Below are positions 1 through 63,728 of a stretch of DNA of 63,728 nt, piece after piece. Under the pieces are notes generated by a model. That model made no database searches, was not told the DNA's origin, and saw only the letters and a list, made by a program, of their open reading frames with translations. Origin of the DNA: Pseudomonadota bacterium (GTDB lineage Bacteria; Desulfobacterota; Desulfobulbia; Desulfobulbales; CALZHT01); contig JAHJJF010000031.1 in NCBI GenBank assembly GCA_018823135.1, positions 1 through 63,728 of the forward strand, written 5' to 3'. Every line of letters starts with the position of its first letter. The stretch's first letter is position 1. The position numbers and the translations under genes were made by a program.

Positions 1-2520
1 CAAAGCCGTCGCCGTTCACATCGCCGGCCCCGGCCACTCTACGACCGGCTCGATCCCCCCCGGCCTCGCCGCTGAAGCTGACATCGGCCTCAGACAGATT
101 CTTATCAGTCAAAATACTGGAGCCGTATACCACATAGGTCTTGCCGGCACTACTATCTGCGCCAGAGGCGCCGATGAGCAGATCGTCGAAGCCATCGCCG
201 TTCACATCTCCGGCCCCGTCCACCGAATTACCGCTTTTATCACTCGCAGCCTCGCCGCTGAATGTGACATCGGCCAAGGAAAGGTTCTTATCAGCCAAAA
301 CACTGGAGCCGTATACCACATAGGTCTTGCCGGTATTACTATCTGCGCCATAGGCGCCGATGAACAGATCGTCGAAGCCATCGCCGTTCACATCTCCGGC
401 CCCGGCCACCGAGAAACCGCTTTTATCATCCGCAGCCTCGCCGCTGAATTTGACATCGGCCAAGGAAAGGTGCTTACCAGCCAAAACACTGGAGCCGTAT
501 ACCAGATAGGTCTTGCCGGCTTCACTATCAGCACCTTTAGCTCCGATGAGCAGATCATCAAATCCATCGCCGTTCACATCGCCGGCCCCGGCCACCGAAA
601 TACCGCTGGAATCACCCACGGCCTCGCCTCTGAAGGTGGTATCGGCCAGGGAGAGATTCTTATCAACCAAAACACTGGAGCCGTATATCAAATAGGTCTT
701 GCCGGTATTACTATCTGCGCCATAGGCGCCGATGAGCAGATCGTCAAAGCCATCACCGTTCACATCACCGGCACCGGCCACCGAATCACCGCTGAAATCA
801 TTCGCAGCCTCGCCGCTGAAGGTGGCATCGGCTGCGGAGAGGTTCTTATCAGCCAAAACACTGGAACCGCATATCAGATAAGTCTTGCCAGCATAACTAT
901 CACCGACGACATAGGCGCCGATAAGTAGATCGTCAAAGCCATCGCCATTGACATCACCGGCCCCGGCCACCGAAACACCGCTAAAATCACCCGCGGCCTC
1001 GCCGCTGAAGGTGACATCCGGCTCCAGGGTCAGCAGTACCGACTGATCAACCCCGATGCGACCGTATATCAAATAGGTCTTGCCGGCATAACTATCAGCG
1101 CCATAGACACCGATGAGCAGATCGTCAAAGCCATCGCCGTTGACATCACCGGCCCCGGCCACCGAATAACCGTTATAGTCACCAGAAACACCACCCATAA
1201 AAACAGCATCGGCTGTGGAAGCAGAACGATTGCCTTGCAAAACATTGGCAGCTGTATCAACACCGCGCTGACGGCCCATGACCAGATAGGTCTTGCCCGC
1301 AAAATTAGCAACGCCATAGGCGCCGATAAGCAAATCGTCGAAGCCGTCGCCGTTCACATCACCACCCCCGGCCACCGAAATACCGCTGTAATTATTCGCA
1401 GCCTCGCCGCTGAAGCTGACGTCGGCATCGGACAGGTTCTTATCAGTCAAACCGCTGGCGCCGTAAATCAGATAACTCTTGCCAGCATTACTAACAGCGC
1501 CATAGGCGCCGATAAGCAAATCGTCGAAGCCATCGCCATTGACATCGCCGACCCCGGCCACCCTACGACCGGCTCGATCCCCCCCCGCCTCGCCGCTGAA
1601 GCTGACGTCGGCATCGGACAGATTCATATCCGTCAAAGCGCTGGCGCCGTATAGCAGATAACTCTTGCCCGCAACACTAGCAACGCCATAGGCGCCGATA
1701 AGCAAATCGTCGAAGCCGTCGCCGTTCACATCGCCGGCCCCGGCCACCGAACAACCGCTGTAATCAATCGCAGCCTCACCGCTGAAAGTGACGTTGGCCG
1801 CAGACAAATTCATATCCGTCAAACTGCTGGCGCCGTAAATCAGATAGGTCTTGCCCGCATAACTAGCAGCGGCATAGGCGCCGATAAGCAAATCGTCATA
1901 GCCGTCGCCGTTGACATCACCGGCACCGGCCACCGAATCACCGCTGCGATCATTCGCAGCCTCACCGCTGAAAGTAACGTTGGCCGCAGACAGGTTCATA
2001 TCATTCAAACTGCTGGCGCCGTAAATCAGATAGGTCTTGCCCGCAACACTAGCAACGCCATAGGCGCCGATGAGCAAATCGTCAAAGCCATCGCCGTTGA
2101 CATCACCGGCCCCGGCCACCGAAAAACCGCTGTAATCACTCGCAGCATCGCCGCTGAAGCTGACGTCGGCATCGGACAGATTCATATCCGTCAAAGCGCT
2201 GGCGCCGTAAATCAAATAACTCTTGCCCGCAGCACTAGCAGCGCCATAGGCTCCGATGAGCAGATCGTCGAAGCCGTCGCCGTTCACATCACCGGCCCCG
2301 GCCACCGAATAACCGCTTTTATCACCCACAGCCTCGCCGCTGAAAGTGACGTCCGGCTCCAGGGTCAGCAGTACCGCCTGATCAACCCCGGGACGTCCGT
2401 AAACCAAATAGGTCTTGCCCGCAAAACCAGCAGCGTAATCGGCGCCGATGAGCAGATCGTCATAGCCGTCGCCGTTCACATCGCCGGCCCCGGCCACCGA
2501 AGCACCGCTGTAATCACCCG
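1..2520 (-). repeat. Tandem 186-bp repeat array encoding FG-GAP units
   Basis: Fourteen copies of the coding signature for AGAGDVNGDG[FY]DDLLIGA are visible. Nine of the thirteen intervals are exactly 186 bp (62 codons); the others are 189, 192, 213 and 192 bp, all multiples of three, so the frame is kept. Copies are very similar at DNA level, which suggests recent amplification. Two copies (around 1021-1160 and 2353-2500) share a distinct linker encoding VDQ..LLTLEPDVTFSGEA, and copies at about 30-60 and 1560-1590 share a GGDRAGRRV insert, which suggests block duplications. Confidence 0.9.
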
Positions 2521-3271
2521 CAGACGCCCCGGGCAGGAAGGGGAACTCCGCTAAGGAAACCCGTTCTGCGAGCGGTTGCCTGATCTTGTTTAACGTGATA
2601 TTCCGAACCGTGGTGGAGTTGTTGTTGGTGACTGGAACATGATCGAGTTTTCCTTGATGGTAACCGTTCAGGGCAATAATTAATCTTTGGTGACCAACGC
2701 TGATCTGAGAAAACGAGTAATAGCCCAGGCTATTGACATAGGTGTAATGAAGGGTGCCGGAAATCGCCACCATGGCATCCTGAGCAGGTGTCCCATTTTC
2801 GGTGTAAACATAGCCGCTGATGGACCCGGTATCGCCCAAGGTGTCCCACCAATTGGAACCGTTACACACATAAAAGGTATCAGCTATCTCATCTGCGTCA
2901 AGTGTGCTGTTACTATTGGCGTCCAGACCGGTATCGACTTGTTTGCCGCCTGAAGAGCAATTAACCCCGGCTGCTTCGTCCGTGATGCTTACAAGTGCCT
3001 GTATGCCGCTGCCGCCGTTACAAACATATTGGGTGGAATCGATCTCGTCGGCATCAAGCACACCATTACCGTTTTCATCAATGCCGCTGTCCACCGTAAT
3101 GCCACCGGTGGGACATTCCGAAACAGGGGCAACCGATGTGGCCGTTACAATGGAGCTGTTATCTTTTGATTCGAGCGTATCATTTGCCGGTGGGCTGTCT
3201 CCACCACCGCCGCACGCTGTCATCCCGAGCATTACGACACCCAACACAAACGATCCAAGTAGTTTATTCAT
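1..3271 (-). CDS. FG-GAP (integrin alpha-like) repeat lipoprotein, 3' end beyond window
   Basis: Reading the minus strand from ATG at 3271 gives an open frame that has no stop before base 1, so the C-terminus lies outside the window. Residues 1-20 form a lipoprotein signal ending in GMTAC, with Cys20 as the likely lipidated residue, followed by a Gly/Ser-rich linker. Residues about 52-160 hold two copies of a small domain of the pattern C..GG...D.G.D.NG..LD..EI....YVCNG (DUF7151-like). A carboxypeptidase-regulatory-like beta domain follows (about 165-235). The rest, about 250 onward, is at least fourteen FG-GAP propeller repeats with Ca-binding DVNGDG loops. A GGGGAG motif lies 6-7 bases upstream of 3271; an in-frame ATG at 3277 is the alternative. 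Surface adhesion or ligand binding is inferred from the fold only. Confidence 0.85.
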   Translation of the reverse strand, partial: MNKLLGSFVLGVVMLGMTACGGGGDSPPANDTLESKDNSSIVTATSVAPVSECPTGGITVDSGIDENGNGVLDADEIDSTQYVCNGGSGIQALVSITDEAAGVNCSSGGKQVDTGLDANSNSTLDADEIADTFYVCNGSNWWDTLGDTGSISGYVYTENGTPAQDAMVAISGTLHYTYVNSLGYYSFSQISVGHQRLIIALNGYHQGKLDHVPVTNNNSTTVRNITLNKIRQPLAERVSLAEFPFLPGASAGDYSGASVAGAGDVNGDGYDDLLIGADYAAGFAGKTYLVYGRPGVDQAVLLTLEPDVTFSGEAVGDKSGYSVAGAGDVNGDGFDDLLIGAYGAASAAGKSYLIYGASALTDMNLSDADVSFSGDAASDYSGFSVAGAGDVNGDGFDDLLIGAYGVASVAGKTYLIYGASSLNDMNLSAANVTFSGEAANDRSGDSVAGAGDVNGDGYDDLLIGAYAAASYAGKTYLIYGASSLTDMNLSAANVTFSGEAAIDYSGCSVAGAGDVNGDGFDDLLIGAYGVASVAGKSYLLYGASALTDMNLSDADVSFSGEAGGDRAGRRVAGVGDVNGDGFDDLLIGAYGAVSNAGKSYLIYGASGLTDKNLSDADVSFSGEAANNYSGISVAGGGDVNGDGFDDLLIGAYGVANFAGKTYLVMGRQRGVDTAANVLQGNRSASTADAVFMGGVSGDYNGYSVAGAGDVNGDGFDDLLIGVYGADSYAGKTYLIYGRIGVDQSVLLTLEPDVTFSGEAAGDFSGVSVAGAGDVNGDGFDDLLIGAYVVGDSYAGKTYLICGSSVLADKNLSAADATFSGEAANDFSGDSVAGAGDVNGDGFDDLLIGAYGADSNTGKTYLIYGSSVLVDKNLSLADTTFRGEAVGDSSGISVAGAGDVNGDGFDDLLIGAKGADSEAGKTYLVYGSSVLAGKHLSLADVKFSGEAADDKSGFSVAGAGDVNGDGFDDLFIGAYGADSNTGKTYVVYGSSVLADKNLSLADVTFSGEAASDKSGNSVDGAGDVNGDGFDDLLIGASGADSSAGKTYVVYGSSILTDKNLSEADVSFSGEAGGDRAGRRVAGAGDVNGDGF

Positions 3272-3277
3272 CTGCAT

Positions 3278-3732
3278 TCTCCCCACATATAATTATTTTG
3301 AACCCGTACCCTTAAATTCGTGCTCAATTTCATTGATGGCCTTGCAAATAGCCCAAAGACACTGGTTATTGCGCCTTCATCGCAATAAAAACATGCTACA
3401 AATGGCCTTCGGTTTACGCCGAACCGTGTCTAGCTGTTTCTTGAATTAAAATAAGAATAGTATCGGCGGGGCAAATTTACACAATCGCAAATTTACGAGT
3501 CTTTAGTACCTTATCGGTAATTTTCGTGTTTTTTACACCCGTCAAGCGAGTACTGAACTGAGTGGCAAAACTTTGAGTAAGCAGACTAACATTAAAGACT
3601 TAAAGCCTACTGTTAAGGTACTTATCCAGAGCCTTAATTTACTTCCAGTTTATCTGGGTTAGGGTATGGGAATTAAAAAATTTTGGTTTTCAGGATGAAT
3701 ATTGTTGTTGCGGGCTGGCGTGAGGCTACAGA
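3278..3732. other. Intergenic region, no gene seen
   Basis: This 455-base AT-rich stretch separates two minus-strand genes. It should contain the promoter of the FG-GAP lipoprotein gene and the end of the regulator transcript. I saw no convincing -35/-10 pair, sigma-54 motif, terminator or RNA gene. Short direct repeats of GCAAATTTAC occur near 3473-3495. A 181-codon plus-strand frame that overlaps here and the lipoprotein gene looks spurious. Confidence 0.5.
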
Positions 3733-4593
3733 TCAGACTTTTCTTTTGGGAAGTAATCGCTTGCTGCTGGCGGCACCAAAGCCCATGAAATGATAGGCAT
3801 TGGCCAGGGACAATATTCGGTTGGCGTTACCGGATAACTGCTGCCGGCCGGGTTCGAGAACCAGCAGGTTATCAAAGGAATTTTCCAGGTGTTTGTAAAC
3901 CGTACTCTGCGAGATGCAGAGATTGTCTGAGAGCTGACGGGCATTTCCCATGCCGAATTCCGTTAAGGCCCGCAGGATCTTAAAGCGCTCCAGAGACATG
4001 CCCACCAGGAGGCTGAGCCACTCTTTTAATGTCTCATGGCAGATTGCCCCGTACTGGTGTAACCAGCCCAGGTAATAGGGGAAGGTGAAATATTCCACAA
4101 CATCTTCATTGACAGTCCAGTGAAAAGGCGCCCCTTTTGCCTTGATGTAATGAAAGGTGATAACAGTCTTTTTATGATGGGGATATTGGTAGGAAATGGC
4201 CGCCACCCAATGAAATTCCTGGGGAATGCAATGGGAGTGCCAGATGTCTGTTTCCTCCCATTCGTCCATGGGTTTTATTGTTTCAGCAAAAATGGCGGTA
4301 CCGGGGATCAACATGGTGAGCGGCGTAAAGCTGTCGCTGGTGAGATTTCTTTCGTAGGTAATGATAGAACTCCTGGCAGCATAGGCGACCTGACTGGTTA
4401 TGCCGCCATCAGGGAGGCCTTTGGCTGTCAGGTTGAGGATATTGACGGTTAAAAAATCAAAGGCAATCTGGTGTTTTCCTTGATTTATTGCATCGGCATG
4501 AAAATAAACATAATCATCCCTTTTTAATGCGACCGCTGCCGGATAGAGCTCACCAAGGAGATAGTCTTTACTGAAGAGTGTATTTATTCTCAT
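3733..4593 (-). CDS. Putative helix-turn-helix transcriptional regulator
   Basis: This 286-residue cytoplasmic protein is not assigned to a named family. The first 190 residues form an alpha/beta sensor-like region with no signal peptide or membrane segment. The C-terminal 90 residues carry a winged or LuxR-like helix-turn-helix pattern: a helix ending ERFKILRALTEFG, then NARQLSDNLCISQSTVYKHLEN, which reads like an ArsR/MarR/LuxR-type DNA-recognition unit. It ends in a basic tail. It stands alone, facing the FG-GAP lipoprotein gene downstream on the same strand with 460 bases between, and diverges from the deaminase gene. It could control either neighbour; neither link is shown. DNA binding is inferred from the HTH pattern. 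Confidence 0.6.
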   Translation of the reverse strand: MRINTLFSKDYLLGELYPAAVALKRDDYVYFHADAINQGKHQIAFDFLTVNILNLTAKGLPDGGITSQVAYAARSSIITYERNLTSDSFTPLTMLIPGTAIFAETIKPMDEWEETDIWHSHCIPQEFHWVAAISYQYPHHKKTVITFHYIKAKGAPFHWTVNEDVVEYFTFPYYLGWLHQYGAICHETLKEWLSLLVGMSLERFKILRALTEFGMGNARQLSDNLCISQSTVYKHLENSFDNLLVLEPGRQQLSGNANRILSLANAYHFMGFGAASSKRLLPKRKV

Positions 4594-4737
4594 TTAAACC
4601 TCTTATTCCTCAGTCAGGCAGGTTTGCAGCAACTTAATACATATAACTGTAATAATCAGTACCATATTCAAAAAAAGATTCCTAATCAATACAGACCATG
4701 ATGGGCGGCAAAAAGGGATCTTCCCTTAAAAGGCCCC

Positions 4738-4766
4738 TTGTCAAGGGCGCCCAATATTACTAAGAT
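4738..4766 (+). promoter_or_regulatory. Candidate sigma-70 promoter for deaminase/radical SAM pair
   Basis: TTGTCA at 4738-4743 and TAAGAT at 4761-4766 are separated by 17 bases. The -35 matches consensus in five of six positions, the -10 in four. It would start transcription near 4773, about 38 bases before the deaminase ATG at 4811. Confidence 0.45.
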
Positions 4767-4810
4767 ACATGGTCGTTATCTTCGACAAATAATCAGAGCC
4801 ATACAATGCC

Positions 4811-5347
4811 ATGACCACCGATCACGAAAAATATATGCAGCTCGCCCTTGATGAAGCGCGGCAGGCCCTGGTTGCCGGGGACTTTCCCGTGGGTTGTGTG
4901 CTGGTGGCTAATGGCGAGGTTGTTGCAAAAGGCAAACGCGCCAACAGCAGGTTCACCGGCAATCAGACGCCAAACGAGCTTGATCATGCGGAAATCCTCG
5001 CCCTGCGCGAGCTGAAGGTAAATCATCCCGATATCCACCCGTCAGAGATCATTGCTTACTCCACCATGGAGCCCTGCCTGATGTGCTATTCAACATTGCT
5101 CCTGAACGGCATCCACAAAATCGTCTACGCCTTTGAAGACGCCATGGGCGGTGGCACCGGCCTGCCCCTTGCCCGGCTGACGCCGCTTTACCGCGACATG
5201 GATGTTCAGCTGATCCCCCATATCCTCCGCCCCGAAAGCCTCAAACTCTTTGCCGATTTTTTCAATAATCCGCATAACAGTTACTGGGAAAACAGCTATC
5301 TCGCCGAATATACCCTGGAACAGGCGAGGAAGGATCTTGACAAATGA
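4811..5347 (+). CDS. Nucleoside/nucleobase deaminase, cytidine deaminase fold
   Basis: The 178-residue protein has the zinc-site motifs of the CDA/TadA/guanine deaminase superfamily: HAE at residues 59-61 (zinc His and catalytic Glu) and PC..C at 88-92 (Cys89, Cys92). It begins with the typical MQLALDEARQAL helix and FPVGCVLV strand. After the PCxxC helix the sequence departs from TadA (STLLLNGIHKIVYAFEDAMGGG instead of the usual GAI..R), and it has a longer C-terminal tail than a tRNA adenosine deaminase, so the substrate is uncertain: guanine, cytosine or another purine are all possible. The stop overlaps the start of the next gene by four bases (ATGA), indicating translational coupling with the radical SAM protein. 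A candidate promoter lies at 4738-4766. Confidence 0.8.
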   Translation: MTTDHEKYMQLALDEARQALVAGDFPVGCVLVANGEVVAKGKRANSRFTGNQTPNELDHAEILALRELKVNHPDIHPSEIIAYSTMEPCLMCYSTLLLNGIHKIVYAFEDAMGGGTGLPLARLTPLYRDMDVQLIPHILRPESLKLFADFFNNPHNSYWENSYLAEYTLEQARKDLDK

Positions 5348-6351
5348 ATCGGCCCCAGCCTAAAACCGTTGGATTCAAACCCAACGAGCGGAATATTTTT
5401 TTTCACCTGCTCACCGCCTGCAACCTTTCCTGCAAACACTGCTATATCAATCCCGACCAGCACGGCACCAACATGGTCAGCTGCCAAACCATGGAGGAAT
5501 GGCTTGCCCTTTTTGCGCATCCCACCAGGGAGACAAATATTATCTTCCTGGGCGGCGAACCCACCCTGCATCCGGATCTGGCCCACGGCATACAAACCGC
5601 AAGAAAACTCGGCTACGCCTCAATCACCGTGGACAGCAACGGCTTTCTGTTCCATGATTTCCTTGAAAAAGTTGCACCGGAGGATCTTGATTTTTTAAGT
5701 TTCAGCCTGGACGGCCCGACTCCAGGAATAAACGACCCGATCCGCGGCAGGGACGTCTTTAAAACCTGCACCGAAAATATCATCAGAGCAGTGAAAAAAA
5801 ACTTCAATGTCAGTCTGATCTATACGGTGAGCCGGATGAATATCCACCACCTGCACCGCATGCCTGATCTGCTTGACGGGCTCGGCGTCAAACGGTTTTT
5901 CATTCAGGTGATCGGCCTCCGGGGAAAATCAGCCCAATCGCCGGGCGATCTGCAGCTGACTCCTGAAGAATGGCGCGGCATAATCCCTGAAGTCGCAGCA
6001 AAGGCAGCAGAGAAAGGCATTCATGTGACTTTTCCGAAAGTCTTTCTCGATAAGGATGAAGCCTTTGCCTGCGCCGGCAATGTTGCTGAAAACTTCTTTA
6101 TCTTTCCCAACGGCCGCGTCTACCTCTGCCCGCTTTGCGAAGATTATCCGGTGAACGCCTACAGAATTGAGGACAACCAACTGCTCGACAATGACGGGAT
6201 TACCGAAAAACACTTCTTCAGCCTCAACATCCCCGAAGGCTGCGTGCTGAATAAAATGCTCCAGCCCGGCAATCTGGTTTACGACAAACACGGCACGCCG
6301 CTTTCAAGAATTTCCTGCTGCCTGCTCAAGCAGGAAATTTCTCCTTCCTGA
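5344..6351 (+). CDS. Radical SAM protein coupled to deaminase
   Basis: This 335-residue protein has the radical SAM cluster motif C..​.C..C as Cys26, Cys30 and Cys33 (CNLSCKHC), a GGEP S-adenosylmethionine-binding motif at 70-73, and the SFSLDGP strand typical of SPASM-type members. Near the C-terminus further cysteines occur (FACAGN, VYLCPLCEDYP, and CC in SRISCCL), which could bind an auxiliary iron-sulfur cluster. The family includes peptide, heme and cofactor-maturing enzymes; the substrate cannot be named from the sequence. The four-base overlap with the deaminase gene and the lack of other genes in the unit suggest the two proteins act in one pathway, possibly on a nucleobase-derived compound; that is inference. 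Confidence 0.8.
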   Translation: MNRPQPKTVGFKPNERNIFFHLLTACNLSCKHCYINPDQHGTNMVSCQTMEEWLALFAHPTRETNIIFLGGEPTLHPDLAHGIQTARKLGYASITVDSNGFLFHDFLEKVAPEDLDFLSFSLDGPTPGINDPIRGRDVFKTCTENIIRAVKKNFNVSLIYTVSRMNIHHLHRMPDLLDGLGVKRFFIQVIGLRGKSAQSPGDLQLTPEEWRGIIPEVAAKAAEKGIHVTFPKVFLDKDEAFACAGNVAENFFIFPNGRVYLCPLCEDYPVNAYRIEDNQLLDNDGITEKHFFSLNIPEGCVLNKMLQPGNLVYDKHGTPLSRISCCLLKQEISPS

Positions 6352-6371
6352 ACAGCTAGCCGGCTGTTTTG
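6351..6371 (+). terminator. Weak hairpin after radical SAM gene
   Basis: AACAGC (6351-6356) pairs with GCTGTT (6363-6368), followed by TTG. The stem is only six base pairs and the T run is short, so this is a weak terminator candidate located right at the stop codon. Confidence 0.3.
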
Positions 6372-6489
6372 CAAGGAATCCCTTGAGCAAAATCAGTTGA
6401 CTTCCACTCCACACTCCTTTAATTTCTATATGGTGTCAGAATCAATCTGACTTTTATTTTTCGGTTGCACGTTACAAAACAGGACGATA

Positions 6490-6945
6490 TTGAAATTTCC
6501 GCCTTTGAAACATCTCCGTCTGCCGTTGTTGCTGCTGATCCTTTTCCAGGCCTCTCCTGCCTGGGCAGTACAACCCCATGGCGGCCTGGAAGGCCTTGTA
6601 TCCCATGAACTGGGTCACGCCCTTTTTTCCGGCGGTCTTATTTATCTGCTCATCCAGGGATATCTCAGCAAGTGGCATGGCCCGGGCTGGAGACAATTCA
6701 GGCTTTTTCTGTGGTTAGTTCTTCTCTGGAATATCCTCACCTTCACCAGCCACTGGATGGACCTCTATGTTTCGTCCGACCAGTTCGTCAGATCAAACGG
6801 CCAGAAGATAAGTCTCCATATTGTTGATTTTTCGAGCCTTTTCTATTATCTCAGCAAACTTGACCACCTGGTGCTTGTTCCCGCACTGATCTTCCTGCTT
6901 TCCGCATTGAAAAACTGGTCACAGACTCCGGAGGAAGAAAAATGA
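6490..6945 (+). CDS. Small membrane protein with HELGH motif
   Basis: The 151-residue protein starts at a TTG with AGGA five to nine bases upstream. Residues 1-26 look like a signal peptide ending ASPAWA. Residues 39-43 are HELGH, a match to the zinc metalloprotease signature HExxH, followed by hydrophobic segments at about 45-58, 70-90 and 113-140. No third zinc ligand is obvious, and the motif lies at the start of a membrane helix, so peptidase activity is unproven; the histidines could equally bind heme or metal. The stop overlaps the start of the hybrid kinase by four bases, so the pair is translationally coupled and the protein may be an accessory sensor for the kinase. I do not recognise a named family. 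Confidence 0.7.
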   Translation: MKFPPLKHLRLPLLLLILFQASPAWAVQPHGGLEGLVSHELGHALFSGGLIYLLIQGYLSKWHGPGWRQFRLFLWLVLLWNILTFTSHWMDLYVSSDQFVRSNGQKISLHIVDFSSLFYYLSKLDHLVLVPALIFLLSALKNWSQTPEEEK

Positions 6946-8849
6946 CCCTTCCCTGGTGGCCGGTTATCTGGGTGGATATTCTCGGTTCGCTTGCCGTAGT
7001 AATTATTGCCAGCGAATGTCTCTCCTTGTCATGGGTCTGGAGCAAAAAAGCTCCAGATGATGCATTCCGGCATTATGTCTTCATGCTGACTCTTGCCATC
7101 GGTGCGTTCTCCATCTTCCGCTCTTTCGGCCATCTGGCAAAACAGGCCCTTATCTTTACCGACCAGCAGGATATCTGGGAGATCATTGCGCCATTCAGCG
7201 GTGCGGGAAATACTGCGGCATTCATCACCGTCTTTGCCTTCAGTATTTATTTCAACCGCCTGAGACAGGTCAAGCTGCAGATCGACCAGGTGGATCTGAA
7301 TCTTGCGGTAGCAAAGGCCGAGGCTGCTGCCGCGCTCCAGAGTGAAAAAATGCTCCTGACCATATTTGACGGCATGGAGGATGCCATCTACGTCATTGAC
7401 CAGAATTTCCGGATCAAATATTTCAACCGCATCGTCAAGGAACTGCTGCCTGAAATCGAACTCGGCGCCCATTGTTATGAATGTCTCATGGATAACGATG
7501 CCCCTTGTAAAAACTGCCTGCATCAATTTATTCTGGACCAGGAAACGGCCCATACCCGTGAACTCGACATCCTGAAAACCGGCAAGACTTTCAGTCTCGT
7601 TGAAATCCCCTTAATCTGGATTGACGGCAAGAAAGTAAAACTGAATGTCGGCCGCAACATCACTGAACAGAAAAAGCTGGAAGCCCAGTTGCATCACTCC
7701 CAGAAAATGGAGGCCATCGGCACCCTGGCAGGCGGCATGGCCCACGACATAAACAACAGCCTCACCCCGGTTGTCGGCTATTCCGAACTCATTCTCATGC
7801 AGACCGAACCGGACACCCCACTGTACCAGAGAGTGCAGCATATCCGCGATTGCGCAAAGCGCGCTTCGAATCTGATCAGCAGGATTCTCGCCTTTTCCCG
7901 CAGGCAGGTGATCAAAAAAGAAACCATCAATCTGAACGGTTTAATCGATAATTTTTCAAAAATGCTCAAAGGGCTTCTTGAAGAAAACATTGTCCTGGAA
8001 CTGCAGCTGAAAGATGATCTCTGGCCCATTGCCGCTGATTCAGGACAAATCGAGCAGGTCCTTGCCAACCTTGCGGTAAATGCCAGAGATGCAATGCCCA
8101 ACGGCGGCACGCTGCTCATTGAAACCGACAACATCGCTTCTGCCAATTCCCTCTGCGGCAGCTGCAACAATGATATTTCAGGCCCCCAGGTCCTGATCCA
8201 GGTATCGGACAGCGGCGAGGGCATGAATCCGGCGGTGAAAGAACATATCTTTGAGCCCTATTTCACCACCAAGAGCAAAGAAAAAGGTACCGGCCTCGGC
8301 CTGGCCATGAGCCACGGCATCATCCATCAGCACGGTGGCCACATCAACCTCTACAGCGAGCCGGGACTGGGCACCACCTTCAAAATATACTTTCCTGCCG
8401 CCCAGCAGACCTCAATCGCCGTTGACCAGGTCAAAATCGCAGCCCCTGTTTCCCTGGGAACCGAAACCATCCTGGTTGTGGAAGATGATAAGGATATCCG
8501 CAAATTCACCCAGGAATGTCTCAGAGAATACGGCTATAATGTCCTGGAAACCGATTGCGGCAAAAATGCCCTGGCGATCTTTTCACAGAAATCCGCCCGG
8601 ATAGATCTCATGCTCACCGATGTAATAATGCCGGACATGAACGGCAAAGAACTTGCCGACAGGATAAAAGAGACGAGACCGGAGCTGAAAACTCTCTTCA
8701 TGTCCGGCTACACCGATAATGTCATTGCTCACCACGGCATCCTTGACAAGGACATATCTTTTATCAGCAAACCGTTTTCCCCGGCGGCTCTCGCCCAGAA
8801 AGTCCGCGAAACCCTGGATAAGTCAACGGCTATCGACTTCAGTCGATAG
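6942..8849 (+). CDS. Membrane hybrid sensor histidine kinase with PAS and receiver
   Basis: This 635-residue kinase begins with about three membrane helices (residues 5-30, 45-65, 80-100), a coiled-coil linker, and a PAS domain (about 125-245) containing a cysteine-rich insert HCYECLMDNDAPCKNC. The HisKA box follows, with the phospho-acceptor His268 in GGMAHDINN, then a HATPase domain with N box (NLAVNARDAM), G1 (DSGEGM) and G2 (GTGLGLAMSH). The C-terminal receiver has its phospho-acceptor Asp560 in LTDVIMPDMNG. No output domain is present, so phosphate must pass to another protein. It is the second gene of a two-gene unit with the HELGH membrane protein. The stimulus is unknown; redox or metal sensing by the PAS cysteines is a guess. 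Confidence 0.9.
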   Translation: MTLPWWPVIWVDILGSLAVVIIASECLSLSWVWSKKAPDDAFRHYVFMLTLAIGAFSIFRSFGHLAKQALIFTDQQDIWEIIAPFSGAGNTAAFITVFAFSIYFNRLRQVKLQIDQVDLNLAVAKAEAAAALQSEKMLLTIFDGMEDAIYVIDQNFRIKYFNRIVKELLPEIELGAHCYECLMDNDAPCKNCLHQFILDQETAHTRELDILKTGKTFSLVEIPLIWIDGKKVKLNVGRNITEQKKLEAQLHHSQKMEAIGTLAGGMAHDINNSLTPVVGYSELILMQTEPDTPLYQRVQHIRDCAKRASNLISRILAFSRRQVIKKETINLNGLIDNFSKMLKGLLEENIVLELQLKDDLWPIAADSGQIEQVLANLAVNARDAMPNGGTLLIETDNIASANSLCGSCNNDISGPQVLIQVSDSGEGMNPAVKEHIFEPYFTTKSKEKGTGLGLAMSHGIIHQHGGHINLYSEPGLGTTFKIYFPAAQQTSIAVDQVKIAAPVSLGTETILVVEDDKDIRKFTQECLREYGYNVLETDCGKNALAIFSQKSARIDLMLTDVIMPDMNGKELADRIKETRPELKTLFMSGYTDNVIAHHGILDKDISFISKPFSPAALAQKVRETLDKSTAIDFSR

Positions 8850-8850
8850 C
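8829..8850 (+). other. Perfect hairpin spanning a stop codon
   Basis: GCTATCGACT (8829-8838) and AGTCGATAGC (8841-8850) form a ten-base-pair perfect dyad that contains the TAG stop of the hybrid kinase gene. There is no T run after it, so it is not a standard intrinsic terminator; it may protect the 3' end of the transcript or be chance. Confidence 0.5.
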
Positions 8851-8960
8851 GTGAGGCACAGAGGCCGAAGGCACAAAGTGTAAAAAACAAGCACGTCCCA
8901 GGTCGACAGGCATTCAGTGCCGTTATTTCTTCGTATGGTATTTCTTTATTCCATTTTACT

Positions 8961-9038
8961 CTGTGCCCTCTGCCCTCTGCCTCTGCCTCTGCCTCTGCCT
9001 CTGCCTCTGCCTCTGCCTTCTGCCTCTGCCCTCTGCGC
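8961..9038. repeat. CTCTGC hexanucleotide simple repeat
   Basis: About 78 bases consist of imperfect tandem copies of CTCTGC with some longer CCCTCTGC units. On the minus strand it would encode alternating Glu-Ala. The rest of the 8850-9174 gap shows no gene; it contains another GAGGCACAGAGGC-like sequence at about 8853-8875 that could pair with the array. Confidence 0.85.
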
Positions 9039-9174
9039 CTGTAACTCATAGTATTTACATGCTCAATCAAAGCTGACCGTCTGAAGGCGGTGGTTTTAAC
9101 CCTGATTTGAGGCTAATATACAATCCCCCCCTCACCCCTCACTCCTCACTATTCACTCCAGGCAATTCTTTTCC

Positions 9175-9204
9175 TTGACAGAACCTGACCCAACGTTGTG
9201 TAAT
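9175..9204 (+). promoter_or_regulatory. Strong candidate sigma-70 promoter for MFS/kinase operon
   Basis: A perfect TTGACA (9175-9180) is followed after 18 bases by TGTAAT (9199-9204, five of six). Transcription would begin near 9211, only about ten bases before an in-frame ATG at 9221 that lacks a ribosome binding site, which supports the downstream start at 9275. Confidence 0.55.
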
Positions 9205-9274
9205 CGTTTACATAAGCCTTATGGCCCCCAGTCATTCAACGGAAATCAAATTCACACTTGAGGATAGTCTTTTT

Positions 9275-10588
9275 ATGGCTCAAAAAATCGCAAATCGTGG
9301 GAAAATCGTTATCGCCGCCGGCACCGGAATCAATCTTGCGCTGGGCGTGCTTTACACCTGGAGTATTTTCAAGGGCGCCATCAAACAATCCATTGAGGAA
9401 GGCGGCGCTAACGCCTTTAACTGGGACCTTGCCGCATTAAACGATCCCTATGCGGTCTGCTGTCTGGTTTTTGCTTTTACGATGATCATTGCCGGCAGGT
9501 GCCAGGATAAATTCGGACCCCGGATAACCGCAATCATCGGCGGTGCCCTCGTGGGCGCAGGTTTTGTCTGGATTTCCCAAACCACCTCATACATCCACTG
9601 GGTCATGGCTTTCGGGATACTGGTGGGCGCAGGGATTGCCTTCGGTTATTCCTCGGCAACGCCTGCAGCACTCAAATGGTTCCCGCCGAACAAAACAGGA
9701 ATAATCGCCGGCATCGTGGTCTCCGGTTTCGGACTCGCCTCGGTGTATATTGCCCCCCTGGCAAAATATCTTTTGCTGAACTGGGGGCTGCAGAACGCCA
9801 TGCTTTTTTTCGGGATTGCTTTTTTCATTGTGGTCAGCCTCCTTGCATTATTACTCACCAATCCCCCTGAAGGATATGTCCCGACGGGTTTTGTCGAAAG
9901 GCGGGATCAGTCTGAAAACAACGTCAAGGCGCGCGCGGCTATCGCTGAAAAAAATATTGCGCCGGGGAAAATGGTTAAGACCTCGACTTTCTGGCTGTTA
10001 TGGCTGCTTTATTTCATCGGCGCAGGCGCTGGCCTCATGGTTATCGGCAGCGTAGCCGGCATGGCCCAAAAAAGCATGGGTGACAGCGCCTTTCTGGCGG
10101 TGGCCATCCTTGCCATCGGCAACGCCGGCGGCCGGATCGCCGCCGGCTTCATATCCGACAAAATCGGCAGAAGCCTCACCATGGCCGGGATGTTCAGCTT
10201 TCAGGCTCTGCTCATGTTCATCGCCGTGCCGATAATCAATTCAACTAATACCTCAAGCGCCGTCCTTCTGGTGCTTCTCGCCACCCTCATCGGCTTTAAT
10301 TACGGCGCCAACCTGGCGCTCTTCCCGTCATTTGCCAAAGACCTCTTCGGGATTAAGAATTTCGGAGTCAATTACGGCATACTTTTCACCGCCTGGGGTG
10401 TGGGCGGATTTGTCATGAGCAAAGCGTCCCAGTCCCTGATGGTGCAAACCGGTAATTACGGCACATCGTTTCAGGCCGCAGGTATTCTCCTGGTCATCGG
10501 CGTCTGCCTGTCTTTTCTGCTAAGTGATGAAAAAGCAATACAGCGCCGTGCACTGAGACGGCTAGCCGCACAGTCAAATGCAGCCTAA
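9275..10588 (+). CDS. MFS transporter, OFA (oxalate/formate antiporter-like) family
   Basis: The 437-residue protein has twelve predicted membrane helices and the opening pattern of OFA carriers (N-R-x-x-I-V.AG..I.LALGVLYTWSIF). A cytoplasmic loop between helices 6 and 7 contains the NPPEGYVP segment common in this family, and helix 7 begins KTSTFWLLWLLYF. I chose ATG 9275 because GAGGA lies ten bases upstream and the protein then starts like its relatives; ATG 9221 would add 18 residues. Members exchange small carboxylates such as oxalate, formate or lactate; the substrate here is not determined. A hybrid kinase gene follows after 15 bases, so the two are probably co-transcribed and the kinase may sense the transported compound. 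Confidence 0.85.
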   Translation: MAQKIANRGKIVIAAGTGINLALGVLYTWSIFKGAIKQSIEEGGANAFNWDLAALNDPYAVCCLVFAFTMIIAGRCQDKFGPRITAIIGGALVGAGFVWISQTTSYIHWVMAFGILVGAGIAFGYSSATPAALKWFPPNKTGIIAGIVVSGFGLASVYIAPLAKYLLLNWGLQNAMLFFGIAFFIVVSLLALLLTNPPEGYVPTGFVERRDQSENNVKARAAIAEKNIAPGKMVKTSTFWLLWLLYFIGAGAGLMVIGSVAGMAQKSMGDSAFLAVAILAIGNAGGRIAAGFISDKIGRSLTMAGMFSFQALLMFIAVPIINSTNTSSAVLLVLLATLIGFNYGANLALFPSFAKDLFGIKNFGVNYGILFTAWGVGGFVMSKASQSLMVQTGNYGTSFQAAGILLVIGVCLSFLLSDEKAIQRRALRRLAAQSNAA

Positions 10589-10603
10589 CCTGAGGTATTG
10601 CCA

Positions 10604-13477
10604 ATGCCCGGCGACCCTAGCATTAAGCAATTGCAGAAAAGGATCAAAGAGCAGGAAGGAGAACTTCTCAGGCAACGCGCCGAAAACCAGGCGCTCCTGG
10701 ACAGCACCCGGGCGATTCTGGCCTTTGATGATTTTGAAAAAACCGCCCGGATAATTTTTGACGGGTGCATCTCAGTTATCGGCGCGACCTCCGGGTACAT
10801 TGCCCTGTTAAACGATGACGGCACAGAAAACGAAGTGGTATTTCTGGAATCCGGCGGGCAGACCTGCACCGTTGACGTCAATCTTCCCATGCCCATCCGC
10901 GGCCTGCGCAAAGAAGCATACCGCAAAGGCAAAGCAGTCTTTGATAATAATTTTTCCACGAGCAAATGGATGAAATACATGCCTGAGGGGCATGTCCGCC
11001 TTGATAACGTCCTCTTCGCGCCGCTGATCATTGACCATAAAGCCGCAGGTCTGTTCGGAATAGCAAATAAACAGGGCGGCTTCACCGATGAAGATGCCCG
11101 GGTTGCTGGTTCCTTTGCGCAGCTGGCGGCCGTGGCCCTTAAAAATCACGATTCGATAAAACAACTTTCGGAAAGCAGGGAGCGCTTTCAATCGGTTGTG
11201 GAAACCATACCTCACGGCGTTCAGGAAAATGACCTTACAGGGGTCATAACCTTCAGCAATCATGCCCATCATAAAATCCTTGGATATCCTCAAGGGGAAT
11301 TGATCGGCAGAAAAATCTGGGACTTCATGCCCACTGACAAGGAAAAAGAGGGGCTCGAAAAATATCTCGCTTTTCTGGTGGAAATCCAGCCACCTTCCAA
11401 ATCCAGTGTAGTGAAAAACCTGACCAGGGACGGACGACTCATCGAAGTCCAGCTGGACTGGGATTATAAAAGAGACATGCAGGGAAACCTTACGGGATTT
11501 ATCACGGTGGTGACCGATGTTACCGACAAAAACCGGGCTGAAGAAACTCTCAGGCAAAGAACCCTTTCCCTGGGGGAGCAGGTCCGAGAATTAAACTGCC
11601 TCTACGAAATTTCCGATCTGGCCGAACAGGTGGATCGTTCCTATGAAGAAATCATCGCAAAGGCCCTTAATTCGATTCCTCCTGCCATGGGATTCCCTGA
11701 ATCAGTCTGCGCCCGGATTGTTTGTAACGATTATGAGGTCAGAACCGAAAATTTCCGGGAAACTCCATGGAAAATGACCGGCAACATCCATATTCACGGG
11801 AAAGATTCGGGTTACATTGATGTCTTTTCTCTGGCGGACAAGCAACAAGATCAAGCCGAACCATTTTCCGGCAAGGATCATTTCCTGTTAAAAGAAATCA
11901 GTGAACGGCTGGCCAGGGTTATCGAATACAAGGAGGACCATGCATCCCTGCAGAACGCTTTGCAGCAGGCCAAGGGAGCAAAGGCCAAAACCGAAAGGAT
12001 TCTTTCCGCCATCGGTCAGGGCCTTTCGATTCAGGACACCGATTTCAAAATTATTTATCAGAATCAGCTCCACAAAGATCTCCTGGGCGATCACGTCGGC
12101 GAATACTGCTATAAGGCATACGAGAGCAATAATGATATCTGCCCGGGATGCCCGCTTTCACGCTGTTTCGAAGACGGCAAGATCCACTCCTGCGAACGAT
12201 GCATTACTAAAGGAGGAGATAGTCAGCACTACGAAATAACCGCTTCTCCCTTGCGGGACCGGGACGGCCGCATAACCTCGGGCCTGGAAGTTGTCAGAAA
12301 CATCACCGAACAGAAACAGATGCTGCAGAACATAATCCGGGCACGAAACCTGGAATCCCTTGGCTCCCTGGCCGGCGGCATTGCCCATGATTTCAATAAT
12401 ATGCTCACCGCAGTATTCGGCAATATCGAGCTTGCCAAAAACAGACTCAACCCGCAGGACATTGCATATCAACTGCTCACCCAGGCGGAAAAAGCCTCTT
12501 CCCAGGCCAAGGCCTTGACCAAGCAGCTCCTTACTTTCTCTCGAGGTGGAAGTCCCCTCAAGGAGACCATGCCGATTGTCGATTTTCTCCAGGAAACCAC
12601 AAACTTTATCCTCAGCGGCACCAAAATAAAATTTGAATATCAGATTCCGGACGACCTCTGGCCGGTGCAAATCGATCTGAGCCAGATGGGTCAGGTGATC
12701 CAGAATATACTGCAGAACGCCAAAGAGGCGATGCCCCCGGGAGGAAACCTTGTTCTGCATGCTGAAAACATCAGCATCAAAACCGGAAACAAGCTGCGCA
12801 TCGCTCCGGGCGATTACATAAAAATATCATTTAAAGACAGCGGTCCAGGGATTGACCCTTCTATCCTGCCAAAGATCTACGACCCCTATTTTTCCACCAA
12901 AGAACGCGGCGCCCAGAGAGGAACGGGCCTGGGTCTTGCCATCTGCCATTCAATCATCGAAAAGCATGACGGGCAGATAACCGCGGAATCAACGCCAGGC
13001 AAAGGCAGCACATTTACGATCTATCTCCCGGCTAAACCACTGCCACCTTATAGTGAAAACCTTGACGTAACGGAAAAGCCGATCACAAAACAAAAGCGCG
13101 TCCTGTATATGGAAGACGAAGAGGCGGTGATCCAGGTAGCCAGAGAAATGTTTAATCTCCTGGATTATGAAACCGAGTTCGCCCTCACCGGCGAAGAAGC
13201 AATTATCCTGTATAACAAGGCGAATAAATCCGACCGCCCCTATGACCTGGTGATTCTCGACCTTACAATCCGGGGCGGAATGGGCGGCGAGGAGACCATC
13301 GCCAGGCTGCTTGAAATCGACCCGGGAGTCAAGGCACTGGTCGCCAGCGGTTATACCGACAACCCGATACTCGCCAACCCGGAATTTTTCGGATTCAGCG
13401 GGGCAATCACCAAACCCTTCAGTATTGCTGATCTCAGCGATGCGGTTAAGAAACTGCTTGATGCGGGTGGGAACTAG
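10604..13477 (+). CDS. Soluble hybrid histidine kinase, GAF-PAS-PAS-HisKA-HATPase-REC
   Basis: This 957-residue protein has no signal peptide or membrane helix. Domains in order: N-terminal coiled coil (5-30), GAF (about 35-185), PAS (about 195-315), a GAF-like linker (about 325-440), a second PAS (about 455-565) with a cysteine-rich stretch CPGCPLSRC..​.SCERC, HisKA with His595 in GGIAHDFNN, HATPase (about 690-825; DSGPGI and GTGLGLAICHS) and a receiver with Asp886 in VILDLTI. ATG 10604 has GAGGT seven bases upstream; a TTG two codons earlier is less likely. It follows the MFS gene by 15 bases. There is no output domain. It ends convergent with tatC, the two stop codons sharing the palindrome CTAG. 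Confidence 0.9.
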   Translation: MPGDPSIKQLQKRIKEQEGELLRQRAENQALLDSTRAILAFDDFEKTARIIFDGCISVIGATSGYIALLNDDGTENEVVFLESGGQTCTVDVNLPMPIRGLRKEAYRKGKAVFDNNFSTSKWMKYMPEGHVRLDNVLFAPLIIDHKAAGLFGIANKQGGFTDEDARVAGSFAQLAAVALKNHDSIKQLSESRERFQSVVETIPHGVQENDLTGVITFSNHAHHKILGYPQGELIGRKIWDFMPTDKEKEGLEKYLAFLVEIQPPSKSSVVKNLTRDGRLIEVQLDWDYKRDMQGNLTGFITVVTDVTDKNRAEETLRQRTLSLGEQVRELNCLYEISDLAEQVDRSYEEIIAKALNSIPPAMGFPESVCARIVCNDYEVRTENFRETPWKMTGNIHIHGKDSGYIDVFSLADKQQDQAEPFSGKDHFLLKEISERLARVIEYKEDHASLQNALQQAKGAKAKTERILSAIGQGLSIQDTDFKIIYQNQLHKDLLGDHVGEYCYKAYESNNDICPGCPLSRCFEDGKIHSCERCITKGGDSQHYEITASPLRDRDGRITSGLEVVRNITEQKQMLQNIIRARNLESLGSLAGGIAHDFNNMLTAVFGNIELAKNRLNPQDIAYQLLTQAEKASSQAKALTKQLLTFSRGGSPLKETMPIVDFLQETTNFILSGTKIKFEYQIPDDLWPVQIDLSQMGQVIQNILQNAKEAMPPGGNLVLHAENISIKTGNKLRIAPGDYIKISFKDSGPGIDPSILPKIYDPYFSTKERGAQRGTGLGLAICHSIIEKHDGQITAESTPGKGSTFTIYLPAKPLPPYSENLDVTEKPITKQKRVLYMEDEEAVIQVAREMFNLLDYETEFALTGEEAIILYNKANKSDRPYDLVILDLTIRGGMGGEETIARLLEIDPGVKALVASGYTDNPILANPEFFGFSGAITKPFSIADLSDAVKKLLDAGGN

Positions 13478-14181
13478 AACAACCTGGTAGCCACAACTCC
13501 GGCCTCATACAACCCGAAAAGCGGAAAAGCAAGAAGTACTGCTGAAAAAACATCCCCGGCAGTAAGCAAAAAGGCAAGTACCAGAATTGCTGCGTAATAA
13601 TACCAGCGCTTCCGGGTAAAACCTGCTTTGTCAACAAGGCCGGTCTTGCCGGCGACAACCATTAAAAATGGTATTTCAAAAGCCAGGCCGAAAGCAAGGG
13701 ATGAGCGCGCCACAAAAGTAAGATATGCATCAAGCTTGGGGAGCGCCTGAATATCATAGCCACGGGTGTCCATCAGAAAGGCAAGCGCCTGAGGCATCAC
13801 CACAAAATAAGAAAACAGGATTCCGGAGACAAAAAGCAGGGTTGCCCAGGAAACCACCTTGAAGGCAATTTTCTTTTCATTATCATGCAGCCCCGGCGCC
13901 ACATACATCCACGCCTCGTAACAAAGAATCGGAAAGCTGAAAATTATCCCGGCAATAATTGCAACCTTGATATAGCTCACAAAGGCTTCGGTGAGATTGG
14001 TATACACAAGTTTTACGATATCCGGCCGGGCTTGAAAGAGCGGCCCCATGAGGAACCGGGTTATTTCTGTAGAAAAGAGATAGGAGAGCCCGCTGAATAC
14101 CGCGATGGTTATAACCGAGATGAGGACCCGGTTGCGAAGTTCCAGCAGATGGTCTGAAAAATATTCGGATAGAATTCTCAT
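13474..14181 (-). CDS. tatC: Sec-independent protein translocase TatC
   Basis: The 235-residue protein has six membrane helices and the TatC signatures: an N-terminal LLELRNRVLIS segment, the F-P-I-L-CYEAW.Y..PGL motif near residue 85-97, and the F.LAFGLAFEIPF helix near 165. TatC is the receptor that binds twin-arginine signal peptides of folded proteins in the inner membrane. The gene overlaps the upstream tatB stop by four bases (ATGA), and its own stop shares CTAG with the opposing kinase gene. Length is normal for the family. Confidence 0.95.
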   Translation of the reverse strand: MRILSEYFSDHLLELRNRVLISVITIAVFSGLSYLFSTEITRFLMGPLFQARPDIVKLVYTNLTEAFVSYIKVAIIAGIIFSFPILCYEAWMYVAPGLHDNEKKIAFKVVSWATLLFVSGILFSYFVVMPQALAFLMDTRGYDIQALPKLDAYLTFVARSSLAFGLAFEIPFLMVVAGKTGLVDKAGFTRKRWYYYAAILVLAFLLTAGDVFSAVLLAFPLFGLYEAGVVATRLF

Positions 14182-14510
14182 GTGCCGGGTTCTTTTTCAA
14201 CCCGATCAGGCTCGGACTCGGTTGCGGCAGGACCTGCTGCCGGGGGATTGACTCCTTGCTCCGCTCCTCCCTCATCTTCATTATCATAAGGCAAAGGAAG
14301 CTGCGGCAGGGAATCAAGGGGATTTACCTGATAGTTCAGACTATCATCCGCTTCCTGCTGAATGGTATCCTTTAATGACCCGGCCGCTTTTTTCAACTCC
14401 ACAAGCTGCTTGGCAATGGTCTTGGCCATTCCAGGCAACTTGTCAGGACCCACGACGATGAGTGCGACGACAAATATTACAATTAATTCAGGGAGACCGA
14501 TTCCAAACAT
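14178..14510 (-). CDS. tatB: Sec-independent translocase subunit TatA/TatB
   Basis: This 110-residue protein starts MFGIGLPELIVIFVVALIVV, a single membrane helix, followed by the hinge GPDKLP and an amphipathic helix, then an acidic Pro-rich tail from residue 60. The Glu at position 8 and the GP.KLP hinge favour TatB over TatA. I placed the start at 14510, because the 17 codons upstream in the open frame do not resemble the family; GAGG lies about ten bases before this ATG. It is translationally coupled to tatC. A separate tatA is not visible in the window, so this protein could serve as a combined TatA/B. Confidence 0.9.
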   Translation of the reverse strand: MFGIGLPELIVIFVVALIVVGPDKLPGMAKTIAKQLVELKKAAGSLKDTIQQEADDSLNYQVNPLDSLPQLPLPYDNEDEGGAEQGVNPPAAGPAATESEPDRVEKEPGT

Positions 14511-14755
14511 TTCCTTACGAGCCTCGTAACAACTACCGGGTAAAAAACTTTTCTGAAACAATCTCTTTTTGATCAGTATTTACAGCGACTGATATTTCTT
14601 TCAGGAACAAAGCCCTGTGACGGTTATGCAATATATTGAACTCCCCGTGGCAGGAAAGCAAGGATACCGAGCAGCAATGACTGCACCTGCTTCCCTTACA
14701 GTTCATGCCGGAATCTACGGTATTTATATCTCAGTGTCAACAGACGACTGGCGCA

Positions 14756-14784
14756 TTGACTTTTCAGGTTGCTTTGGCTATGTT
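14756..14784 (+). promoter_or_regulatory. Candidate sigma-70 promoter for purA
   Basis: TTGACT (14756-14761) and TATGTT (14779-14784) are 17 bases apart. The start would be near 14791, giving a leader of about 105 bases to the purA ATG at 14896. The remainder of the 14511-14755 gap between the divergent tatB and purA genes shows no gene; a 92-codon frame at 14617 spans the promoter and looks spurious. Confidence 0.5.
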
Positions 14785-14895
14785 TGTCTGGCTCGGCTAT
14801 ACCATGGCTGTTGTCTGACGAATTCCAGTTTCTTCGGTTACGGAATCGAGGCGAGCACAGGGAGAATACTTACGAATACAACAGGAGAAGCTTAA

Positions 14896-16194
<1,299 letters not shown>

Positions 16195-16238
16195 AGTCCA
16201 TTATATAGTATAAGCAAGTCACACTATTTTTGTTTTTC

Positions 16239-16275
16239 AAGGCGGTTTGAATAATCTTCGGACCGCCTTTTTCTT
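16239..16275 (+). terminator. Intrinsic terminator of purA
   Basis: AAGGCGGT (16239-16246) pairs with ACCGCCTT (16262-16269), followed by TTTCTTT. It lies 45 bases after the purA stop. Confidence 0.8.
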
Positions 16276-16302
16276 TGCTGCGCTTCTTTGTATTTCAAAA
16301 TT

Positions 16303-16465
16303 GATGGCCTCGCAAAAAGTCTTTGGATGGCTAAACAAAAAATTTGCTATACAGGCAGCGTAGGCTCCGAGGCATAGTGATTTTTCAGGTGCGAGGCCAT
16401 ACTTTTTGAGGCCGAGCCTCAAAAATTGCGACAACGCCGTAAATCGGACTTTTTGCCACGCCATC
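16303..16465. mobile_element. MITE-like intergenic element with terminal inverted repeats
   Basis: GATGGCCTCGCAAAAAGTC at 16303-16321 is repeated in inverted form at 16447-16465 with two mismatches in 19. The 163-bp element contains a perfect internal hairpin, TTTTTGAGGC (16403-16412) against GCCTCAAAAA (16416-16425). A 75-codon frame on the minus strand across it (starting MAWQKVRFTALSQ) fits the kind of spurious protein predicted from such repeats. No transposase is encoded, so movement in trans is inference. Confidence 0.6.
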
Positions 16466-16563
16466 AGGATACATTTTCCCCAATAAACCTGTTTGACAAA
16501 CCGTCAAACAATATGCTTTGATTCTTTTTTTAGACGCTTTTTTAGTCGATGAGGTACACAACC

Positions 16564-18045
16564 ATGCGCCTCCTGCTTATTTATCCGGAAATCCCGGAGA
16601 CCTTCTGGAGTTTCAAGTACGCCCTCAAATTCATCCGAAAAAAGGCGTCATCCCCACCCCTCGGTCTGCTCACCGTCGCCGCCATGCTCCCGGAAAACTG
16701 GGAATTGCGCCTTTCAGATCTCAATATTGCACAACTTGCTGAAGCTGATCTTGAGTGGGCTGATTATGCCTTTGTCAGCGGTATGGTTATCCAGCGTGAT
16801 TCCGCCCGTGAAGTGATTTCCCGATGTAAGGCAAAAGGTATAACCGTTGTTGCCGGAGGGCCGCTTTTCACCTGTGAGCATGAAGAATTTGATGAGGTCG
16901 ACCATTTTGTTCTCAATGAGGCCGAAGAAACCCTGCCGCCATTTTTAAAAGACCTTCAAAACGGTCAGGCCGGGCGAATCTATGCGACCTCGGCGTTTGC
17001 CGATATCCACACAACTCCCGTGCCGCTCTGGCGACTTGCGGACATGAAACGCTATTTTTCCATGAGTATCCAGTTTTCAAGGGGTTGCCCGTTTAACTGC
17101 GAATTCTGCAGCGTCACCGCATTATTCGGCCATCGCCCGCGCATCAAATCCAGCGCCCAGATCATTGCCGAACTTGACAGTCTTTACGCGCACGGGTGGC
17201 GGGCAACGATCTTTTTTGTTGACGATAATTTCATCGGCAATAAACGCTATCTCAAAACCGATCTCCTGCCGGCTTTAATCGCCTGGCATAAAAACAAGCA
17301 CGGCATCACCTTTTATACCGAGGCCTCGATAAATCTCGCCGATGACCAGGAACTCATGCAGATGATGAGCGCCGCCGGGTTTGACATGGTTTTCATCGGC
17401 ATTGAGACCCCGGACGAATCCAGTCTTTCCGAATGCAATAAAATGCATAATAAAAACCGCAATCTGGTGGAAGATATACGAAGGATTCAGCAAAACGGCT
17501 TGCAGGTTCAGGGCGGATTCATCGTTGGCTTCGATAATGACACCGCCTCCATCTTCCAGCAGCAGATTGATTTCATCCAGAAAAGCGGCATAGTCACCGC
17601 CATGGTAGGAATGCTCCAGGCTCCGGCCGGAACAAAATTGTATGACCGACTGAAAAAGGCAGGCCGCCTCCTCAGTCAGATGTCGGGAGATAATGTCAAC
17701 GCCGCCACCAATATCATCCCCCAGATGAGTATTGAGACCCTTCAGGAAGGCTACCGGAGGATTCTCTTAAACATCTACTCTCCGGAACATTATTATAAGC
17801 GCGTAAAAAACTTCCTGACGGACTACAAACCGCCTAAGATCCGCGGCTCTCTTGGCTTCCAGGACGTAATGGCTTTTTTCAGATCGATTTTCCATCTCGG
17901 GATCATGGGGAGGGAGCGCATGCAATACTGGCGTCTGCTGATCTGGACGCAATTCCACCGACCGCGTCTTTTTCCCATGGCAATCAAATTTGCCATCTAC
18001 GGCTATCACTTCAGAAAAATCTGCGAAATACACATTCGAAGCTGA
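16564..18045 (+). CDS. B12-binding domain radical SAM protein
   Basis: The 493-residue protein has an N-terminal cobalamin-binding-like alpha/beta domain (about 1-150), a radical SAM core starting with the cluster motif GCPFNCEFCS near residue 180, the FVDDNFIGN segment, and a C-terminal region resembling DUF4070. I prefer ATG 16564 because GAGG lies nine bases upstream and the protein then begins MRLLLIYPEIPETFW like its relatives; ATG 16549 adds five residues. Relatives are widespread in anaerobes and mostly uncharacterised, some modifying lipids or hopanoids. Its stop is 13 bases from the opposing lipoprotein gene. Confidence 0.85.
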   Translation: MRLLLIYPEIPETFWSFKYALKFIRKKASSPPLGLLTVAAMLPENWELRLSDLNIAQLAEADLEWADYAFVSGMVIQRDSAREVISRCKAKGITVVAGGPLFTCEHEEFDEVDHFVLNEAEETLPPFLKDLQNGQAGRIYATSAFADIHTTPVPLWRLADMKRYFSMSIQFSRGCPFNCEFCSVTALFGHRPRIKSSAQIIAELDSLYAHGWRATIFFVDDNFIGNKRYLKTDLLPALIAWHKNKHGITFYTEASINLADDQELMQMMSAAGFDMVFIGIETPDESSLSECNKMHNKNRNLVEDIRRIQQNGLQVQGGFIVGFDNDTASIFQQQIDFIQKSGIVTAMVGMLQAPAGTKLYDRLKKAGRLLSQMSGDNVNAATNIIPQMSIETLQEGYRRILLNIYSPEHYYKRVKNFLTDYKPPKIRGSLGFQDVMAFFRSIFHLGIMGRERMQYWRLLIWTQFHRPRLFPMAIKFAIYGYHFRKICEIHIRS

Positions 18046-18058
18046 CCTTCCGTGTGAA

Positions 18059-18685
18059 TCAACGGCTGACGGTACGCGCTCCGTCAAAGACTTCCGCCAT
18101 GTCAAAGGCGATCCTTGCCAGCATATTGGGAACCGACGGTGCTTCAGCAGCCTTTCGCACGGTGGGCCGGCTGAAGGACTCAAGCAATCTGTTGACGAAA
18201 CCCAGGTCCGGATAATCCACCGGCTGATTCATGGTCTGCTCAACATACCAGACGGTATTTCCCGTACCGGCATTGATCAGGCGCACTGAAACATCAACCC
18301 TGGCGCCGCCAAGCTCGACACCTTCAAAGGCGTAATTGATCTTGCCGGCCATGACCAGGTCAACTCCGGCCTTTCTGCCGGCTTCAATGGCCATATCCAT
18401 GTTGGAGTAGGAAGCATCCACTTGCTTGACGGTCCTGAAAATTTGTTTGCTCAGCAGAATATCCTTAAAAAGAGCGGCAACGCCCAAACCCTGCTCCCGG
18501 GACATGTTGTCCGGAACCTTAAACGGCAGAACCCCCACAGTCGCCCGCTGATAGGAGTCGGTCTCCATCGGATGAATGTAGACAATCGGCGCGGCTTTCT
18601 GGGTGGGAATTCCGGACAGGGTACTATTGCTGGACGCACAACCACTGAGAATCATGCCTGCCAGAACTGCTAAAACCATACGCAT
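18059..18685 (-). CDS. Outer-membrane-type lipoprotein, LpoB/CsgG-like fold
   Basis: The 208-residue protein has a lipoprotein signal (MRMVLAVLAGMILSGC, Cys16). The mature part holds the pattern VGVLPFKVPDN..​.LGVAALFKDILL, then GRKAGVDLVMAGKI and VDVSVRLINAGTGNTVWYVE, which resembles the alpha/beta domain of LpoB, CsgG and related periplasmic lipoproteins. It is last in a four-gene minus-strand operon of exported proteins behind a sigma-54 type promoter; the FlgO-like gene upstream ends nine bases before it. A role in the flagellar outer-membrane ring, comparable to FlgP/FlgT, is inferred from that context and not from direct family recognition. Confidence 0.7.
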   Translation of the reverse strand: MRMVLAVLAGMILSGCASSNSTLSGIPTQKAAPIVYIHPMETDSYQRATVGVLPFKVPDNMSREQGLGVAALFKDILLSKQIFRTVKQVDASYSNMDMAIEAGRKAGVDLVMAGKINYAFEGVELGGARVDVSVRLINAGTGNTVWYVEQTMNQPVDYPDLGFVNRLLESFSRPTVRKAAEAPSVPNMLARIAFDMAEVFDGARTVSR

Positions 18686-18694
18686 AGCTCTCTC

Positions 18695-19288
18695 CTATCG
18701 CTCATAGGCTGACAATGCAGCATCGGACATGCCGTTTGAAGCCGCCAGCAGATCATTTATATTGTTGCTGCGTTGCAATTCCAGACCCGCAACCGAAAGC
18801 ACATCCTGGGTGCCGGCGTCAAACATCCGGACATTGATAATAACCGAATTGGGGGTAAGGGAATACGTGCCCGCTACAACCGCTTCGGCATCATGCTCCC
18901 GGGCGATAAGCTGGGCATCCCTGGACAACATGAATTCACCTTTATCGTCCCGGATAAGCAACTCACTGGTTTTTCTTACATCCACCACTCCGAAGCCGTG
19001 ATTGAACATCCGGGTTGCCAGGGATTCGGTAAGCGTCCGCCCGAAACGTGAGGTCTGGTAAAGATCGTCGATGTTCACCATTGTGGTCATGATCAGCCTT
19101 TTTTCCGACCCTAAAGGCCGTCTCAGATTCTTTGCCAGCTGCAGAGCAATATCCTCGCCGATCCCGAAAAAATCCGGGGTGACAATGGAAACCGCACCGC
19201 CGGCCGGTGGTCTTTCGAGAGCGCATCCCGAAAGCCCCAAGACAATCACCGCCATACCAAGAATGAATCGTGCTGTAATTTTTCCCAT
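18695..19288 (-). CDS. FlgO-like domain lipoprotein
   Basis: The 197-residue protein starts MGKITARF and has a lipobox LSGC (Cys22). The mature part has the FlgO-domain pattern: LAKNLRRP, TTMVNIDDLYQTSRFGRTLTE, FGVVDVRKT and AEAVVAGTYSLTPNSVIINVR. FlgO is an outer-membrane lipoprotein needed for flagellar stability in Vibrio. I set the start at 19288 because the signal peptide begins there; 21 further codons upstream stay open. It follows the second FlgO-like gene after about 50 bases and precedes the LpoB/CsgG-like gene. Confidence 0.75.
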   Translation of the reverse strand: MGKITARFILGMAVIVLGLSGCALERPPAGGAVSIVTPDFFGIGEDIALQLAKNLRRPLGSEKRLIMTTMVNIDDLYQTSRFGRTLTESLATRMFNHGFGVVDVRKTSELLIRDDKGEFMLSRDAQLIAREHDAEAVVAGTYSLTPNSVIINVRMFDAGTQDVLSVAGLELQRSNNINDLLAASNGMSDAALSAYER

Positions 19289-19340
19289 TTGATTTCCCGT
19301 CTGTTTTTTTAACATGACCCCGGATGGAAACTGCATATCC

Positions 19341-20120
19341 CTAATCAACAAGAGTCCGCACCTGGATGGTGCTGCCGTCTACCGCCGGGGCGGGCAGTCC
19401 CTCGTCTGCGAGCATGCCGATCAACTCCTGATCAAGGTCACAGGCAATATTCGCCGTGGATATCACCATGCCGTCCTGTACCGCCAGTAACCGCACATTC
19501 ACAAAAAGCCTGCTGCCTGAAACCGTGTAAGTGCCCACCAGCATCGCCTGGATATTATGGACGAAATCAAGTTCCTCCATTTCCCGTGAAAGGGCGTATT
19601 CACCATGGCCGCGGCTCACCATGATGTTGGGAGATTTTCTGATTTCTATGACATCTATCCCGGCCTGCTGGAATTCGCTGATAAATTGCTCGCCAATAAA
19701 TCTCCCAAGGGAAGATGTCCTGTACAAAGAGTTCAGGTTTACCAAGGTAGTGACAGCTATGACGTATTCACCGGCAATGTTTTCCTTTGCATGGGAAATG
19801 AGCTGCCCGGCCAGAGCGCTTATCTTGTGTTCAATACCGGATTTGTCTTTTTCTGCCTTGTTGCTCCCGGCGTCGGCCTGTAATTTCCTGGCCCTGGCAA
19901 TCGCAGAAACCGGATTGAGCGCCAAACTCTTGGATTCTCCCGGCATGGTAAAAACTCGCCCGGTCCGGTAAACGTAATCACCGCTCAACGGATGGGAGAA
20001 ATTATAAAAATAATCCCTGTAGGACGGCCGGTCCTCCTCCTGACTTTCCACAGAGCTTTTGTCGAGAACAACTGCCGCAAGCATGATCATCATGAAAAAA
20101 TACAGTATTTTTCGAATCAT
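19341..20120 (-). CDS. FlgO-like domain exported protein
   Basis: This 259-residue protein begins MIRKILYFFMMIMLAAVVL, an uncleaved anchor or signal peptide without a lipobox. After a charged linker, residues about 110-250 form a FlgO-like domain closely parallel to the next gene: VTTLVNLNSLYRTSSLGRFIGEQ, IDVIEIRKSP, IQAMLVGTYTVSGSRLFVNVR. GGGAGA lies eight bases upstream of ATG 20120; fifteen codons upstream are also open. Two tandem FlgO-like genes suggest duplication, one product lipid-anchored and one membrane-anchored or periplasmic. Confidence 0.7.
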   Translation of the reverse strand: MIRKILYFFMMIMLAAVVLDKSSVESQEEDRPSYRDYFYNFSHPLSGDYVYRTGRVFTMPGESKSLALNPVSAIARARKLQADAGSNKAEKDKSGIEHKISALAGQLISHAKENIAGEYVIAVTTLVNLNSLYRTSSLGRFIGEQFISEFQQAGIDVIEIRKSPNIMVSRGHGEYALSREMEELDFVHNIQAMLVGTYTVSGSRLFVNVRLLAVQDGMVISTANIACDLDQELIGMLADEGLPAPAVDGSTIQVRTLVD

Positions 20121-20287
20121 TCTTTGGGTCTCCCTTATGGTCACCAATGGAGTTGATGCTGCCAATTTATATACTCCCTTACCTGTAATCCGGCTTATCG
20201 ATTAAATCGTCGACGTTGATTTTGCGCGGTGAACCTTTTGCAACAGCGCCTTTTTACCCGCAGGGTATAATAAATACGAGTCCCGCA

Positions 20288-20542
20288 TTATTGGTTAAAA
20301 ATATACTCCGGATACAGTTCCTGATAACTATCGGTGGTTATCACCGGTCTGGTAAAATTCATACGTTGTCTATTATCATACCGCTGGGAAGGGAAAAATA
20401 CCGGAATCTGATCATTAAGCCCGAATATCGGTGCCGCCAGATTTGCGTCCATTGCCACTAATGCAGTATCAAGGGACATCGAACATCCAGTAAACAACAG
20501 AAAAATCAGCCCGGCGGCAAACGTTTTGATTGTCCTCATCAT
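20288..20542 (-). CDS. Small lipoprotein, first gene of FlgO-like operon
   Basis: The 84-residue protein has a clear lipoprotein signal (TIKTFAAGLIFLLFTGC, Cys20) and a 64-residue mature part with no recognised domain. GGGAAG lies upstream of the start ATG, which is followed at once by a second ATG. It is the first gene after the sigma-54 type promoter at 20758-20773; the next gene starts 167 bases downstream. Function unknown. Confidence 0.65.
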   Translation of the reverse strand: MMRTIKTFAAGLIFLLFTGCSMSLDTALVAMDANLAAPIFGLNDQIPVFFPSQRYDNRQRMNFTRPVITTDSYQELYPEYIFNQ

Positions 20543-20757
20543 TTAACTTCCCCAATCATTTTTGATAAAAGCGTCAAAATTCCAACGCCTGCTCCGTCAT
20601 TCTTTTTGCGTTCAATCGGTTGCTTGATCAACAGGAAATATTTTCCGTGCAGCCATTTTTTCCTAATGATGACAAATGATTTCTTTGTCTGATACCCTGC
20701 GTCAATCAAGGGGAAACCCTGCCAAAAATTCGAGAAATTTCTTCTGCGCAGTTATTG

Positions 20758-20773
20758 TGCATTTTCCGTGCCA
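20758..20773 (-). promoter_or_regulatory. Sigma-54 promoter for FlgO-like operon
   Basis: The minus strand reads TGGCACGGAAAATGCA, with GG (20771-20772) and GC (20759-20760) exactly ten bases apart as required for sigma-54. The -24 half TGGCACG is perfect. The leader to the first gene would be about 205 bases. No other intergenic gene is seen in 20543-20976. Confidence 0.7.
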
Positions 20774-20887
20774 TTTCAAAAAAATTCATTGTCGCTTCTA
20801 AAAACACTTCCCGTCTCCGATGGTGGTTATAGAGCAAAAATCATGGTGTCGAAGCACATCGGAACCGTCTGCCCGGCCAAAAAACAA

Positions 20888-20915
20888 TTGCTAAACTGGC
20901 AAAACCAATTATATT
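20888..20915 (+). promoter_or_regulatory. Candidate sigma-70 promoter for rpoZ-dnaJ
   Basis: TTGCTA (20888-20893) and TATATT (20910-20915) with a 16-base spacer, about 60 bases before the rpoZ start. Confidence 0.35.
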
Positions 20916-20976
20916 AGTAAAGTTTAAGCATTTCAGATAACAGCACGATCACTCCATGGAGGCTTTTGATACAATT

Positions 20977-21252
20977 ATGGCAAGAATAACAGTTGAAGAC
21001 TGCTTATCTCAGGTTGGCAATGAAAACAGATTCTCACTCATCCATCTCGCGGTGGAACGCCTCAAACAGCACCGTGATGGCCAGCCGATGCTTGTTAAAG
21101 GCAAAAATAAAGAAGTCGTCATGACCCTGCGGGAAATCGCTGCCGGAATGATCAGTTTCGACAACATTCACGATTTCGCAGTCAAAAAAGATAAAAAGCA
21201 GACCCCAGCACCGGCTATCGAAGCCATTACCGAAGAAACCGAAAAGGCTTAA
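20977..21252 (+). CDS. rpoZ: RNA polymerase omega subunit
   Basis: The 91-residue protein starts MARITVEDCLSQVGNENRFSLIHLAVERLKQ, the conserved omega core that clamps the beta-prime subunit, and ends in a variable Glu/Ala-rich tail. I use ATG 20977 because the family starts MARITVEDC; an ATG seven codons upstream (20956) is in frame, and GGAGG at 20958-20962 is rather far from 20977. dnaJ starts six bases after its stop, so the two are probably one transcript. Confidence 0.92.
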   Translation: MARITVEDCLSQVGNENRFSLIHLAVERLKQHRDGQPMLVKGKNKEVVMTLREIAAGMISFDNIHDFAVKKDKKQTPAPAIEAITEETEKA

Positions 21253-21258
21253 TGATTC

Positions 21259-22374
21259 ATGTCCCAGAATTATTACGAAATACTCGGCGTCTCTTCCTCT
21301 GCTTCAAAGGATGAAATAAAAAAGGCCTACAGAAAACAGGCCATGAAATATCATCCCGACCGGAACCAGGGTGACAACGAGGCCGAAGAAAAATTCAAAG
21401 AGGCCACCGAAGCGTATGAAGTTCTCGGCGATCCAGAAAAACGCGGCATTTACGACCGCTACGGGATTGAAGGACTTAAGAATACCGGCTACAGCGGTCC
21501 CGGCAATTTTGAAGATATTTTCTCCAATTTCGGCGACATTTTCGGCGATATTTTCGGATTCGGTTCAAGCAGAGGCGGTGGAAGCCGAAGACAAGGCCCG
21601 ATTCAGGGTTCTGATCTGCGGTACGACCTGAGTATCAGTTTCATGGAGGCGGTTCACGGCCTTGAAAAAGAAATTGAAATTATTAAGCCCGATACCTGCT
21701 GGACATGCGAAGGCACCGGACTGAGACCAGGACATAAACCCCAAACCTGCAGCACATGCAACGGCATGGGGCAGGTAATCCGCGCCCAGGGACCTTTCCG
21801 CTTAAGTACAACCTGCCCAACCTGCGCCGGCTCCGGAGAAATGATTTCCGATCCATGCATGGATTGCGAAGGCAAAGGCCTGATCAGCAAGCAGAAAAAA
21901 GTTTCCCTGAAGATCCCGGCCGGCGTTGATACCGGTGCCAGGATGCGACTTAAAAACGAGGGAGAAGGTGGACGCAGGGGTGGCCCGTCGGGAGACCTTT
22001 ATGTGATGATTTACGTTGATCCACATGAAATCTTCCATCGACAGGAAAACGATATTTTTATTGAGTTCCCGGTTTCTATTGTCCAGGCATCCTTAGGGGA
22101 CAAACTCAAAATTCCAACCATTCACGGCCAGAGTAAACTCAAAATACCCTCAGGAACCCAGCCCGGCCAGATTTTCACTTTAAAATCCGAAGGGGTCCCT
22201 TCTTTACGGGGCAAGAGCCGTGGCGACATGCATGTGGAAATCAAGGTAATAATCCCGACCAAGCTCACAGACAGACAGAAAGAACTGTTAAAAGAGCTTG
22301 AAGCAATAGAAAACGAAAAAGGCGAGACCCACGAAGAGGGATTTTTAAAAAAAATATTCAACATCTCCGCGTAA
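21259..22374 (+). CDS. dnaJ: Molecular chaperone DnaJ
   Basis: The 371-residue co-chaperone stimulates DnaK ATPase. It has a J domain with HPD at 32-34, a Gly/Phe-rich segment (about 75-115), four zinc-binding CxxCxGxG repeats ([32 protein letters not shown]) between about 145 and 205, and the C-terminal substrate-binding domain. Length and all motifs are standard for type I DnaJ. dnaK and grpE are not in the window. Confidence 0.96.
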
Positions 22375-22459
22375 GAAGCCAGGGGTTTGACGATGATGTT
22401 ATGGCTCCCCTTTATAAAGGAGCGCACGGCAGTTTTATTTGAGAGTCTGGCAAGATACA

Positions 22460-22488
22460 TTGGACTTTTACGGGGCAAGAGTTACAAT
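22460..22488 (+). promoter_or_regulatory. Candidate promoter for moaC
   Basis: TTGGAC (22460-22465) and TACAAT (22483-22488, five of six) with a 17-base spacer, 26 bases before the moaC ATG. The -35 is poor. Confidence 0.3.
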
Positions 22489-22514
22489 AAATTGCACTGA
22501 CTGACGGAGATTTA

Positions 22515-23018
22515 ATGGCTGATGCCGAACTGACCCACTTTGATGCGCAAGGCAATGCCCGGATGGTTGATATCGGCTCCAAGGCGGATACTTTTCGGGA
22601 AGCGGAGGCAGCTGGATCGATTATCATGTCTGCCGAAACGTATCGACTGGTCAAAGAAGGCGGCATTGCCAAGGGTGATGTTTTAGGAACGGCGCGGCTT
22701 GCGGCCATCATGGCGGCAAAAAAAGTTGACAGCCTGATCCCACTTGCTCATCCCCTGGCGATAACCAAGGCTGAGGTCAACTTTGAATACATTGATTCAG
22801 CCAGAAAAATTGATATTTTTGCAAGTGTTGCAGTAAACGGCAAAACCGGCGTTGAAATGGAAGCCCTGACCGCTGTTGCAATAGCTGCTTTGACAATTTA
22901 TGATATGTGCAAGGCGGTGGACAAGGGCATGATAATAGAAAATATCCGGCTTCTTACGAAAACCGGAGGAAAAAGCGGATCATACAGGCGGGCCGGAACG
23001 GGCTCCACCATGAGATAG
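22515..23018 (+). CDS. moaC: Cyclic pyranopterin monophosphate synthase MoaC
   Basis: The 167-residue enzyme converts the MoaA product to cyclic pyranopterin monophosphate in molybdenum/tungsten cofactor synthesis. It shows the family motifs [17 protein letters not shown] and [29 protein letters not shown] lies upstream of the ATG. The other moa genes are absent here. The DksA/TraR gene starts 26 bases after the stop. Confidence 0.95.
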
Positions 23019-23044
23019 AACAGGAAAGAGGGAGAACGACCAAT

Positions 23045-23407
23045 ATGGACAAAAAACAACTCGATCATTTCAAAACCAAGCTTCAGGACATGAGCAAAGA
23101 CCTCCTGGATGAAGCTGAAAAAACCATACACGATATGACGGATCATAATGACAACTATCCTGATCCCACGGACCGAGCATCAGCTGAATCAGACCGAAGC
23201 TTTGAACTCCGCATCCGCGATCGCGAAAGAAAGCTTCTCTCCAAAATCAAAAGCGCTATTGAGCGAATTGATGAGGGATCTTACGGCATCTGTGACGAAT
23301 GCGGCGATGACATATCCATCAAACGCCTTGAAGCAAGACCTGTCACAGGTCTATGCATTGAATGCAAAACCAAGCAGGAAAATTACGAAAAAGCACAAAA
23401 AGGTTAA
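23045..23407 (+). CDS. DksA/TraR-type zinc-finger transcription factor
   Basis: The 120-residue protein has a coiled-coil N-terminal hairpin with an acidic tip (DPTDRASAESD, residues 40-50) and a C4 zinc finger with Cys83, Cys86, Cys104 and Cys107. Such proteins enter the secondary channel of RNA polymerase and modulate initiation, often with ppGpp. The length is shorter than E. coli DksA (151) and typical of the DksA-like proteins of this phylum. ATG 23045 has GGGAGA upstream. galT starts twelve bases after the stop. Confidence 0.9.
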   Translation: MDKKQLDHFKTKLQDMSKDLLDEAEKTIHDMTDHNDNYPDPTDRASAESDRSFELRIRDRERKLLSKIKSAIERIDEGSYGICDECGDDISIKRLEARPVTGLCIECKTKQENYEKAQKG

Positions 23408-23419
23408 ACGGCGAGAATA

Positions 23420-24424
23420 ATGCCTGAACTCCGCAAAGACCCGGTAATCGGCCGCTGGATAATTATTTCCACCGAACGGGGCAAACGACCAACTGATTTC
23501 ATTATTACCAAGGACGAAACCAAAAACGGCTTTTGCCCTCTTTGTCCTGGCAATGAAAACACCACCCCGCCGGAAGTCTTGAGTTACGGACAGCATGGCT
23601 ATATGCCCAACCGCCCCGGCTGGGATTTACGGGTTGTTCCCAATAAATACCCGGCCCTGATTATTGAGGGAGACATCGGCAAACAAGGCGACGGGCTATA
23701 TGACAAGATGAACGGCATCGGTGCCCATGAGGTCGTAATTGAAACCCCCAATCACCTTGAATCCTTCACCCACATACCTCCGGCAAGAATGATCAAGGTC
23801 TTTCTGGCCTTTCGCGACCGGCTGGTTGATTTAAGCCATGATCCTCGTTTTCGATATGTGATGATCTTCAAGAATTACGGCGGCGCAGCCGGCGCATCCC
23901 TTGAACATTCGCATTCGCAACTCATCGCCCTGCCGATCCTTCCCAGAATGATCGTCTCGGAGCTTGACGGCAGCCATTCCTATTATAGCTATAAGGAACG
24001 ATGCATTTTCTGCGACATCATCCGCCAGGAAGTCAACCAGGATGTAAGGGTCGTCTGCCAGAACGATTATTTTATTTGCATGACACCATGGGCACCGCGT
24101 TCGCCCTTTGAAATGTGGGTCCTGCCCAAAGAGCATTCATCATCCTACGTAACGCAGAGTGATGCATCATTTAAAGCCCTTTCTGAAATTTTTTCAGAAA
24201 GCATGCTGCGCCTGAATAAATGCATCCCAAATGTTCCTTATAATTTTGTTCTGCACACAGCTCCTCTGAGATCACCCCCCCTGGAACATTTCCACTGGCA
24301 TTTTGAAATAATGCCTAAATTAACAATGATTGCAGGCTTTGAGTGGGGCTCGGGTTTTTATATCAATCCGGTCCCGCCCGAGGAAGCTGCAAAATATCTG
24401 AAAGACGCTGAAATCCAGGAGTAA
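23420..24424 (+). CDS. galT: Galactose-1-phosphate uridylyltransferase
   Basis: The 334-residue protein transfers UMP between UDP-glucose and galactose-1-phosphate or a related sugar phosphate. It has the HIT-superfamily catalytic motif HSHSQ (163-167), the zinc-site pair FCPLC near residues 39-42, NKYPAL, and the second histidine cluster EHFHWHFEI near 290. No other Leloir genes are near, so it may act with ADP- or UDP-sugars in another pathway, as some GalT relatives act as phosphorylases. Confidence 0.9.
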   Translation: MPELRKDPVIGRWIIISTERGKRPTDFIITKDETKNGFCPLCPGNENTTPPEVLSYGQHGYMPNRPGWDLRVVPNKYPALIIEGDIGKQGDGLYDKMNGIGAHEVVIETPNHLESFTHIPPARMIKVFLAFRDRLVDLSHDPRFRYVMIFKNYGGAAGASLEHSHSQLIALPILPRMIVSELDGSHSYYSYKERCIFCDIIRQEVNQDVRVVCQNDYFICMTPWAPRSPFEMWVLPKEHSSSYVTQSDASFKALSEIFSESMLRLNKCIPNVPYNFVLHTAPLRSPPLEHFHWHFEIMPKLTMIAGFEWGSGFYINPVPPEEAAKYLKDAEIQE

Positions 24425-24517
24425 TTTGAAATTAATCTGCGGAGTTCATCCTTTTTGTTTTCACCTTTGCGCTTTGAACCAAAAACATACCAACCTGACA
24501 CCTCATGGGGTACTCGG

Positions 24518-24871
24518 ATGAAAAACAAGATCCTGCTCATAGATGACGAAGACAGCATCCATCTTCTTTATCGGGAAGAATTTGAAGAAGAGGGCTATGA
24601 AGTGCATTCGGCGCTTTCCGCAGAAGAGGGCATAGAAAAACTTAATATTTTCTCTCCTGACATTATCATCCTCGATATAAACATGCCTGGCATGAACGGC
24701 ATCGACGCCTTGCGTAAAATAAAAGGGATCAACCCCGATCTCCCGGTGATCTTAAGCTCTGCGTATCAGGAGTTCAAACAGGACCTGGCTTCATGGGCAT
24801 CTGACGATTACATTGTCAAATCTTCCAACCTCGACGAGTTGAAAGCTGCGGTGAAACGTCTTCTTTCCTGA
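24518..24871 (+). CDS. Single-domain response regulator
   Basis: The 117-residue protein is a receiver only: acidic pair DDE near residues 9-11, phospho-acceptor Asp53 in ILDINMPGMNG, a conserved Ser in LSSAYQ and the Lys of YIVKSS. No output domain is present. It precedes the FolE2-like gene by 50 bases. Its partner kinase is not evident; the two hybrid kinases in the window already have receivers. I use ATG 24518, where the receiver begins; 21 codons upstream are open. Confidence 0.88.
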   Translation: MKNKILLIDDEDSIHLLYREEFEEEGYEVHSALSAEEGIEKLNIFSPDIIILDINMPGMNGIDALRKIKGINPDLPVILSSAYQEFKQDLASWASDDYIVKSSNLDELKAAVKRLLS

Positions 24872-24921
24872 TCCACGACAGTTTTGCCAAACCCAGTGAG
24901 CCCTGCCGAGAAATCCCAGCC

Positions 24922-25677
24922 ATGAAGGACATCCAGAGCCAGCCCGACCATCGTCGCATCAACATCAAAAAGGTCGGAGTCAAGGACATTTCCTACCCCA
25001 TAACCGTCCTTGACAAGGCTGAAAGACACCAGAAGACCATTGCCAAGGTCAACATGTACGTGAGCCTGCCCCATCATTTCAAGGGTACTCACATGAGCAG
25101 ATTTATTGAAATACTCAACCGTTTCCATGGCGATATAAATATCCAGAGTTTCCACCGCATCCTGGAAGAAATGAAGGCGAAACTTCAGGCCGAGGCGGCG
25201 CATATGGAAATTGAATTCCCCTATTTCCTGAAAAAAAAATTCCCCCACCCCAACTCGTCGGAAATGGCAAAATACATCTGCAGAATGCACGGGTCGCTCA
25301 CCGATAAGGATAATCTGACCCTGAATGTCAAGGTGCCCATCTCACCGCCCCTGCCTTCCCAGACATATCATGGTTTACCACGGTCCCTCGGCAACTGGGG
25401 TATTGCCGACATCAGTCTGCAGTTCAAACATTTTTTCTGGATTGAAGACCTGATCCAGATGGTTGAGGAAGTTACTTCTTATCATTTGGCCAAACCCGAG
25501 GACCCGCGAGATGATGAAGCAAACTCTTCCCTGACCGTGGAAGCGCTGACCAAGTCCCTGGGCAACAAACTGAAAACTCATCCGGATATCAAATGGTTTT
25601 CTGTCCTGGTTGAAAATTTATCAGAAGGTTTCAGCACTTTTGCATCGCTTGAATGGCCTGAAACAACTCAAAACTAA
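24922..25677 (+). CDS. FolE2 (GTP cyclohydrolase IB) family protein lacking catalytic residues
   Basis: The 251-residue protein aligns along its length with FolE2: the N-terminal RRINIKKVGVKDISYPITV, the highly conserved KGTHMSRF, FHRILEEMKAKL and the FPYF.KK strand are present. However, the segment that in active FolE2 reads LCPCSKE..​.GAHNQR, with the zinc/catalytic Cys and His, here reads SPPLPSQTYHGLPRSLGNWG (residues 141 on), and the C-terminal ESIHNH motif is replaced by LSEGFSTFA. The only expected acidic helix kept is IEDLIQMVEE. FolE2 normally opens GTP to dihydroneopterin triphosphate; this copy is unlikely to do so and may be a repurposed or regulatory paralogue. It lies just after a single-domain response regulator. 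Confidence 0.85.
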   Translation: MKDIQSQPDHRRINIKKVGVKDISYPITVLDKAERHQKTIAKVNMYVSLPHHFKGTHMSRFIEILNRFHGDINIQSFHRILEEMKAKLQAEAAHMEIEFPYFLKKKFPHPNSSEMAKYICRMHGSLTDKDNLTLNVKVPISPPLPSQTYHGLPRSLGNWGIADISLQFKHFFWIEDLIQMVEEVTSYHLAKPEDPRDDEANSSLTVEALTKSLGNKLKTHPDIKWFSVLVENLSEGFSTFASLEWPETTQN

Positions 25678-25762
25678 CTGGTTACAGCCTCGCACCCGCT
25701 TGTCGGACCGCCTTAAATTGTTCAATGCGCCAAAAGATAAAAGCATCCCTAATGGTTAAAAA

Positions 25763-26314
25763 ATGATATTTAAAAAAAGAAAAAAATCCCTGCAAGAACG
25801 TTACCCTCAGTATGAATTTGGTCGAGAAACTTATGGTCACCTGCAAGTTCATTCATGGGGAGAGGGTGCTACCTTGAAGGTTGGGTCTTTTACTTCCATC
25901 GCCCCTGGTGTTCAAATATTCCTCGGCGGCGAGCACCGGCTTGATTGGGTTACAACATTTCCATTTAATTCATTTTGGGCAGAAGCGAAAAACTTGTTTG
26001 GCCATCCCAAAACCAAAGGGGACGTCCTCATCGGTAATGATGTGTGGCTTGGGGCGGAGTCCCTTATCATGTCCGGCGTAACAATAGGTGACGGAGCGGT
26101 AATTGGAGCACGAGCGGTGGTCACAAAAGACGTCCCCGCTTATGCAGTTGTTGCAGGAAATCCTGCAATAGTCGTTAAACGAAGATTTGATGACAAAACA
26201 ATACAACGTTTCCTGGTTGTTAAGTGGTGGGGTTGGAGCGATTCCAGAATTAAAGAAGCGCTTCCCCTGCTGCTCAATAATGACATCGAAAACTTTCTAG
26301 CCTTTGCTGAATGA
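25763..26314 (+). CDS. CatB-related O-acetyltransferase (xenobiotic acyltransferase type)
   Basis: The 183-residue protein has the left-handed beta-helix hexapeptide pattern (IGNDVWLGAESLIMSGVTIGDGAVIGARAVV) and the catalytic His58 in GEHRLDW of the XAT group. A C-terminal KKWW-type segment (VVKWWGWSD) is typical. Members acetylate chloramphenicol, streptogramins, or surface sugars. The upstream sequence has no strong ribosome binding site and the AT-rich first codons differ from neighbours, so it may have been acquired. The substrate is not determined. Confidence 0.88.
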   Translation: MIFKKRKKSLQERYPQYEFGRETYGHLQVHSWGEGATLKVGSFTSIAPGVQIFLGGEHRLDWVTTFPFNSFWAEAKNLFGHPKTKGDVLIGNDVWLGAESLIMSGVTIGDGAVIGARAVVTKDVPAYAVVAGNPAIVVKRRFDDKTIQRFLVVKWWGWSDSRIKEALPLLLNNDIENFLAFAE

Positions 26315-26511
26315 AAAAGACTTCTCGACTTTTAATCGCGTCAACTGGAACTGGCCCGGACATTGCTGCACTCTCGCAACACAGAAAATCGCCCTTTTTT
26401 ACAAAGCCACTGACAAATTACCCTTGAGCTATCCTTTTACGCATGTAATAGTGGGCGTTTTGAATCAACCGCAGATCAATAATCAAATTTAAGGGTTAGC
26501 TGACCAGACAG

Positions 26512-28587
26512 ATGAAGAACGAACTTGTATTTGAAATCGGCACCGAAGAAATCCCGGCAGGCTTCATTCTCCCCGCCTTAAATGATCTCAAAACCCTGCT
26601 TGGGAAAAAACTTGTCACCCTTTCCCTTGCATATGAAACCATTGACGGCGCAGCCACTCCGAGACGTTTTGCACTCAACGTAACCGGACTTTCAGATAAA
26701 CAGCCGGACAGAAAGGAAGAAATTCTCGGCCCCCCGAAAAAGGCGGCTTTTGATGCGGACAACAACCCCACCAGAGCCGCTCTCGGTTTTGCACAATCAA
26801 ATAATGTCGATGTGAAACAGCTGCAGGTTATCACAACTCCCAAGGGTGAATATGTAATGCTCGCCCTGGAAAAGAACGGCAAGGACGCCCGGGAAATTCT
26901 CTCCACCCTGCTTCCTGAAATCATTGGGGAAATAAACTTTCCTAAATCAATGCGCTGGGGCACGGGAACAACCAGCTTCGCAAGGCCGATTCAGTGGATC
27001 ACTGCCGTGTATAACGGTGAGATTGTTCCCTTTACCATTGAAAGACTTACAAGCGGCAACACCACCAGAGGGCACCGGTTTATGGCGCCGGAGGCATTCG
27101 CTGTCACCGATTACGCCGGATACGTTGACGCGTTGCGCTGCGCCCATGTCATTGTATCCCCCGTGGAAAGAAAAAAAAGGGTGCTCGCAGAAATTACCCG
27201 TGCAGCCGAAACGGCCAATGGCCGGATTCTCGAAGACGATGAGCTGGTGGATACGGTGACAAATCTTGTTGAAGAGCCAAATGCCATCTGCGGCTCATTT
27301 GACCGGAAATTCCTCGAACTTCCCAGGGAAGTACTCATCACCTCCATGCGGGAACATCAGAAATATTTTGCGGTTACCGATGCCAACGGCGCTCTTCTGC
27401 CCCATTTCATCGCGGTCAACAACACCAAAGTAAAAAACGCAACTGTTGCGGCCGAAGGCCATCAACGCGTATTGAGAGCACGACTCGAAGATGCGATGTT
27501 CTTCTTCAAAGCGGACCAGCACCGAACCCTTGCAGACCGGGTCAACGACCTTTCGGGAATCATCTTTCAGGCAAAACTCGGCACCCTTTATGAAAAAACC
27601 CAGCGGCTGACCCGGCTTGCCCAAAAGCTTGCAGAAAAGATCGCGCCGGATCAAATCGATCTGGCAATCAGGGCTGCCCTGCTTGCAAAAACCGATCTGC
27701 TCACTTCCATGGTCAATGAATTCCCCTCATTGCAGGGAATCATGGGGAAAGCCTATGCCATCCTTGACAAAGAACCTGCAGAGGTTGCCACGGCAATCCA
27801 TGAACATTACCTCCCGGTCAGGGCTGGCGGCGAGCTCCCCACAGGGATAATCAGCGCTCTGGTGGGCATTGCCGACCGCATTGATACAATCGCCGGCTGT
27901 TTCGGCATTGGCCGGACTCCCACCGGCACAACCGATCCTTTTGGGCTGAGAAGACAGGCTCTGGGATTGCTCAACATCTTAGAAAAACATCAGATCAGTC
28001 TCTCTTTAGACTGGCTGATTAATGAGGCTTTCATTCTATATGGCGACAAACTGACAGAAAATCCGGACAAGGCCAAACAGAACATCATGCAGTTTATCAA
28101 AGGCCGGTATATCAATGATCATGTATCCCGCGGCGTGGTTCCGGAAGCTCTTGAAGCCGCGACTTCCGTCTCATTCGATGATCCGGTGGACTGTTCTTTA
28201 AGAACCAGGGCGTTAGCCGATGTCAGCTCCGAAGAAACCTTTACGATCCTCGCAGGCGCTTTCAAACGGGTTGTGAACATCATCAAGGAAAATCAAAATA
28301 CTTCGGTCAACCAGGATCTCTTAACGGAAGCCGGGGAAAAAGCCCTCTATACCGCATTTCAAAAAACAAAAGCAAAAGCAGAACCCCTTATTGCGCAGCA
28401 AAAATATAAAGAGGCAATGAAGGAAATTCTGTCGATGAAAGACCCGGTGGACAGCTTCTTCGATGGTGTAATGGTAATGGTCGATGATGTGGAATTACGG
28501 GAAAACCGGCTGGCACTTTTAACATCAATTGCCGAGCTCTTTCTCAAGATCGGTAATTTTTCAAAAATGTATTCCGTAAAAAGTTGA
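26512..28587 (+). CDS. glyS: Glycyl-tRNA synthetase beta subunit
   Basis: The 691-residue protein begins ELVFEIGTEEIPAGF, as in bacterial GlyS, has the HD-like core segment (GKAYAIL.KEP..VA.AI.EHYLP), FGLRRQALG and a C-terminal anticodon-binding part with DPVDSFFDGVMV. It works only with the alpha subunit GlyQ as an alpha2beta2 enzyme. glyQ, usually directly upstream, is not present in this window; an acetyltransferase gene precedes glyS by 197 bases in which I see no gene. The ATG lacks a clear ribosome binding site. Confidence 0.95.
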   Translation: MKNELVFEIGTEEIPAGFILPALNDLKTLLGKKLVTLSLAYETIDGAATPRRFALNVTGLSDKQPDRKEEILGPPKKAAFDADNNPTRAALGFAQSNNVDVKQLQVITTPKGEYVMLALEKNGKDAREILSTLLPEIIGEINFPKSMRWGTGTTSFARPIQWITAVYNGEIVPFTIERLTSGNTTRGHRFMAPEAFAVTDYAGYVDALRCAHVIVSPVERKKRVLAEITRAAETANGRILEDDELVDTVTNLVEEPNAICGSFDRKFLELPREVLITSMREHQKYFAVTDANGALLPHFIAVNNTKVKNATVAAEGHQRVLRARLEDAMFFFKADQHRTLADRVNDLSGIIFQAKLGTLYEKTQRLTRLAQKLAEKIAPDQIDLAIRAALLAKTDLLTSMVNEFPSLQGIMGKAYAILDKEPAEVATAIHEHYLPVRAGGELPTGIISALVGIADRIDTIAGCFGIGRTPTGTTDPFGLRRQALGLLNILEKHQISLSLDWLINEAFILYGDKLTENPDKAKQNIMQFIKGRYINDHVSRGVVPEALEAATSVSFDDPVDCSLRTRALADVSSEETFTILAGAFKRVVNIIKENQNTSVNQDLLTEAGEKALYTAFQKTKAKAEPLIAQQKYKEAMKEILSMKDPVDSFFDGVMVMVDDVELRENRLALLTSIAELFLKIGNFSKMYSVKS

Positions 28588-28810
28588 TATTTCAGAACCA
28601 GACAATAAATCCTCTCCCCCGCTTTAAGCAAGGCACCAGAAGCAATAAAAGGGATCAATCCTGCTGAATTATCCCGGGATGTTCCAGAAAATGCGGGCAA
28701 GGCAAACATGGCCTGCTTTCGGGGCTTGCATCACGCCTGCACCGAAGGTGTTTCAGGATTAAACGGAACACCTCTGTTCACACAGATCCCTCACAGCCGT
28801 TTAATCGCCG

Positions 28811-30064
28811 TTACTCCATAAAATCAAAGCTCTTGACGTTAGCCAACGCCCGGCTGAACATTACCGGCAGATCTTCCTGAGGCACTTCGAGTTTTTTCGC
28901 AAGTTGTACTGCGGTTTTCCATGCGCCGCTTTCATAGGCCTTAGCGAGATAGAGACTTGCCATGAGCTTGCTGGGTCTTTTGCCGAGTAACGCATCATTG
29001 ATGTCTTCCGAAAGCGACAGCCCTTCAAGGATGAAAGCCATGGATTTATCAAGAAGGGCGTCCAGAAGCGAAAACATCCCCACCGTATAGAACTTTTCCT
29101 TTTCTTTTTTCCCTGCGCCAAAACGCTGCCCGAGAATGTTACAGAACTCCGCCCTGAGAATTGAAGACTTCAACAACTCAACCGGTTTTTCTTCGGCAAG
29201 ATAGGAGAGCATGACCAGATTGAGCCATTTTTTGAGATCAATTTCTCCAACCATTGCCACGGCGCTCTGCAGCGATTGGATTTCCCGGCGAAGGCCGAAA
29301 TATGCGGAATTGACGTATTTCAGGAGTTTATAGGAAAGCGAAACATCCCGGGAAATAAGCTCTGCAATCTTGTCAAAATTATAGTTTTCATCCTGAAGCT
29401 GCCTGAGAACCTGCAAATACTGCAGCTTTGAACCCGGAATGTCCCTGCCCGCTACTATTTTTGGTTTCTGAAAAAAATACCCCTGGAACAGATCAAAGCC
29501 CATTGCCTTCAGGGCCTCATATTCATCAAAATCCTCGACCTTTTCCGCAAGGAGCCTTACGTTGTACCGGGAGACGATCTCAATCTGGCGACGCAACTCA
29601 TCCATGCTCAGCATGCGAACATCGAACTTGACAATATCCGCCAGAGCCAGAAGCGGGATAAGCTCCTCACGATAGGAAAAATCATCAAGGGCAATCATAT
29701 ACCCTTTATTCCTTAAAATCCGGCAGGCATCAATCACTTCAGGAGTGGCCATCGTAGTTTCCAGCACTTCGATGACGGTATATTCTTTGGGGAAAAGAGA
29801 GGGAAACTCCTTGACCAGCATAACATCACTGAAGTTGATAAACGCCTTTTTGCCTTCGGTGAGCTCGCTGATGCCGATCAAAAGAAAACTGTTTGTAAGA
29901 ACGCTTGAGCTTGCCTGGTCGCCATCCTGAGCAGGATCAAAAAAATTCGCAAGCCCTTTCCTGAAAAGCAGTTCATATCCGTAGACCTTCTGGTTTTTAC
30001 GGAATATGGGCTGTCGGGCAATAAAGATATTGTTGTTATCGGCTGTCGCTTTTGAAGGAGGCAT
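28811..30064 (-). CDS. Degenerate EAL plus HDOD domain signalling protein
   Basis: The 417-residue protein starts with an EAL-like domain (about 10-215) in which the EAL signature is YELLFRK and the metal-binding acidic residues are only partly kept (VLETT, ALDDFSY, FDV, AEKVED), so phosphodiesterase activity is unlikely. An HDOD domain follows (about 215-400; SRDVSLSYKLLKYVNSAYFG, SLQSAVAMVG). Proteins of this YuxH type act in c-di-GMP or motility control through protein contacts. It is convergent with glyS; the 223-base gap shows no clear terminator. Confidence 0.9.
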   Translation of the reverse strand: MPPSKATADNNNIFIARQPIFRKNQKVYGYELLFRKGLANFFDPAQDGDQASSSVLTNSFLLIGISELTEGKKAFINFSDVMLVKEFPSLFPKEYTVIEVLETTMATPEVIDACRILRNKGYMIALDDFSYREELIPLLALADIVKFDVRMLSMDELRRQIEIVSRYNVRLLAEKVEDFDEYEALKAMGFDLFQGYFFQKPKIVAGRDIPGSKLQYLQVLRQLQDENYNFDKIAELISRDVSLSYKLLKYVNSAYFGLRREIQSLQSAVAMVGEIDLKKWLNLVMLSYLAEEKPVELLKSSILRAEFCNILGQRFGAGKKEKEKFYTVGMFSLLDALLDKSMAFILEGLSLSEDINDALLGKRPSKLMASLYLAKAYESGAWKTAVQLAKKLEVPQEDLPVMFSRALANVKSFDFME

Positions 30065-30358
30065 TTATCAAAGTTTGGCGTTAAGATCCTGAATCATTTT
30101 GAAGTGATAATTATTACAGTTGTCGGCTCTTTTTTATAACTCCATGAGAACATACTCGACAATATCAGCAAAAGCGAATATTCCCCAAAATAACCTGTAA
30201 ATCCCTCAGCAGGAATAAACTCGTCCTGTTGGTTTACGGTTAGAATATCCGCCACTGATAAGTCGATGGGGAATTGCTGAATCCCTGAACGTAATCGTTG
30301 GGATGTAACTGATGGTAGCAAGTTCCAATAAGAATTACTAATAAAAAAATAATCCGGA

Positions 30359-30973
30359 TCAGGTCTTTGGTTCAATCACTCCATGGCTCAACATCTCCGA
30401 CACAACCTCGGCCATGGGGAGGCCCACCACATTACTGTATGAGCCAACGATTTTTTTGACGAGAAAACCTCCCAGCCCCTGAATACCATAGGCTCCTGCC
30501 TTATCCAGTGGTTCTCCGGTTTTCACATAGGAGCGGATAATATCATCTGCTGCAGCAATAAACTGAACTTTTGTGCACACCGCCTGGCAGATCAATGATT
30601 CAGTTTTTCCCCGGCACAGACAGAATCCCGTCCAGACATCATGCCCGGAACCGGAGAGGCGCTGAAGCATTGATACGGCCTGGTCGGCGCCTTCGGGTTT
30701 TCCGAGAATCTCTTTGTCATGCACAACAATGGTGTCAGCCCCGAGCACCCAGGATTCGGGATTGGTAGCAGCGAGGCACAGAGCTTTTTCGCGGGACATC
30801 CGCTGAACAAAATCCTCAGGCAGCTCTCCCTTAATCGGTGATTCATCTATTGCCGGGATCCCTATATCAAAGGCAAGTCCCAGTTCATCCAGAAATCGCC
30901 TTCGCCTCGGGGAAGCGGATGCCAGAATCAGACGGCCCTTTACTGTAAATACACCGCTCGGAGAAATAGCCAA
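30359..30973 (-). CDS. maf: Maf-type nucleoside triphosphate pyrophosphatase
   Basis: The 204-residue protein contains LILASASPRRRRFLDELGL at the start, GADTIVV with the catalytic Asp, LGKP and the C-terminal G.A.GIQG.GG.. pattern. It hydrolyses non-canonical or dTTP/UTP nucleotides to monophosphates and has been linked to septum inhibition. The start is a TTG at 30973 with AAGGA about nine bases upstream. The 30065-30358 gap downstream has no convincing gene. Confidence 0.93.
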   Translation of the reverse strand: MAISPSGVFTVKGRLILASASPRRRRFLDELGLAFDIGIPAIDESPIKGELPEDFVQRMSREKALCLAATNPESWVLGADTIVVHDKEILGKPEGADQAVSMLQRLSGSGHDVWTGFCLCRGKTESLICQAVCTKVQFIAAADDIIRSYVKTGEPLDKAGAYGIQGLGGFLVKKIVGSYSNVVGLPMAEVVSEMLSHGVIEPKT

Positions 30974-31015
30974 TTTAGGATCCTTTCAGAAATTACTGCA
31001 CAGGTCATTAGACTG

Positions 31016-31118
31016 CAGGCTGAAGGCTGTTAGTTTTTTGAGGTCGGTATTTGCGCCAGATCGAAGCAAACAAGCCCAAGGCTCTCTCGGCCGTTGATTT
31101 CCTGAAACCTTCAGCCTG
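31016..31118. repeat. Short intergenic inverted repeat
   Basis: CAGGCTGAAGG at 31016-31026 is inverted as CCTTCAGCCTG at 31108-31118. The 103-bp interval between maf and fabL has no gene. It may be a small repeat element or form part of the fabL mRNA 3' end. Confidence 0.4.
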
Positions 31119-31146
31119 ATTACCTACAGCCTATCGCCCTGAATAG

Positions 31147-31899
31147 TTACGCCCTGATTGAATATCCGCCGTCAACCACAATGGTCTGGCCGTGAATCAT
31201 TTTTGCCAGATCGCTGCAGAGAAACAACGCGACATCGGCAACATCTTCCGGAGTAGTCAAAACACCAAGGGGTGTCCTTGCAAGTGCGGTATCAAGGATT
31301 TGCGTACGGTTGGGAAATTTTTTCAGCGCTTCCGTGTCCACTGCACCGGCACTGATCGTATTCACCTTAATGCCTATGGGTCCGAGTTCAACAGCCAGGT
31401 GCCTGACCAGCGACTCAAGTGCGGCCTTTGACGCACCCACCGCCGTGTAATTTTCAACCGCCCGCACCGAACCGAGACTGGACACCGCCATTATCTTGCC
31501 GCCGTCCCGCATCAATGGCACCGCATGTTGAGCCAGGGTGAGAAGGGCCCGTGCGTTGATATCCATTGCCCAGTTCCAGTGCCTGCTGGTCAATTCAAGA
31601 ACCGGCTTCAAAACTCCTGAAGCAGCGTTACTCACAAGAAAGTCAAGTCTGCCGTATTCTTTATCGATCAATTCAAACATCGAGGCGACATCCTCGTCGT
31701 TTGCAACATTGGCCTTGACCACCAGACATCGTGCGCCTCTTTCTTCTATCAGTGCTGCGGTTTCCTCGGCGTCCCGGCGATGCCTGATATAATTGACCAC
31801 CATATTCACGCCGTTTTCAGCAAATCTCAACGCAATTGCCTTGCCGATACCTCTGGAGCTCCCGGTTACCAGTGCGACTTTTCCTTGAAGATTAAACAT
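31147..31899 (-). CDS. fabL: Enoyl-ACP reductase FabL-type short-chain dehydrogenase
   Basis: The 250-residue protein closely follows Bacillus FabL: TGSSRGIGKA cofactor loop (12-21), VVNY, VVKANV, SNAASGVLKPVLEL, the Y.(6)K catalytic pair Tyr151/Lys158 instead of the usual YxxxK spacing, and GQTIVVDGG near the end. FabL reduces enoyl-ACP with NADPH in fatty acid elongation. AGGAG lies upstream of ATG 31899. No other fab genes are in the window, so a different SDR role remains possible. Confidence 0.85.
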   Translation of the reverse strand: MFNLQGKVALVTGSSRGIGKAIALRFAENGVNMVVNYIRHRRDAEETAALIEERGARCLVVKANVANDEDVASMFELIDKEYGRLDFLVSNAASGVLKPVLELTSRHWNWAMDINARALLTLAQHAVPLMRDGGKIMAVSSLGSVRAVENYTAVGASKAALESLVRHLAVELGPIGIKVNTISAGAVDTEALKKFPNRTQILDTALARTPLGVLTTPEDVADVALFLCSDLAKMIHGQTIVVDGGYSIRA

Positions 31900-32010
31900 A
31901 ATAATTATTTTCTCCTGCCCATTGATTCTATTTTCTAAAATTGTTGTCTTCCAACGATATTCATTTCCGGCTTGCTTGTAAAGAAATCACGATGCCGAAA
32001 ACGTACATTA

Positions 32011-32033
32011 TTGCATTCAAAGAGATAACGAGG
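32011..32033 (+). repeat. 23-bp repeat shared with 57621-57643, beside a hairpin
   Basis: This 23-base string (starts TTGCATTCAAAG, ends ATAACGAGG) is identical to 57621-57643. Here it is followed by a perfect hairpin, GGACGAGT (32040-32047) against ACTCGTCC (32054-32061), and TGAATGC at about 32115 is the inverse of its GCATTCA. The 31900-32135 gap holds no gene. Confidence 0.6.
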
Positions 32034-32135
32034 TGCCCAGGACGAGTCCGGAAACTCGTCCAATTAATCCGCTGAGGGGTCGATGACAACCACAGCGGTC
32101 GCGGCGAGGTTAGTGATTGAATGCGGCCTGTTATT

Positions 32136-33065
32136 TTACAACTTTGTAAAAATCCGTTTAATACTGCCGTGTACAAGCCTCATGGGATTAAAACTTATCC
32201 GGCTCAAACGGGCTGGAACTTTAAACTTTTCAGCACAGAAATCCCCTGGGGTTTTTAATGGAAAAATCAGCTCCCCTATATAGCTCCCAGGATGCTCACG
32301 TCTGGCACACTCCTTCCAGAGCGGACTTCGGCTCTCTTTGATGCCGAATAAATCAAGAAGCGCCGTATCCAGCGCAACGGGATTAATCGCCCCGCCGATC
32401 AAGCCCAGAGGAAATGATTTGCCCTTGATCGGCCCTTTTTCATGCAGGGCCTGGATACCGTCAATCAAAGAAATTCCGGCAGGAAGCTCATCCAGCAGAT
32501 CCACCAGGATTTCCTCGAATTTATTGCCGACATCCCCATATTTTCCATGAATCCAGGGTTTTCGAAACCCAACCACTGTGCCGAAATAATTTTTCACCGC
32601 AAAGCTCACCAGGAGTTGCACATGGGTCTTGAGCTTCGGCAGATTCGCCAGGAAATCGCAGTCAAAAGCATCTGCTGCCACCCCGACCACCGTGCCTCCA
32701 GAGAGTTTCATCTTCCGAATTTTTGTGAAATCGGCAAACTTGACCGGCAGGCCGGCGAGGGATTCCGTGATGCCCAGGATATCCATAACCTTTTTCCCGG
32801 AACCAAACGCCGGGGAATCGCCGATAGAAACCACAGCTCCATGATCAATGAACCATTCAGCGGCGGCGGCGACAAACTCCGGATGGGTGCAGGCAATCCC
32901 ATCATGCCCCTTTGCAGAGACGAGATTGGGCTTCAGCAGAACCCGAACGCCGTTTGCCACCCGCACACCGCATTGAACACAGATACGATCCATGGCCTCT
33001 TTTATTTTCTGCCGATCATAGGACTTGCAGTTCAGCAGACAGACTTCATTTCCCTGTATTTTCAA
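32136..33065 (-). CDS. DUF362 domain-containing protein
   Basis: The 309-residue protein shows the DUF362 pattern: VLLKPNLVSAKGHD, THPEFV.A.AEWFIDHGA.V.IGDSPAFGSG, NLPKLKTH.Q...S.AVKN.FG and LIDGI.A...GP..G. A CVQCG motif lies near residue 29-33; there is no ferredoxin domain, unlike longer family members. The family is common in anaerobes and its function is not established. The gene is monocistronic-looking and points away from the repeat-rich region at 33066-33433. Confidence 0.88.
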   Translation of the reverse strand: MKIQGNEVCLLNCKSYDRQKIKEAMDRICVQCGVRVANGVRVLLKPNLVSAKGHDGIACTHPEFVAAAAEWFIDHGAVVSIGDSPAFGSGKKVMDILGITESLAGLPVKFADFTKIRKMKLSGGTVVGVAADAFDCDFLANLPKLKTHVQLLVSFAVKNYFGTVVGFRKPWIHGKYGDVGNKFEEILVDLLDELPAGISLIDGIQALHEKGPIKGKSFPLGLIGGAINPVALDTALLDLFGIKESRSPLWKECARREHPGSYIGELIFPLKTPGDFCAEKFKVPARLSRISFNPMRLVHGSIKRIFTKL

Positions 33066-33244
33066 TTGTGGATTGACCCCGTAGGTATGCGAGATTATCT
33101 AGACTTCGAGCCGGGAAGTGAATAGTGACGAGTTAATAGTATCGAGTAAAAAGTCAAAACATCACGCAAAGATCACAAAGACAACTCTTTGTTATTAAAA
33201 GAAACAACTTTGCGCACTTAGCGTCTTTGCGTGAAAAAAAATAG

Positions 33245-33401
33245 TTTTTACGAGTCTGTCAACTTGTGATGAAATCACAGATAGCCAATGGCATGAGACT
33301 TCAAAAAGATTGATTTCATCGAGTTATGGCCTTGTATCATGTTGATTTTGTTTGGTGGACCTTTTGCCGCAAAAACTTTTTACGGGTCTGTCAACTTGTC
33401 A
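33245..33401. repeat. Direct and inverted repeats in intergenic region
   Basis: A 25-base unit (TTTTTACG.GTCTGTCAACTTGT.A) occurs at 33245-33269 and again at 33377-33401 with two differences. Between them GATGAAATCA (about 33268) is inverted as TGATTTCATC (about 33311). Just to the left, ACGCAAAGA (about 33163) is inverted as TCTTTGCGT (about 33224). The 33066-33433 region between DUF362 and aconitase genes has no gene and looks like nested small repeat elements. Confidence 0.65.
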
Positions 33402-33433
33402 CTGTCAGTAAAAAAATCAGCGCTGCCCGATTC

Positions 33434-35347
33434 CTATCTGGCCCAATTCAAAAGGCTGCCGGCAAGCAGAATCTCACGGTGCCGGGGCGAAAGGTCGAAA
33501 ACCGCCTGAAAGGGCTTTCCGGCTATCACAACGGTTACTGTTTCCGAGCCGCTTTCAAGGGCCTGCCGCAAATCATCAATAACATACTCATCTCCCTGAG
33601 TGATGGAATCGTAATCAACAGAATCTTGAAAGGTCAAAGGAAGAATCCCGAAATTGATCAGATTCGCCTTATGGATTCTTGCAAAACTTTTTACAAATTT
33701 AACCCGGACACCGAGATATCTTGGTGCCAGCGCCGCATGCTCCCGAGATGACCCCTGCCCGTAATTGTCGCCGCCGACGATCATGCTGTTGCTTGCCGCC
33801 CTGGCGCGCTGATGAAAGGTTTCATCAACCGATGCAAAAACATATTCACTGATAGCCGGAATATTGCTGCGCAGCGGCAGGATCTTTGCGCCCGCCGGCA
33901 TGATGTGATCGGTGGTAATATTATCTTCGACTTTCAGCAGCACCGTCCCTTTCAGGGTTTCGGGAATCGCCTCGAATTCCGGAAAAGGTGCGATATTCGG
34001 TCCGCGGATTATTTCATTTTTTTCGTCTGCCGGTCGAGGAAACTCTATTCGCTGATCGCCAGGCAGGTATTTTTCAGGAAGACTGAAGTCCGGGTAATCG
34101 CCAAGATCACGGGGATCGGTAATTCTGCCGTTAATCGCCGAGGCTACTGCCACTTCCGGACTGCAGAGATAGACCTGATCATTTTTCGTACCGCTTCTTC
34201 CCGGAAAATTCCTCGGGAACGTCCTTAAGGAGATGGTGCCGGTGGAAGGGGCCTGGCCCATGCCGATACAGCCCAGGCATCCGGCCTGATGCACCCTGGC
34301 ACCGGCCTTGACCAGAGACAGCATATCATTGCCGGCAATGAGATTTTCAAGCACCTGCCTGCTGCCGGGATTTATCTCAAAACTCACATCCGTGCTGATT
34401 TGATGATTTTCCAAGGTCTTGGCTACAACCATGAGGTCGCGCAAGGAGGAATTGGAGCACGAGCCGACCAGAACCTGCGACACGGGTTTGCCGGCAACTT
34501 CCCGGACCTTGACGACGTTATCCGGAGATGAGGGGCAGGCAATAAGTGGTTCGAGTTCGTCCATATCAATCTCGATAATCGCATCGTATTGGGCGTCCGG
34601 GTCCGCAACAATTTCCTTCCATTGAGCTTCACGTCCCTGGCTTGCAAGAAACTGCCGGGTATTTTCATCGGACGGAAAAACCGAGGTGGTGGCCCCGAGT
34701 TCAGCGCCGAAATTGGTTATGGAGGCCCGGTCGGTCACCGACAACTCCTTTACACCCGGCCCGAAATACTCCATGATATAACCGACGCCGCCTTTGACCG
34801 AAAGCTGCCGGAGTATTTCCAGGAGGACGTCACGGGCGGAAACCCAGGGGTTGAACCTGCCGATGAGTTTTATGCCGTACACTTTTGGCATAACCAGATA
34901 AAACGGCTTTCCGGCCATGGCCATTGCAACATCAAGGCCGCCGGCACCGATTGCCAGCATCCCTAAACCGCCGCCGGTGGGAGTGTGGCTATCGGAACCC
35001 AGCAGAGTTTTGCCGGGAAGACCGAAACGCTCAAGGTGGATCTGATGGGAAATACCGTTTCCCGGAGGTGAAAAAAACAGTCCGTATTTCCGTGCTATGG
35101 ACTGCAGAAAGAGATGGTCGTCGGCATTTCTGAAATCAGACTGAACAAGATTGTGGTCCACATAGGAGACCGACAGTTCAGTTTTCACTCTTGGAATGCC
35201 GATGGCCTCAAACTCCAGGTATGCCATGGTTCCGGTGGCATCCTGGGTCAGGGTCTGGTCGATACGGATGCCGATCTCGCGGCCTTTGACCATTTCGCCT
35301 TCAACAAGATGCGCCGCCAGTATCTTTTCTGTAACTGTTTTTCCCAT
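33434..35347 (-). CDS. Aconitate hydratase, short monomeric type
   Basis: The 637-residue enzyme interconverts citrate and isocitrate. The three 4Fe-4S ligands are Cys297 (VGSCSNSS), Cys357 and Cys360 (GCLGC). Active-site motifs SDSHTPTGGGLGMLAIGAGGLDVA, and in the swivel domain DNITTDHIMPAGA and GDNYGQGSSREHAA, are present. It is shorter than AcnA/AcnB and matches the compact aconitase of anaerobic Deltaproteobacteria and clostridia. It is a single gene; the 35348-35700 upstream region showed no clear promoter motif. Confidence 0.95.
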   Translation of the reverse strand: MGKTVTEKILAAHLVEGEMVKGREIGIRIDQTLTQDATGTMAYLEFEAIGIPRVKTELSVSYVDHNLVQSDFRNADDHLFLQSIARKYGLFFSPPGNGISHQIHLERFGLPGKTLLGSDSHTPTGGGLGMLAIGAGGLDVAMAMAGKPFYLVMPKVYGIKLIGRFNPWVSARDVLLEILRQLSVKGGVGYIMEYFGPGVKELSVTDRASITNFGAELGATTSVFPSDENTRQFLASQGREAQWKEIVADPDAQYDAIIEIDMDELEPLIACPSSPDNVVKVREVAGKPVSQVLVGSCSNSSLRDLMVVAKTLENHQISTDVSFEINPGSRQVLENLIAGNDMLSLVKAGARVHQAGCLGCIGMGQAPSTGTISLRTFPRNFPGRSGTKNDQVYLCSPEVAVASAINGRITDPRDLGDYPDFSLPEKYLPGDQRIEFPRPADEKNEIIRGPNIAPFPEFEAIPETLKGTVLLKVEDNITTDHIMPAGAKILPLRSNIPAISEYVFASVDETFHQRARAASNSMIVGGDNYGQGSSREHAALAPRYLGVRVKFVKSFARIHKANLINFGILPLTFQDSVDYDSITQGDEYVIDDLRQALESGSETVTVVIAGKPFQAVFDLSPRHREILLAGSLLNWAR

Positions 35348-35713
35348 TATAAAAACTCCTGTTAGAAATTATGTTACAATACGTTGCAAACAGACAGCAG
35401 ATTCATTTGTTTCATTTTGTTGCCGTTGCAAGAAAGCTGTTCAGTCTGCCCATAAATAAAGCTTTTTCTTCAATAGATTATTTTTTTGAACCAGACGCCA
35501 AAAATCGGGGAAAAAGGACTTTTATGAACGGGCATTATTTACCATAAACTGCAACAGTTGTACATAATTTGTTCCTGCCCGGCCAGGCTCTTCTTCGCCT
35601 GACGCGGGGCTTTCAGAAATCTTATTGGTATCGCTGTTTTCCATGAAAATCTGCATCCAGTCAACCCGACTTTGAGCGCCATCATATTTATTGACGCTTA
35701 TTCATCATAAGGG

Positions 35714-35727
35714 GTCAAAAATGTGAC
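35714..35727 (+). promoter_or_regulatory. Possible FleQ/FlrC-like activator site
   Basis: GTCAAAAATGTGAC is a GTCA-N6-TGAC dyad close to the FleQ-type half-sites GTCA..​.TGAC. It lies about 110 bases upstream of the sigma-54 promoter of the fliL operon, a usual distance for an enhancer. No fleQ gene is in the window. Confidence 0.4.
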
Positions 35728-35836
35728 TTTAATCCTGGAAACAGAGGACCCGGCAGGCTAAAAAACTGACTCGCAATAAAAAAAACACCATTAAATAACA
35801 ACAAGTTATATTGCTTGCGCTCACGAAACACAATAA

Positions 35837-35853
35837 TTGGCATGCAACTTGCC
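35837..35853 (+). promoter_or_regulatory. Sigma-54 promoter of flagellar operon
   Basis: TTGGCATGCAACTTGCC has GG at 35839-35840 and GC at 35851-35852, ten bases apart, with good -24 and -12 matches. Transcription would start near 35864, 62 bases before the fliL ATG. Confidence 0.75.
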
Positions 35854-35925
35854 TTTAACCTGATCGGGAAAGGGCTTTATTGTGATACAACACCCTACAC
35901 TATAAAATGATAAAAGGAACAAGCC

Positions 35926-36435
35926 ATGGTTGACGAGCCTGAAAATGCAGCGGCTGAAAATGAGGCAGGAGCAAAGAAAACTTCAAAGGTGAAATTGCTG
36001 ATAATCGCCGGACTCGGAGCCCTGGTTCTCGGAGTCGGCGGTTTTTTTGGTTACAAACAGTTCCTGGCACCGCCACCGCCGGTGGCAACAGAAGACGATA
36101 TGGTGGTCGAAAAAACCGCAAAGAATGCGGTTATCGGTGAAATCGTCACCTTGCAGCCGTTTACGGTTAATCTTGCTGATCCGCGCGGCAAACGATATCT
36201 GAAGGTCAAGATCGAAATCGAGCTGGAAAATCCCGAGGCTGCGGAACGAACCACCAAGGCCGATCCGAAATTACGGGATACGGTGATCATGATGCTCACC
36301 AGTCTCTCTTTTGAAGAGGTCATGACCCCGGAAGGAAAAACCCGGATCAGGGACGAACTCCTGGAACGTTTCAGCCAGACCCTCAAACCGGACAGGGTGA
36401 AAAATATCTATTTCACCGAGTTCGTAGTCCAATAA
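35926..36435 (+). CDS. fliL: Flagellar basal body-associated protein FliL
   Basis: The 169-residue inner-membrane protein has a charged cytoplasmic N-terminus, one membrane helix (about 23-43), a short Pro linker, and a periplasmic FliL domain (about 65-169) with FTVNLADPRGKRYLKVKIEIEL and RDTVIMMLTSLSFEE. FliL surrounds the stator and affects torque. It is the first gene behind the sigma-54 promoter, with fliM 50 bases downstream. Confidence 0.95.
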   Translation: MVDEPENAAAENEAGAKKTSKVKLLIIAGLGALVLGVGGFFGYKQFLAPPPPVATEDDMVVEKTAKNAVIGEIVTLQPFTVNLADPRGKRYLKVKIEIELENPEAAERTTKADPKLRDTVIMMLTSLSFEEVMTPEGKTRIRDELLERFSQTLKPDRVKNIYFTEFVVQ

Positions 36436-36485
36436 AACAACCGCGCCCAAGAAGCATCACACTTACAGTAAAAGGCCAAAAAACA

Positions 36486-37481
36486 ATGGAACAGATTCTC
36501 AGCCAGGACGAAGTAGATGCCTTATTAAAAGGTATTTCCGGTGGAGACATAGAAGAACCGGAGGAACCGACAGAAGCGGAACATCTGGATTACACCCCCT
36601 ATGATTTCACCAGGCAGGAACGAATCGTCCAAGTCAGAATGCCGGCAATGGAGGCGATTAACGATGCCTTTCTGCGGCTGATCCGGAGTTCTCTTTCAAA
36701 CACCCTTCGCAAGATCATCGACATCACTTCAGTACCCCTTGAACTGGAACGATTCGGCGCCTTTGTTCGAACCCTGCCGGTACCCAGCAGTCTGCAGATC
36801 TTCAAGATGGATCCGTTCCGGGGCCATGCCCTCCTGGTAATGGAACCCAAACTGGTCTTTACCCTGGTGGAAAACTTCCTGGGGGGCACCGGCACCAGAA
36901 ACGTCAGAATCGAAGGCCGCGACTTCACCCCCATCGAGCAACGCCTCATCCTTCGCGTCGTAACTGCCCTGCTCGCCGACATGGAAAAAGCCTGGAACTC
37001 TATCCATCCGATCAAAGTCAAATATGTCAGGAGTGAGATCAATCCCCAGTTTGCAAAAATATGTGAGCCGGAAAATGTGGTTATCATCAACCGCTATGAA
37101 GTGGACATGGACCGGCCCATCGGCAGCATCGCTACCTGCATTCCCCTGTCCAATCTGGAATCCGTCAAACATAAACTCTTCTCCACATTCCAGAGAGAAA
37201 AAAGCGAGGAAGACATTATCACCCAACAGATCCTCATTGATAATATCAAGCACTTTGACGTGCAAATGAAGGTGGAACTGGGAAGCGCCACGGTGACGGC
37301 CGGAGACGTAATGGAGCTGGGCGTTGGCGATATCCTGCAGCTGGACCAGAGGAAAGACGATCTGCTGCCGGGATATGTCGCAGGTGTACAGAAATTCTTA
37401 GGCACACCAGGCATACACCGGGGCAACAAGGCTTTCCTGGTCAAACGCAAAGCCCCGCCCCTTAAAGGAAGCAAGGAATAA
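36486..37481 (+). CDS. fliM: Flagellar motor switch protein FliM
   Basis: The 331-residue protein of the C ring begins MEQILSQDEVDALLKG, the conserved CheY-P binding peptide, followed by the FliM middle domain (about 50-240; RTLPVPSSLQIFKM, GGTGTRN) and a C-terminal SpoA domain (about 255-325; VELGSATVTAGDVMEL). A cheY gene lies in the same cluster. Length is normal. Confidence 0.96.
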   Translation: MEQILSQDEVDALLKGISGGDIEEPEEPTEAEHLDYTPYDFTRQERIVQVRMPAMEAINDAFLRLIRSSLSNTLRKIIDITSVPLELERFGAFVRTLPVPSSLQIFKMDPFRGHALLVMEPKLVFTLVENFLGGTGTRNVRIEGRDFTPIEQRLILRVVTALLADMEKAWNSIHPIKVKYVRSEINPQFAKICEPENVVIINRYEVDMDRPIGSIATCIPLSNLESVKHKLFSTFQREKSEEDIITQQILIDNIKHFDVQMKVELGSATVTAGDVMELGVGDILQLDQRKDDLLPGYVAGVQKFLGTPGIHRGNKAFLVKRKAPPLKGSKE

Positions 37482-37535
37482 CCACTGGCAGTAAGACTGC
37501 ACAGCAACAAAACATTATCATCAGGAGATACGATT

Positions 37536-37973
37536 ATGGCAGACAAACCCTTAGATAAAAACATGGCAAAAACACCGGGTGCGTCATCAGGTAATAATTC
37601 CGCATCTGATGACGACTGGGCGGCGGCCCTGAGTGAGCAGGGACCCGATAACGATGGATTGCAACCCGCTCCCTTTCAGGAACTGGGCACAGGAACCACT
37701 TCAGCGGCGGGATCTCAAAATCTCAACTTTCTGCTGGACATTCCACTCTCGGTAACGGTTGAACTCGGCCAGACAAACATGATCATCAATAAAATGCTGC
37801 AGCTTACACAAGGCTCTGTTGTCGAGCTGGAAAAGGCGGCAGGCGAGCCGGTTGAGATCTATGTAAACCGCAAGCTTCTCGGGAAAGGCGAGGTGGTCGT
37901 GGTTAACGAGCGTTTCGGAGTAAGGATTACAGAGATTATCAGCCAGGCAGACCGTATCAAAAACATAGGATAA
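37536..37973 (+). CDS. fliN: Flagellar motor switch protein FliN
   Basis: The 145-residue C-ring protein has an acidic N-terminal tail with the motif DDDWAAALSEQ (residues 25-35), a linker, and a C-terminal SpoA domain (about 65-143; LLDIPLSVTVELGQT, VELEKAAGEPVEIYVNRKLLGKGEVVVV). It is preceded by AGGAG. fliO starts seven bases after its stop. Confidence 0.96.
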   Translation: MADKPLDKNMAKTPGASSGNNSASDDDWAAALSEQGPDNDGLQPAPFQELGTGTTSAAGSQNLNFLLDIPLSVTVELGQTNMIINKMLQLTQGSVVELEKAAGEPVEIYVNRKLLGKGEVVVVNERFGVRITEIISQADRIKNIG

Positions 37974-37980
37974 CCAGTAA

Positions 37981-38589
37981 ATGAAACCCATAACCAAGAC
38001 AGTTGAGACACAGCAATTGAGGCACCACAGGGGATCCGCAGCAAGGATTTATCTTTATGCTCTCTCTTTGCTTGTCAGTCTTCTGCTGATCGGATCATTG
38101 GTTACAATGCCTGCCCTTGCAAATACCGAAGAAAACACTTCTCCGGTGGCGCAGACCGAAGAAGTGTCGGCACTGACTCCGGCAAAGGAATTAAAAGAAT
38201 TCAAGGAAACCACCTCACTGGTAACCGCATTACTGAAGGTCGTTGGCTCTCTGGTTCTGGTGATCGGTCTTATGCTCCTGCTCGTTTCATTTATTAAAAA
38301 ACTCGGATTAAGCGGCAACCGGATCAAATCTAGCTCCCTGATAAGCGTTCTTGACACACGGATGATCGCCCCGAAAAAATTCGTGGCAGTTCTTGAGGTT
38401 GCCAACGAATTCATCCTGGTGGGCATCACCGACCAGCAGATCAACCTGTTATCAAAACTTGAAAACACTGATGTTTTGTCACACATGAAAAAGGACCACA
38501 GCGTCAATCCATCAATCACCTCATCCTTTGCCGCAATCTTCAACAAAGCCAAGGGCGGAAAAGAAAAGAGCACCCACGACAATGACTGA
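37981..38589 (+). CDS. fliO: Flagellar biosynthetic protein FliO
   Basis: The 202-residue protein has a hydrophobic N-terminal segment (about 20-42) and a second helix (about 76-100, [22 protein letters not shown]), followed by the FliO core [26 protein letters not shown]..​.ILVGIT. FliO helps assemble the FliP ring of the export gate. The gene overlaps the fliP start by eight bases. Confidence 0.9.
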
Positions 38590-39418
38590 CGCATTGACAA
38601 ACAATACACTGGCGACTCGACAGGATTTTGCCCCCGGGCATAGGGATGCAGAAAAAATCACACCGATCCCGCCGTTCTTTTTTGCTGCCGCCGCAAGTAT
38701 TCTGGCCGGTGGCCTCTTCCCGGCAATCTGCGACGCCGTGACCCTGCCGACTTTGCAGATCGGTCTTGAGGAAGCCAAAAGCCCGCAACAGGTTGCGGTG
38801 CTCATCGAGATCCTGCTGCTCTTCACCGTATTGTCAATGGCGCCGGCAATTCTCCTGATGATGACCTGCTTCACCCGCCTCATTGTAACCTTTTCCTTTC
38901 TGAAGCATGCCATGGGAACCCAGCAGATGCCGCCGAACCAGGTTATGGTCGGACTTGCATTATTCCTCACCCTGTTCATTATGATGCCGGTTTTCCGCCA
39001 GATGAACACAACGGCGATCCAGCCTTACATGAATGAAGAGATCAATGCCGAAGACGCCCTCAAAGCGAGCATCCTCCCCCTGCGGACCTTCATGTTTTCA
39101 CAGACCAGGGAAAAGGATCTTGCCCTATTCCTTTCACTGGCAAAAGAAGCAAAACCGCAGAACAAGGATGATATCTCAACCGTAGTCCTGATCCCGGCAT
39201 TCATGATCAGCGAACTCAAAACCGCCTTTCAGATCGGCTTTGTCCTGTTTCTGCCCTTTCTGATTATTGATATGGTCGTCTCCAGTGTGCTGCTTTCCAT
39301 GGGTATGATGATGCTGCCGCCGATCATGGTTTCGTTACCGTTCAAATTACTTCTGTTTGTCCTGGTTGACGGCTGGTATCTGGTTGTCGGCTCACTTGTA
39401 AAAAGCTTTGGGGTGTAA
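38582..39418 (+). CDS. fliP: Flagellar export gate protein FliP
   Basis: The 278-residue membrane protein shows FliP motifs: [37 protein letters not shown] (as positions about 100-135), [14 protein letters not shown] and [21 protein letters not shown]. Its N-terminus has a signal-like hydrophobic stretch. I use ATG 38582, which overlaps fliO by eight bases; the open frame upstream lies within fliO. Confidence 0.95.
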
Positions 39419-39420
39419 CA

Positions 39421-39690
39421 ATGGATCCTACTGAAGTCGTAACCCTGGCCCAGAACGCAATTGTCATTACCATACTGCTTTCCGCGCCGCTGCTGATCGT
39501 CGGAATGGTTGTCGGCATTATCATTGCATTGTTTCAGGCAACAACCCAGATCCAGGAAATGACCCTGACCTTTGTTCCGAAAATCTTCGCGGTGATGATG
39601 ACCTTGCTGTTCTTTTCATCATGGATGATGACCAAAATCGTTGATTATACTCAAGACCTGATCATCAGCCTGCCGGCACTTATCAGATGA
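39421..39690 (+). CDS. fliQ: Flagellar export gate protein FliQ
   Basis: The 89-residue protein has two membrane helices and the FliQ pattern MDPTEVVTLAQNAI..​.LLIVGMVVGIIIALFQATTQIQEMTLTF. It starts two bases after the fliP stop, as is usual in the fliPQR order. Confidence 0.95.
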   Translation: MDPTEVVTLAQNAIVITILLSAPLLIVGMVVGIIIALFQATTQIQEMTLTFVPKIFAVMMTLLFFSSWMMTKIVDYTQDLIISLPALIR

Positions 39691-39719
39691 CCACGGCAAG
39701 CTAGAGGAAAAACAAGACT

Positions 39720-40511
39720 ATGGTCGAAACCGCATTACTCAACTGGACGCTGCAGCAGATTTTGAGCGTCGTCATTATCCTCACCCGGGTGGGGACGATC
39801 ATTTTCCTCATGCCGGTGATGGGCTCCCGAAGCGTCCCCGCCCCGGTCAAGGCCTTGCTTTCGCTGGTTACTGCTCTTACCCTGGCGCCGGTGGTTAATG
39901 CAGATCCCTCCCTGCTGCCCACCTCGGGATTGGCATTTACACTCTTCATTATCTACGAAGTGGGATTCGGTGCGATTCTATCACTCTTTGCACGTTTTAT
40001 CTTTGCCGGTGTTGAAACCGCAGGCCAGATGGTCGGCATCCAGATGGGAATGGGAATGGCCGGGGTCATGGACCCGCAGTTCGGTGAACAGGTTTCAATT
40101 GTCGGCTCTTTCTGGGGGATCATCGCCATCCTGATCTTCCTTGGGGTTAACGGCCATCACATTTTCTTCAAGACCCTGGTGGAGAGCTTTACCTGGGTTG
40201 CGCCCGGTAATTTCCAGCTCTCTCAGGCAACCTTTGACGGAATGATGCAAGGCGCATCACACATGTTTGTCCTGGCGGTAAAGATCATGGCCCCTGCAAG
40301 TGCGGCGGTCTTCTTCTCCCATGTGGCAATGGGAGTTATCGCCAAAACCGTTCCGCAGATACCCATCCTGATAGTCGGCATGCCGATGAACATTGCCATC
40401 GGTTTTATATTTGTCGGGCTGTCGCTGGGATATCTCATGCCACTGTTAATCACAAACTTCGACATGCTGGGCCGGTTGCTGCCGAAACTGGCCATGGGTA
40501 TGGGAGGCTAA
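39720..40511 (+). CDS. fliR: Flagellar export gate protein FliR
   Basis: The 263-residue protein has about six membrane helices, R-x-G-x-I-x-FLMPVMGSRSVP near the start, and GQMVGIQMGMGMAGVMDPQFG, the conserved central segment. It completes the FliPQR gate. flhB starts three bases after its stop. Confidence 0.95.
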   Translation: MVETALLNWTLQQILSVVIILTRVGTIIFLMPVMGSRSVPAPVKALLSLVTALTLAPVVNADPSLLPTSGLAFTLFIIYEVGFGAILSLFARFIFAGVETAGQMVGIQMGMGMAGVMDPQFGEQVSIVGSFWGIIAILIFLGVNGHHIFFKTLVESFTWVAPGNFQLSQATFDGMMQGASHMFVLAVKIMAPASAAVFFSHVAMGVIAKTVPQIPILIVGMPMNIAIGFIFVGLSLGYLMPLLITNFDMLGRLLPKLAMGMGG

Positions 40512-40514
40512 ATC

Positions 40515-41585
40515 ATGGCTGAAGAATCATCAGGCCAGGAAAAAACCGAAGAACCCACCTCCAGGCGTCTTTCAGAGGCACGGAAAAAGGGTGATGTTGC
40601 GAAAAGCCAGGAAGTGCCCTCGGCGGCGGTCCTCCTTGCAAGCCTTCTGACCTTTTATCTCACCGGCAATTACATGCTCGAGCGCTGTTATATAATAATG
40701 CGACATTATCTTGGCAACCTCCACAGCATAAACATTATCCCTGGAAATATGACCGGACTCCTCAAACAAAGCCTGATATTTTCCGGCATGGTCATGCTGC
40801 CGCTGATGATCGTCATCGTGGTTGTGGCGTTGCTTGCCAATTATGCGCAGATCGGCTTTCTGTTCACTACTGAAAAAATCACGCCAAAGCTTGAGAAAAT
40901 CGACCCGATCAAGGGAATCTCCAACCTGTTTTCAAAACAGATGGTGGCGCAGACCGTGAAAAGCATTGCCAAGCTCCTGCTCATCGGCTACGTCGCCTAT
41001 ACGGAAATCAAGAAAGCGCAGCCGGCAATCGTGCCGCTCATGGACCAGGAACCTTTGCAGATTCTGCTATTCATGGCCAGGACATCCTTCTGGATTTTCC
41101 TGAAATCGGCGCTTGCCATTGCCGTGCTTGCCGCTGCTGATTACGCCTTCCAGAGATGGCATTTCATGGAAAAAATGAAAATGACCAAACAGGAAATCAA
41201 AGAGGAAGCCAAACAGACCGAGGGTGATCCTTATGTCAAGGGGCGCATCCGCGCAATTCAGATGGAAATGGCCAGACGGAGAATGATGCAGGAAGTTCCC
41301 ACCGCAGACGTGGTGATCACCAACCCGACCCATTTGTCCGTTGCCCTTAAATACAACGTTTTAACCATGACCGCGCCCATGGTGGTTGCCAAAGGTGCCG
41401 GGGTCATCGCCTTCCGGATCAGGGAAATCGCCCAGGAAAACGGTATTCCCATCATTGAAGACAAACCGCTGGCCAGGGCTCTTTACAAGACCACTGACCT
41501 GAATGAAACCGTCCCGGAGAACCTTTTCCACGCGGTAGCTGAGATTCTTGCATACGTATACAACCTTAAGAGGAAATCTGCATAA
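40515..41585 (+). CDS. flhB: Flagellar export switch protein FlhB
   Basis: The 356-residue protein starts SSGQEKTEEPTSRRLSEARKKGDVAKSQE, has four membrane helices, and a cytoplasmic domain with the autocleavage site NPTH (Asn270-His273) followed by HLSVALKY. Cleavage here switches export from rod/hook to filament substrates. Length and motifs are standard. Confidence 0.96.
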   Translation: MAEESSGQEKTEEPTSRRLSEARKKGDVAKSQEVPSAAVLLASLLTFYLTGNYMLERCYIIMRHYLGNLHSINIIPGNMTGLLKQSLIFSGMVMLPLMIVIVVVALLANYAQIGFLFTTEKITPKLEKIDPIKGISNLFSKQMVAQTVKSIAKLLLIGYVAYTEIKKAQPAIVPLMDQEPLQILLFMARTSFWIFLKSALAIAVLAAADYAFQRWHFMEKMKMTKQEIKEEAKQTEGDPYVKGRIRAIQMEMARRRMMQEVPTADVVITNPTHLSVALKYNVLTMTAPMVVAKGAGVIAFRIREIAQENGIPIIEDKPLARALYKTTDLNETVPENLFHAVAEILAYVYNLKRKSA

Positions 41586-41620
41586 CCAGCAGTCCTGGAC
41601 AGCAGACACAGGAAACTTAA

Positions 41621-43738
41621 ATGGCAGGCAAAACCCAGACATTACCGGCAGCAAAATTCAACTTTGAATTGTCAACCCTGTTTGTGGCTGTTGGCGTCGT
41701 CGGCATTTTGATGGTCATGATCCTGCCGCTGCCGCCGGTCATCCTCGACCTTCTGCTGTCTTTCAACATTACCATCGGCCTGGTTATCCTGCTGATGGCG
41801 ATGTACAACACCAATCCCCTGGATTTTTCTTCATTCCCTTCACTGCTCCTGGTTACCACCCTGTTCCGGCTGTCGCTGAATATCGCCTCCACAAGGCTGA
41901 TTCTCCTGCACGGCCATGAAGGCGCCGGTGCCGTGGGCCAGGTTATCAATTCCTTCGGGAATTTCGTAGTCGGCGGAAGTTTTGCCGTGGGACTGATTAT
42001 CTTCCTGATCATGGTGCTGATTAACTTTATCGTAATCACCAAAGGTTCCGGACGTATCGCCGAAGTTGCCGCCCGATTCACCCTGGACGCCATGCCCGGC
42101 AAACAGATGGCCATCGATGCCGACCTCAACGCCGGTCTGATTAATGAGGAGCAGGCAAAATCAAGAAGGTCGAACATTTCCCGCCAATCAGAATTCTACG
42201 GCGCCATGGACGGTGCCAGTAAATTCGTCCGCGGCGAAGCTATTGCCAGTATTGTCATCATGGTGATCAATGTCATCGGCGGCTGGTGCATCGGTGTCTT
42301 TTTTCAAGGAATGGCGTTAGACCAGGCCGCTGAAACCTACACCCTGCTGACCATCGGCGACGGCCTGGTTTCGCAGATTCCGGCGCTGGTCATCTCAACC
42401 TCGGCCGGTATTATTGTCAGCCGGGCCGCATCAGACGCCAGCATGGGCAAAGAATTCATACAGCAGTTCGCCCTCCAGCCACAGGCCCTTGCCGTAGCCT
42501 CAGGCATCATTATCCTTTTCGGTATCGTCCCCGGACTTCCCCACCTGCCTTTTCTGATCCTCGGCGTGTTCATGGGCAGCCTTGCTTTCATGGCCTTTCA
42601 GACACAAGCCATCAAGAAAGAGGCGGACGCTCAAGAGGAAATGCAAAAAGATATCAAACCCCTGCCCGGTTCCCCTGAAACCGTTGAAAACCTGCTGCCC
42701 CTTGATACCCTGCAACTTGAAGTCGGTTACGGCCTGATTGCTCTTGTTGACGAAAATCAGCAGGGCGACCTTCTTGAAAGAATCCGGGCGATTCGCCGCC
42801 AGTTTGCCATGGATATGGGTATCATCATCCCGCCGCTTCATGTTCGTGACAACCTCCAGCTCCGACCGGACGAATATGTCCTGCTGCTGAAAGGGGTTGA
42901 AGTCGCCAGGGGCGAAGTGATGATGGGGCATCTGCTGGCCATGGACTCCGGCGCGGCAACACGCAAGATCGAAGGCATCCCCACCGAAGAGCCGGCATTC
43001 AAATTACCGGCTCTATGGATCACTGAAGATAAACGCGACGAAGCCCAGATCGCCGGCTACACGGTTGTTGACACATCCACGGTTATTGCCACGCACCTTA
43101 CTGAACTCCTCCAGGCAAACGCCCACGAACTCCTCGGGCGTCAGGATACACAGAAACTTCTGGACAATCTTTCCAAGACCCATCCAAAAGTTATTGACGA
43201 GCTTATTCCTGATCACTTGACTCTGGGTGGAACTCAGAAGGTCCTGCAGAATCTCCTGCGTGAAAGGGTTTCAATCCGTGACCTGCTGACAATCTGCGAA
43301 ACCCTTGCCGACTATTCTCCGATCTCCAAAGATCCTGAAATTCTTACCGAATATGTCCGGCAGAAACTTGCACGCTCGATAATCAGTGGATACACCGACG
43401 ATAAGGGAACTCTCTCCGTTCTCACCCTGTCAACCAAGGTTGAGGATTTTGTCCGCGAATCCATCCAGAAAACCGACCAGGGCACCTATCTGGCTCTCGA
43501 GCCCAACCTTACGCAACGCCTTCTTGAAGCAATACAGGCTTCCGTGGAAAAAATATCCGCTGAAGGCTATCAACCGATAATTGTCTGCTCACCTATAGTT
43601 CGAAGACATATCAGACACATAATTGAACGGTTCATGCCGCAGATCATGATTCTTTCCCATAATGAACTGACGACCCAGACCAAGATCAAATCTTTGGGTA
43701 CAATTGAAATCAATCCCCAGACCGGGGTTAAAAAATAA
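41621..43738 (+). CDS. flhA: Flagellar export apparatus protein FlhA
   Basis: The 705-residue protein has about eight N-terminal membrane helices, the FHIPEP-family segment (TKGSGRIAEVAARFTLDAMPGKQMAIDADLNAGLI as positions about 145-180) and a large cytoplasmic domain from about 345 that forms the nonameric substrate-docking ring. AGGAA lies upstream of the ATG. flhF follows after 57 bases. Confidence 0.97.
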   Translation: MAGKTQTLPAAKFNFELSTLFVAVGVVGILMVMILPLPPVILDLLLSFNITIGLVILLMAMYNTNPLDFSSFPSLLLVTTLFRLSLNIASTRLILLHGHEGAGAVGQVINSFGNFVVGGSFAVGLIIFLIMVLINFIVITKGSGRIAEVAARFTLDAMPGKQMAIDADLNAGLINEEQAKSRRSNISRQSEFYGAMDGASKFVRGEAIASIVIMVINVIGGWCIGVFFQGMALDQAAETYTLLTIGDGLVSQIPALVISTSAGIIVSRAASDASMGKEFIQQFALQPQALAVASGIIILFGIVPGLPHLPFLILGVFMGSLAFMAFQTQAIKKEADAQEEMQKDIKPLPGSPETVENLLPLDTLQLEVGYGLIALVDENQQGDLLERIRAIRRQFAMDMGIIIPPLHVRDNLQLRPDEYVLLLKGVEVARGEVMMGHLLAMDSGAATRKIEGIPTEEPAFKLPALWITEDKRDEAQIAGYTVVDTSTVIATHLTELLQANAHELLGRQDTQKLLDNLSKTHPKVIDELIPDHLTLGGTQKVLQNLLRERVSIRDLLTICETLADYSPISKDPEILTEYVRQKLARSIISGYTDDKGTLSVLTLSTKVEDFVRESIQKTDQGTYLALEPNLTQRLLEAIQASVEKISAEGYQPIIVCSPIVRRHIRHIIERFMPQIMILSHNELTTQTKIKSLGTIEINPQTGVKK

Positions 43739-43795
43739 CAAATAATTCATGATCAGAACCAACTCATTAACAACAAAGCTAACGGGTTTAACAAA

Positions 43796-44974
43796 ATGAG
43801 AATAAGACGATTCGAGGCACCGGACACTACAACGGCACTGAGCATGGTTAAAAAAGAGATGGGGGAAGATGCGGTGATCCTTTCCACAAAACCGCTGCCA
43901 AATTATCGACCGGGAAGAATGGGCCGCAACGGCGGGCCGTGGCTCGAAGTGGTCGCAGCCATGGATTACGACGTCGAGGCGCATACCGGCAGAAAGATTT
44001 TCTCGTCGGATAATCGGGGCAGGCCCCTTTACGACAGTGATTTCAAAGTGGTTGACGGACCTGCGGCAAACCAGAGAGATGCGCTGGCAAACAGAAAAGA
44101 AACTTTCACCGATACCCCTTCATCCTCTTCCTTAACAAACCGGCTCTCTGACGATATGCGCCATGAAGCCTTTGAACTCAGCAAGCGTTTTGGCCACTTG
44201 AAAGATCTGGAACAATCAGATGATTCTGTCAATAATCGCGGTAAATCCCAAAAACCCGATCCGACAAAAGTTGCGATCTGGCGCAATCAGCTCATAGACC
44301 AGATCAGTGTAAAGTCCATGATTGCAGATCATGATGGCAATGGACCGGTAGTCATTGCTCTGGTCGGTGCCACAGGCGTCGGCAAAACAACTACCGCCGC
44401 GAAATTAGCCGCCTGGTTCACCTTAAGAGAGAAAAAAAGTGTAGCACTCCTTTCCATGGATTGCTACCGGATCGGCGCCACCGACCAGTTGCGAACTTAC
44501 GCCAGGATCATGAAAATTTCCTGCGAAATTGCCTTAAGAAAAAACGACCTCAAAAACGCTATTAAGAAGCATTCTGACAAAGATATTATTATAATTGATA
44601 CCGCCGGCAAAAATCCTTACGACACGAAACATGTTAAAGAACTGCAGGACTGGTTCGGTTCACTGGAAGTCCCTGTTCGATCACAGCTTGTGCTGAGCGC
44701 AACATCGAAAAAGGAAGACCTGGCCACAATAATTGATGCATACCGCCCTTTGAGTGTCCACGGCCTGATTCTCTCCAAGCTTGACGAAACCAGGGCCTAT
44801 GCTAATCTTTGCCGACAGGTCGTTCATGCAGCTTTACCGCTGACATGCCTGTGCACCGGTCAGCGGGTCCCTGAAGACTTTATGCTTGCTTCAAAAAGTT
44901 TTATTGGTAAGCTTTTCAAAGAGGGATGGCTGGCGGTTGAACCGGAGCTCAATGCAATAGCTGCAAATATGTGA
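43796..44974 (+). CDS. flhF: SRP-family GTPase FlhF
   Basis: The 392-residue protein has a basic N-terminal domain (MRIRRFEAPD..​.ALSMVKKEMGEDAVILST), a variable linker, and the NG domain with G1 loop GATGVGKT at 191-198, DCYRIGATDQLRTYA, DTAGKNPYD and LSKLDETRAYA. FlhF fixes flagellar position and number, usually polar, with FlhG. The motifs are complete. Confidence 0.95.
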   Translation: MRIRRFEAPDTTTALSMVKKEMGEDAVILSTKPLPNYRPGRMGRNGGPWLEVVAAMDYDVEAHTGRKIFSSDNRGRPLYDSDFKVVDGPAANQRDALANRKETFTDTPSSSSLTNRLSDDMRHEAFELSKRFGHLKDLEQSDDSVNNRGKSQKPDPTKVAIWRNQLIDQISVKSMIADHDGNGPVVIALVGATGVGKTTTAAKLAAWFTLREKKSVALLSMDCYRIGATDQLRTYARIMKISCEIALRKNDLKNAIKKHSDKDIIIIDTAGKNPYDTKHVKELQDWFGSLEVPVRSQLVLSATSKKEDLATIIDAYRPLSVHGLILSKLDETRAYANLCRQVVHAALPLTCLCTGQRVPEDFMLASKSFIGKLFKEGWLAVEPELNAIAANM

Positions 44975-45058
44975 GGAGTGAGGGGTGGAGGGGTTGTTTT
45001 TTAAAAAATTTCACTGAGTTCTCCTCACACTTTACTCTTCACGCAAGGTAGAAACAAT

Positions 45059-45958
45059 ATGACCCAAGCCGACACACTGGAAAAAATCATGACCAGTAAA
45101 CCCTCACCAACAAGCCAGGGACCTGAGATGCTGGGTCGATCGGCCTCGCGGAGCAGTTCGCCACGGGTAATATGCATCACCAGCGGCAAAGGCGGCGTCG
45201 GCAAAACAAACATTTCCGCGAACCTCGGCTATTCATTGGCCAGGAGCGGAAAAAAAGTTTTGATCCTTGATGCCGACCTGAACCTTGCCAACGTCGATAT
45301 TCTCCTGGGACTGACGCCGCGCTTCAATCTGCATCATGTGTTTACCGGAGAAAAAACGATCCCGGATATCCTTGTTAAAGGCCCGGCAGGATTACTTATT
45401 CTTCCGGCCAGCTCAGGGATCATGGAGCTTGCCGATCTCACCGAAGCCCAAAGGCTCTTTTTTCTCTCTGAAATGGAAGCCCTTGGAAACTATATCGACA
45501 TACTCATTATTGATACGGCAGCCGGAATTAACAATAATGTCATTTATTTTAACCTCGCAGCCCAGGAGAGGGTCGTCGTGCTCACTCCTGAACCGACCTC
45601 TCTGACCGATGCCTATGCGCTGATCAAGGTCTTGTCCAGCCGCCATGATGTGAAAAAATTCCGCATTCTTATCAATCAGGCACACTCGGAAAAAGAGGCC
45701 CTGGCTGTTTTCCGCAAACTGAGCATGGTAATTGACCGCTTTCTTGCAACCATGTCTCTGGACTTCCTGGGTTTTATCCCAACCGATCAAAAACTGCCAA
45801 AAGCTGTTCGCTCCCAACGTCTGGTCTGCGATCTTTTTCCCGATGCACCATCCAGCAGAAAATTCTCTGAACTTTCTGCCAAGATCATCTCGGAAGAGAC
45901 TGAAACCCAGGTCGATGGAAATATTAAATTTTTCTGGAAAGGACTATTTGATCTGTAA
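45059..45958 (+). CDS. flhG: MinD-like ATPase FlhG
   Basis: The 299-residue ParA/MinD-type ATPase has the deviant Walker A SGKGGVGKT (42-50), LDADLNLANVDILLGL and DTAAGIN. It limits flagellar number by acting on FlhF. Residues 1-33 form an extension that may include the FlhF-activating segment. fliA starts 56 bases after the stop, as in polar-flagellate genomes. Confidence 0.94.
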   Translation: MTQADTLEKIMTSKPSPTSQGPEMLGRSASRSSSPRVICITSGKGGVGKTNISANLGYSLARSGKKVLILDADLNLANVDILLGLTPRFNLHHVFTGEKTIPDILVKGPAGLLILPASSGIMELADLTEAQRLFFLSEMEALGNYIDILIIDTAAGINNNVIYFNLAAQERVVVLTPEPTSLTDAYALIKVLSSRHDVKKFRILINQAHSEKEALAVFRKLSMVIDRFLATMSLDFLGFIPTDQKLPKAVRSQRLVCDLFPDAPSSRKFSELSAKIISEETETQVDGNIKFFWKGLFDL

Positions 45959-46014
45959 TCTTTTTTCATGCTATAAATAACAAAGTCCGGTTATCACTAC
46001 AGGAACAAGAGTTA

Positions 46015-46803
46015 ATGCAACGGCCCACACAACCGAAATTCAAGGATTATACTCAGACCTATTTCAATCAGTCCGGTCCGATGGATCCTGCTCGCCGTGA
46101 AGAATTGATACTGGCCTACACCCCCCTTATCAAATACATCGCCATGCGCCTTGCCGCCCGGCTTCCCAATCACATATCAATCGATGATCTCATCAGTTGC
46201 GGAATTATCGGCCTCATTGATGCAATCGACAAATTCAACCCCACCAAAAACGTCCAGTTCAAAACATATGCGGAATTCCGGATCAAAGGGGCAATGCTTG
46301 ATGAACTCCGTTCCCTTGACTGGGTCCCCCGATCGGTGAGAAGAAAAGTAACCGATCTTGAAAGCGCCTATTCCAAGCTTGAAAAAAAGCTCGGCCGGCC
46401 CGCTCAGGACGAGGAAATTTCTAAAGCCATGGGCATCAGCCTTGATGACTTTCATAAATTGCTCGATGAGACCAAGGCGGTGACCTTTGTTGATATCGAG
46501 CTCCTCCGCCAAAAATCTCCGGACACAACATCCACCTCCATCATCGATTGCCTCACGTCAAACAATACAGATCCCTTTGCCACGATAAACATGAATCAGG
46601 TCCGCGACCTGCTGGCCCAGGCGATCTCCGCCCTTCCGGAAAAAGAAAAACTCACGGTATCACTGTACTATTTTGATGAACTGACTATGAAGGAAATCGG
46701 GGAGGTTTTAGGCTACACAGAGTCGAGGATCTCCCAGATGCACAGCAAGGCCATGCTCAGACTCCGCTCAAAACTCAAGCAACACCTGCCCGCCAACGAC
46801 TAA
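46015..46803 (+). CDS. fliA: Flagellar RNA polymerase sigma factor FliA (sigma-28)
   Basis: The 262-residue sigma factor has region 2 (LIKYIAMRLAARLPNHISIDDLISCGIIGLIDAI, YAEFRIKGAMLDELRSLDWVPRSVRRK as positions about 40-115), region 3, and region 4 (LPEKEKLTVSLYYFDELTMKEIGEVLGYTESRISQMHSKA, about 205-245). It directs late flagellar genes and is normally held by FlgM, which is not seen here. It ends the flhA-flhF-flhG run. Confidence 0.96.
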   Translation: MQRPTQPKFKDYTQTYFNQSGPMDPARREELILAYTPLIKYIAMRLAARLPNHISIDDLISCGIIGLIDAIDKFNPTKNVQFKTYAEFRIKGAMLDELRSLDWVPRSVRRKVTDLESAYSKLEKKLGRPAQDEEISKAMGISLDDFHKLLDETKAVTFVDIELLRQKSPDTTSTSIIDCLTSNNTDPFATINMNQVRDLLAQAISALPEKEKLTVSLYYFDELTMKEIGEVLGYTESRISQMHSKAMLRLRSKLKQHLPAND

Positions 46804-47273
46804 TGATCACGGGTTATCAGAGCACAAAAAATCTTTATCCACCGCCCTCAGCCCATACTGAAAAAACATCTGATTATCAAAAATCGTAAAATAGCATGTC
46901 AGGCCCCGTTACCCTTTCCCTTGGATAATCAATTTATTATTATCAATCTGCCAGATGTATTGGAATAAACTCATTGTCATCAATCATATTTTTTTTTATA
47001 CAAACTGTAATTTTTATATATAATGGTGAGGAATGTTGCTAAACTTGAAAAAGTTTCGCAGGCCCAATCGGAGGATTATCTGATTAATTTCATGCAAAAC
47101 CTGCATCAATAGAATTTTCTTAAGGTATGCTACATAGATATTTTAGCTCATGAGGTTCTTTTTCATCAAAAATCCGCTAAAATACGATATTCGGGAGAGC
47201 CCATACCTGAACTTTACAAATAATTCCAATGGTTGAAAACACCTAAAGCTGTCAATGGTCTCACGGGGGATAT
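46804..47273. other. AT-rich intergenic region before cheY
   Basis: No gene is seen in these 470 bases. They must contain the cheY promoter if cheY is not part of the upstream transcript. I looked for sigma-54 and sigma-28 motifs; the best sigma-28 match (TAAA near 47177 with GCCCATAC 17 bases later) has the wrong spacing, so no site is called. Confidence 0.5.
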
Positions 47274-47654
47274 ATGCCAGACAACAACATGAAAGTCCTA
47301 GTCGTAGACGATTTTGCAACCATGCGCCGAATCGTAAAAAATATTCTTACCCAACTTGGATACAAAAATATCATTGAGGCGGATGACGGCACATCAGCAC
47401 TCAATATTCTTAAGCAAGAAAAAATTGACCTGATAATTTCAGACTGGAATATGCCCAAAATGACCGGACTAGATCTCTTAAAAGCCGTCCGCAGCGATGC
47501 AAGTCTTGCGGTGATTCCTTTTATAATGGTCACAGCCGAAGCACAACAGGACAATATCATTCTGGCAGTCAAAGCAAAAGTTAGCCAGTATATTGTCAAA
47601 CCTTTTACAGCCGAAACCCTGGGTGAAAAAATCACCAAAGTTTTCGGTAGCTGA
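47274..47654 (+). CDS. cheY: Chemotaxis response regulator CheY
   Basis: The 126-residue receiver keeps the E. coli CheY positions exactly: Asp12, Asp13, phospho-acceptor Asp57 (SDWNMPKMTG), Thr87 and Lys109. The DWNMPKM motif is characteristic of CheY. Phosphorylated CheY would bind the N-terminal peptide of FliM in this same cluster. A FliL-like gene follows after ten bases. Confidence 0.95.
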   Translation: MPDNNMKVLVVDDFATMRRIVKNILTQLGYKNIIEADDGTSALNILKQEKIDLIISDWNMPKMTGLDLLKAVRSDASLAVIPFIMVTAEAQQDNIILAVKAKVSQYIVKPFTAETLGEKITKVFGS

Positions 47655-47664
47655 AATACTCTAA

Positions 47665-48585
47665 ATGGTCGATCCCTCTGACTCTGATTTCCCTGAAGCA
47701 TCGGAAGACACCTCTATCGGCCTTGATACGGACTGGGGCGAAGACTGGGAATCCGCTTTTCAAGCTGAAGACCAGATGTTCGGTACTGACAGCGGACTTG
47801 ACGACGGAAACGACAAATTTTTCCTTGAGGACACTGATGGCACCACGGATCCCCTTGCCAAATCTCAAGATGAAGACCAAAGCGACCCCACGGCCGGCAC
47901 ATCATTTTCCGACAGGTCTATCGGAATTATAACCGGAGACGCTCCCCCGACGTTCAACCAACTCCGGCAGCTCTTCACCATATATTTTATCAACCGATAT
48001 CAAACAGGAAAAGCCTGGCTCCATTCCCTCCCCCCCTTAAAACGCATTGCTGTTGGAACTTCAGCCTCAGCCGGCGTTATTCTTCTGCTGGCGGGACTTA
48101 TCTTTATTTTTTCCGGTTCTGATCAAGAGGTAAACCAGCAAATTGCCTCAAGCGTTTCAACGGATATACCTTCGGTTACTTCTTCAAACACTGCCGCTGA
48201 ATCTTCGTTGTCCGAATCCGTCAACGCCAGCTCCACTCTGGAAGAACAGCCTCAAATTATCGAACCTGTAGCAAAACAAAAATGGCACTTTTCCTCGTTC
48301 ATCATCCCGGCTTCAATCAATAATCAAGAAAAAGACATTGCCTTCATAATTGTCGATCTTACCTTCCTGGTGGGAGTGACTGATGAAGACGAGCTTCCCG
48401 ACGATAAAAGATCCTTTGTCAGAGAAATTGTGTACCATTTTTACATTAACCGCCCTTACTACGAATTAAATCGTTACTCCCTTGCCCGTGGAGAAATGGG
48501 ACGCAAACTCATGGACTGGATCAAAAAGCAATGGCCCGACACCCCTATTCAAAATGTGCAATTTGATAAATACCAAGTGTCCTGA
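47665..48585 (+). CDS. FliL-like membrane protein downstream of cheY
   Basis: The 306-residue protein has an acidic N-terminal region of about 120 residues with EDWESAFQAED (26-36), one membrane helix (about 127-151), a Ser/Thr-rich linker and a C-terminal domain whose final part (KRSFVREIVYHFYINRPYYEL..​.IKKQWPDTPIQNVQFDKYQV, about 248-305) parallels the end of FliL. The topology equals FliL (acidic cytoplasmic tail, single helix, periplasmic domain). It is probably co-transcribed with cheY. Calling it a second FliL is an inference from weak similarity. Confidence 0.6.
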   Translation: MVDPSDSDFPEASEDTSIGLDTDWGEDWESAFQAEDQMFGTDSGLDDGNDKFFLEDTDGTTDPLAKSQDEDQSDPTAGTSFSDRSIGIITGDAPPTFNQLRQLFTIYFINRYQTGKAWLHSLPPLKRIAVGTSASAGVILLLAGLIFIFSGSDQEVNQQIASSVSTDIPSVTSSNTAAESSLSESVNASSTLEEQPQIIEPVAKQKWHFSSFIIPASINNQEKDIAFIIVDLTFLVGVTDEDELPDDKRSFVREIVYHFYINRPYYELNRYSLARGEMGRKLMDWIKKQWPDTPIQNVQFDKYQVS

Positions 48586-48651
48586 ACAAAAAAACACCCT
48601 CGCTTAATTCTACACATTTCCGTAATAAAATTTTCAACCCTTGCACGCATA

Positions 48652-48669
48652 TGTCACAATTTCGTGACA
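48652..48669 (+). promoter_or_regulatory. Dyad upstream of amtB sigma-54 promoter
   Basis: TGTCACAATTTCGTGACA is a 6-6-6 inverted repeat about 80 bases before the -24 element of the first amtB promoter, a position suited to an enhancer-binding protein such as NtrC, or to a CRP/FNR-family regulator. Identity of the protein is unknown. Confidence 0.4.
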
Positions 48670-48747
48670 AACTAAACCACCCCCGCCCTCTCCGCAAAAC
48701 AAACAAAACCTTTTAATTCCAACCAGTTAAATCATTATTTTCTTTTC

Positions 48748-48762
48748 TGGCACGAATGATGC
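48748..48762 (+). promoter_or_regulatory. Sigma-54 promoter of first amtB
   Basis: TGGCACGAATGATGC has a perfect -24 half and GG/GC ten bases apart (48749-48750 and 48761-48762). Start would be near 48773, giving a leader of about 165 bases to the ATG at 48939. Confidence 0.75.
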
Positions 48763-48938
48763 CTTATAAAATAATTTAATTACCACTCAATTTTAGCCAG
48801 GAAAGTCCAAAACATGGAGATACCGTGAAGACGACATTTGCCCTGAAATTCGATGGTAATCACATAAAATAATGAGCTTTCAAACTAAGGCTACTTAGTT
48901 AACTTTTTTGAACAAGAAAAGCAAAAAGGGGTATTCCA

Positions 48939-50156
48939 ATGATTAATACAGGCGATACGGCATTCATGCTTGTGGCAACTGCGATGGTTATGCTCATGAC
49001 TCCAGGTCTGGCCCTCTTTTACGGCGGCCTTGTCCGGTCGAAAAACGTTTTAGCCACGATAATGCAGAGCTTTATCTGCCTTGGCATAATCTCGGTGATC
49101 TGGGTTATATACGGATACTCCCTTTCCTTCGGTCCCGATGTCGGCGGTTTTATAGGCAACCTGCAATTCTTCGGCCTTAAAGGCGTCGGATTAACCCCCG
49201 GACCTTATTCGGAAACAATACCAGATCTTCTCTTTGTGGCCTTTCAATTGATGTTTGCGGTTATTACCCCGGCGCTTATTACCGGAGCCTTTGCCGAACG
49301 AATGAAATTTTCGGCATTCTTACTGTTTACAATACTCTGGAGCACATTCGTCTATTTCCCGGTTTGTCACTGGGTGTGGGGCGGGGGCTGGCTTGGAAGT
49401 CATGGCGCACTGGATTTTGCCGGTGGCACAGTCATCCACATAAACTCCGGGGCCGCGGCCCTTGTCGCCGTGCTGGTTATTGGTAAACGAAAGGGCTGGG
49501 GCAAAGATTCCTTTCATCCCCATAACCTGACTATGACCATTCTCGGCGCCGGGCTTCTTTGGTTCGGCTGGTTCGGATTCAATGCAGGAAGCTCCCTTGC
49601 GGCAGGCGAGCTCGCCGTCCTGGCATTCTTCACCACTCAGGTGGCCGCCGGAACCGCCGCCCTCTCCTGGGTTTTTGCAGAATGGGCTTTCCAGGGAAAG
49701 CCAACTACGCTGGGCGCAGTTTCCGGAGCATTAGCCGGACTCGTTGCCATCACCCCGGCAGCAGGCTTTGTCACCCCCATTTCTGCGATGATTATCGGTT
49801 TGGTTGCTGGCTCTCTGTGCTATGCCGGAGTTATATTAAAAAACAAATTAGGGTATGACGATGCCCTGGATGTAGTCGCCGTCCACGGCCTGGGTGGGCT
49901 CTGGGGAGCCCTTGCCACCGGACTCTTTGCCACTCTGGCAATAAATCCCGGCGGCGCAAACGGACTTTTCTACGGCAACCCAAAACTCTTAGCCATTCAG
50001 ACATACGGTGCCCTGGCAACAATTGCTTACTCTGTAATCATTACCTATATCATACTTAAAGTCATTCAAGTCCTTGTCGGACTCCGGGTTGATGAAGACG
50101 AAGAAACACAAGGACTCGACTTAACCCAACACAGCGAAAGCGGCTATATGATATAA
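48939..50156 (+). CDS. amtB: Ammonium transporter AmtB (copy 1)
   Basis: The 405-residue channel has about eleven membrane helices and the Amt signatures: TPGLALFYGGLVRSKNVL, DFAGGTVIHINSGAAALVA with the first pore His, and VVAVHGLGGLWGALATGLFA with the second pore His. It has no signal peptide, as for several short bacterial Amt proteins. It sits behind a sigma-54 promoter, pointing to nitrogen-limitation control. A second amtB follows after 265 bases. The pair looks like an old duplication: the start (MINTGDTAF) and the length are the same. Confidence 0.95.
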   Translation: MINTGDTAFMLVATAMVMLMTPGLALFYGGLVRSKNVLATIMQSFICLGIISVIWVIYGYSLSFGPDVGGFIGNLQFFGLKGVGLTPGPYSETIPDLLFVAFQLMFAVITPALITGAFAERMKFSAFLLFTILWSTFVYFPVCHWVWGGGWLGSHGALDFAGGTVIHINSGAAALVAVLVIGKRKGWGKDSFHPHNLTMTILGAGLLWFGWFGFNAGSSLAAGELAVLAFFTTQVAAGTAALSWVFAEWAFQGKPTTLGAVSGALAGLVAITPAAGFVTPISAMIIGLVAGSLCYAGVILKNKLGYDDALDVVAVHGLGGLWGALATGLFATLAINPGGANGLFYGNPKLLAIQTYGALATIAYSVIITYIILKVIQVLVGLRVDEDEETQGLDLTQHSESGYMI

Positions 50157-50351
50157 CGACAGTTTAATTGCTCGCAAAAGCCCTGCAAGCAGTATGAACA
50201 ATCTTGCGCAAAGAAAACGCCCCGAGTTGAACATTTTTGTTAAAAAAATGATTTTATTTACAGATATGTAACATGTTGCTCTATCAACGAGATGCTCATT
50301 AAATACAGAATAGGTAATATAAACAGTAGATTACCAAACACTGTCAATCTC

Positions 50352-50366
50352 TGGCACATTTATTGA
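50352..50366 (+). promoter_or_regulatory. Degenerate sigma-54-like site before second amtB
   Basis: TGGCACATTTATTGA has a good -24 half, but the -12 dinucleotide is GA instead of GC at the correct ten-base spacing. It lies about 70 bases before the second amtB start. Confidence 0.4.
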
Positions 50367-50421
50367 TTATACTCCTGCTTTAATTGCCACATCAGAGAAA
50401 TTACACCAGGAGCAAATCAAA

Positions 50422-51639
50422 ATGATCAACACGGGTGACACAGCTTTCATCATGGCTGCAGCAGGACTTGTGCTGCTTATGACTCCCGGCCTTGCCCTTT
50501 TTTACGGAGGCATGGTCAGAAGCAAAAACGTCCTTGGAACAATCCTTCAGAGCTTTATCATGATTTCGCTGATCAGTCTGGAGTGGGTGTATGTTGGATA
50601 CAGCATGTCTTTTGGCCCGGATCTGGGCGGATTTGTCGGAGATCTTTCCTGGTTTGCCCTGCAGGGTATCGGCACAGAACCAAGTTTGGTTTATGCAACG
50701 ACAATTCCGCAGATTGTATTCATGATCTACCAATGCATGTTCGCAGTGATAACTCCGGCTTTAATCACCGGCGCATTTGCCGAGCGCATGAAGTTTGGCC
50801 CGTTTATCCTGTTTTCCCTTGCCTGGGCCATTCTCGTCTATAACCCGGTCTGCCATTGGATATGGGGTGGGGGCTGGCTTGGAGCCCGGGGTGTTCTGGA
50901 CTTTGCAGGAGGACTTGTTGTTCACATGACCTGTGGCTCGGCTGCACTGGCAGCGTGCCTTGTTCTGGGTCCGAGAAAAGGCTATGGAAAAGAAAGTTTT
51001 ATGCCACATAATCTTCCCATGACCCTAATGGGGACCGGCCTTTTGTGGTTTGGCTGGTTCGGCTTTAATGGTGGCAGCGCCCTGGCTGCAAATGGTATCG
51101 CAGCCTCTGCTTTTGTCGCCACCCACCTTGCCGGCATGGCTGGCATGGCGATGTGGGTTATCGTTGAAAAAATCCATCGCGGCAAGCCAACCACACTTGG
51201 CGCCGCATCCGGTGCAATAGCAGGTCTTGCAACCATTACCCCGGCGGCTGGATTTGTCGGACCCAATGCGGCAATTTTAATCGGATTGCTGGCTGGCGCC
51301 GGATGCTATTACGCAGTTACCCTGAAGGGCCGGTTCGGCTATGATGACAGCCTCGATGTTGTCGGCATTCACGGAGTCGGTGGCTTGCTGGGAACCATAT
51401 GCCTGGGCATCTTCGCTTCTAAACTGGTTAATCCGGATGGGGCTGACGGGCTGCTTGCAGGCAATCCAGGTTTCCTGGGAACCCAGGCTTTCGGAATCGT
51501 CGTTGTTGGAGTTTACACTTTTGTAATAAGTTGGATTCTTCTCAAAGCTATCGACGTTGTTTGGGGGCTCAGACTTGCCGTAGAAGACGAATTAAGCGGC
51601 CTTGATCTGGCAGAACACAGTGAGACGGCTTACAACTAA
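50422..51639 (+). CDS. amtB: Ammonium transporter AmtB (copy 2)
   Basis: This 405-residue paralogue of the preceding gene keeps the Amt signature (TPGLALFYGGMVRSKNVLG) and both pore histidines (DFAGGLVVHMTCGSAALAA and DVVGIHGVGGLLG). GGAG lies about nine bases upstream of the ATG. It is followed after 86 bases by glnK, the classic amtB/glnK pairing in reverse order, so GlnK probably blocks this channel when nitrogen is plentiful. The two copies may differ in affinity or control. Confidence 0.95.
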   Translation: MINTGDTAFIMAAAGLVLLMTPGLALFYGGMVRSKNVLGTILQSFIMISLISLEWVYVGYSMSFGPDLGGFVGDLSWFALQGIGTEPSLVYATTIPQIVFMIYQCMFAVITPALITGAFAERMKFGPFILFSLAWAILVYNPVCHWIWGGGWLGARGVLDFAGGLVVHMTCGSAALAACLVLGPRKGYGKESFMPHNLPMTLMGTGLLWFGWFGFNGGSALAANGIAASAFVATHLAGMAGMAMWVIVEKIHRGKPTTLGAASGAIAGLATITPAAGFVGPNAAILIGLLAGAGCYYAVTLKGRFGYDDSLDVVGIHGVGGLLGTICLGIFASKLVNPDGADGLLAGNPGFLGTQAFGIVVVGVYTFVISWILLKAIDVVWGLRLAVEDELSGLDLAEHSETAYN

Positions 51640-51722
51640 AAAAAGAATGATTTGTTATTTGAATCATCACATGTCACAAACATACAGGAAGCGCTTTTTC
51701 ATCTGCAATTCACAAGGAGTAG

Positions 51723-52063
<341 letters not shown>

Positions 52064-52064
<1 letters not shown>

Positions 52065-54604
52065 TGCAGCCAAGCGCCATACGAGCCCGCCGTGAGGCCT
52101 TGGAAAATTTGTGGCGGCAGGGTCTGAGCGGCAAAGCGCTGCTTGAACGACATACCCTTATTATTGACGAACATCTCGCCGAGGCATTCTCCGCCTCCCC
52201 TGCTCATGCCGGCACCATGGCACTTGTTGCCGTGGGAGGATATGGACGGATAGAATTGTTCCCGTTTTCCGATATTGATCTGCTGCTTTTATACGAACCG
52301 GGCGACGAAAAAATACTCAATTCCGTTGCCGAAGCCATTTTATACCCTCTCTGGGATGCAGGCCTTGACGTTGGGCACAGCGTCAGGACAGCAGACGCCT
52401 GCCTGAGTGATGCCGAGAATGATTTTTTTCTCCAGGTCTCCCTCCTTGACTCCCGCCTCATTGCCGGATCGGATAAACTTTTTTCCACACTGCTTGACAA
52501 TTACCACCAGGCTTTCATCAAGGGCCGCAGAAACGAATTTCTTCAGCAGATTGTGACACATCGGATTACTCGGCACCGCCTTTTCGGCCTGCACAGCTAT
52601 TTGCTTGAACCCAATGTCAAAGTATGCCGCGGCGGGCTAAGGGATATTCAGTCCATGCAGTGGACGGCAAGAGTACTCTTCGGGATGAAATCCTTATCCG
52701 ATTTACAGGAAGCGGGAATCCTGACCGATATCGAGCATTCGGAAGTCAGCGCCGCCTGGGACAACCTCATCAGGATCCGAAACCGCCTGCATTACATCAG
52801 CGGCAGAAAAAACGACCAGCTATTTTTCGAACATCAGGAACAAACAGCCGAAGCACTCGGTTACGCCACCTCAAACGGCGTGCTGGGGGTGGAAAAATTC
52901 ATGGGCGAAGTGCATGCCGGCCTTAAAACCATTGCCCAAACCGCTGACATCTTCTTTGAACATGCGGAAGACTCTGTTTCCATGGTAACCCGCACTGCAG
53001 ATACCATCGACCTGCACCCGGGGATTTCTTTGCAGAACGGCAGCATCCATCTCACCGATAAATCCCTGCTCGCCGGCAATCATGACTATTTCATGTTGAT
53101 TTTTTTATTTGCGGCAAGGAACAACGTCCCTGTTCATTATTGGACCCGCAAGGCAATCCGCGCCAACCACCATTTGCTCTCTGAAAAAGATAGATGTTCC
53201 AGTACCATTGCCCGCAGTTTGCTGGAAATCCTCACATCCCAACCTGACCCGCTCAACACCTTGATTTCCATGCTGGAAACAGGAGTGATGACATCTTACA
53301 TCCCTGAACTTCAGGAAGTTGCCTCCCTGAGTCAGCACGATGTATATCACACCCTGACCGTTGACCGGCACCTTCTGCAGACCGTCTCGGAACTCCACCG
53401 CCTGGCAGCAGAAGAGCCGTTATTCCAGCGAATAAAGGCAAAGCATGTTCTGTTCATCGCAGGTCTCCTGCATGACATCGGCAAAGGAAGCGGCGCAGAC
53501 CACTCCGAGAAAGGTGCGGAACTTGCCGCCGCCATCGGCACCAGGCTCCATCTCCCGCAAGACGAGCTGGATCTCCTGATTTTCCTCATCAAAAACCATC
53601 TGTTCCTTGCCAAAATGTCACAACGCCGCGACCTTGAGGATGAATCCTTCATCCCCCACTGCGCAAGACTCCTGGAAACCACAGAAAGACTTACGACCCT
53701 CTATATCCTGACAATTGCCGATGCAAAAGCCACTGGTCCCTCCGCTTGGAGTAACTGGAAATCCGCCCTCCTGCTGGAATTGTATCTTCGTGTTTCAAAC
53801 CATCTGGTTCAGGACACCCAGGGCATGCCGGATCCTTCCCAAGGTGCCGCCTGGATGCGAACTCAAGTCGCGAAACTCTTTTCCGCGCCTCGAGAAAAAC
53901 TCATTGAAGCTTTGCCGGAAAACTACCTTCTGGTCTTTACTCCTGAGGAGATTGCCCGCCACATCAGCTTGAAGGATCAACTCACCAATGCCGCCGCAGT
54001 CCATGCCGAAGAACAACCCGCCAGCTGGACAGTCACCGTGATCTCCACCGATGCCACCGGACTTCTCGCCCGCATCTGCGGGGCGCTGGCCCTGCACAAT
54101 CTGTCAATCAATCAGGCCAACATATTCACCTGGCCGGACGGCACGGTTGTTGATGTGTTTGAGGTGCGGAGCACAATGGGCAACTCCTTCAGCGAACAGA
54201 ACTGGGACCTCCTGGAACAGGATCTTAACAGCGCGATCAGCGGCAGAATGGGGCTTCCCCACAGGCTTGCGGAAAAATACCGTGACATGAAATACTTCAG
54301 AAAAAAAGGCACCGGCATTCGTGCCTCAGCCAAGGTCGTGATTGACAATTCGATTTCCGCCCATGCCACGGTCATCGAAATCTATGCCCAGGATCATCCG
54401 AAACTCCTCTATGACATCACCCGCACCCTGGCAGATTTCGAAATAACCATCACCCATGCCAAAATCAGCACGGCAGTTGATCAGATTGTTGATGTATTTT
54501 ACGCCTGCGACAGCTATAAAAGGAAATTGACCGAACCGGAACTGCAACAGGAGCTTCATGCAGCGCTTCTGTATGTTGCCGAGAAACGAAACACCCTTGA
54601 ATAA
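52064..54604 (+). CDS. glnD: Bifunctional PII uridylyltransferase/uridylyl-removing enzyme GlnD
   Basis: The 846-residue enzyme adds or removes UMP on PII Tyr51 according to glutamine. It has the nucleotidyltransferase motif GGYGRIELFPFSDIDLLLL (about 59-77), a second NT-linked region, an HD domain with His470-Asp471 (HDIGKG), and two C-terminal ACT domains (about 655-720 and 765-840). All catalytic motifs are present. Directly after glnK. Confidence 0.96.
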
Positions 54605-54663
54605 ACCACAATAATGTAATTAATATCTGAAGATATAACAAATGTGTAGTCATGGCAATGGCA

Positions 54664-54678
54664 CTGAAATCGTTTCAG
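54664..54678 (+). promoter_or_regulatory. Dyad upstream of glnN sigma-54 promoter
   Basis: CTGAAATCGTTTCAG is a perfect 6-3-6 dyad about 50 bases before the -24 element. It could be an enhancer or repressor site. It differs from the dyad upstream of the first amtB. Confidence 0.35.
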
Positions 54679-54726
54679 CAAACAGAAAGCATATAAAAAC
54701 AAACAGATAACAACTCCCCTTGCCTC

Positions 54727-54741
54727 TGGCATTTATTTTGC
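54727..54741 (+). promoter_or_regulatory. Sigma-54 promoter of glnN
   Basis: TGGCATTTATTTTGC has GG (54728-54729) and GC (54740-54741) ten bases apart. Start would be near 54752, about 157 bases before the glnN ATG. The rest of the 54605-54908 gap holds no gene. Confidence 0.7.
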
Positions 54742-54908
54742 AAAACCTTAACCTAAATTATTCTTTTCCGAACCAAATGAACAAATACCGAACAGGGCAG
54801 CAACTCATATCAGTTCATCCAGCCGACTTTTCGAAAGAATTGAGTTGTTCAAGATCTTTTTGAGTGCGCCAAAAAAATTTTCAGTCAAAACACAAAACGG
54901 AGGAAAAA

Positions 54909-57044
54909 ATGGATACCAACTGTGATTGCGGAAGCTGCCAGAATAGCGGCAAGATAGATGTCCCGGCTATCTTCGGCGTCAATGTCTTTAACGAAAGATT
55001 AATGAAGGAAAGGCTGCCGAAAGATACTTTCAAGGCACTGAAACAAACCATTGAGATGGGCGCGTCGCTCAAACCGGAAGTTGCCGCAGTGGTGGCCAAC
55101 GCCATGAAGGACTGGGCCATCGAAAAGGGCGCCACCCACTATACCCACTGGTTCCAACCGCTCACCGGCGCCACCGCAGAAAAACACGACTCGTTTATTT
55201 CGCCCACCGATGACGGCGGCGTAATCATGGAGTTTTCCGGCAAGCAGCTCATCCAGGGTGAACCGGACGCCTCATCATTCCCCAGCGGCGGCCTGCGAGC
55301 CACATTCGAGGCCCGCGGCTACACCGCTTGGGACTGCACCTCCCCCGCTTTTCTCAAAGAAGACGCCGCCAGCAATGTTACCCTGACCATCCCCACGGTT
55401 TTCTGCTCCTATGGTGGGGAAGCCCTGGACAAGAAAACCCCGTTGCTCCGCTCCATGGAAGTGGTTTCCAAACAGACCCTCAGGGTGCTCAAGGCAATGG
55501 GCAACACCACCGCCACCCGAGTTATTCCTACGGTGGGACCCGAACAGGAATATTTTCTGGTGGACAAAGGGTATTACATGGAACGGCTTGACCTGATGAC
55601 TTGCGGCCGAGCCCTGTTCGGCGCCCCCGCGCCAAAAGGCCAGGAGCTTGAAGATCAATACTTCGGCTCCATCAAAGATCGCGTCTCCGCCTATATGCGG
55701 GATCTTGACGTCGAACTCTGGAAGATGGGAATCTCCTCCAAGACCAAACACAATGAGGTTGCCCCGGCCCAGTTCGAAATGGCGCCGGTTTTCGGCACCA
55801 CCAACGTTGCTGCCGACCACAACCAGTTGGTCATGGAAACCATGCAGAAAGTAGCGCTCCGCCATAACATGGTCTGCCTGCTGCACGAAAAGCCCTATGC
55901 CGGCGTCAACGGCTCGGGCAAGCACAACAACTGGTCGCTGAGCACCGACGATGGAATGAATCTGCTTGAACCGGGCCATACCCCCCATGACAACGCCCAG
56001 TTTCTGGTGGTCCTGAGTGCTCTTATTAAAGCAGTAGACACTCACGCCGACATCATGCGCGCAACCTGCGCCAGTTCCGGCAACGATCATCGCCTGGGCG
56101 CCAACGAGGCGCCGCCGGCGATCATCTCGATTTTCCTGGGCGAAGAACTCACCGACATTCTCCACAAACTCGCCAAGGGCGAAAAGGCCACCAGCAAGGT
56201 AGCCGACGCCATGAAGGTCGGGGTCGACTCCCTGCCGGTGTTTCCCAAGGACAATACCGACCGGAACCGCACCTCACCCTTTGCCTTTACCGGCAACAAA
56301 TTTGAATTCCGGATGCTCGGCTCCTCGCAGTCAATATCCGGACCCAACGTTGCCCTGAACACCATCGTGGCAGAGGCCCTGGACGAAATCGCCACCAGGT
56401 TGGAGAAGGCCAAAAACATCAACGCCGAAATCCAGGCGATCATTAAGGACGCAGTAATCAACCACGGCCGGATCATCTTCAATGGCGACAACTACTCCGA
56501 TACCTGGGCCCAGGAAGCAAAAAAACGCGGTCTACCGAACACCGGAAACACTGTGGACGCCCTCGCCGCCTTTGTCACCCCGAAATGCATCAAACTCTTT
56601 GAGAAATACAAGGTACTTTCCAAGGAGGAACTGCATTCCCGCTACGACATTTACCTTGAACAATATGCCAAGCATATAAACATCGAGTCGCAGACCGCCA
56701 TGCAGATGGTACACCGGCTGTTCATCCCGGCGGCGATCAGCTTCATCACCGAACTGGGCTCCTCGATCAATGTTGTCGGCAAGGAACACTCCACCGTCCA
56801 GAAGGAAATCCTGGGTAAAGTGGCCAAGCTGCTCGAATCGGCCAGCAAACAACTCGCTAAGCTCGAAGCTGCAACCGCCAAAGCCCAGTCAACTACAGGC
56901 GTTCCGAAGCAGGCTGCCGCCTTCCGTGACAATGTAACGACCGCGCTTGCCGCGCTCCGCACCGACATTGACGCACTGGAATCAATCATGCCGGCCGACC
57001 TCTGGCCGGTGCCGGTTTACAGTGATCTGCTGTTCAAGCTGTAA
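54909..57044 (+). CDS. glnN: Glutamine synthetase type III (GlnN)
   Basis: The 711-residue enzyme makes glutamine from glutamate, ammonia and ATP. GSIII features are present: the N-terminal [54 protein letters not shown], the ATP-site stretch [12 protein letters not shown] and [19 protein letters not shown] lies about six bases before ATG 54909; an ATG 15 codons upstream lacks one. A strong terminator follows. Regulation is likely at transcription by sigma-54; GSIII lacks the adenylylation site of type I enzymes. Confidence 0.96.
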
Positions 57045-57075
57045 GCCACTCTTCGCACCAGGTCTCAGTACCAGA

Positions 57076-57105
57076 AACGGGGCTCATCATGAGCCCCGTT
57101 TTTTC
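57076..57105 (+). terminator. Intrinsic terminator of glnN
   Basis: A 12-base-pair perfect dyad centred on 57088 (left arm AACGGGGCTCAT, right arm ATGAGCCCCGTT) is followed by TTTTC, 31 bases after the glnN stop. Confidence 0.9.
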
Positions 57106-57305
57106 TTGATTTAATCTGTTATCCCTCTACACTATTCTCAGATTGCACCCACTGTGCTGCCGGCAAGCGCCTGAACAGGTTTTCCTGGTATCCACATGCC
57201 GCTGGATCTGCTTCAACAAGCCCTGCAATCCCGTGTGTCATCAAACATGCCACTCCTGTGATACTCTAAACCAGATGATTTTCCAGAAACCCAGGAGGAC
57301 CGATA

Positions 57306-57431
57306 ATGACTAAAAATGAAATCCTTAAAATTGTTGAAAAACACAACATAAACTTTTTCCGTCTGCAGTTCGTCGATATCAACGGCTTCATGAAAAATGT
57401 CGCGATTCCGCGGAGGCAACAGTCTGATTGA
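57306..57431 (+). pseudogene. glnA: 5' remnant of type I glutamine synthetase gene
   Basis: A 41-codon frame begins with a strong AGGAGG ribosome binding site and encodes MTKNEILKIVEKHNINFFRL followed by QFVDINGFMKNVAIP, which matches the N-terminal beta-grasp start of GlnA (FIRLQFTDI.G..KNV.IP). It ends abruptly in RRQQSD and TGA. The next 200 bases do not continue GlnA in any frame, so the gene was truncated by deletion. Such a perfect start beside the intact glnN suggests replacement of one GS type by another. Confidence 0.7.
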
Positions 57432-57620
57432 GTTGTGATAACAAAGAAAACTACAGGGTAAGAAATTACATATTTGAAAGAGTTGGATGATCAAAAAAAA
57501 TCCAAACCCTGATCGGAATATTTCTTGCGTCATGTTGGCTGAAGATACAAAGAAAAAAGGGTGCCGCTGCAGTAGATTTGACAAAGTCGGCCCAGGAAAC
57601 AACCCAGAAAACTAACTGTT

Positions 57621-57643
57621 TTGCATTCAAAGAGATAACGAGG
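57621..57643 (+). repeat. Second copy of 23-bp repeat
   Basis: Identical to 32011-32033. It sits between the glnA remnant and the long palindromic element at 57663-57807. A 23-base identity twice in 64 kb is not expected by chance. Confidence 0.65.
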
Positions 57644-57662
57644 CGGCAAGGGATTTTTTATG

Positions 57663-57807
57663 CTGAGGTTAGCGCAGACCTGGATGTGTCACGGGTTCAG
57701 CTGGCTGGAGATGCGAGAGTCAAATGAATACGCTATACAATAGTATGCGGATTCATTTGACCCGAAGCAGATTCGGACTGATCAACCCGTGACACTTCCA
57801 GGCCTCA
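57663..57807. repeat. Long palindromic element between glnA remnant and PhoU-like gene
   Basis: CCTGGATGTGTCACGGGTT (57679-57697) pairs with AACCCGTGACACTTCCAGG (57784-57802) with one mismatch; CTGAGG (57663) pairs with CCTCAG (57802-57807). Inside, GTCAAATGAATACGC (about 57719) pairs with GCGGATTCATTTGAC (about 57747). The right end includes the stop codon of the PhoU-like gene. It may be a mobile-element remnant or a folded RNA/terminator. Confidence 0.65.
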
Positions 57808-58476
57808 GTCGCGTTCGATCATTGCCCGCATCATATCCCCGGTGTTTTCCGCATGATTGGCTATATCCCCGACCTTGCGGGCAAGCTCGACCATGTGGAA
57901 CACCGCAATGGGGTCGGTTTCCATCTTGAATATATTGAGCTTCAGAGAGTCTTCAAACTTGTCTGATTCGTGCTCACAGTGATGCAGGTTGCGGATGATG
58001 TCTTTGACTATTGTCCGTTGAGCTTCGGAATAATCGTCAAAATATTTTCTCGCCTCGGCAACCATGACACTCAACTCCTCAATGGGCGCAATTACCGAAT
58101 CCACCAGATCAAAAAAACCCTTGCGCAACTCATCATTCAAGTCGGTGTCCGGACGATAGGAAACCCAGTCGATACAGTCCTCAACGCAGTCCAGAACCTT
58201 GTCCTGCTCCTGGATATACATAAACAACTGAAACTTGTCCACCGTCATCCTGGTCCTTTTCGAGATACTCCGGCGGATGCTGATCTTGATCTCATCGGCC
58301 TCACTTTCCAGCCGGTCAACCTCCCGCAGATAATCGCCGAACCTGTCGCATTTATGTGAGAAATAACACTCCATGGCTTGCTGAAAGGCCCAGCCGCATT
58401 CCTTGACCTTCTCCGCATGCGCCTGGAAGAGATCAAAAGGCAAACCCACAAGTTGTGAAATGAACGGTAATTTCAT
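57805..58476 (-). CDS. DUF47 / PhoU-like phosphate accessory protein
   Basis: The 223-residue all-helical protein belongs to the TIGR00153 (DUF47) group that accompanies Pit transporters. It has the pattern ..​.EADEIKISIRRSISKRTRMTV near residues 60-80, YIQEQDKVLDCVEDC, and HHCEHESDKFE..​.GDIANHAENTGDMMR. ATG 58476 is preceded by GAGGGGGG; a GTG two codons earlier is possible. The pit gene ends about 24 bases upstream, so the two are one operon and the protein probably regulates the transporter. Confidence 0.9.
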   Translation of the reverse strand: MKLPFISQLVGLPFDLFQAHAEKVKECGWAFQQAMECYFSHKCDRFGDYLREVDRLESEADEIKISIRRSISKRTRMTVDKFQLFMYIQEQDKVLDCVEDCIDWVSYRPDTDLNDELRKGFFDLVDSVIAPIEELSVMVAEARKYFDDYSEAQRTIVKDIIRNLHHCEHESDKFEDSLKLNIFKMETDPIAVFHMVELARKVGDIANHAENTGDMMRAMIERD

Positions 58477-58500
58477 TGACACCCCCCTCTTACTGTTAGC

Positions 58501-60780
58501 TCAGTCTCTCTTTTCGGCTGTTTCAGCCTCTGATGCATCCTCGTTTACCGTACTGAAATAATCCCTGAAAATGTCCAGAAGGTTCTGGGTCTGAATCGTT
58601 ATTTTCTCACAGTTTTCGAGAAAACCATAGTAAAGAATACTCAAACGGGTCTTGGACTGGGAATTCTGAATGCGATGGATCTGATTTTTATTGAATTCCA
58701 GGGCGCAGGCAGTCATCCGGGCTCGTTGGCTTTGAATATATTCGTAATCAACTTTCTTATTTTTGAGAAGCATGATCGCCGTGTTTTCAAGAAGGCGACA
58801 GACGGAAACCCGAATCTGCTGGAGCTCTTTTTTCTGTTCCTCACCAAGACCGGTATGATAATTGATCACATGGGTATAGGCGCGCATGACAATATCACGA
58901 TTGCTTTCGGTAATATCCTGCAGCGCCCCGATGGTTCTTGAATACTTACGCGTTGTTTCAGCGTCCTCCTTGTCCAGGAGGTAGAGGGTCTTGAAAATAT
59001 TGGCAATTATGATATTGGCGATTTGCTGAACATTTTTTGTGCGGCTCTTGAGCTCCTTGAGCTTTGACCGGTCTTCCTTGAAAACCGCGTCAAAACAGGA
59101 TCGCAGGGTCAGGCTCACTTCATTCAGGAAATAGCCTACCTGCTCAAAGGACGTATGCACGGCAAATTCAGGATCAACGCCGTCCTTGATATTGAGATTT
59201 TTGATGACTCCCGCCGCTTCCTCTTGCTTGGTATGATAATGGAAACTGCGCCAGATGATATAGCTGACAAAGAGGATAAGGGTGACAATGGCATATAATT
59301 TCAGAAAGTGAATTGCCGTGGCAAAAAGGGATGCCACCACAAAGGCAATCAGCGCCGTACAGAACCAGCCGCCGACAACCGTCAACACCCCGGTGACCCG
59401 GTATACGGCGCTTTCCTTGCCCCAGGCCTGATCGGAAAGAGATGTTCCCATGGCCACCATGAAAGTAACATAAGTGGTGGACAGGGGCAGCTTCATGGAA
59501 GTCGCATAGGAGACAACGGCGCTTGCCACAATAAGATTCACCGAGGCCCGGAGCAAATCAAATGCCGGCTCCTTGCCGTCTTTAGCCGGTACCGATTTTT
59601 TCCGGGAAGGGTCCAGGCGTCTTGAGACGATTTTTCTTAAGGGCAAAGGCATTATCGAATTCACTGAATCAAAAAAGGCGGTCATCATGCCGACAATCCC
59701 TCTGGACAAAGCAAAAGAACCGAATCGCTCCACACCTTCATCCTGTCGGCTGAGACCGATCTGGGTTTCGGTTACCGAACGGGCTTTTCGAGAAACCCAT
59801 AAAGTGATGATCATGATCACCCCTGCCCCCAGAAGAATAAAGGTATTGGTTTGCACCTTTGCCTGCAGCGCCCCCATATTTGCCGTTAATGGGTCAGCAG
59901 TGGTGGTGGCAACTCTGAATGCTTCAATGCCAGCCAGGGGAACACCGATAAAATTGACCAGATCGTTTGCGGCAAAGGCCATGGCAAGGGCGAATGTGCC
60001 GATCAAGACGATGGGCTTGAGAATGTTTATTCGCGTAAAGGTCGCCAGAAATTGAAAAACCACCCCGAAAAAAACAAAGCTCATTGAAAGGATGGTCCAG
60101 GCATTTTCATTCATCCATTTCACCTGCTCAGCAGTAAGAAAGGATGCGCCCTTCGCACCTTTGATAAGAATGAAATAGGTGATTACGGCAAGAGAAATGC
60201 CGGCCCAGAGTCCGCCGAACAATTTGAGCCTCGGCATGTAGTCAAAGGTGTATACCATGCGGGAGATGAATTGCACGATTGCCCCGCAAACAAAGGCGAT
60301 AACAACGGACAGGAGAATGCCGGTGATGATCGCCAGGGCCTTTGCAGTGTTTATATAATTGACGAGATCTTCAAAACCGTTGCCGGCGGAATATATTTTA
60401 ATCAAGGAGACGGCTACTGCGGCGCCCAACAGCTCAAAAACAATTGACACCGTGGTGGAAGTGGGCAGGCCGAAGGTATTAAACAGATCAAGTAGCAGTA
60501 CATCGGTGAGCATCACAGCCAGAAATATGGTGATCAGCTCGGGCATCAGAAAAAGCTGCGGCTGGAATATACCCTTTCTTGCCACTTCCATCATGCCGCT
60601 TGAAAAGGTAACACCGGCAAGCATTCCCAGACTTGCAATGATCATAATCACATGCCGTGGAGCCACCCTTGAGCCGATGGATGAATTCAGGAAATTCACC
60701 GCATCGTTGCTCACCCCGACAATCAGGTCAAAAACCGCAAGGGCAACCAGAACAACAAGGATAAAGACATAAATTTCCAT
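58501..60780 (-). CDS. Pit-type inorganic phosphate transporter with PhoU-like C-terminus
   Basis: The 759-residue protein has about ten membrane helices with the duplicated Pit motif: GVSNDAVNFLNSSIGSRVAPRHV near residue 25 and FAANDLVNFIGVPLAG near 275, plus GLPTSTTVSIVFELLGAAVAVSL. After the last helix (about 500) a helical extension of 230 residues resembles PhoU/DUF47. Pit carriers import metal-phosphate with protons; the covalent PhoU-like tail is the unusual part. Sodium or sulfate selectivity cannot be excluded. Confidence 0.9.
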   Translation of the reverse strand: MEIYVFILVVLVALAVFDLIVGVSNDAVNFLNSSIGSRVAPRHVIMIIASLGMLAGVTFSSGMMEVARKGIFQPQLFLMPELITIFLAVMLTDVLLLDLFNTFGLPTSTTVSIVFELLGAAVAVSLIKIYSAGNGFEDLVNYINTAKALAIITGILLSVVIAFVCGAIVQFISRMVYTFDYMPRLKLFGGLWAGISLAVITYFILIKGAKGASFLTAEQVKWMNENAWTILSMSFVFFGVVFQFLATFTRINILKPIVLIGTFALAMAFAANDLVNFIGVPLAGIEAFRVATTTADPLTANMGALQAKVQTNTFILLGAGVIMIITLWVSRKARSVTETQIGLSRQDEGVERFGSFALSRGIVGMMTAFFDSVNSIMPLPLRKIVSRRLDPSRKKSVPAKDGKEPAFDLLRASVNLIVASAVVSYATSMKLPLSTTYVTFMVAMGTSLSDQAWGKESAVYRVTGVLTVVGGWFCTALIAFVVASLFATAIHFLKLYAIVTLILFVSYIIWRSFHYHTKQEEAAGVIKNLNIKDGVDPEFAVHTSFEQVGYFLNEVSLTLRSCFDAVFKEDRSKLKELKSRTKNVQQIANIIIANIFKTLYLLDKEDAETTRKYSRTIGALQDITESNRDIVMRAYTHVINYHTGLGEEQKKELQQIRVSVCRLLENTAIMLLKNKKVDYEYIQSQRARMTACALEFNKNQIHRIQNSQSKTRLSILYYGFLENCEKITIQTQNLLDIFRDYFSTVNEDASEAETAEKRD

Positions 60781-61240
60781 TCACTATTTCCTTTGATCCA
60801 TTGGCGCATTGACTCCCGTAAAGCCCGTATCGACTCATGAGTGATCAATTACATTCAACAGTCTTTTTCACCTGCCAAACACATTGGACATGCCGCCATG
60901 GACTGGTTCGGTTCAGATCACAGAACACCAAAAATGAGTTTATCACTATAGACAACAAGAATGGATCTGTCAGTAATTTTGGGATTTTTTTTCATTACTT
61001 TTATGTTTTTTTTTCGGATCAATTATCCTGGCCATCGGCATATGTGTGTTAGAAATACCGCTTAAAAAAACATCGCTCCGAACAGAATTATTTTATCCTT
61101 TCCAGCCTCAGAAATAACACAAGGCATAACAGTTCAGATCCTATCTTTATTCTGAGCAATGCCCATACGGCAATTCTAAAAATTTTCCTTGACTTACCCG
61201 CATTTAAATTGATTCAATCTAACCATAAATGGAGGTAATT
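60781..61240. other. AT-rich divergent intergenic region
   Basis: This 460-base gap lies between the divergent pit gene and the small zinc-ribbon gene. No gene was seen; a 71-codon plus frame starting at 60837 has no support. No Pho-box or sigma-54 site was found. A ten-base palindrome ACTCATGAGT occurs near 60833. Confidence 0.45.
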
Positions 61241-61426
61241 ATGGCTGAATCGAACATGGTTGTTTGTCCTGCCTGTCGAGGGGAAAAAATTATCCACGGT
61301 GTCTGCGAATGCAGTACGGAGTGGCGCGGCACTCAGAAAGGCGATGACTGGGAAGATTGTCAATGCACGCCGGAGCAGGAATGCAAGACCTGCAAAGGCA
61401 CCGGCAAGGTCAAATCCGACAACTGA
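61241..61426 (+). CDS. Small DnaJ-type zinc-ribbon protein
   Basis: The 61-residue cytoplasmic protein has GGAGG five bases upstream. It contains three cysteine pairs, CPACRGEK (residues 9-16), CEC near 23-25 and CKTCKGTGK near the end; the CxxCxGxG forms match half of the DnaJ zinc finger. It likely binds one or two zinc ions. Function unknown; it stands alone. Confidence 0.7.
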   Translation: MAESNMVVCPACRGEKIIHGVCECSTEWRGTQKGDDWEDCQCTPEQECKTCKGTGKVKSDN

Positions 61427-61583
61427 CATCCAATACTGCTTTCAGATTCTCACCGCGGTCCCCCTGTGGGGATTGAACTGAATTTGCGGCGCTGTCGGCT
61501 TCCTTGTGGCCTCCTTAAATCCAACATTTTGGCACGGATGCCATGGATCCTTTCTCGAAAACAACTTGCCGGGGCTTAACCAA

Positions 61584-61901
61584 ATGGATGTTGCTAAAAT
61601 TATCCTGTTGAGTGCTGTTGTATTCTTATTGAACGCATTCCCCGCCAATGCCGCTGCGCTTAAAGTGTTGAAATGCAAGGGCGAAAAGATTTCAGCGGGT
61701 GACTCCAGCTATTTTGTTTTAAAAAACTGCGGCGAGCCGGCATACAAGGAAACCCTCTCAAACGAGGGCTGCGTAAAAATCGAGCAATGGTATTACGACT
61801 GTATGGATCGGGGGTTTATCGACATCCTGAAGTTTGAGGGAGGAAAATTGCTTGACCGATACAGAGGAGAGGACTCAGAAGGAATGCAGGTTTGTGAGTA
61901 A
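61584..61901 (+). CDS. Secreted DUF2845-type protein
   Basis: The 105-residue protein has a signal peptide (MDVAKIILLSAVVFLLNAFPANAA) and a mature part with KCKGEKISAGDSSYFVLKNCGEP, then VKIEQWYYDC and FIDILKFEGGKLL, matching DUF2845. I set the start at 61584, where the signal begins; 26 upstream codons stay open. Function unknown; usually periplasmic. Confidence 0.75.
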   Translation: MDVAKIILLSAVVFLLNAFPANAAALKVLKCKGEKISAGDSSYFVLKNCGEPAYKETLSNEGCVKIEQWYYDCMDRGFIDILKFEGGKLLDRYRGEDSEGMQVCE

Positions 61902-62037
61902 TTCAAAAGCAGAAATGATTTTTACTGCATTCATCGCAGTAAAAACCATTAGGGAGGTATGTTGACATTAGGCTTGCCCGCCAATACCTGAATACCCATT
62001 TGCCAGGCCTGACCCCAATTCCTCAAATAATGGCCGC

Positions 62038-62733
62038 TTATGATCCGGCTGCCTGCCACCTCTGCAAAACGCCGTCAATCCGGGCGCGCACCTGTTCACG
62101 CGCTGACACCCTGTCGTCCCCCCGAAGGAGAAGTTCGTCATAGTCTGTTTCCTGATGGCGGATATGGGCGACGACAGCCAGCCGCACCGCTTCTTCGTCA
62201 AGCGCTTTGGCTGAGGAACTGCGACCGACCCGACCGCTGTATTTGCGGCAGGCATGTTCGGCAATGAACTTTTCCCGCCCTGCCGGGCAACCCGGGAATA
62301 ATTCCCTGACCCGGTTGGCAAAGGCGCCAAGGTACTCTTCGTCAAGCTCGGCCCTTCGGACCGCAGCCTGCGCCCGGCGCAACTCCCGCTGACCCACATC
62401 GGCCTTGCATTCCTTTTCCGCCTGTTCTATGGACTCGTTTTCGACCAGCAGGCCCTGCCGCTCGTAACGTTTCCGGGCTCGACTCCATTTCACCACAACT
62501 GTGGCAAGCCTTGAATACTTCCGAGAGCGCCGGGTGAGCGCCGCATCTCCGGAAGGTAGAAAGACCAGATGGTCCAAGTCGGCACAACTTAAGCACGCAG
62601 CCTTTCGGTCCGCGCCCTGCAGGGTTATCCAGGCACCTTTGCCAAGCTCGGACCCGCACTCATCGCATATCGAATCCCGGGAAGAGATAAAGACCGTCAA
62701 TTCTTCCGGTTTGTCCTTTTTCTGAATCATCAC
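62038..62733 (-). CDS. DUF2293 domain-containing protein
   Basis: The 231-residue protein begins with a C4 zinc-ribbon-like region (ICDECGSEL..​.AACLSCADLDHLVFLPSG, about 22-63), then a charged linker, and a C-terminal DUF2293 domain (about 140-215; VRELFPGCP.GRE..IAEHACRKYSGRVGRS, AVRLAVVAHIRH..T.YD.LL). DUF2293 is found in many bacteria with unknown role. It is more GC-rich than the neighbours and lies next to the type I methylase gene. Confidence 0.85.
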   Translation of the reverse strand: MMIQKKDKPEELTVFISSRDSICDECGSELGKGAWITLQGADRKAACLSCADLDHLVFLPSGDAALTRRSRKYSRLATVVVKWSRARKRYERQGLLVENESIEQAEKECKADVGQRELRRAQAAVRRAELDEEYLGAFANRVRELFPGCPAGREKFIAEHACRKYSGRVGRSSSAKALDEEAVRLAVVAHIRHQETDYDELLLRGDDRVSAREQVRARIDGVLQRWQAAGS

Positions 62734-62836
62734 CCTTTCCCTTTAACAAAAGCAAAAAGCGGACTTGATAATCATATAAAAGGCACCGCCTCCAGCCCTG
62801 AAACATCATATCTTCCATCTTCTTTCATGCGGTCAT

Positions 62837-63728
62837 TCAGCCTTGCTGCTCTTCTTGCCCCAAATCTTCGGCAATTTCTTTGAACTGCTCGAGGGCGGCT
62901 TGGAGGTCTTCGATGATTTCGGCAGCAATGATGCCCGGTGCGGGGAGGTTGTCGGAATCTTCGAGAGAATCGTCTTTGAGCCAGAAGATATCGAGGCTGG
63001 CTTTGTCTCGGTTGATGATCTCGTCGTAGTCGTAGGCGCGCCAGCGGCCAGCTTGATTATCTTGGGTAAAGCTCGGCGTGCGGTCCTGGCGGTTGGTGGG
63101 GTTGTAGTTTTTAACAAACTCGTCCAGGTCGGCCCGTTTCAGGGGGTTGGTCTTGAGGGTGAAGTGAATGTTGGTGCGCAGGTCGTAGATCCAGAGCTTT
63201 TTGGTCCACGGGGTTTCCGAGGCTGGTTTCTTGTCGAAGAAGAGGACGTTGGCCTTGACACCCTGGGCATAGAAGAGGCCGGTCGGTAAGCGCAGCAGGG
63301 TATGGACGTCACAATCGTGCAGGAGTTTGCGGCGCACGGTCTCACCTGCTCCGCCTTCAAAGAGGACATTGTCCGGCACCACGATGCCGCAGCGGCCATG
63401 CTGTTTGAGCAGGGTTTTGACATGCTGGGCGAAGTTGAGCTGTTTGTTGGAGGTGGTGGCCCAGAAGTCCTCCCGCTCGACAATATCCACCTCTTTGGAA
63501 ACCTTGCCGCCTTCGCCGACAATGGTGGTGCTGCTCTTTTTGCCGAAAGGGGGATTGGTCAGGACGATCTCGAAACGGTCACCGGGATCGGCGGCCAGGG
63601 AATCGGCCACGGTCAGGGGCAGTTTGCCGCCGTTATTGCCGATGCCGTGCAGCATCAGGTTCATGGCGCAGAGCCGGGCGGTATTCTGGACCAGTTCCCA
63701 GCCGGAAAAGGTCGTGTCCTTGAGGGCG
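62837..63728 (-). CDS. hsdM: Type I restriction-modification methylase HsdM, 5' part beyond window
   Basis: The minus frame is open to the right edge, so the N-terminal part is missing; about 297 codons are visible. It has the catalytic motif IVLTNPPFGKK, preceded by TFSGWELVQNTARLCAMNLMLHG (positions 63660-63728), then QLNFAQHV, LPTGLFYAQGVKANVLFF and a C-terminal helical end. This is the N6-adenine methyltransferase subunit of a type I system. The specificity and endonuclease genes were not seen in the window; if present they should lie beyond the right edge. Confidence 0.92.
   Translation of the reverse strand, partial: ALKDTTFSGWELVQNTARLCAMNLMLHGIGNNGGKLPLTVADSLAADPGDRFEIVLTNPPFGKKSSTTIVGEGGKVSKEVDIVEREDFWATTSNKQLNFAQHVKTLLKQHGRCGIVVPDNVLFEGGAGETVRRKLLHDCDVHTLLRLPTGLFYAQGVKANVLFFDKKPASETPWTKKLWIYDLRTNIHFTLKTNPLKRADLDEFVKNYNPTNRQDRTPSFTQDNQAGRWRAYDYDEIINRDKASLDIFWLKDDSLEDSDNLPAPGIIAAEIIEDLQAALEQFKEIAEDLGQEEQQG

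Follow-up and report, generated by a model that had tools for sequence, protein, structure and literature searches.

A FolE2 paralogue of Desulfobulbales as a probable subunit of a GTP cyclohydrolase IB divided over two genes

The D-type gene and its locus

The window (the whole stretch of 63,728 nucleotides that was analyzed) carries at positions 21259-28587 a block of genes in the order dnaJ-moaC-dksA/TraR-like-galT-receiver-D-glyS, which is conserved across Desulfobulbales (about 50 loci). D denotes a gene for a protein related to GTP cyclohydrolase IB (FolE2), referred to here as D-type (Table 1). The order dnaJ-moaC-dksA-galT-receiver-D-glyS recurs in nearly all of 51 D-type loci. A gene for a hexapeptide-repeat transferase lies between D and glyS in the window (25763-26314), where most relatives have just a short gap. 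The initial annotation had drawn attention to the placement of D behind a receiver-only response regulator. Indeed, this gene is a conserved neighbor, found directly upstream of D in 50 of the 51 loci, but it is not tied to D function because it stays behind at loci without D. A role of the receiver domain as a regulator for D was therefore ruled out.

Table 1. Positions of the D-type gene, its parts and neighbors in the window, and of the third PF02649 paralogue of the source genome
Feature	Position	Strand	Remark
galT-like gene	23420..24424	+	neighbor within the block
Receiver-only response regulator, PF00072	24518..24871	+	neighbor, not part of the enzyme
D-type FolE2 paralogue (putative subunit), 251 aa	24922..25677	+	N-terminal site residues kept; Zn/Cys/His/Glu residues lost
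N-terminal segment MKDIQSQPDHR (D3, Q5, D9, R11)	24922..24954	+	invariant in D-type and canonical FolE2, missing from C-type
KGTHMSRF, residues 54-61	25081..25104	+	start of first helix of T-fold module 1
SPPLPSQTYHGLPRSLGNWG	25342..25401	+	site of the lost CPCSKE...HNQR loop
Site of the lost LLKRPDEKYVTE stretch	25486..25536	+	partly deleted
ENLSEGFSTFA	25612..25644	+	site of the lost ENFESIHNHSAYA; new motif NLxxGYSTFA common in D-type
glyS	26512..28587	+	downstream end of the block; neighbor
Third PF02649 paralogue, MptA/FolE2-like, 316 aa	L002:1441-2388 (G000:C136:17842-18627)	-	RGIHMSR, ACPC, HSQR, ESIHIH

The D-type protein matches PF02649 with 149.4 bits (cut-off 25), its residues 1-232 aligning with positions 1-249 of 260 in the model, which bears out the full-length similarity to FolE2, KGTHMSRF included, that had been noticed from the sequence. 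On the FolE2 equivalog NF010200 (NCBIfam) it reaches only 128.8 bits, below the cut-off of 215 that canonical FolE2 (L084, 308.4 bits) exceeds. In FolE2 the metal is coordinated by Cys, His and Glu side chains from the CPC, HNQR and ESIHNH segments. In the window protein the CPC position reads L144-P145-S146, the HNQR position L156-G157-N158-W159 and the ESIHNH position S-E-G-F, and the LLKRPDEKYVTE stretch is replaced or deleted. Among 36 aligned D-type orthologues, all carry KGTHMSR, each together with the N-terminal DIQ..D.R segment in one chain, and none carries CPC, HNQR, LKRxDE or ESIHxH (0/36 each). The orthologue alignment revealed no conserved Cys or His displaced from the lost motifs to a nearby position: the sole conserved Cys of the C-terminal half, C120, is common to C-type (see below) and canonical FolE2, and the sole conserved His is H123. 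Because 36 of 36 orthologues from independent genomes agree and both halves of the protein have an omega below 1 (median 0.17 in the N-terminal and 0.37 in the C-terminal half), the altered motifs do not stem from a sequencing error, and both a frameshift and a decaying pseudogene were ruled out. The loss of the CPC, HNQR and ESIHNH residues described in the initial annotation thus stands against both objections raised there, namely Cys/His residues displaced nearby and an error hiding CPCSK, and the clade with a shared altered motif that it had asked about exists, the D-types forming one clade with full support (100/100).

This clade is sharply bounded. About 50 close relatives in genome contigs (L033-L083; 46-72% identical) all possess the altered C-terminal half, and below them the matches switch abruptly to FolE2 proteins that are complete and share 40-46% identity (L084-L112). 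When a D-type profile (A1) was run against 394 genomes of the phylum, scores of at least 303 bits occurred only within Desulfobulbales, and the other matches listed did not exceed 295 bits. All 20 matches taken from outside the order (L119-L138) have every canonical motif.

A second paralogue with mirror-image losses

A profile search detected three PF02649 genes in the source genome. One of them (G000:C126; L001), here called C-type, starts at MKLKSVGIK and is therefore without the DIQ..D.R segment, and it reads RRQRENCIATF at the KGTHMSRF region. It keeps CPCSKE, HNQR, LLKRPDEK and ESIHKH. The same mirror-image losses were found in 29 C-types read from relatives, with KGTHMSR in 0/29 and CPC, HNQR, LKRxDE and ESIHxH in 29/29 each. 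Hence the metal-binding and catalytic residues of CPC, HNQR and ESIHNH, united in one chain in none of the 36 D-types, are united in every C-type partner, and canonical FolE2 has all five motifs in 28 of 28 proteins. As a separate observation, residue 45 of C-type (canonical H57) is a Cys in place of the His of KGTHMSR; it is invariant in the 29 aligned proteins (RE[ST]CVSTF) and absent from the most divergent C-types.

The complementarity extends beyond the motifs. Canonical deltaproteobacterial FolE2 has 84 invariant alignment columns; of these, D alone keeps 26, C alone 39, both keep 15 and neither keeps 4. Independent losses would leave about 15 columns in the last class (Fisher p = 2e-7, a value that overstates the case because neighboring alignment columns are not independent). 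Moreover, the four columns kept by neither are mild cases: Y46 and H52 are still retained in 69-86% and L225 in 83% of D-types, the fourth being N246. Mean identity in the N- and C-terminal halves is 75 and 44% for D, 60 and 74% for C and 67 and 65% for canonical FolE2, and median omega for C is 0.21 and 0.15, the reverse of the order in D. In the most divergent pairs, the two faces that we propose below to be dead are eroded further and the proposed live faces are untouched: the KGTHMSRF region is scrambled in the C-type of G012 and in those of its relatives, and the whole CPC-HNQR loop is deleted from G012's D-type. Since each paralogue is without the opposite half of the active site, C and D most likely work only when assembled together.

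It might be argued that C-type functions as a GTP cyclohydrolase by itself, as a homomer, and that D-type is a pseudoenzyme that binds, regulates or stabilizes it. No metal-binding or catalytic motif is missing from C-type, which scores above the NCBIfam FolE2 cut-off (237.3 bits against 215), and the regulation of active paralogues by pseudoenzymes is a familiar phenomenon (PMC11266112). However, C-type is devoid of KGTHMSR and DIQ..D.R, which are invariant in all canonical FolE2 proteins examined and which D keeps letter for letter; the most divergent C-types, with a wholly scrambled KGTHMSRF region, make solitary activity harder still to picture. A mere regulator would have no reason to preserve precisely these residues, nor to vanish together with C where a complete FolE2 exists (see below). 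We consider this explanation unlikely.

C and D are not neighboring genes. In the D loci examined they were not found side by side, and an arrangement as one operon was ruled out for these loci.

Co-occurrence, joint loss and other GTP cyclohydrolases

We tallied C and D from the per-genome profile-search rows of 160 Desulfobulbales genomes that are at least 90% complete. Both genes were present in 147 genomes, D only in 8, C only in 2 and neither in 3 (Fisher p = 0.002, with the genomes treated as independent though they are related). Where just one gene turned up (ten genomes), the assembly is in each case a draft broken into 140 contigs or more, and all 14 single-contig genomes possess both genes.

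The three genomes without C and D belong to one genus (g279: G457, G458 and G459). Each has exactly one PF02649 gene, which encodes a complete FolE2 with both motif sets scoring 309-313 bits (L113-L116). At the former D locus of this genus, dnaJ-moaC-dksA-galT-receiver are contiguous and D is missing right after the receiver gene (read in G457 and G458, and for the galT-receiver part in G459). Because the block is contiguous through the receiver gene, the absence of D cannot be put down to an assembly gap. The receiver gene is followed in this genus by an sppA-like ORF. In a tree that took it as outgroup, the g279 FolE2 has a long branch and falls outside the deltaproteobacterial proteins, and it was therefore likely gained horizontally, probably from outside the phylum, with loss of both native genes. 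The joint loss of C and D is a single evolutionary event, yet it is the event that a heteromer predicts.

These data also bear on the idea that D-type works by itself and catalyzes a new, metal-free reaction, with a GTP- or pterin-like compound as ligand. The D-type clade is conserved and under purifying selection, has motifs of its own (GLPRSLGxWG and NLxxGYSTFA) and shows strict synteny, as would befit such an enzyme. But its C-terminal half is the fast-evolving one (44% identity), the altered loop is wholly deleted in divergent members such as L171, and no new conserved catalytic-looking set has taken the place of the old one. As a new reaction would also leave the mirror-image loss in C-type and the joint loss unexplained, we regard this idea as very improbable. 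The initial annotation had proposed that the protein either is a pseudoenzyme or catalyzes a new reaction. The conserved clade with altered motifs behind that proposal holds up; given a complementary second paralogue and the linked loss of both genes in one genus, we favor a subunit of a heteromeric GTP cyclohydrolase over either of these.

GTP cyclohydrolase is the starting enzyme of folate synthesis, and HPPK is a later folate enzyme. A profile search for type IA FolE (PF01227) gave no match in 58 relatives and one in the 160 Desulfobulbales genomes. That sole match (G475:C83:7182-7718) lies in an assembly with 8% contamination. In 13 of 15 closed or near-closed genomes, C and D are the only members of PF02649, and all 19 genomes tested for HPPK possess it. 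Without type IA FolE, with C and D as the sole PF02649 genes and with HPPK present, C and D are the only candidates for the GTP cyclohydrolase step in those genomes.

The third PF02649 gene of the source genome adjoins a glycosyltransferase-like ORF, is present in complete form in 26 of 58 relatives and possibly encodes another GTP cyclohydrolase-type enzyme. One could therefore suppose that this paralogue is the real GTP cyclohydrolase and that the C-D complex has another role, since it has RGIHMSR, CPC, HSQR and ESIH. Yet it fails the cut-offs for both MptA (154.8 bits against 220) and FolE2 (127.2 against 215), and the 13 of 15 closed or near-closed genomes that have neither it nor type IA FolE nevertheless have HPPK. 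We give this supposition hardly any credence.

Structural models, proposed assembly and origin

AlphaFold2 models of D (pLDDT 82.4) and C (pLDDT 89.8) both consist of two tandem T-fold modules. In a structure search the best match was FolE2 for each, with 8g6c for D (Z 21.7) and 8g8v for C (Z 27.7), and the next match after FolE2 was urate oxidase (Z about 14; 14.8 over the whole length). FolE2 (GTP cyclohydrolase IB; PF02649, NF010200; PDB 3d2o, 5k95, 2r5r, 8g6c) resembles D-type in fold, length and N-terminal half. In the solved relatives a single gene carries both motif sets, whereas Desulfobulbales have the sets divided over two genes, with D below the equivalog cut-off.

Urate oxidase, like C and D, has two tandem T-folds per chain. 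Two of its chains close into a barrel that has an active site at each of its two dimer interfaces (PMC5138847). The ligand is bound between two protomers, and each site is shared between chains, with Thr57, Lys10 and Ile54 of the N-terminal module coming from the partner and Asn254 from the other chain (PMC7792999). Unlike C and D, urate oxidase is a homomer with all sites alive and with unrelated chemistry, and it serves as a geometric precedent only. The residues kept by D only lie at positions 3-11, just ahead of the first strand, and 51-60, at the start of the first helix. These would be the topological places that match the site residues of the urate oxidase N-module, as judged from secondary structure rather than a residue-level alignment. 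Because KGTHMSRF is invariant and because of the parallel with urate oxidase, we place it, by analogy, in the FolE2 active site across the interface.

We propose that GTP cyclohydrolase IB (FolE2) most likely exists throughout Desulfobulbales as a heteromer of two obligate subunits, one of which is encoded by the window gene. As in urate oxidase, C and D would together build a single barrel of tandem T-folds. At the live interface, the N-module of D (DIQ..D.R, KGTHMSRF) would face the C-module of C (CPC, HNQR, LKRPDE, ESIHxH), and at the dead interface the N-module of C would lie against the C-module of D, both faces being eroded. The product made from GTP by the complex would be 7,8-dihydroneopterin triphosphate, for use in folate synthesis. 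Complementary residue retention and co-occurrence with joint loss (147 of 160 genomes with both genes; 3 of 160 with neither and one complete FolE2) speak for such a heteromer; the separate location of C and D, the third complete paralogue in 26 of 58 relatives and the ten fragmented genomes with one gene count against it. Somewhat less firmly, but still as the likely course of events, we suggest that a core folate enzyme became an obligate two-gene heteromer across a whole order through complementary erosion of the two faces of its own interface, so that each barrel retains a live site beside a dead one, and that one genus escaped by gaining a complete single-gene enzyme. The window gene is most likely one half of a split enzyme, a variant of the known FolE2, rather than a lone pseudoenzyme.

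The open literature searched contained no description of FolE2 as a heteromer. Related divisions of labor are known. In bimodular QueF, two duplicated T-fold modules have divided the QueF motif and the catalytic Cys/Glu between them, and these come together at a site between the domains (PMC5372742); that division lies inside one fused polypeptide, whereas the one between C and D lies between two unlinked genes. The RNase III editing endonucleases of trypanosomes are reported to be paralogues that specialized after duplication and work as a heterodimer with one catalytic partner (PMC9508840), whereas C and D are each without the half that the other keeps.

If this is correct, duplication, degeneration and complementation would have acted within a single active site, a clean natural example that spans an order: sister groups would show the ancestral state and dozens of genera the derived one, which gene replacement would have reversed once. 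It would make the change from homomer to obligate heteromer in central metabolism testable, and nature itself would have sorted the residues of FolE2 by the subunit that contributes them. For annotation, it implies that C-type, whose score earns it the name FolE2, is probably unable to function on its own and that D-type, which falls under the cut-off, is probably essential.

Regarding the origin, C-types likewise form one clade (100/100), and both clades are on long branches within the deltaproteobacterial FolE2 radiation, at one fork. C and D as sister clades are neither supported nor rejected (p-AU 0.498). As the data do not reject C and D as one clade, a duplication in the ancestor of Desulfobulbales is possible and the simplest assumption; most likely, one FolE2 would have duplicated there, followed by complementary degeneration. 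Independent splits were not found among five genomes with two matches outside Desulfobulbales. Four of these have complete copies plus fragments or broken genes. The fifth, the closed genome G425, has two complete FolE2 copies (L144 and L152), possibly resembling the state before the split.
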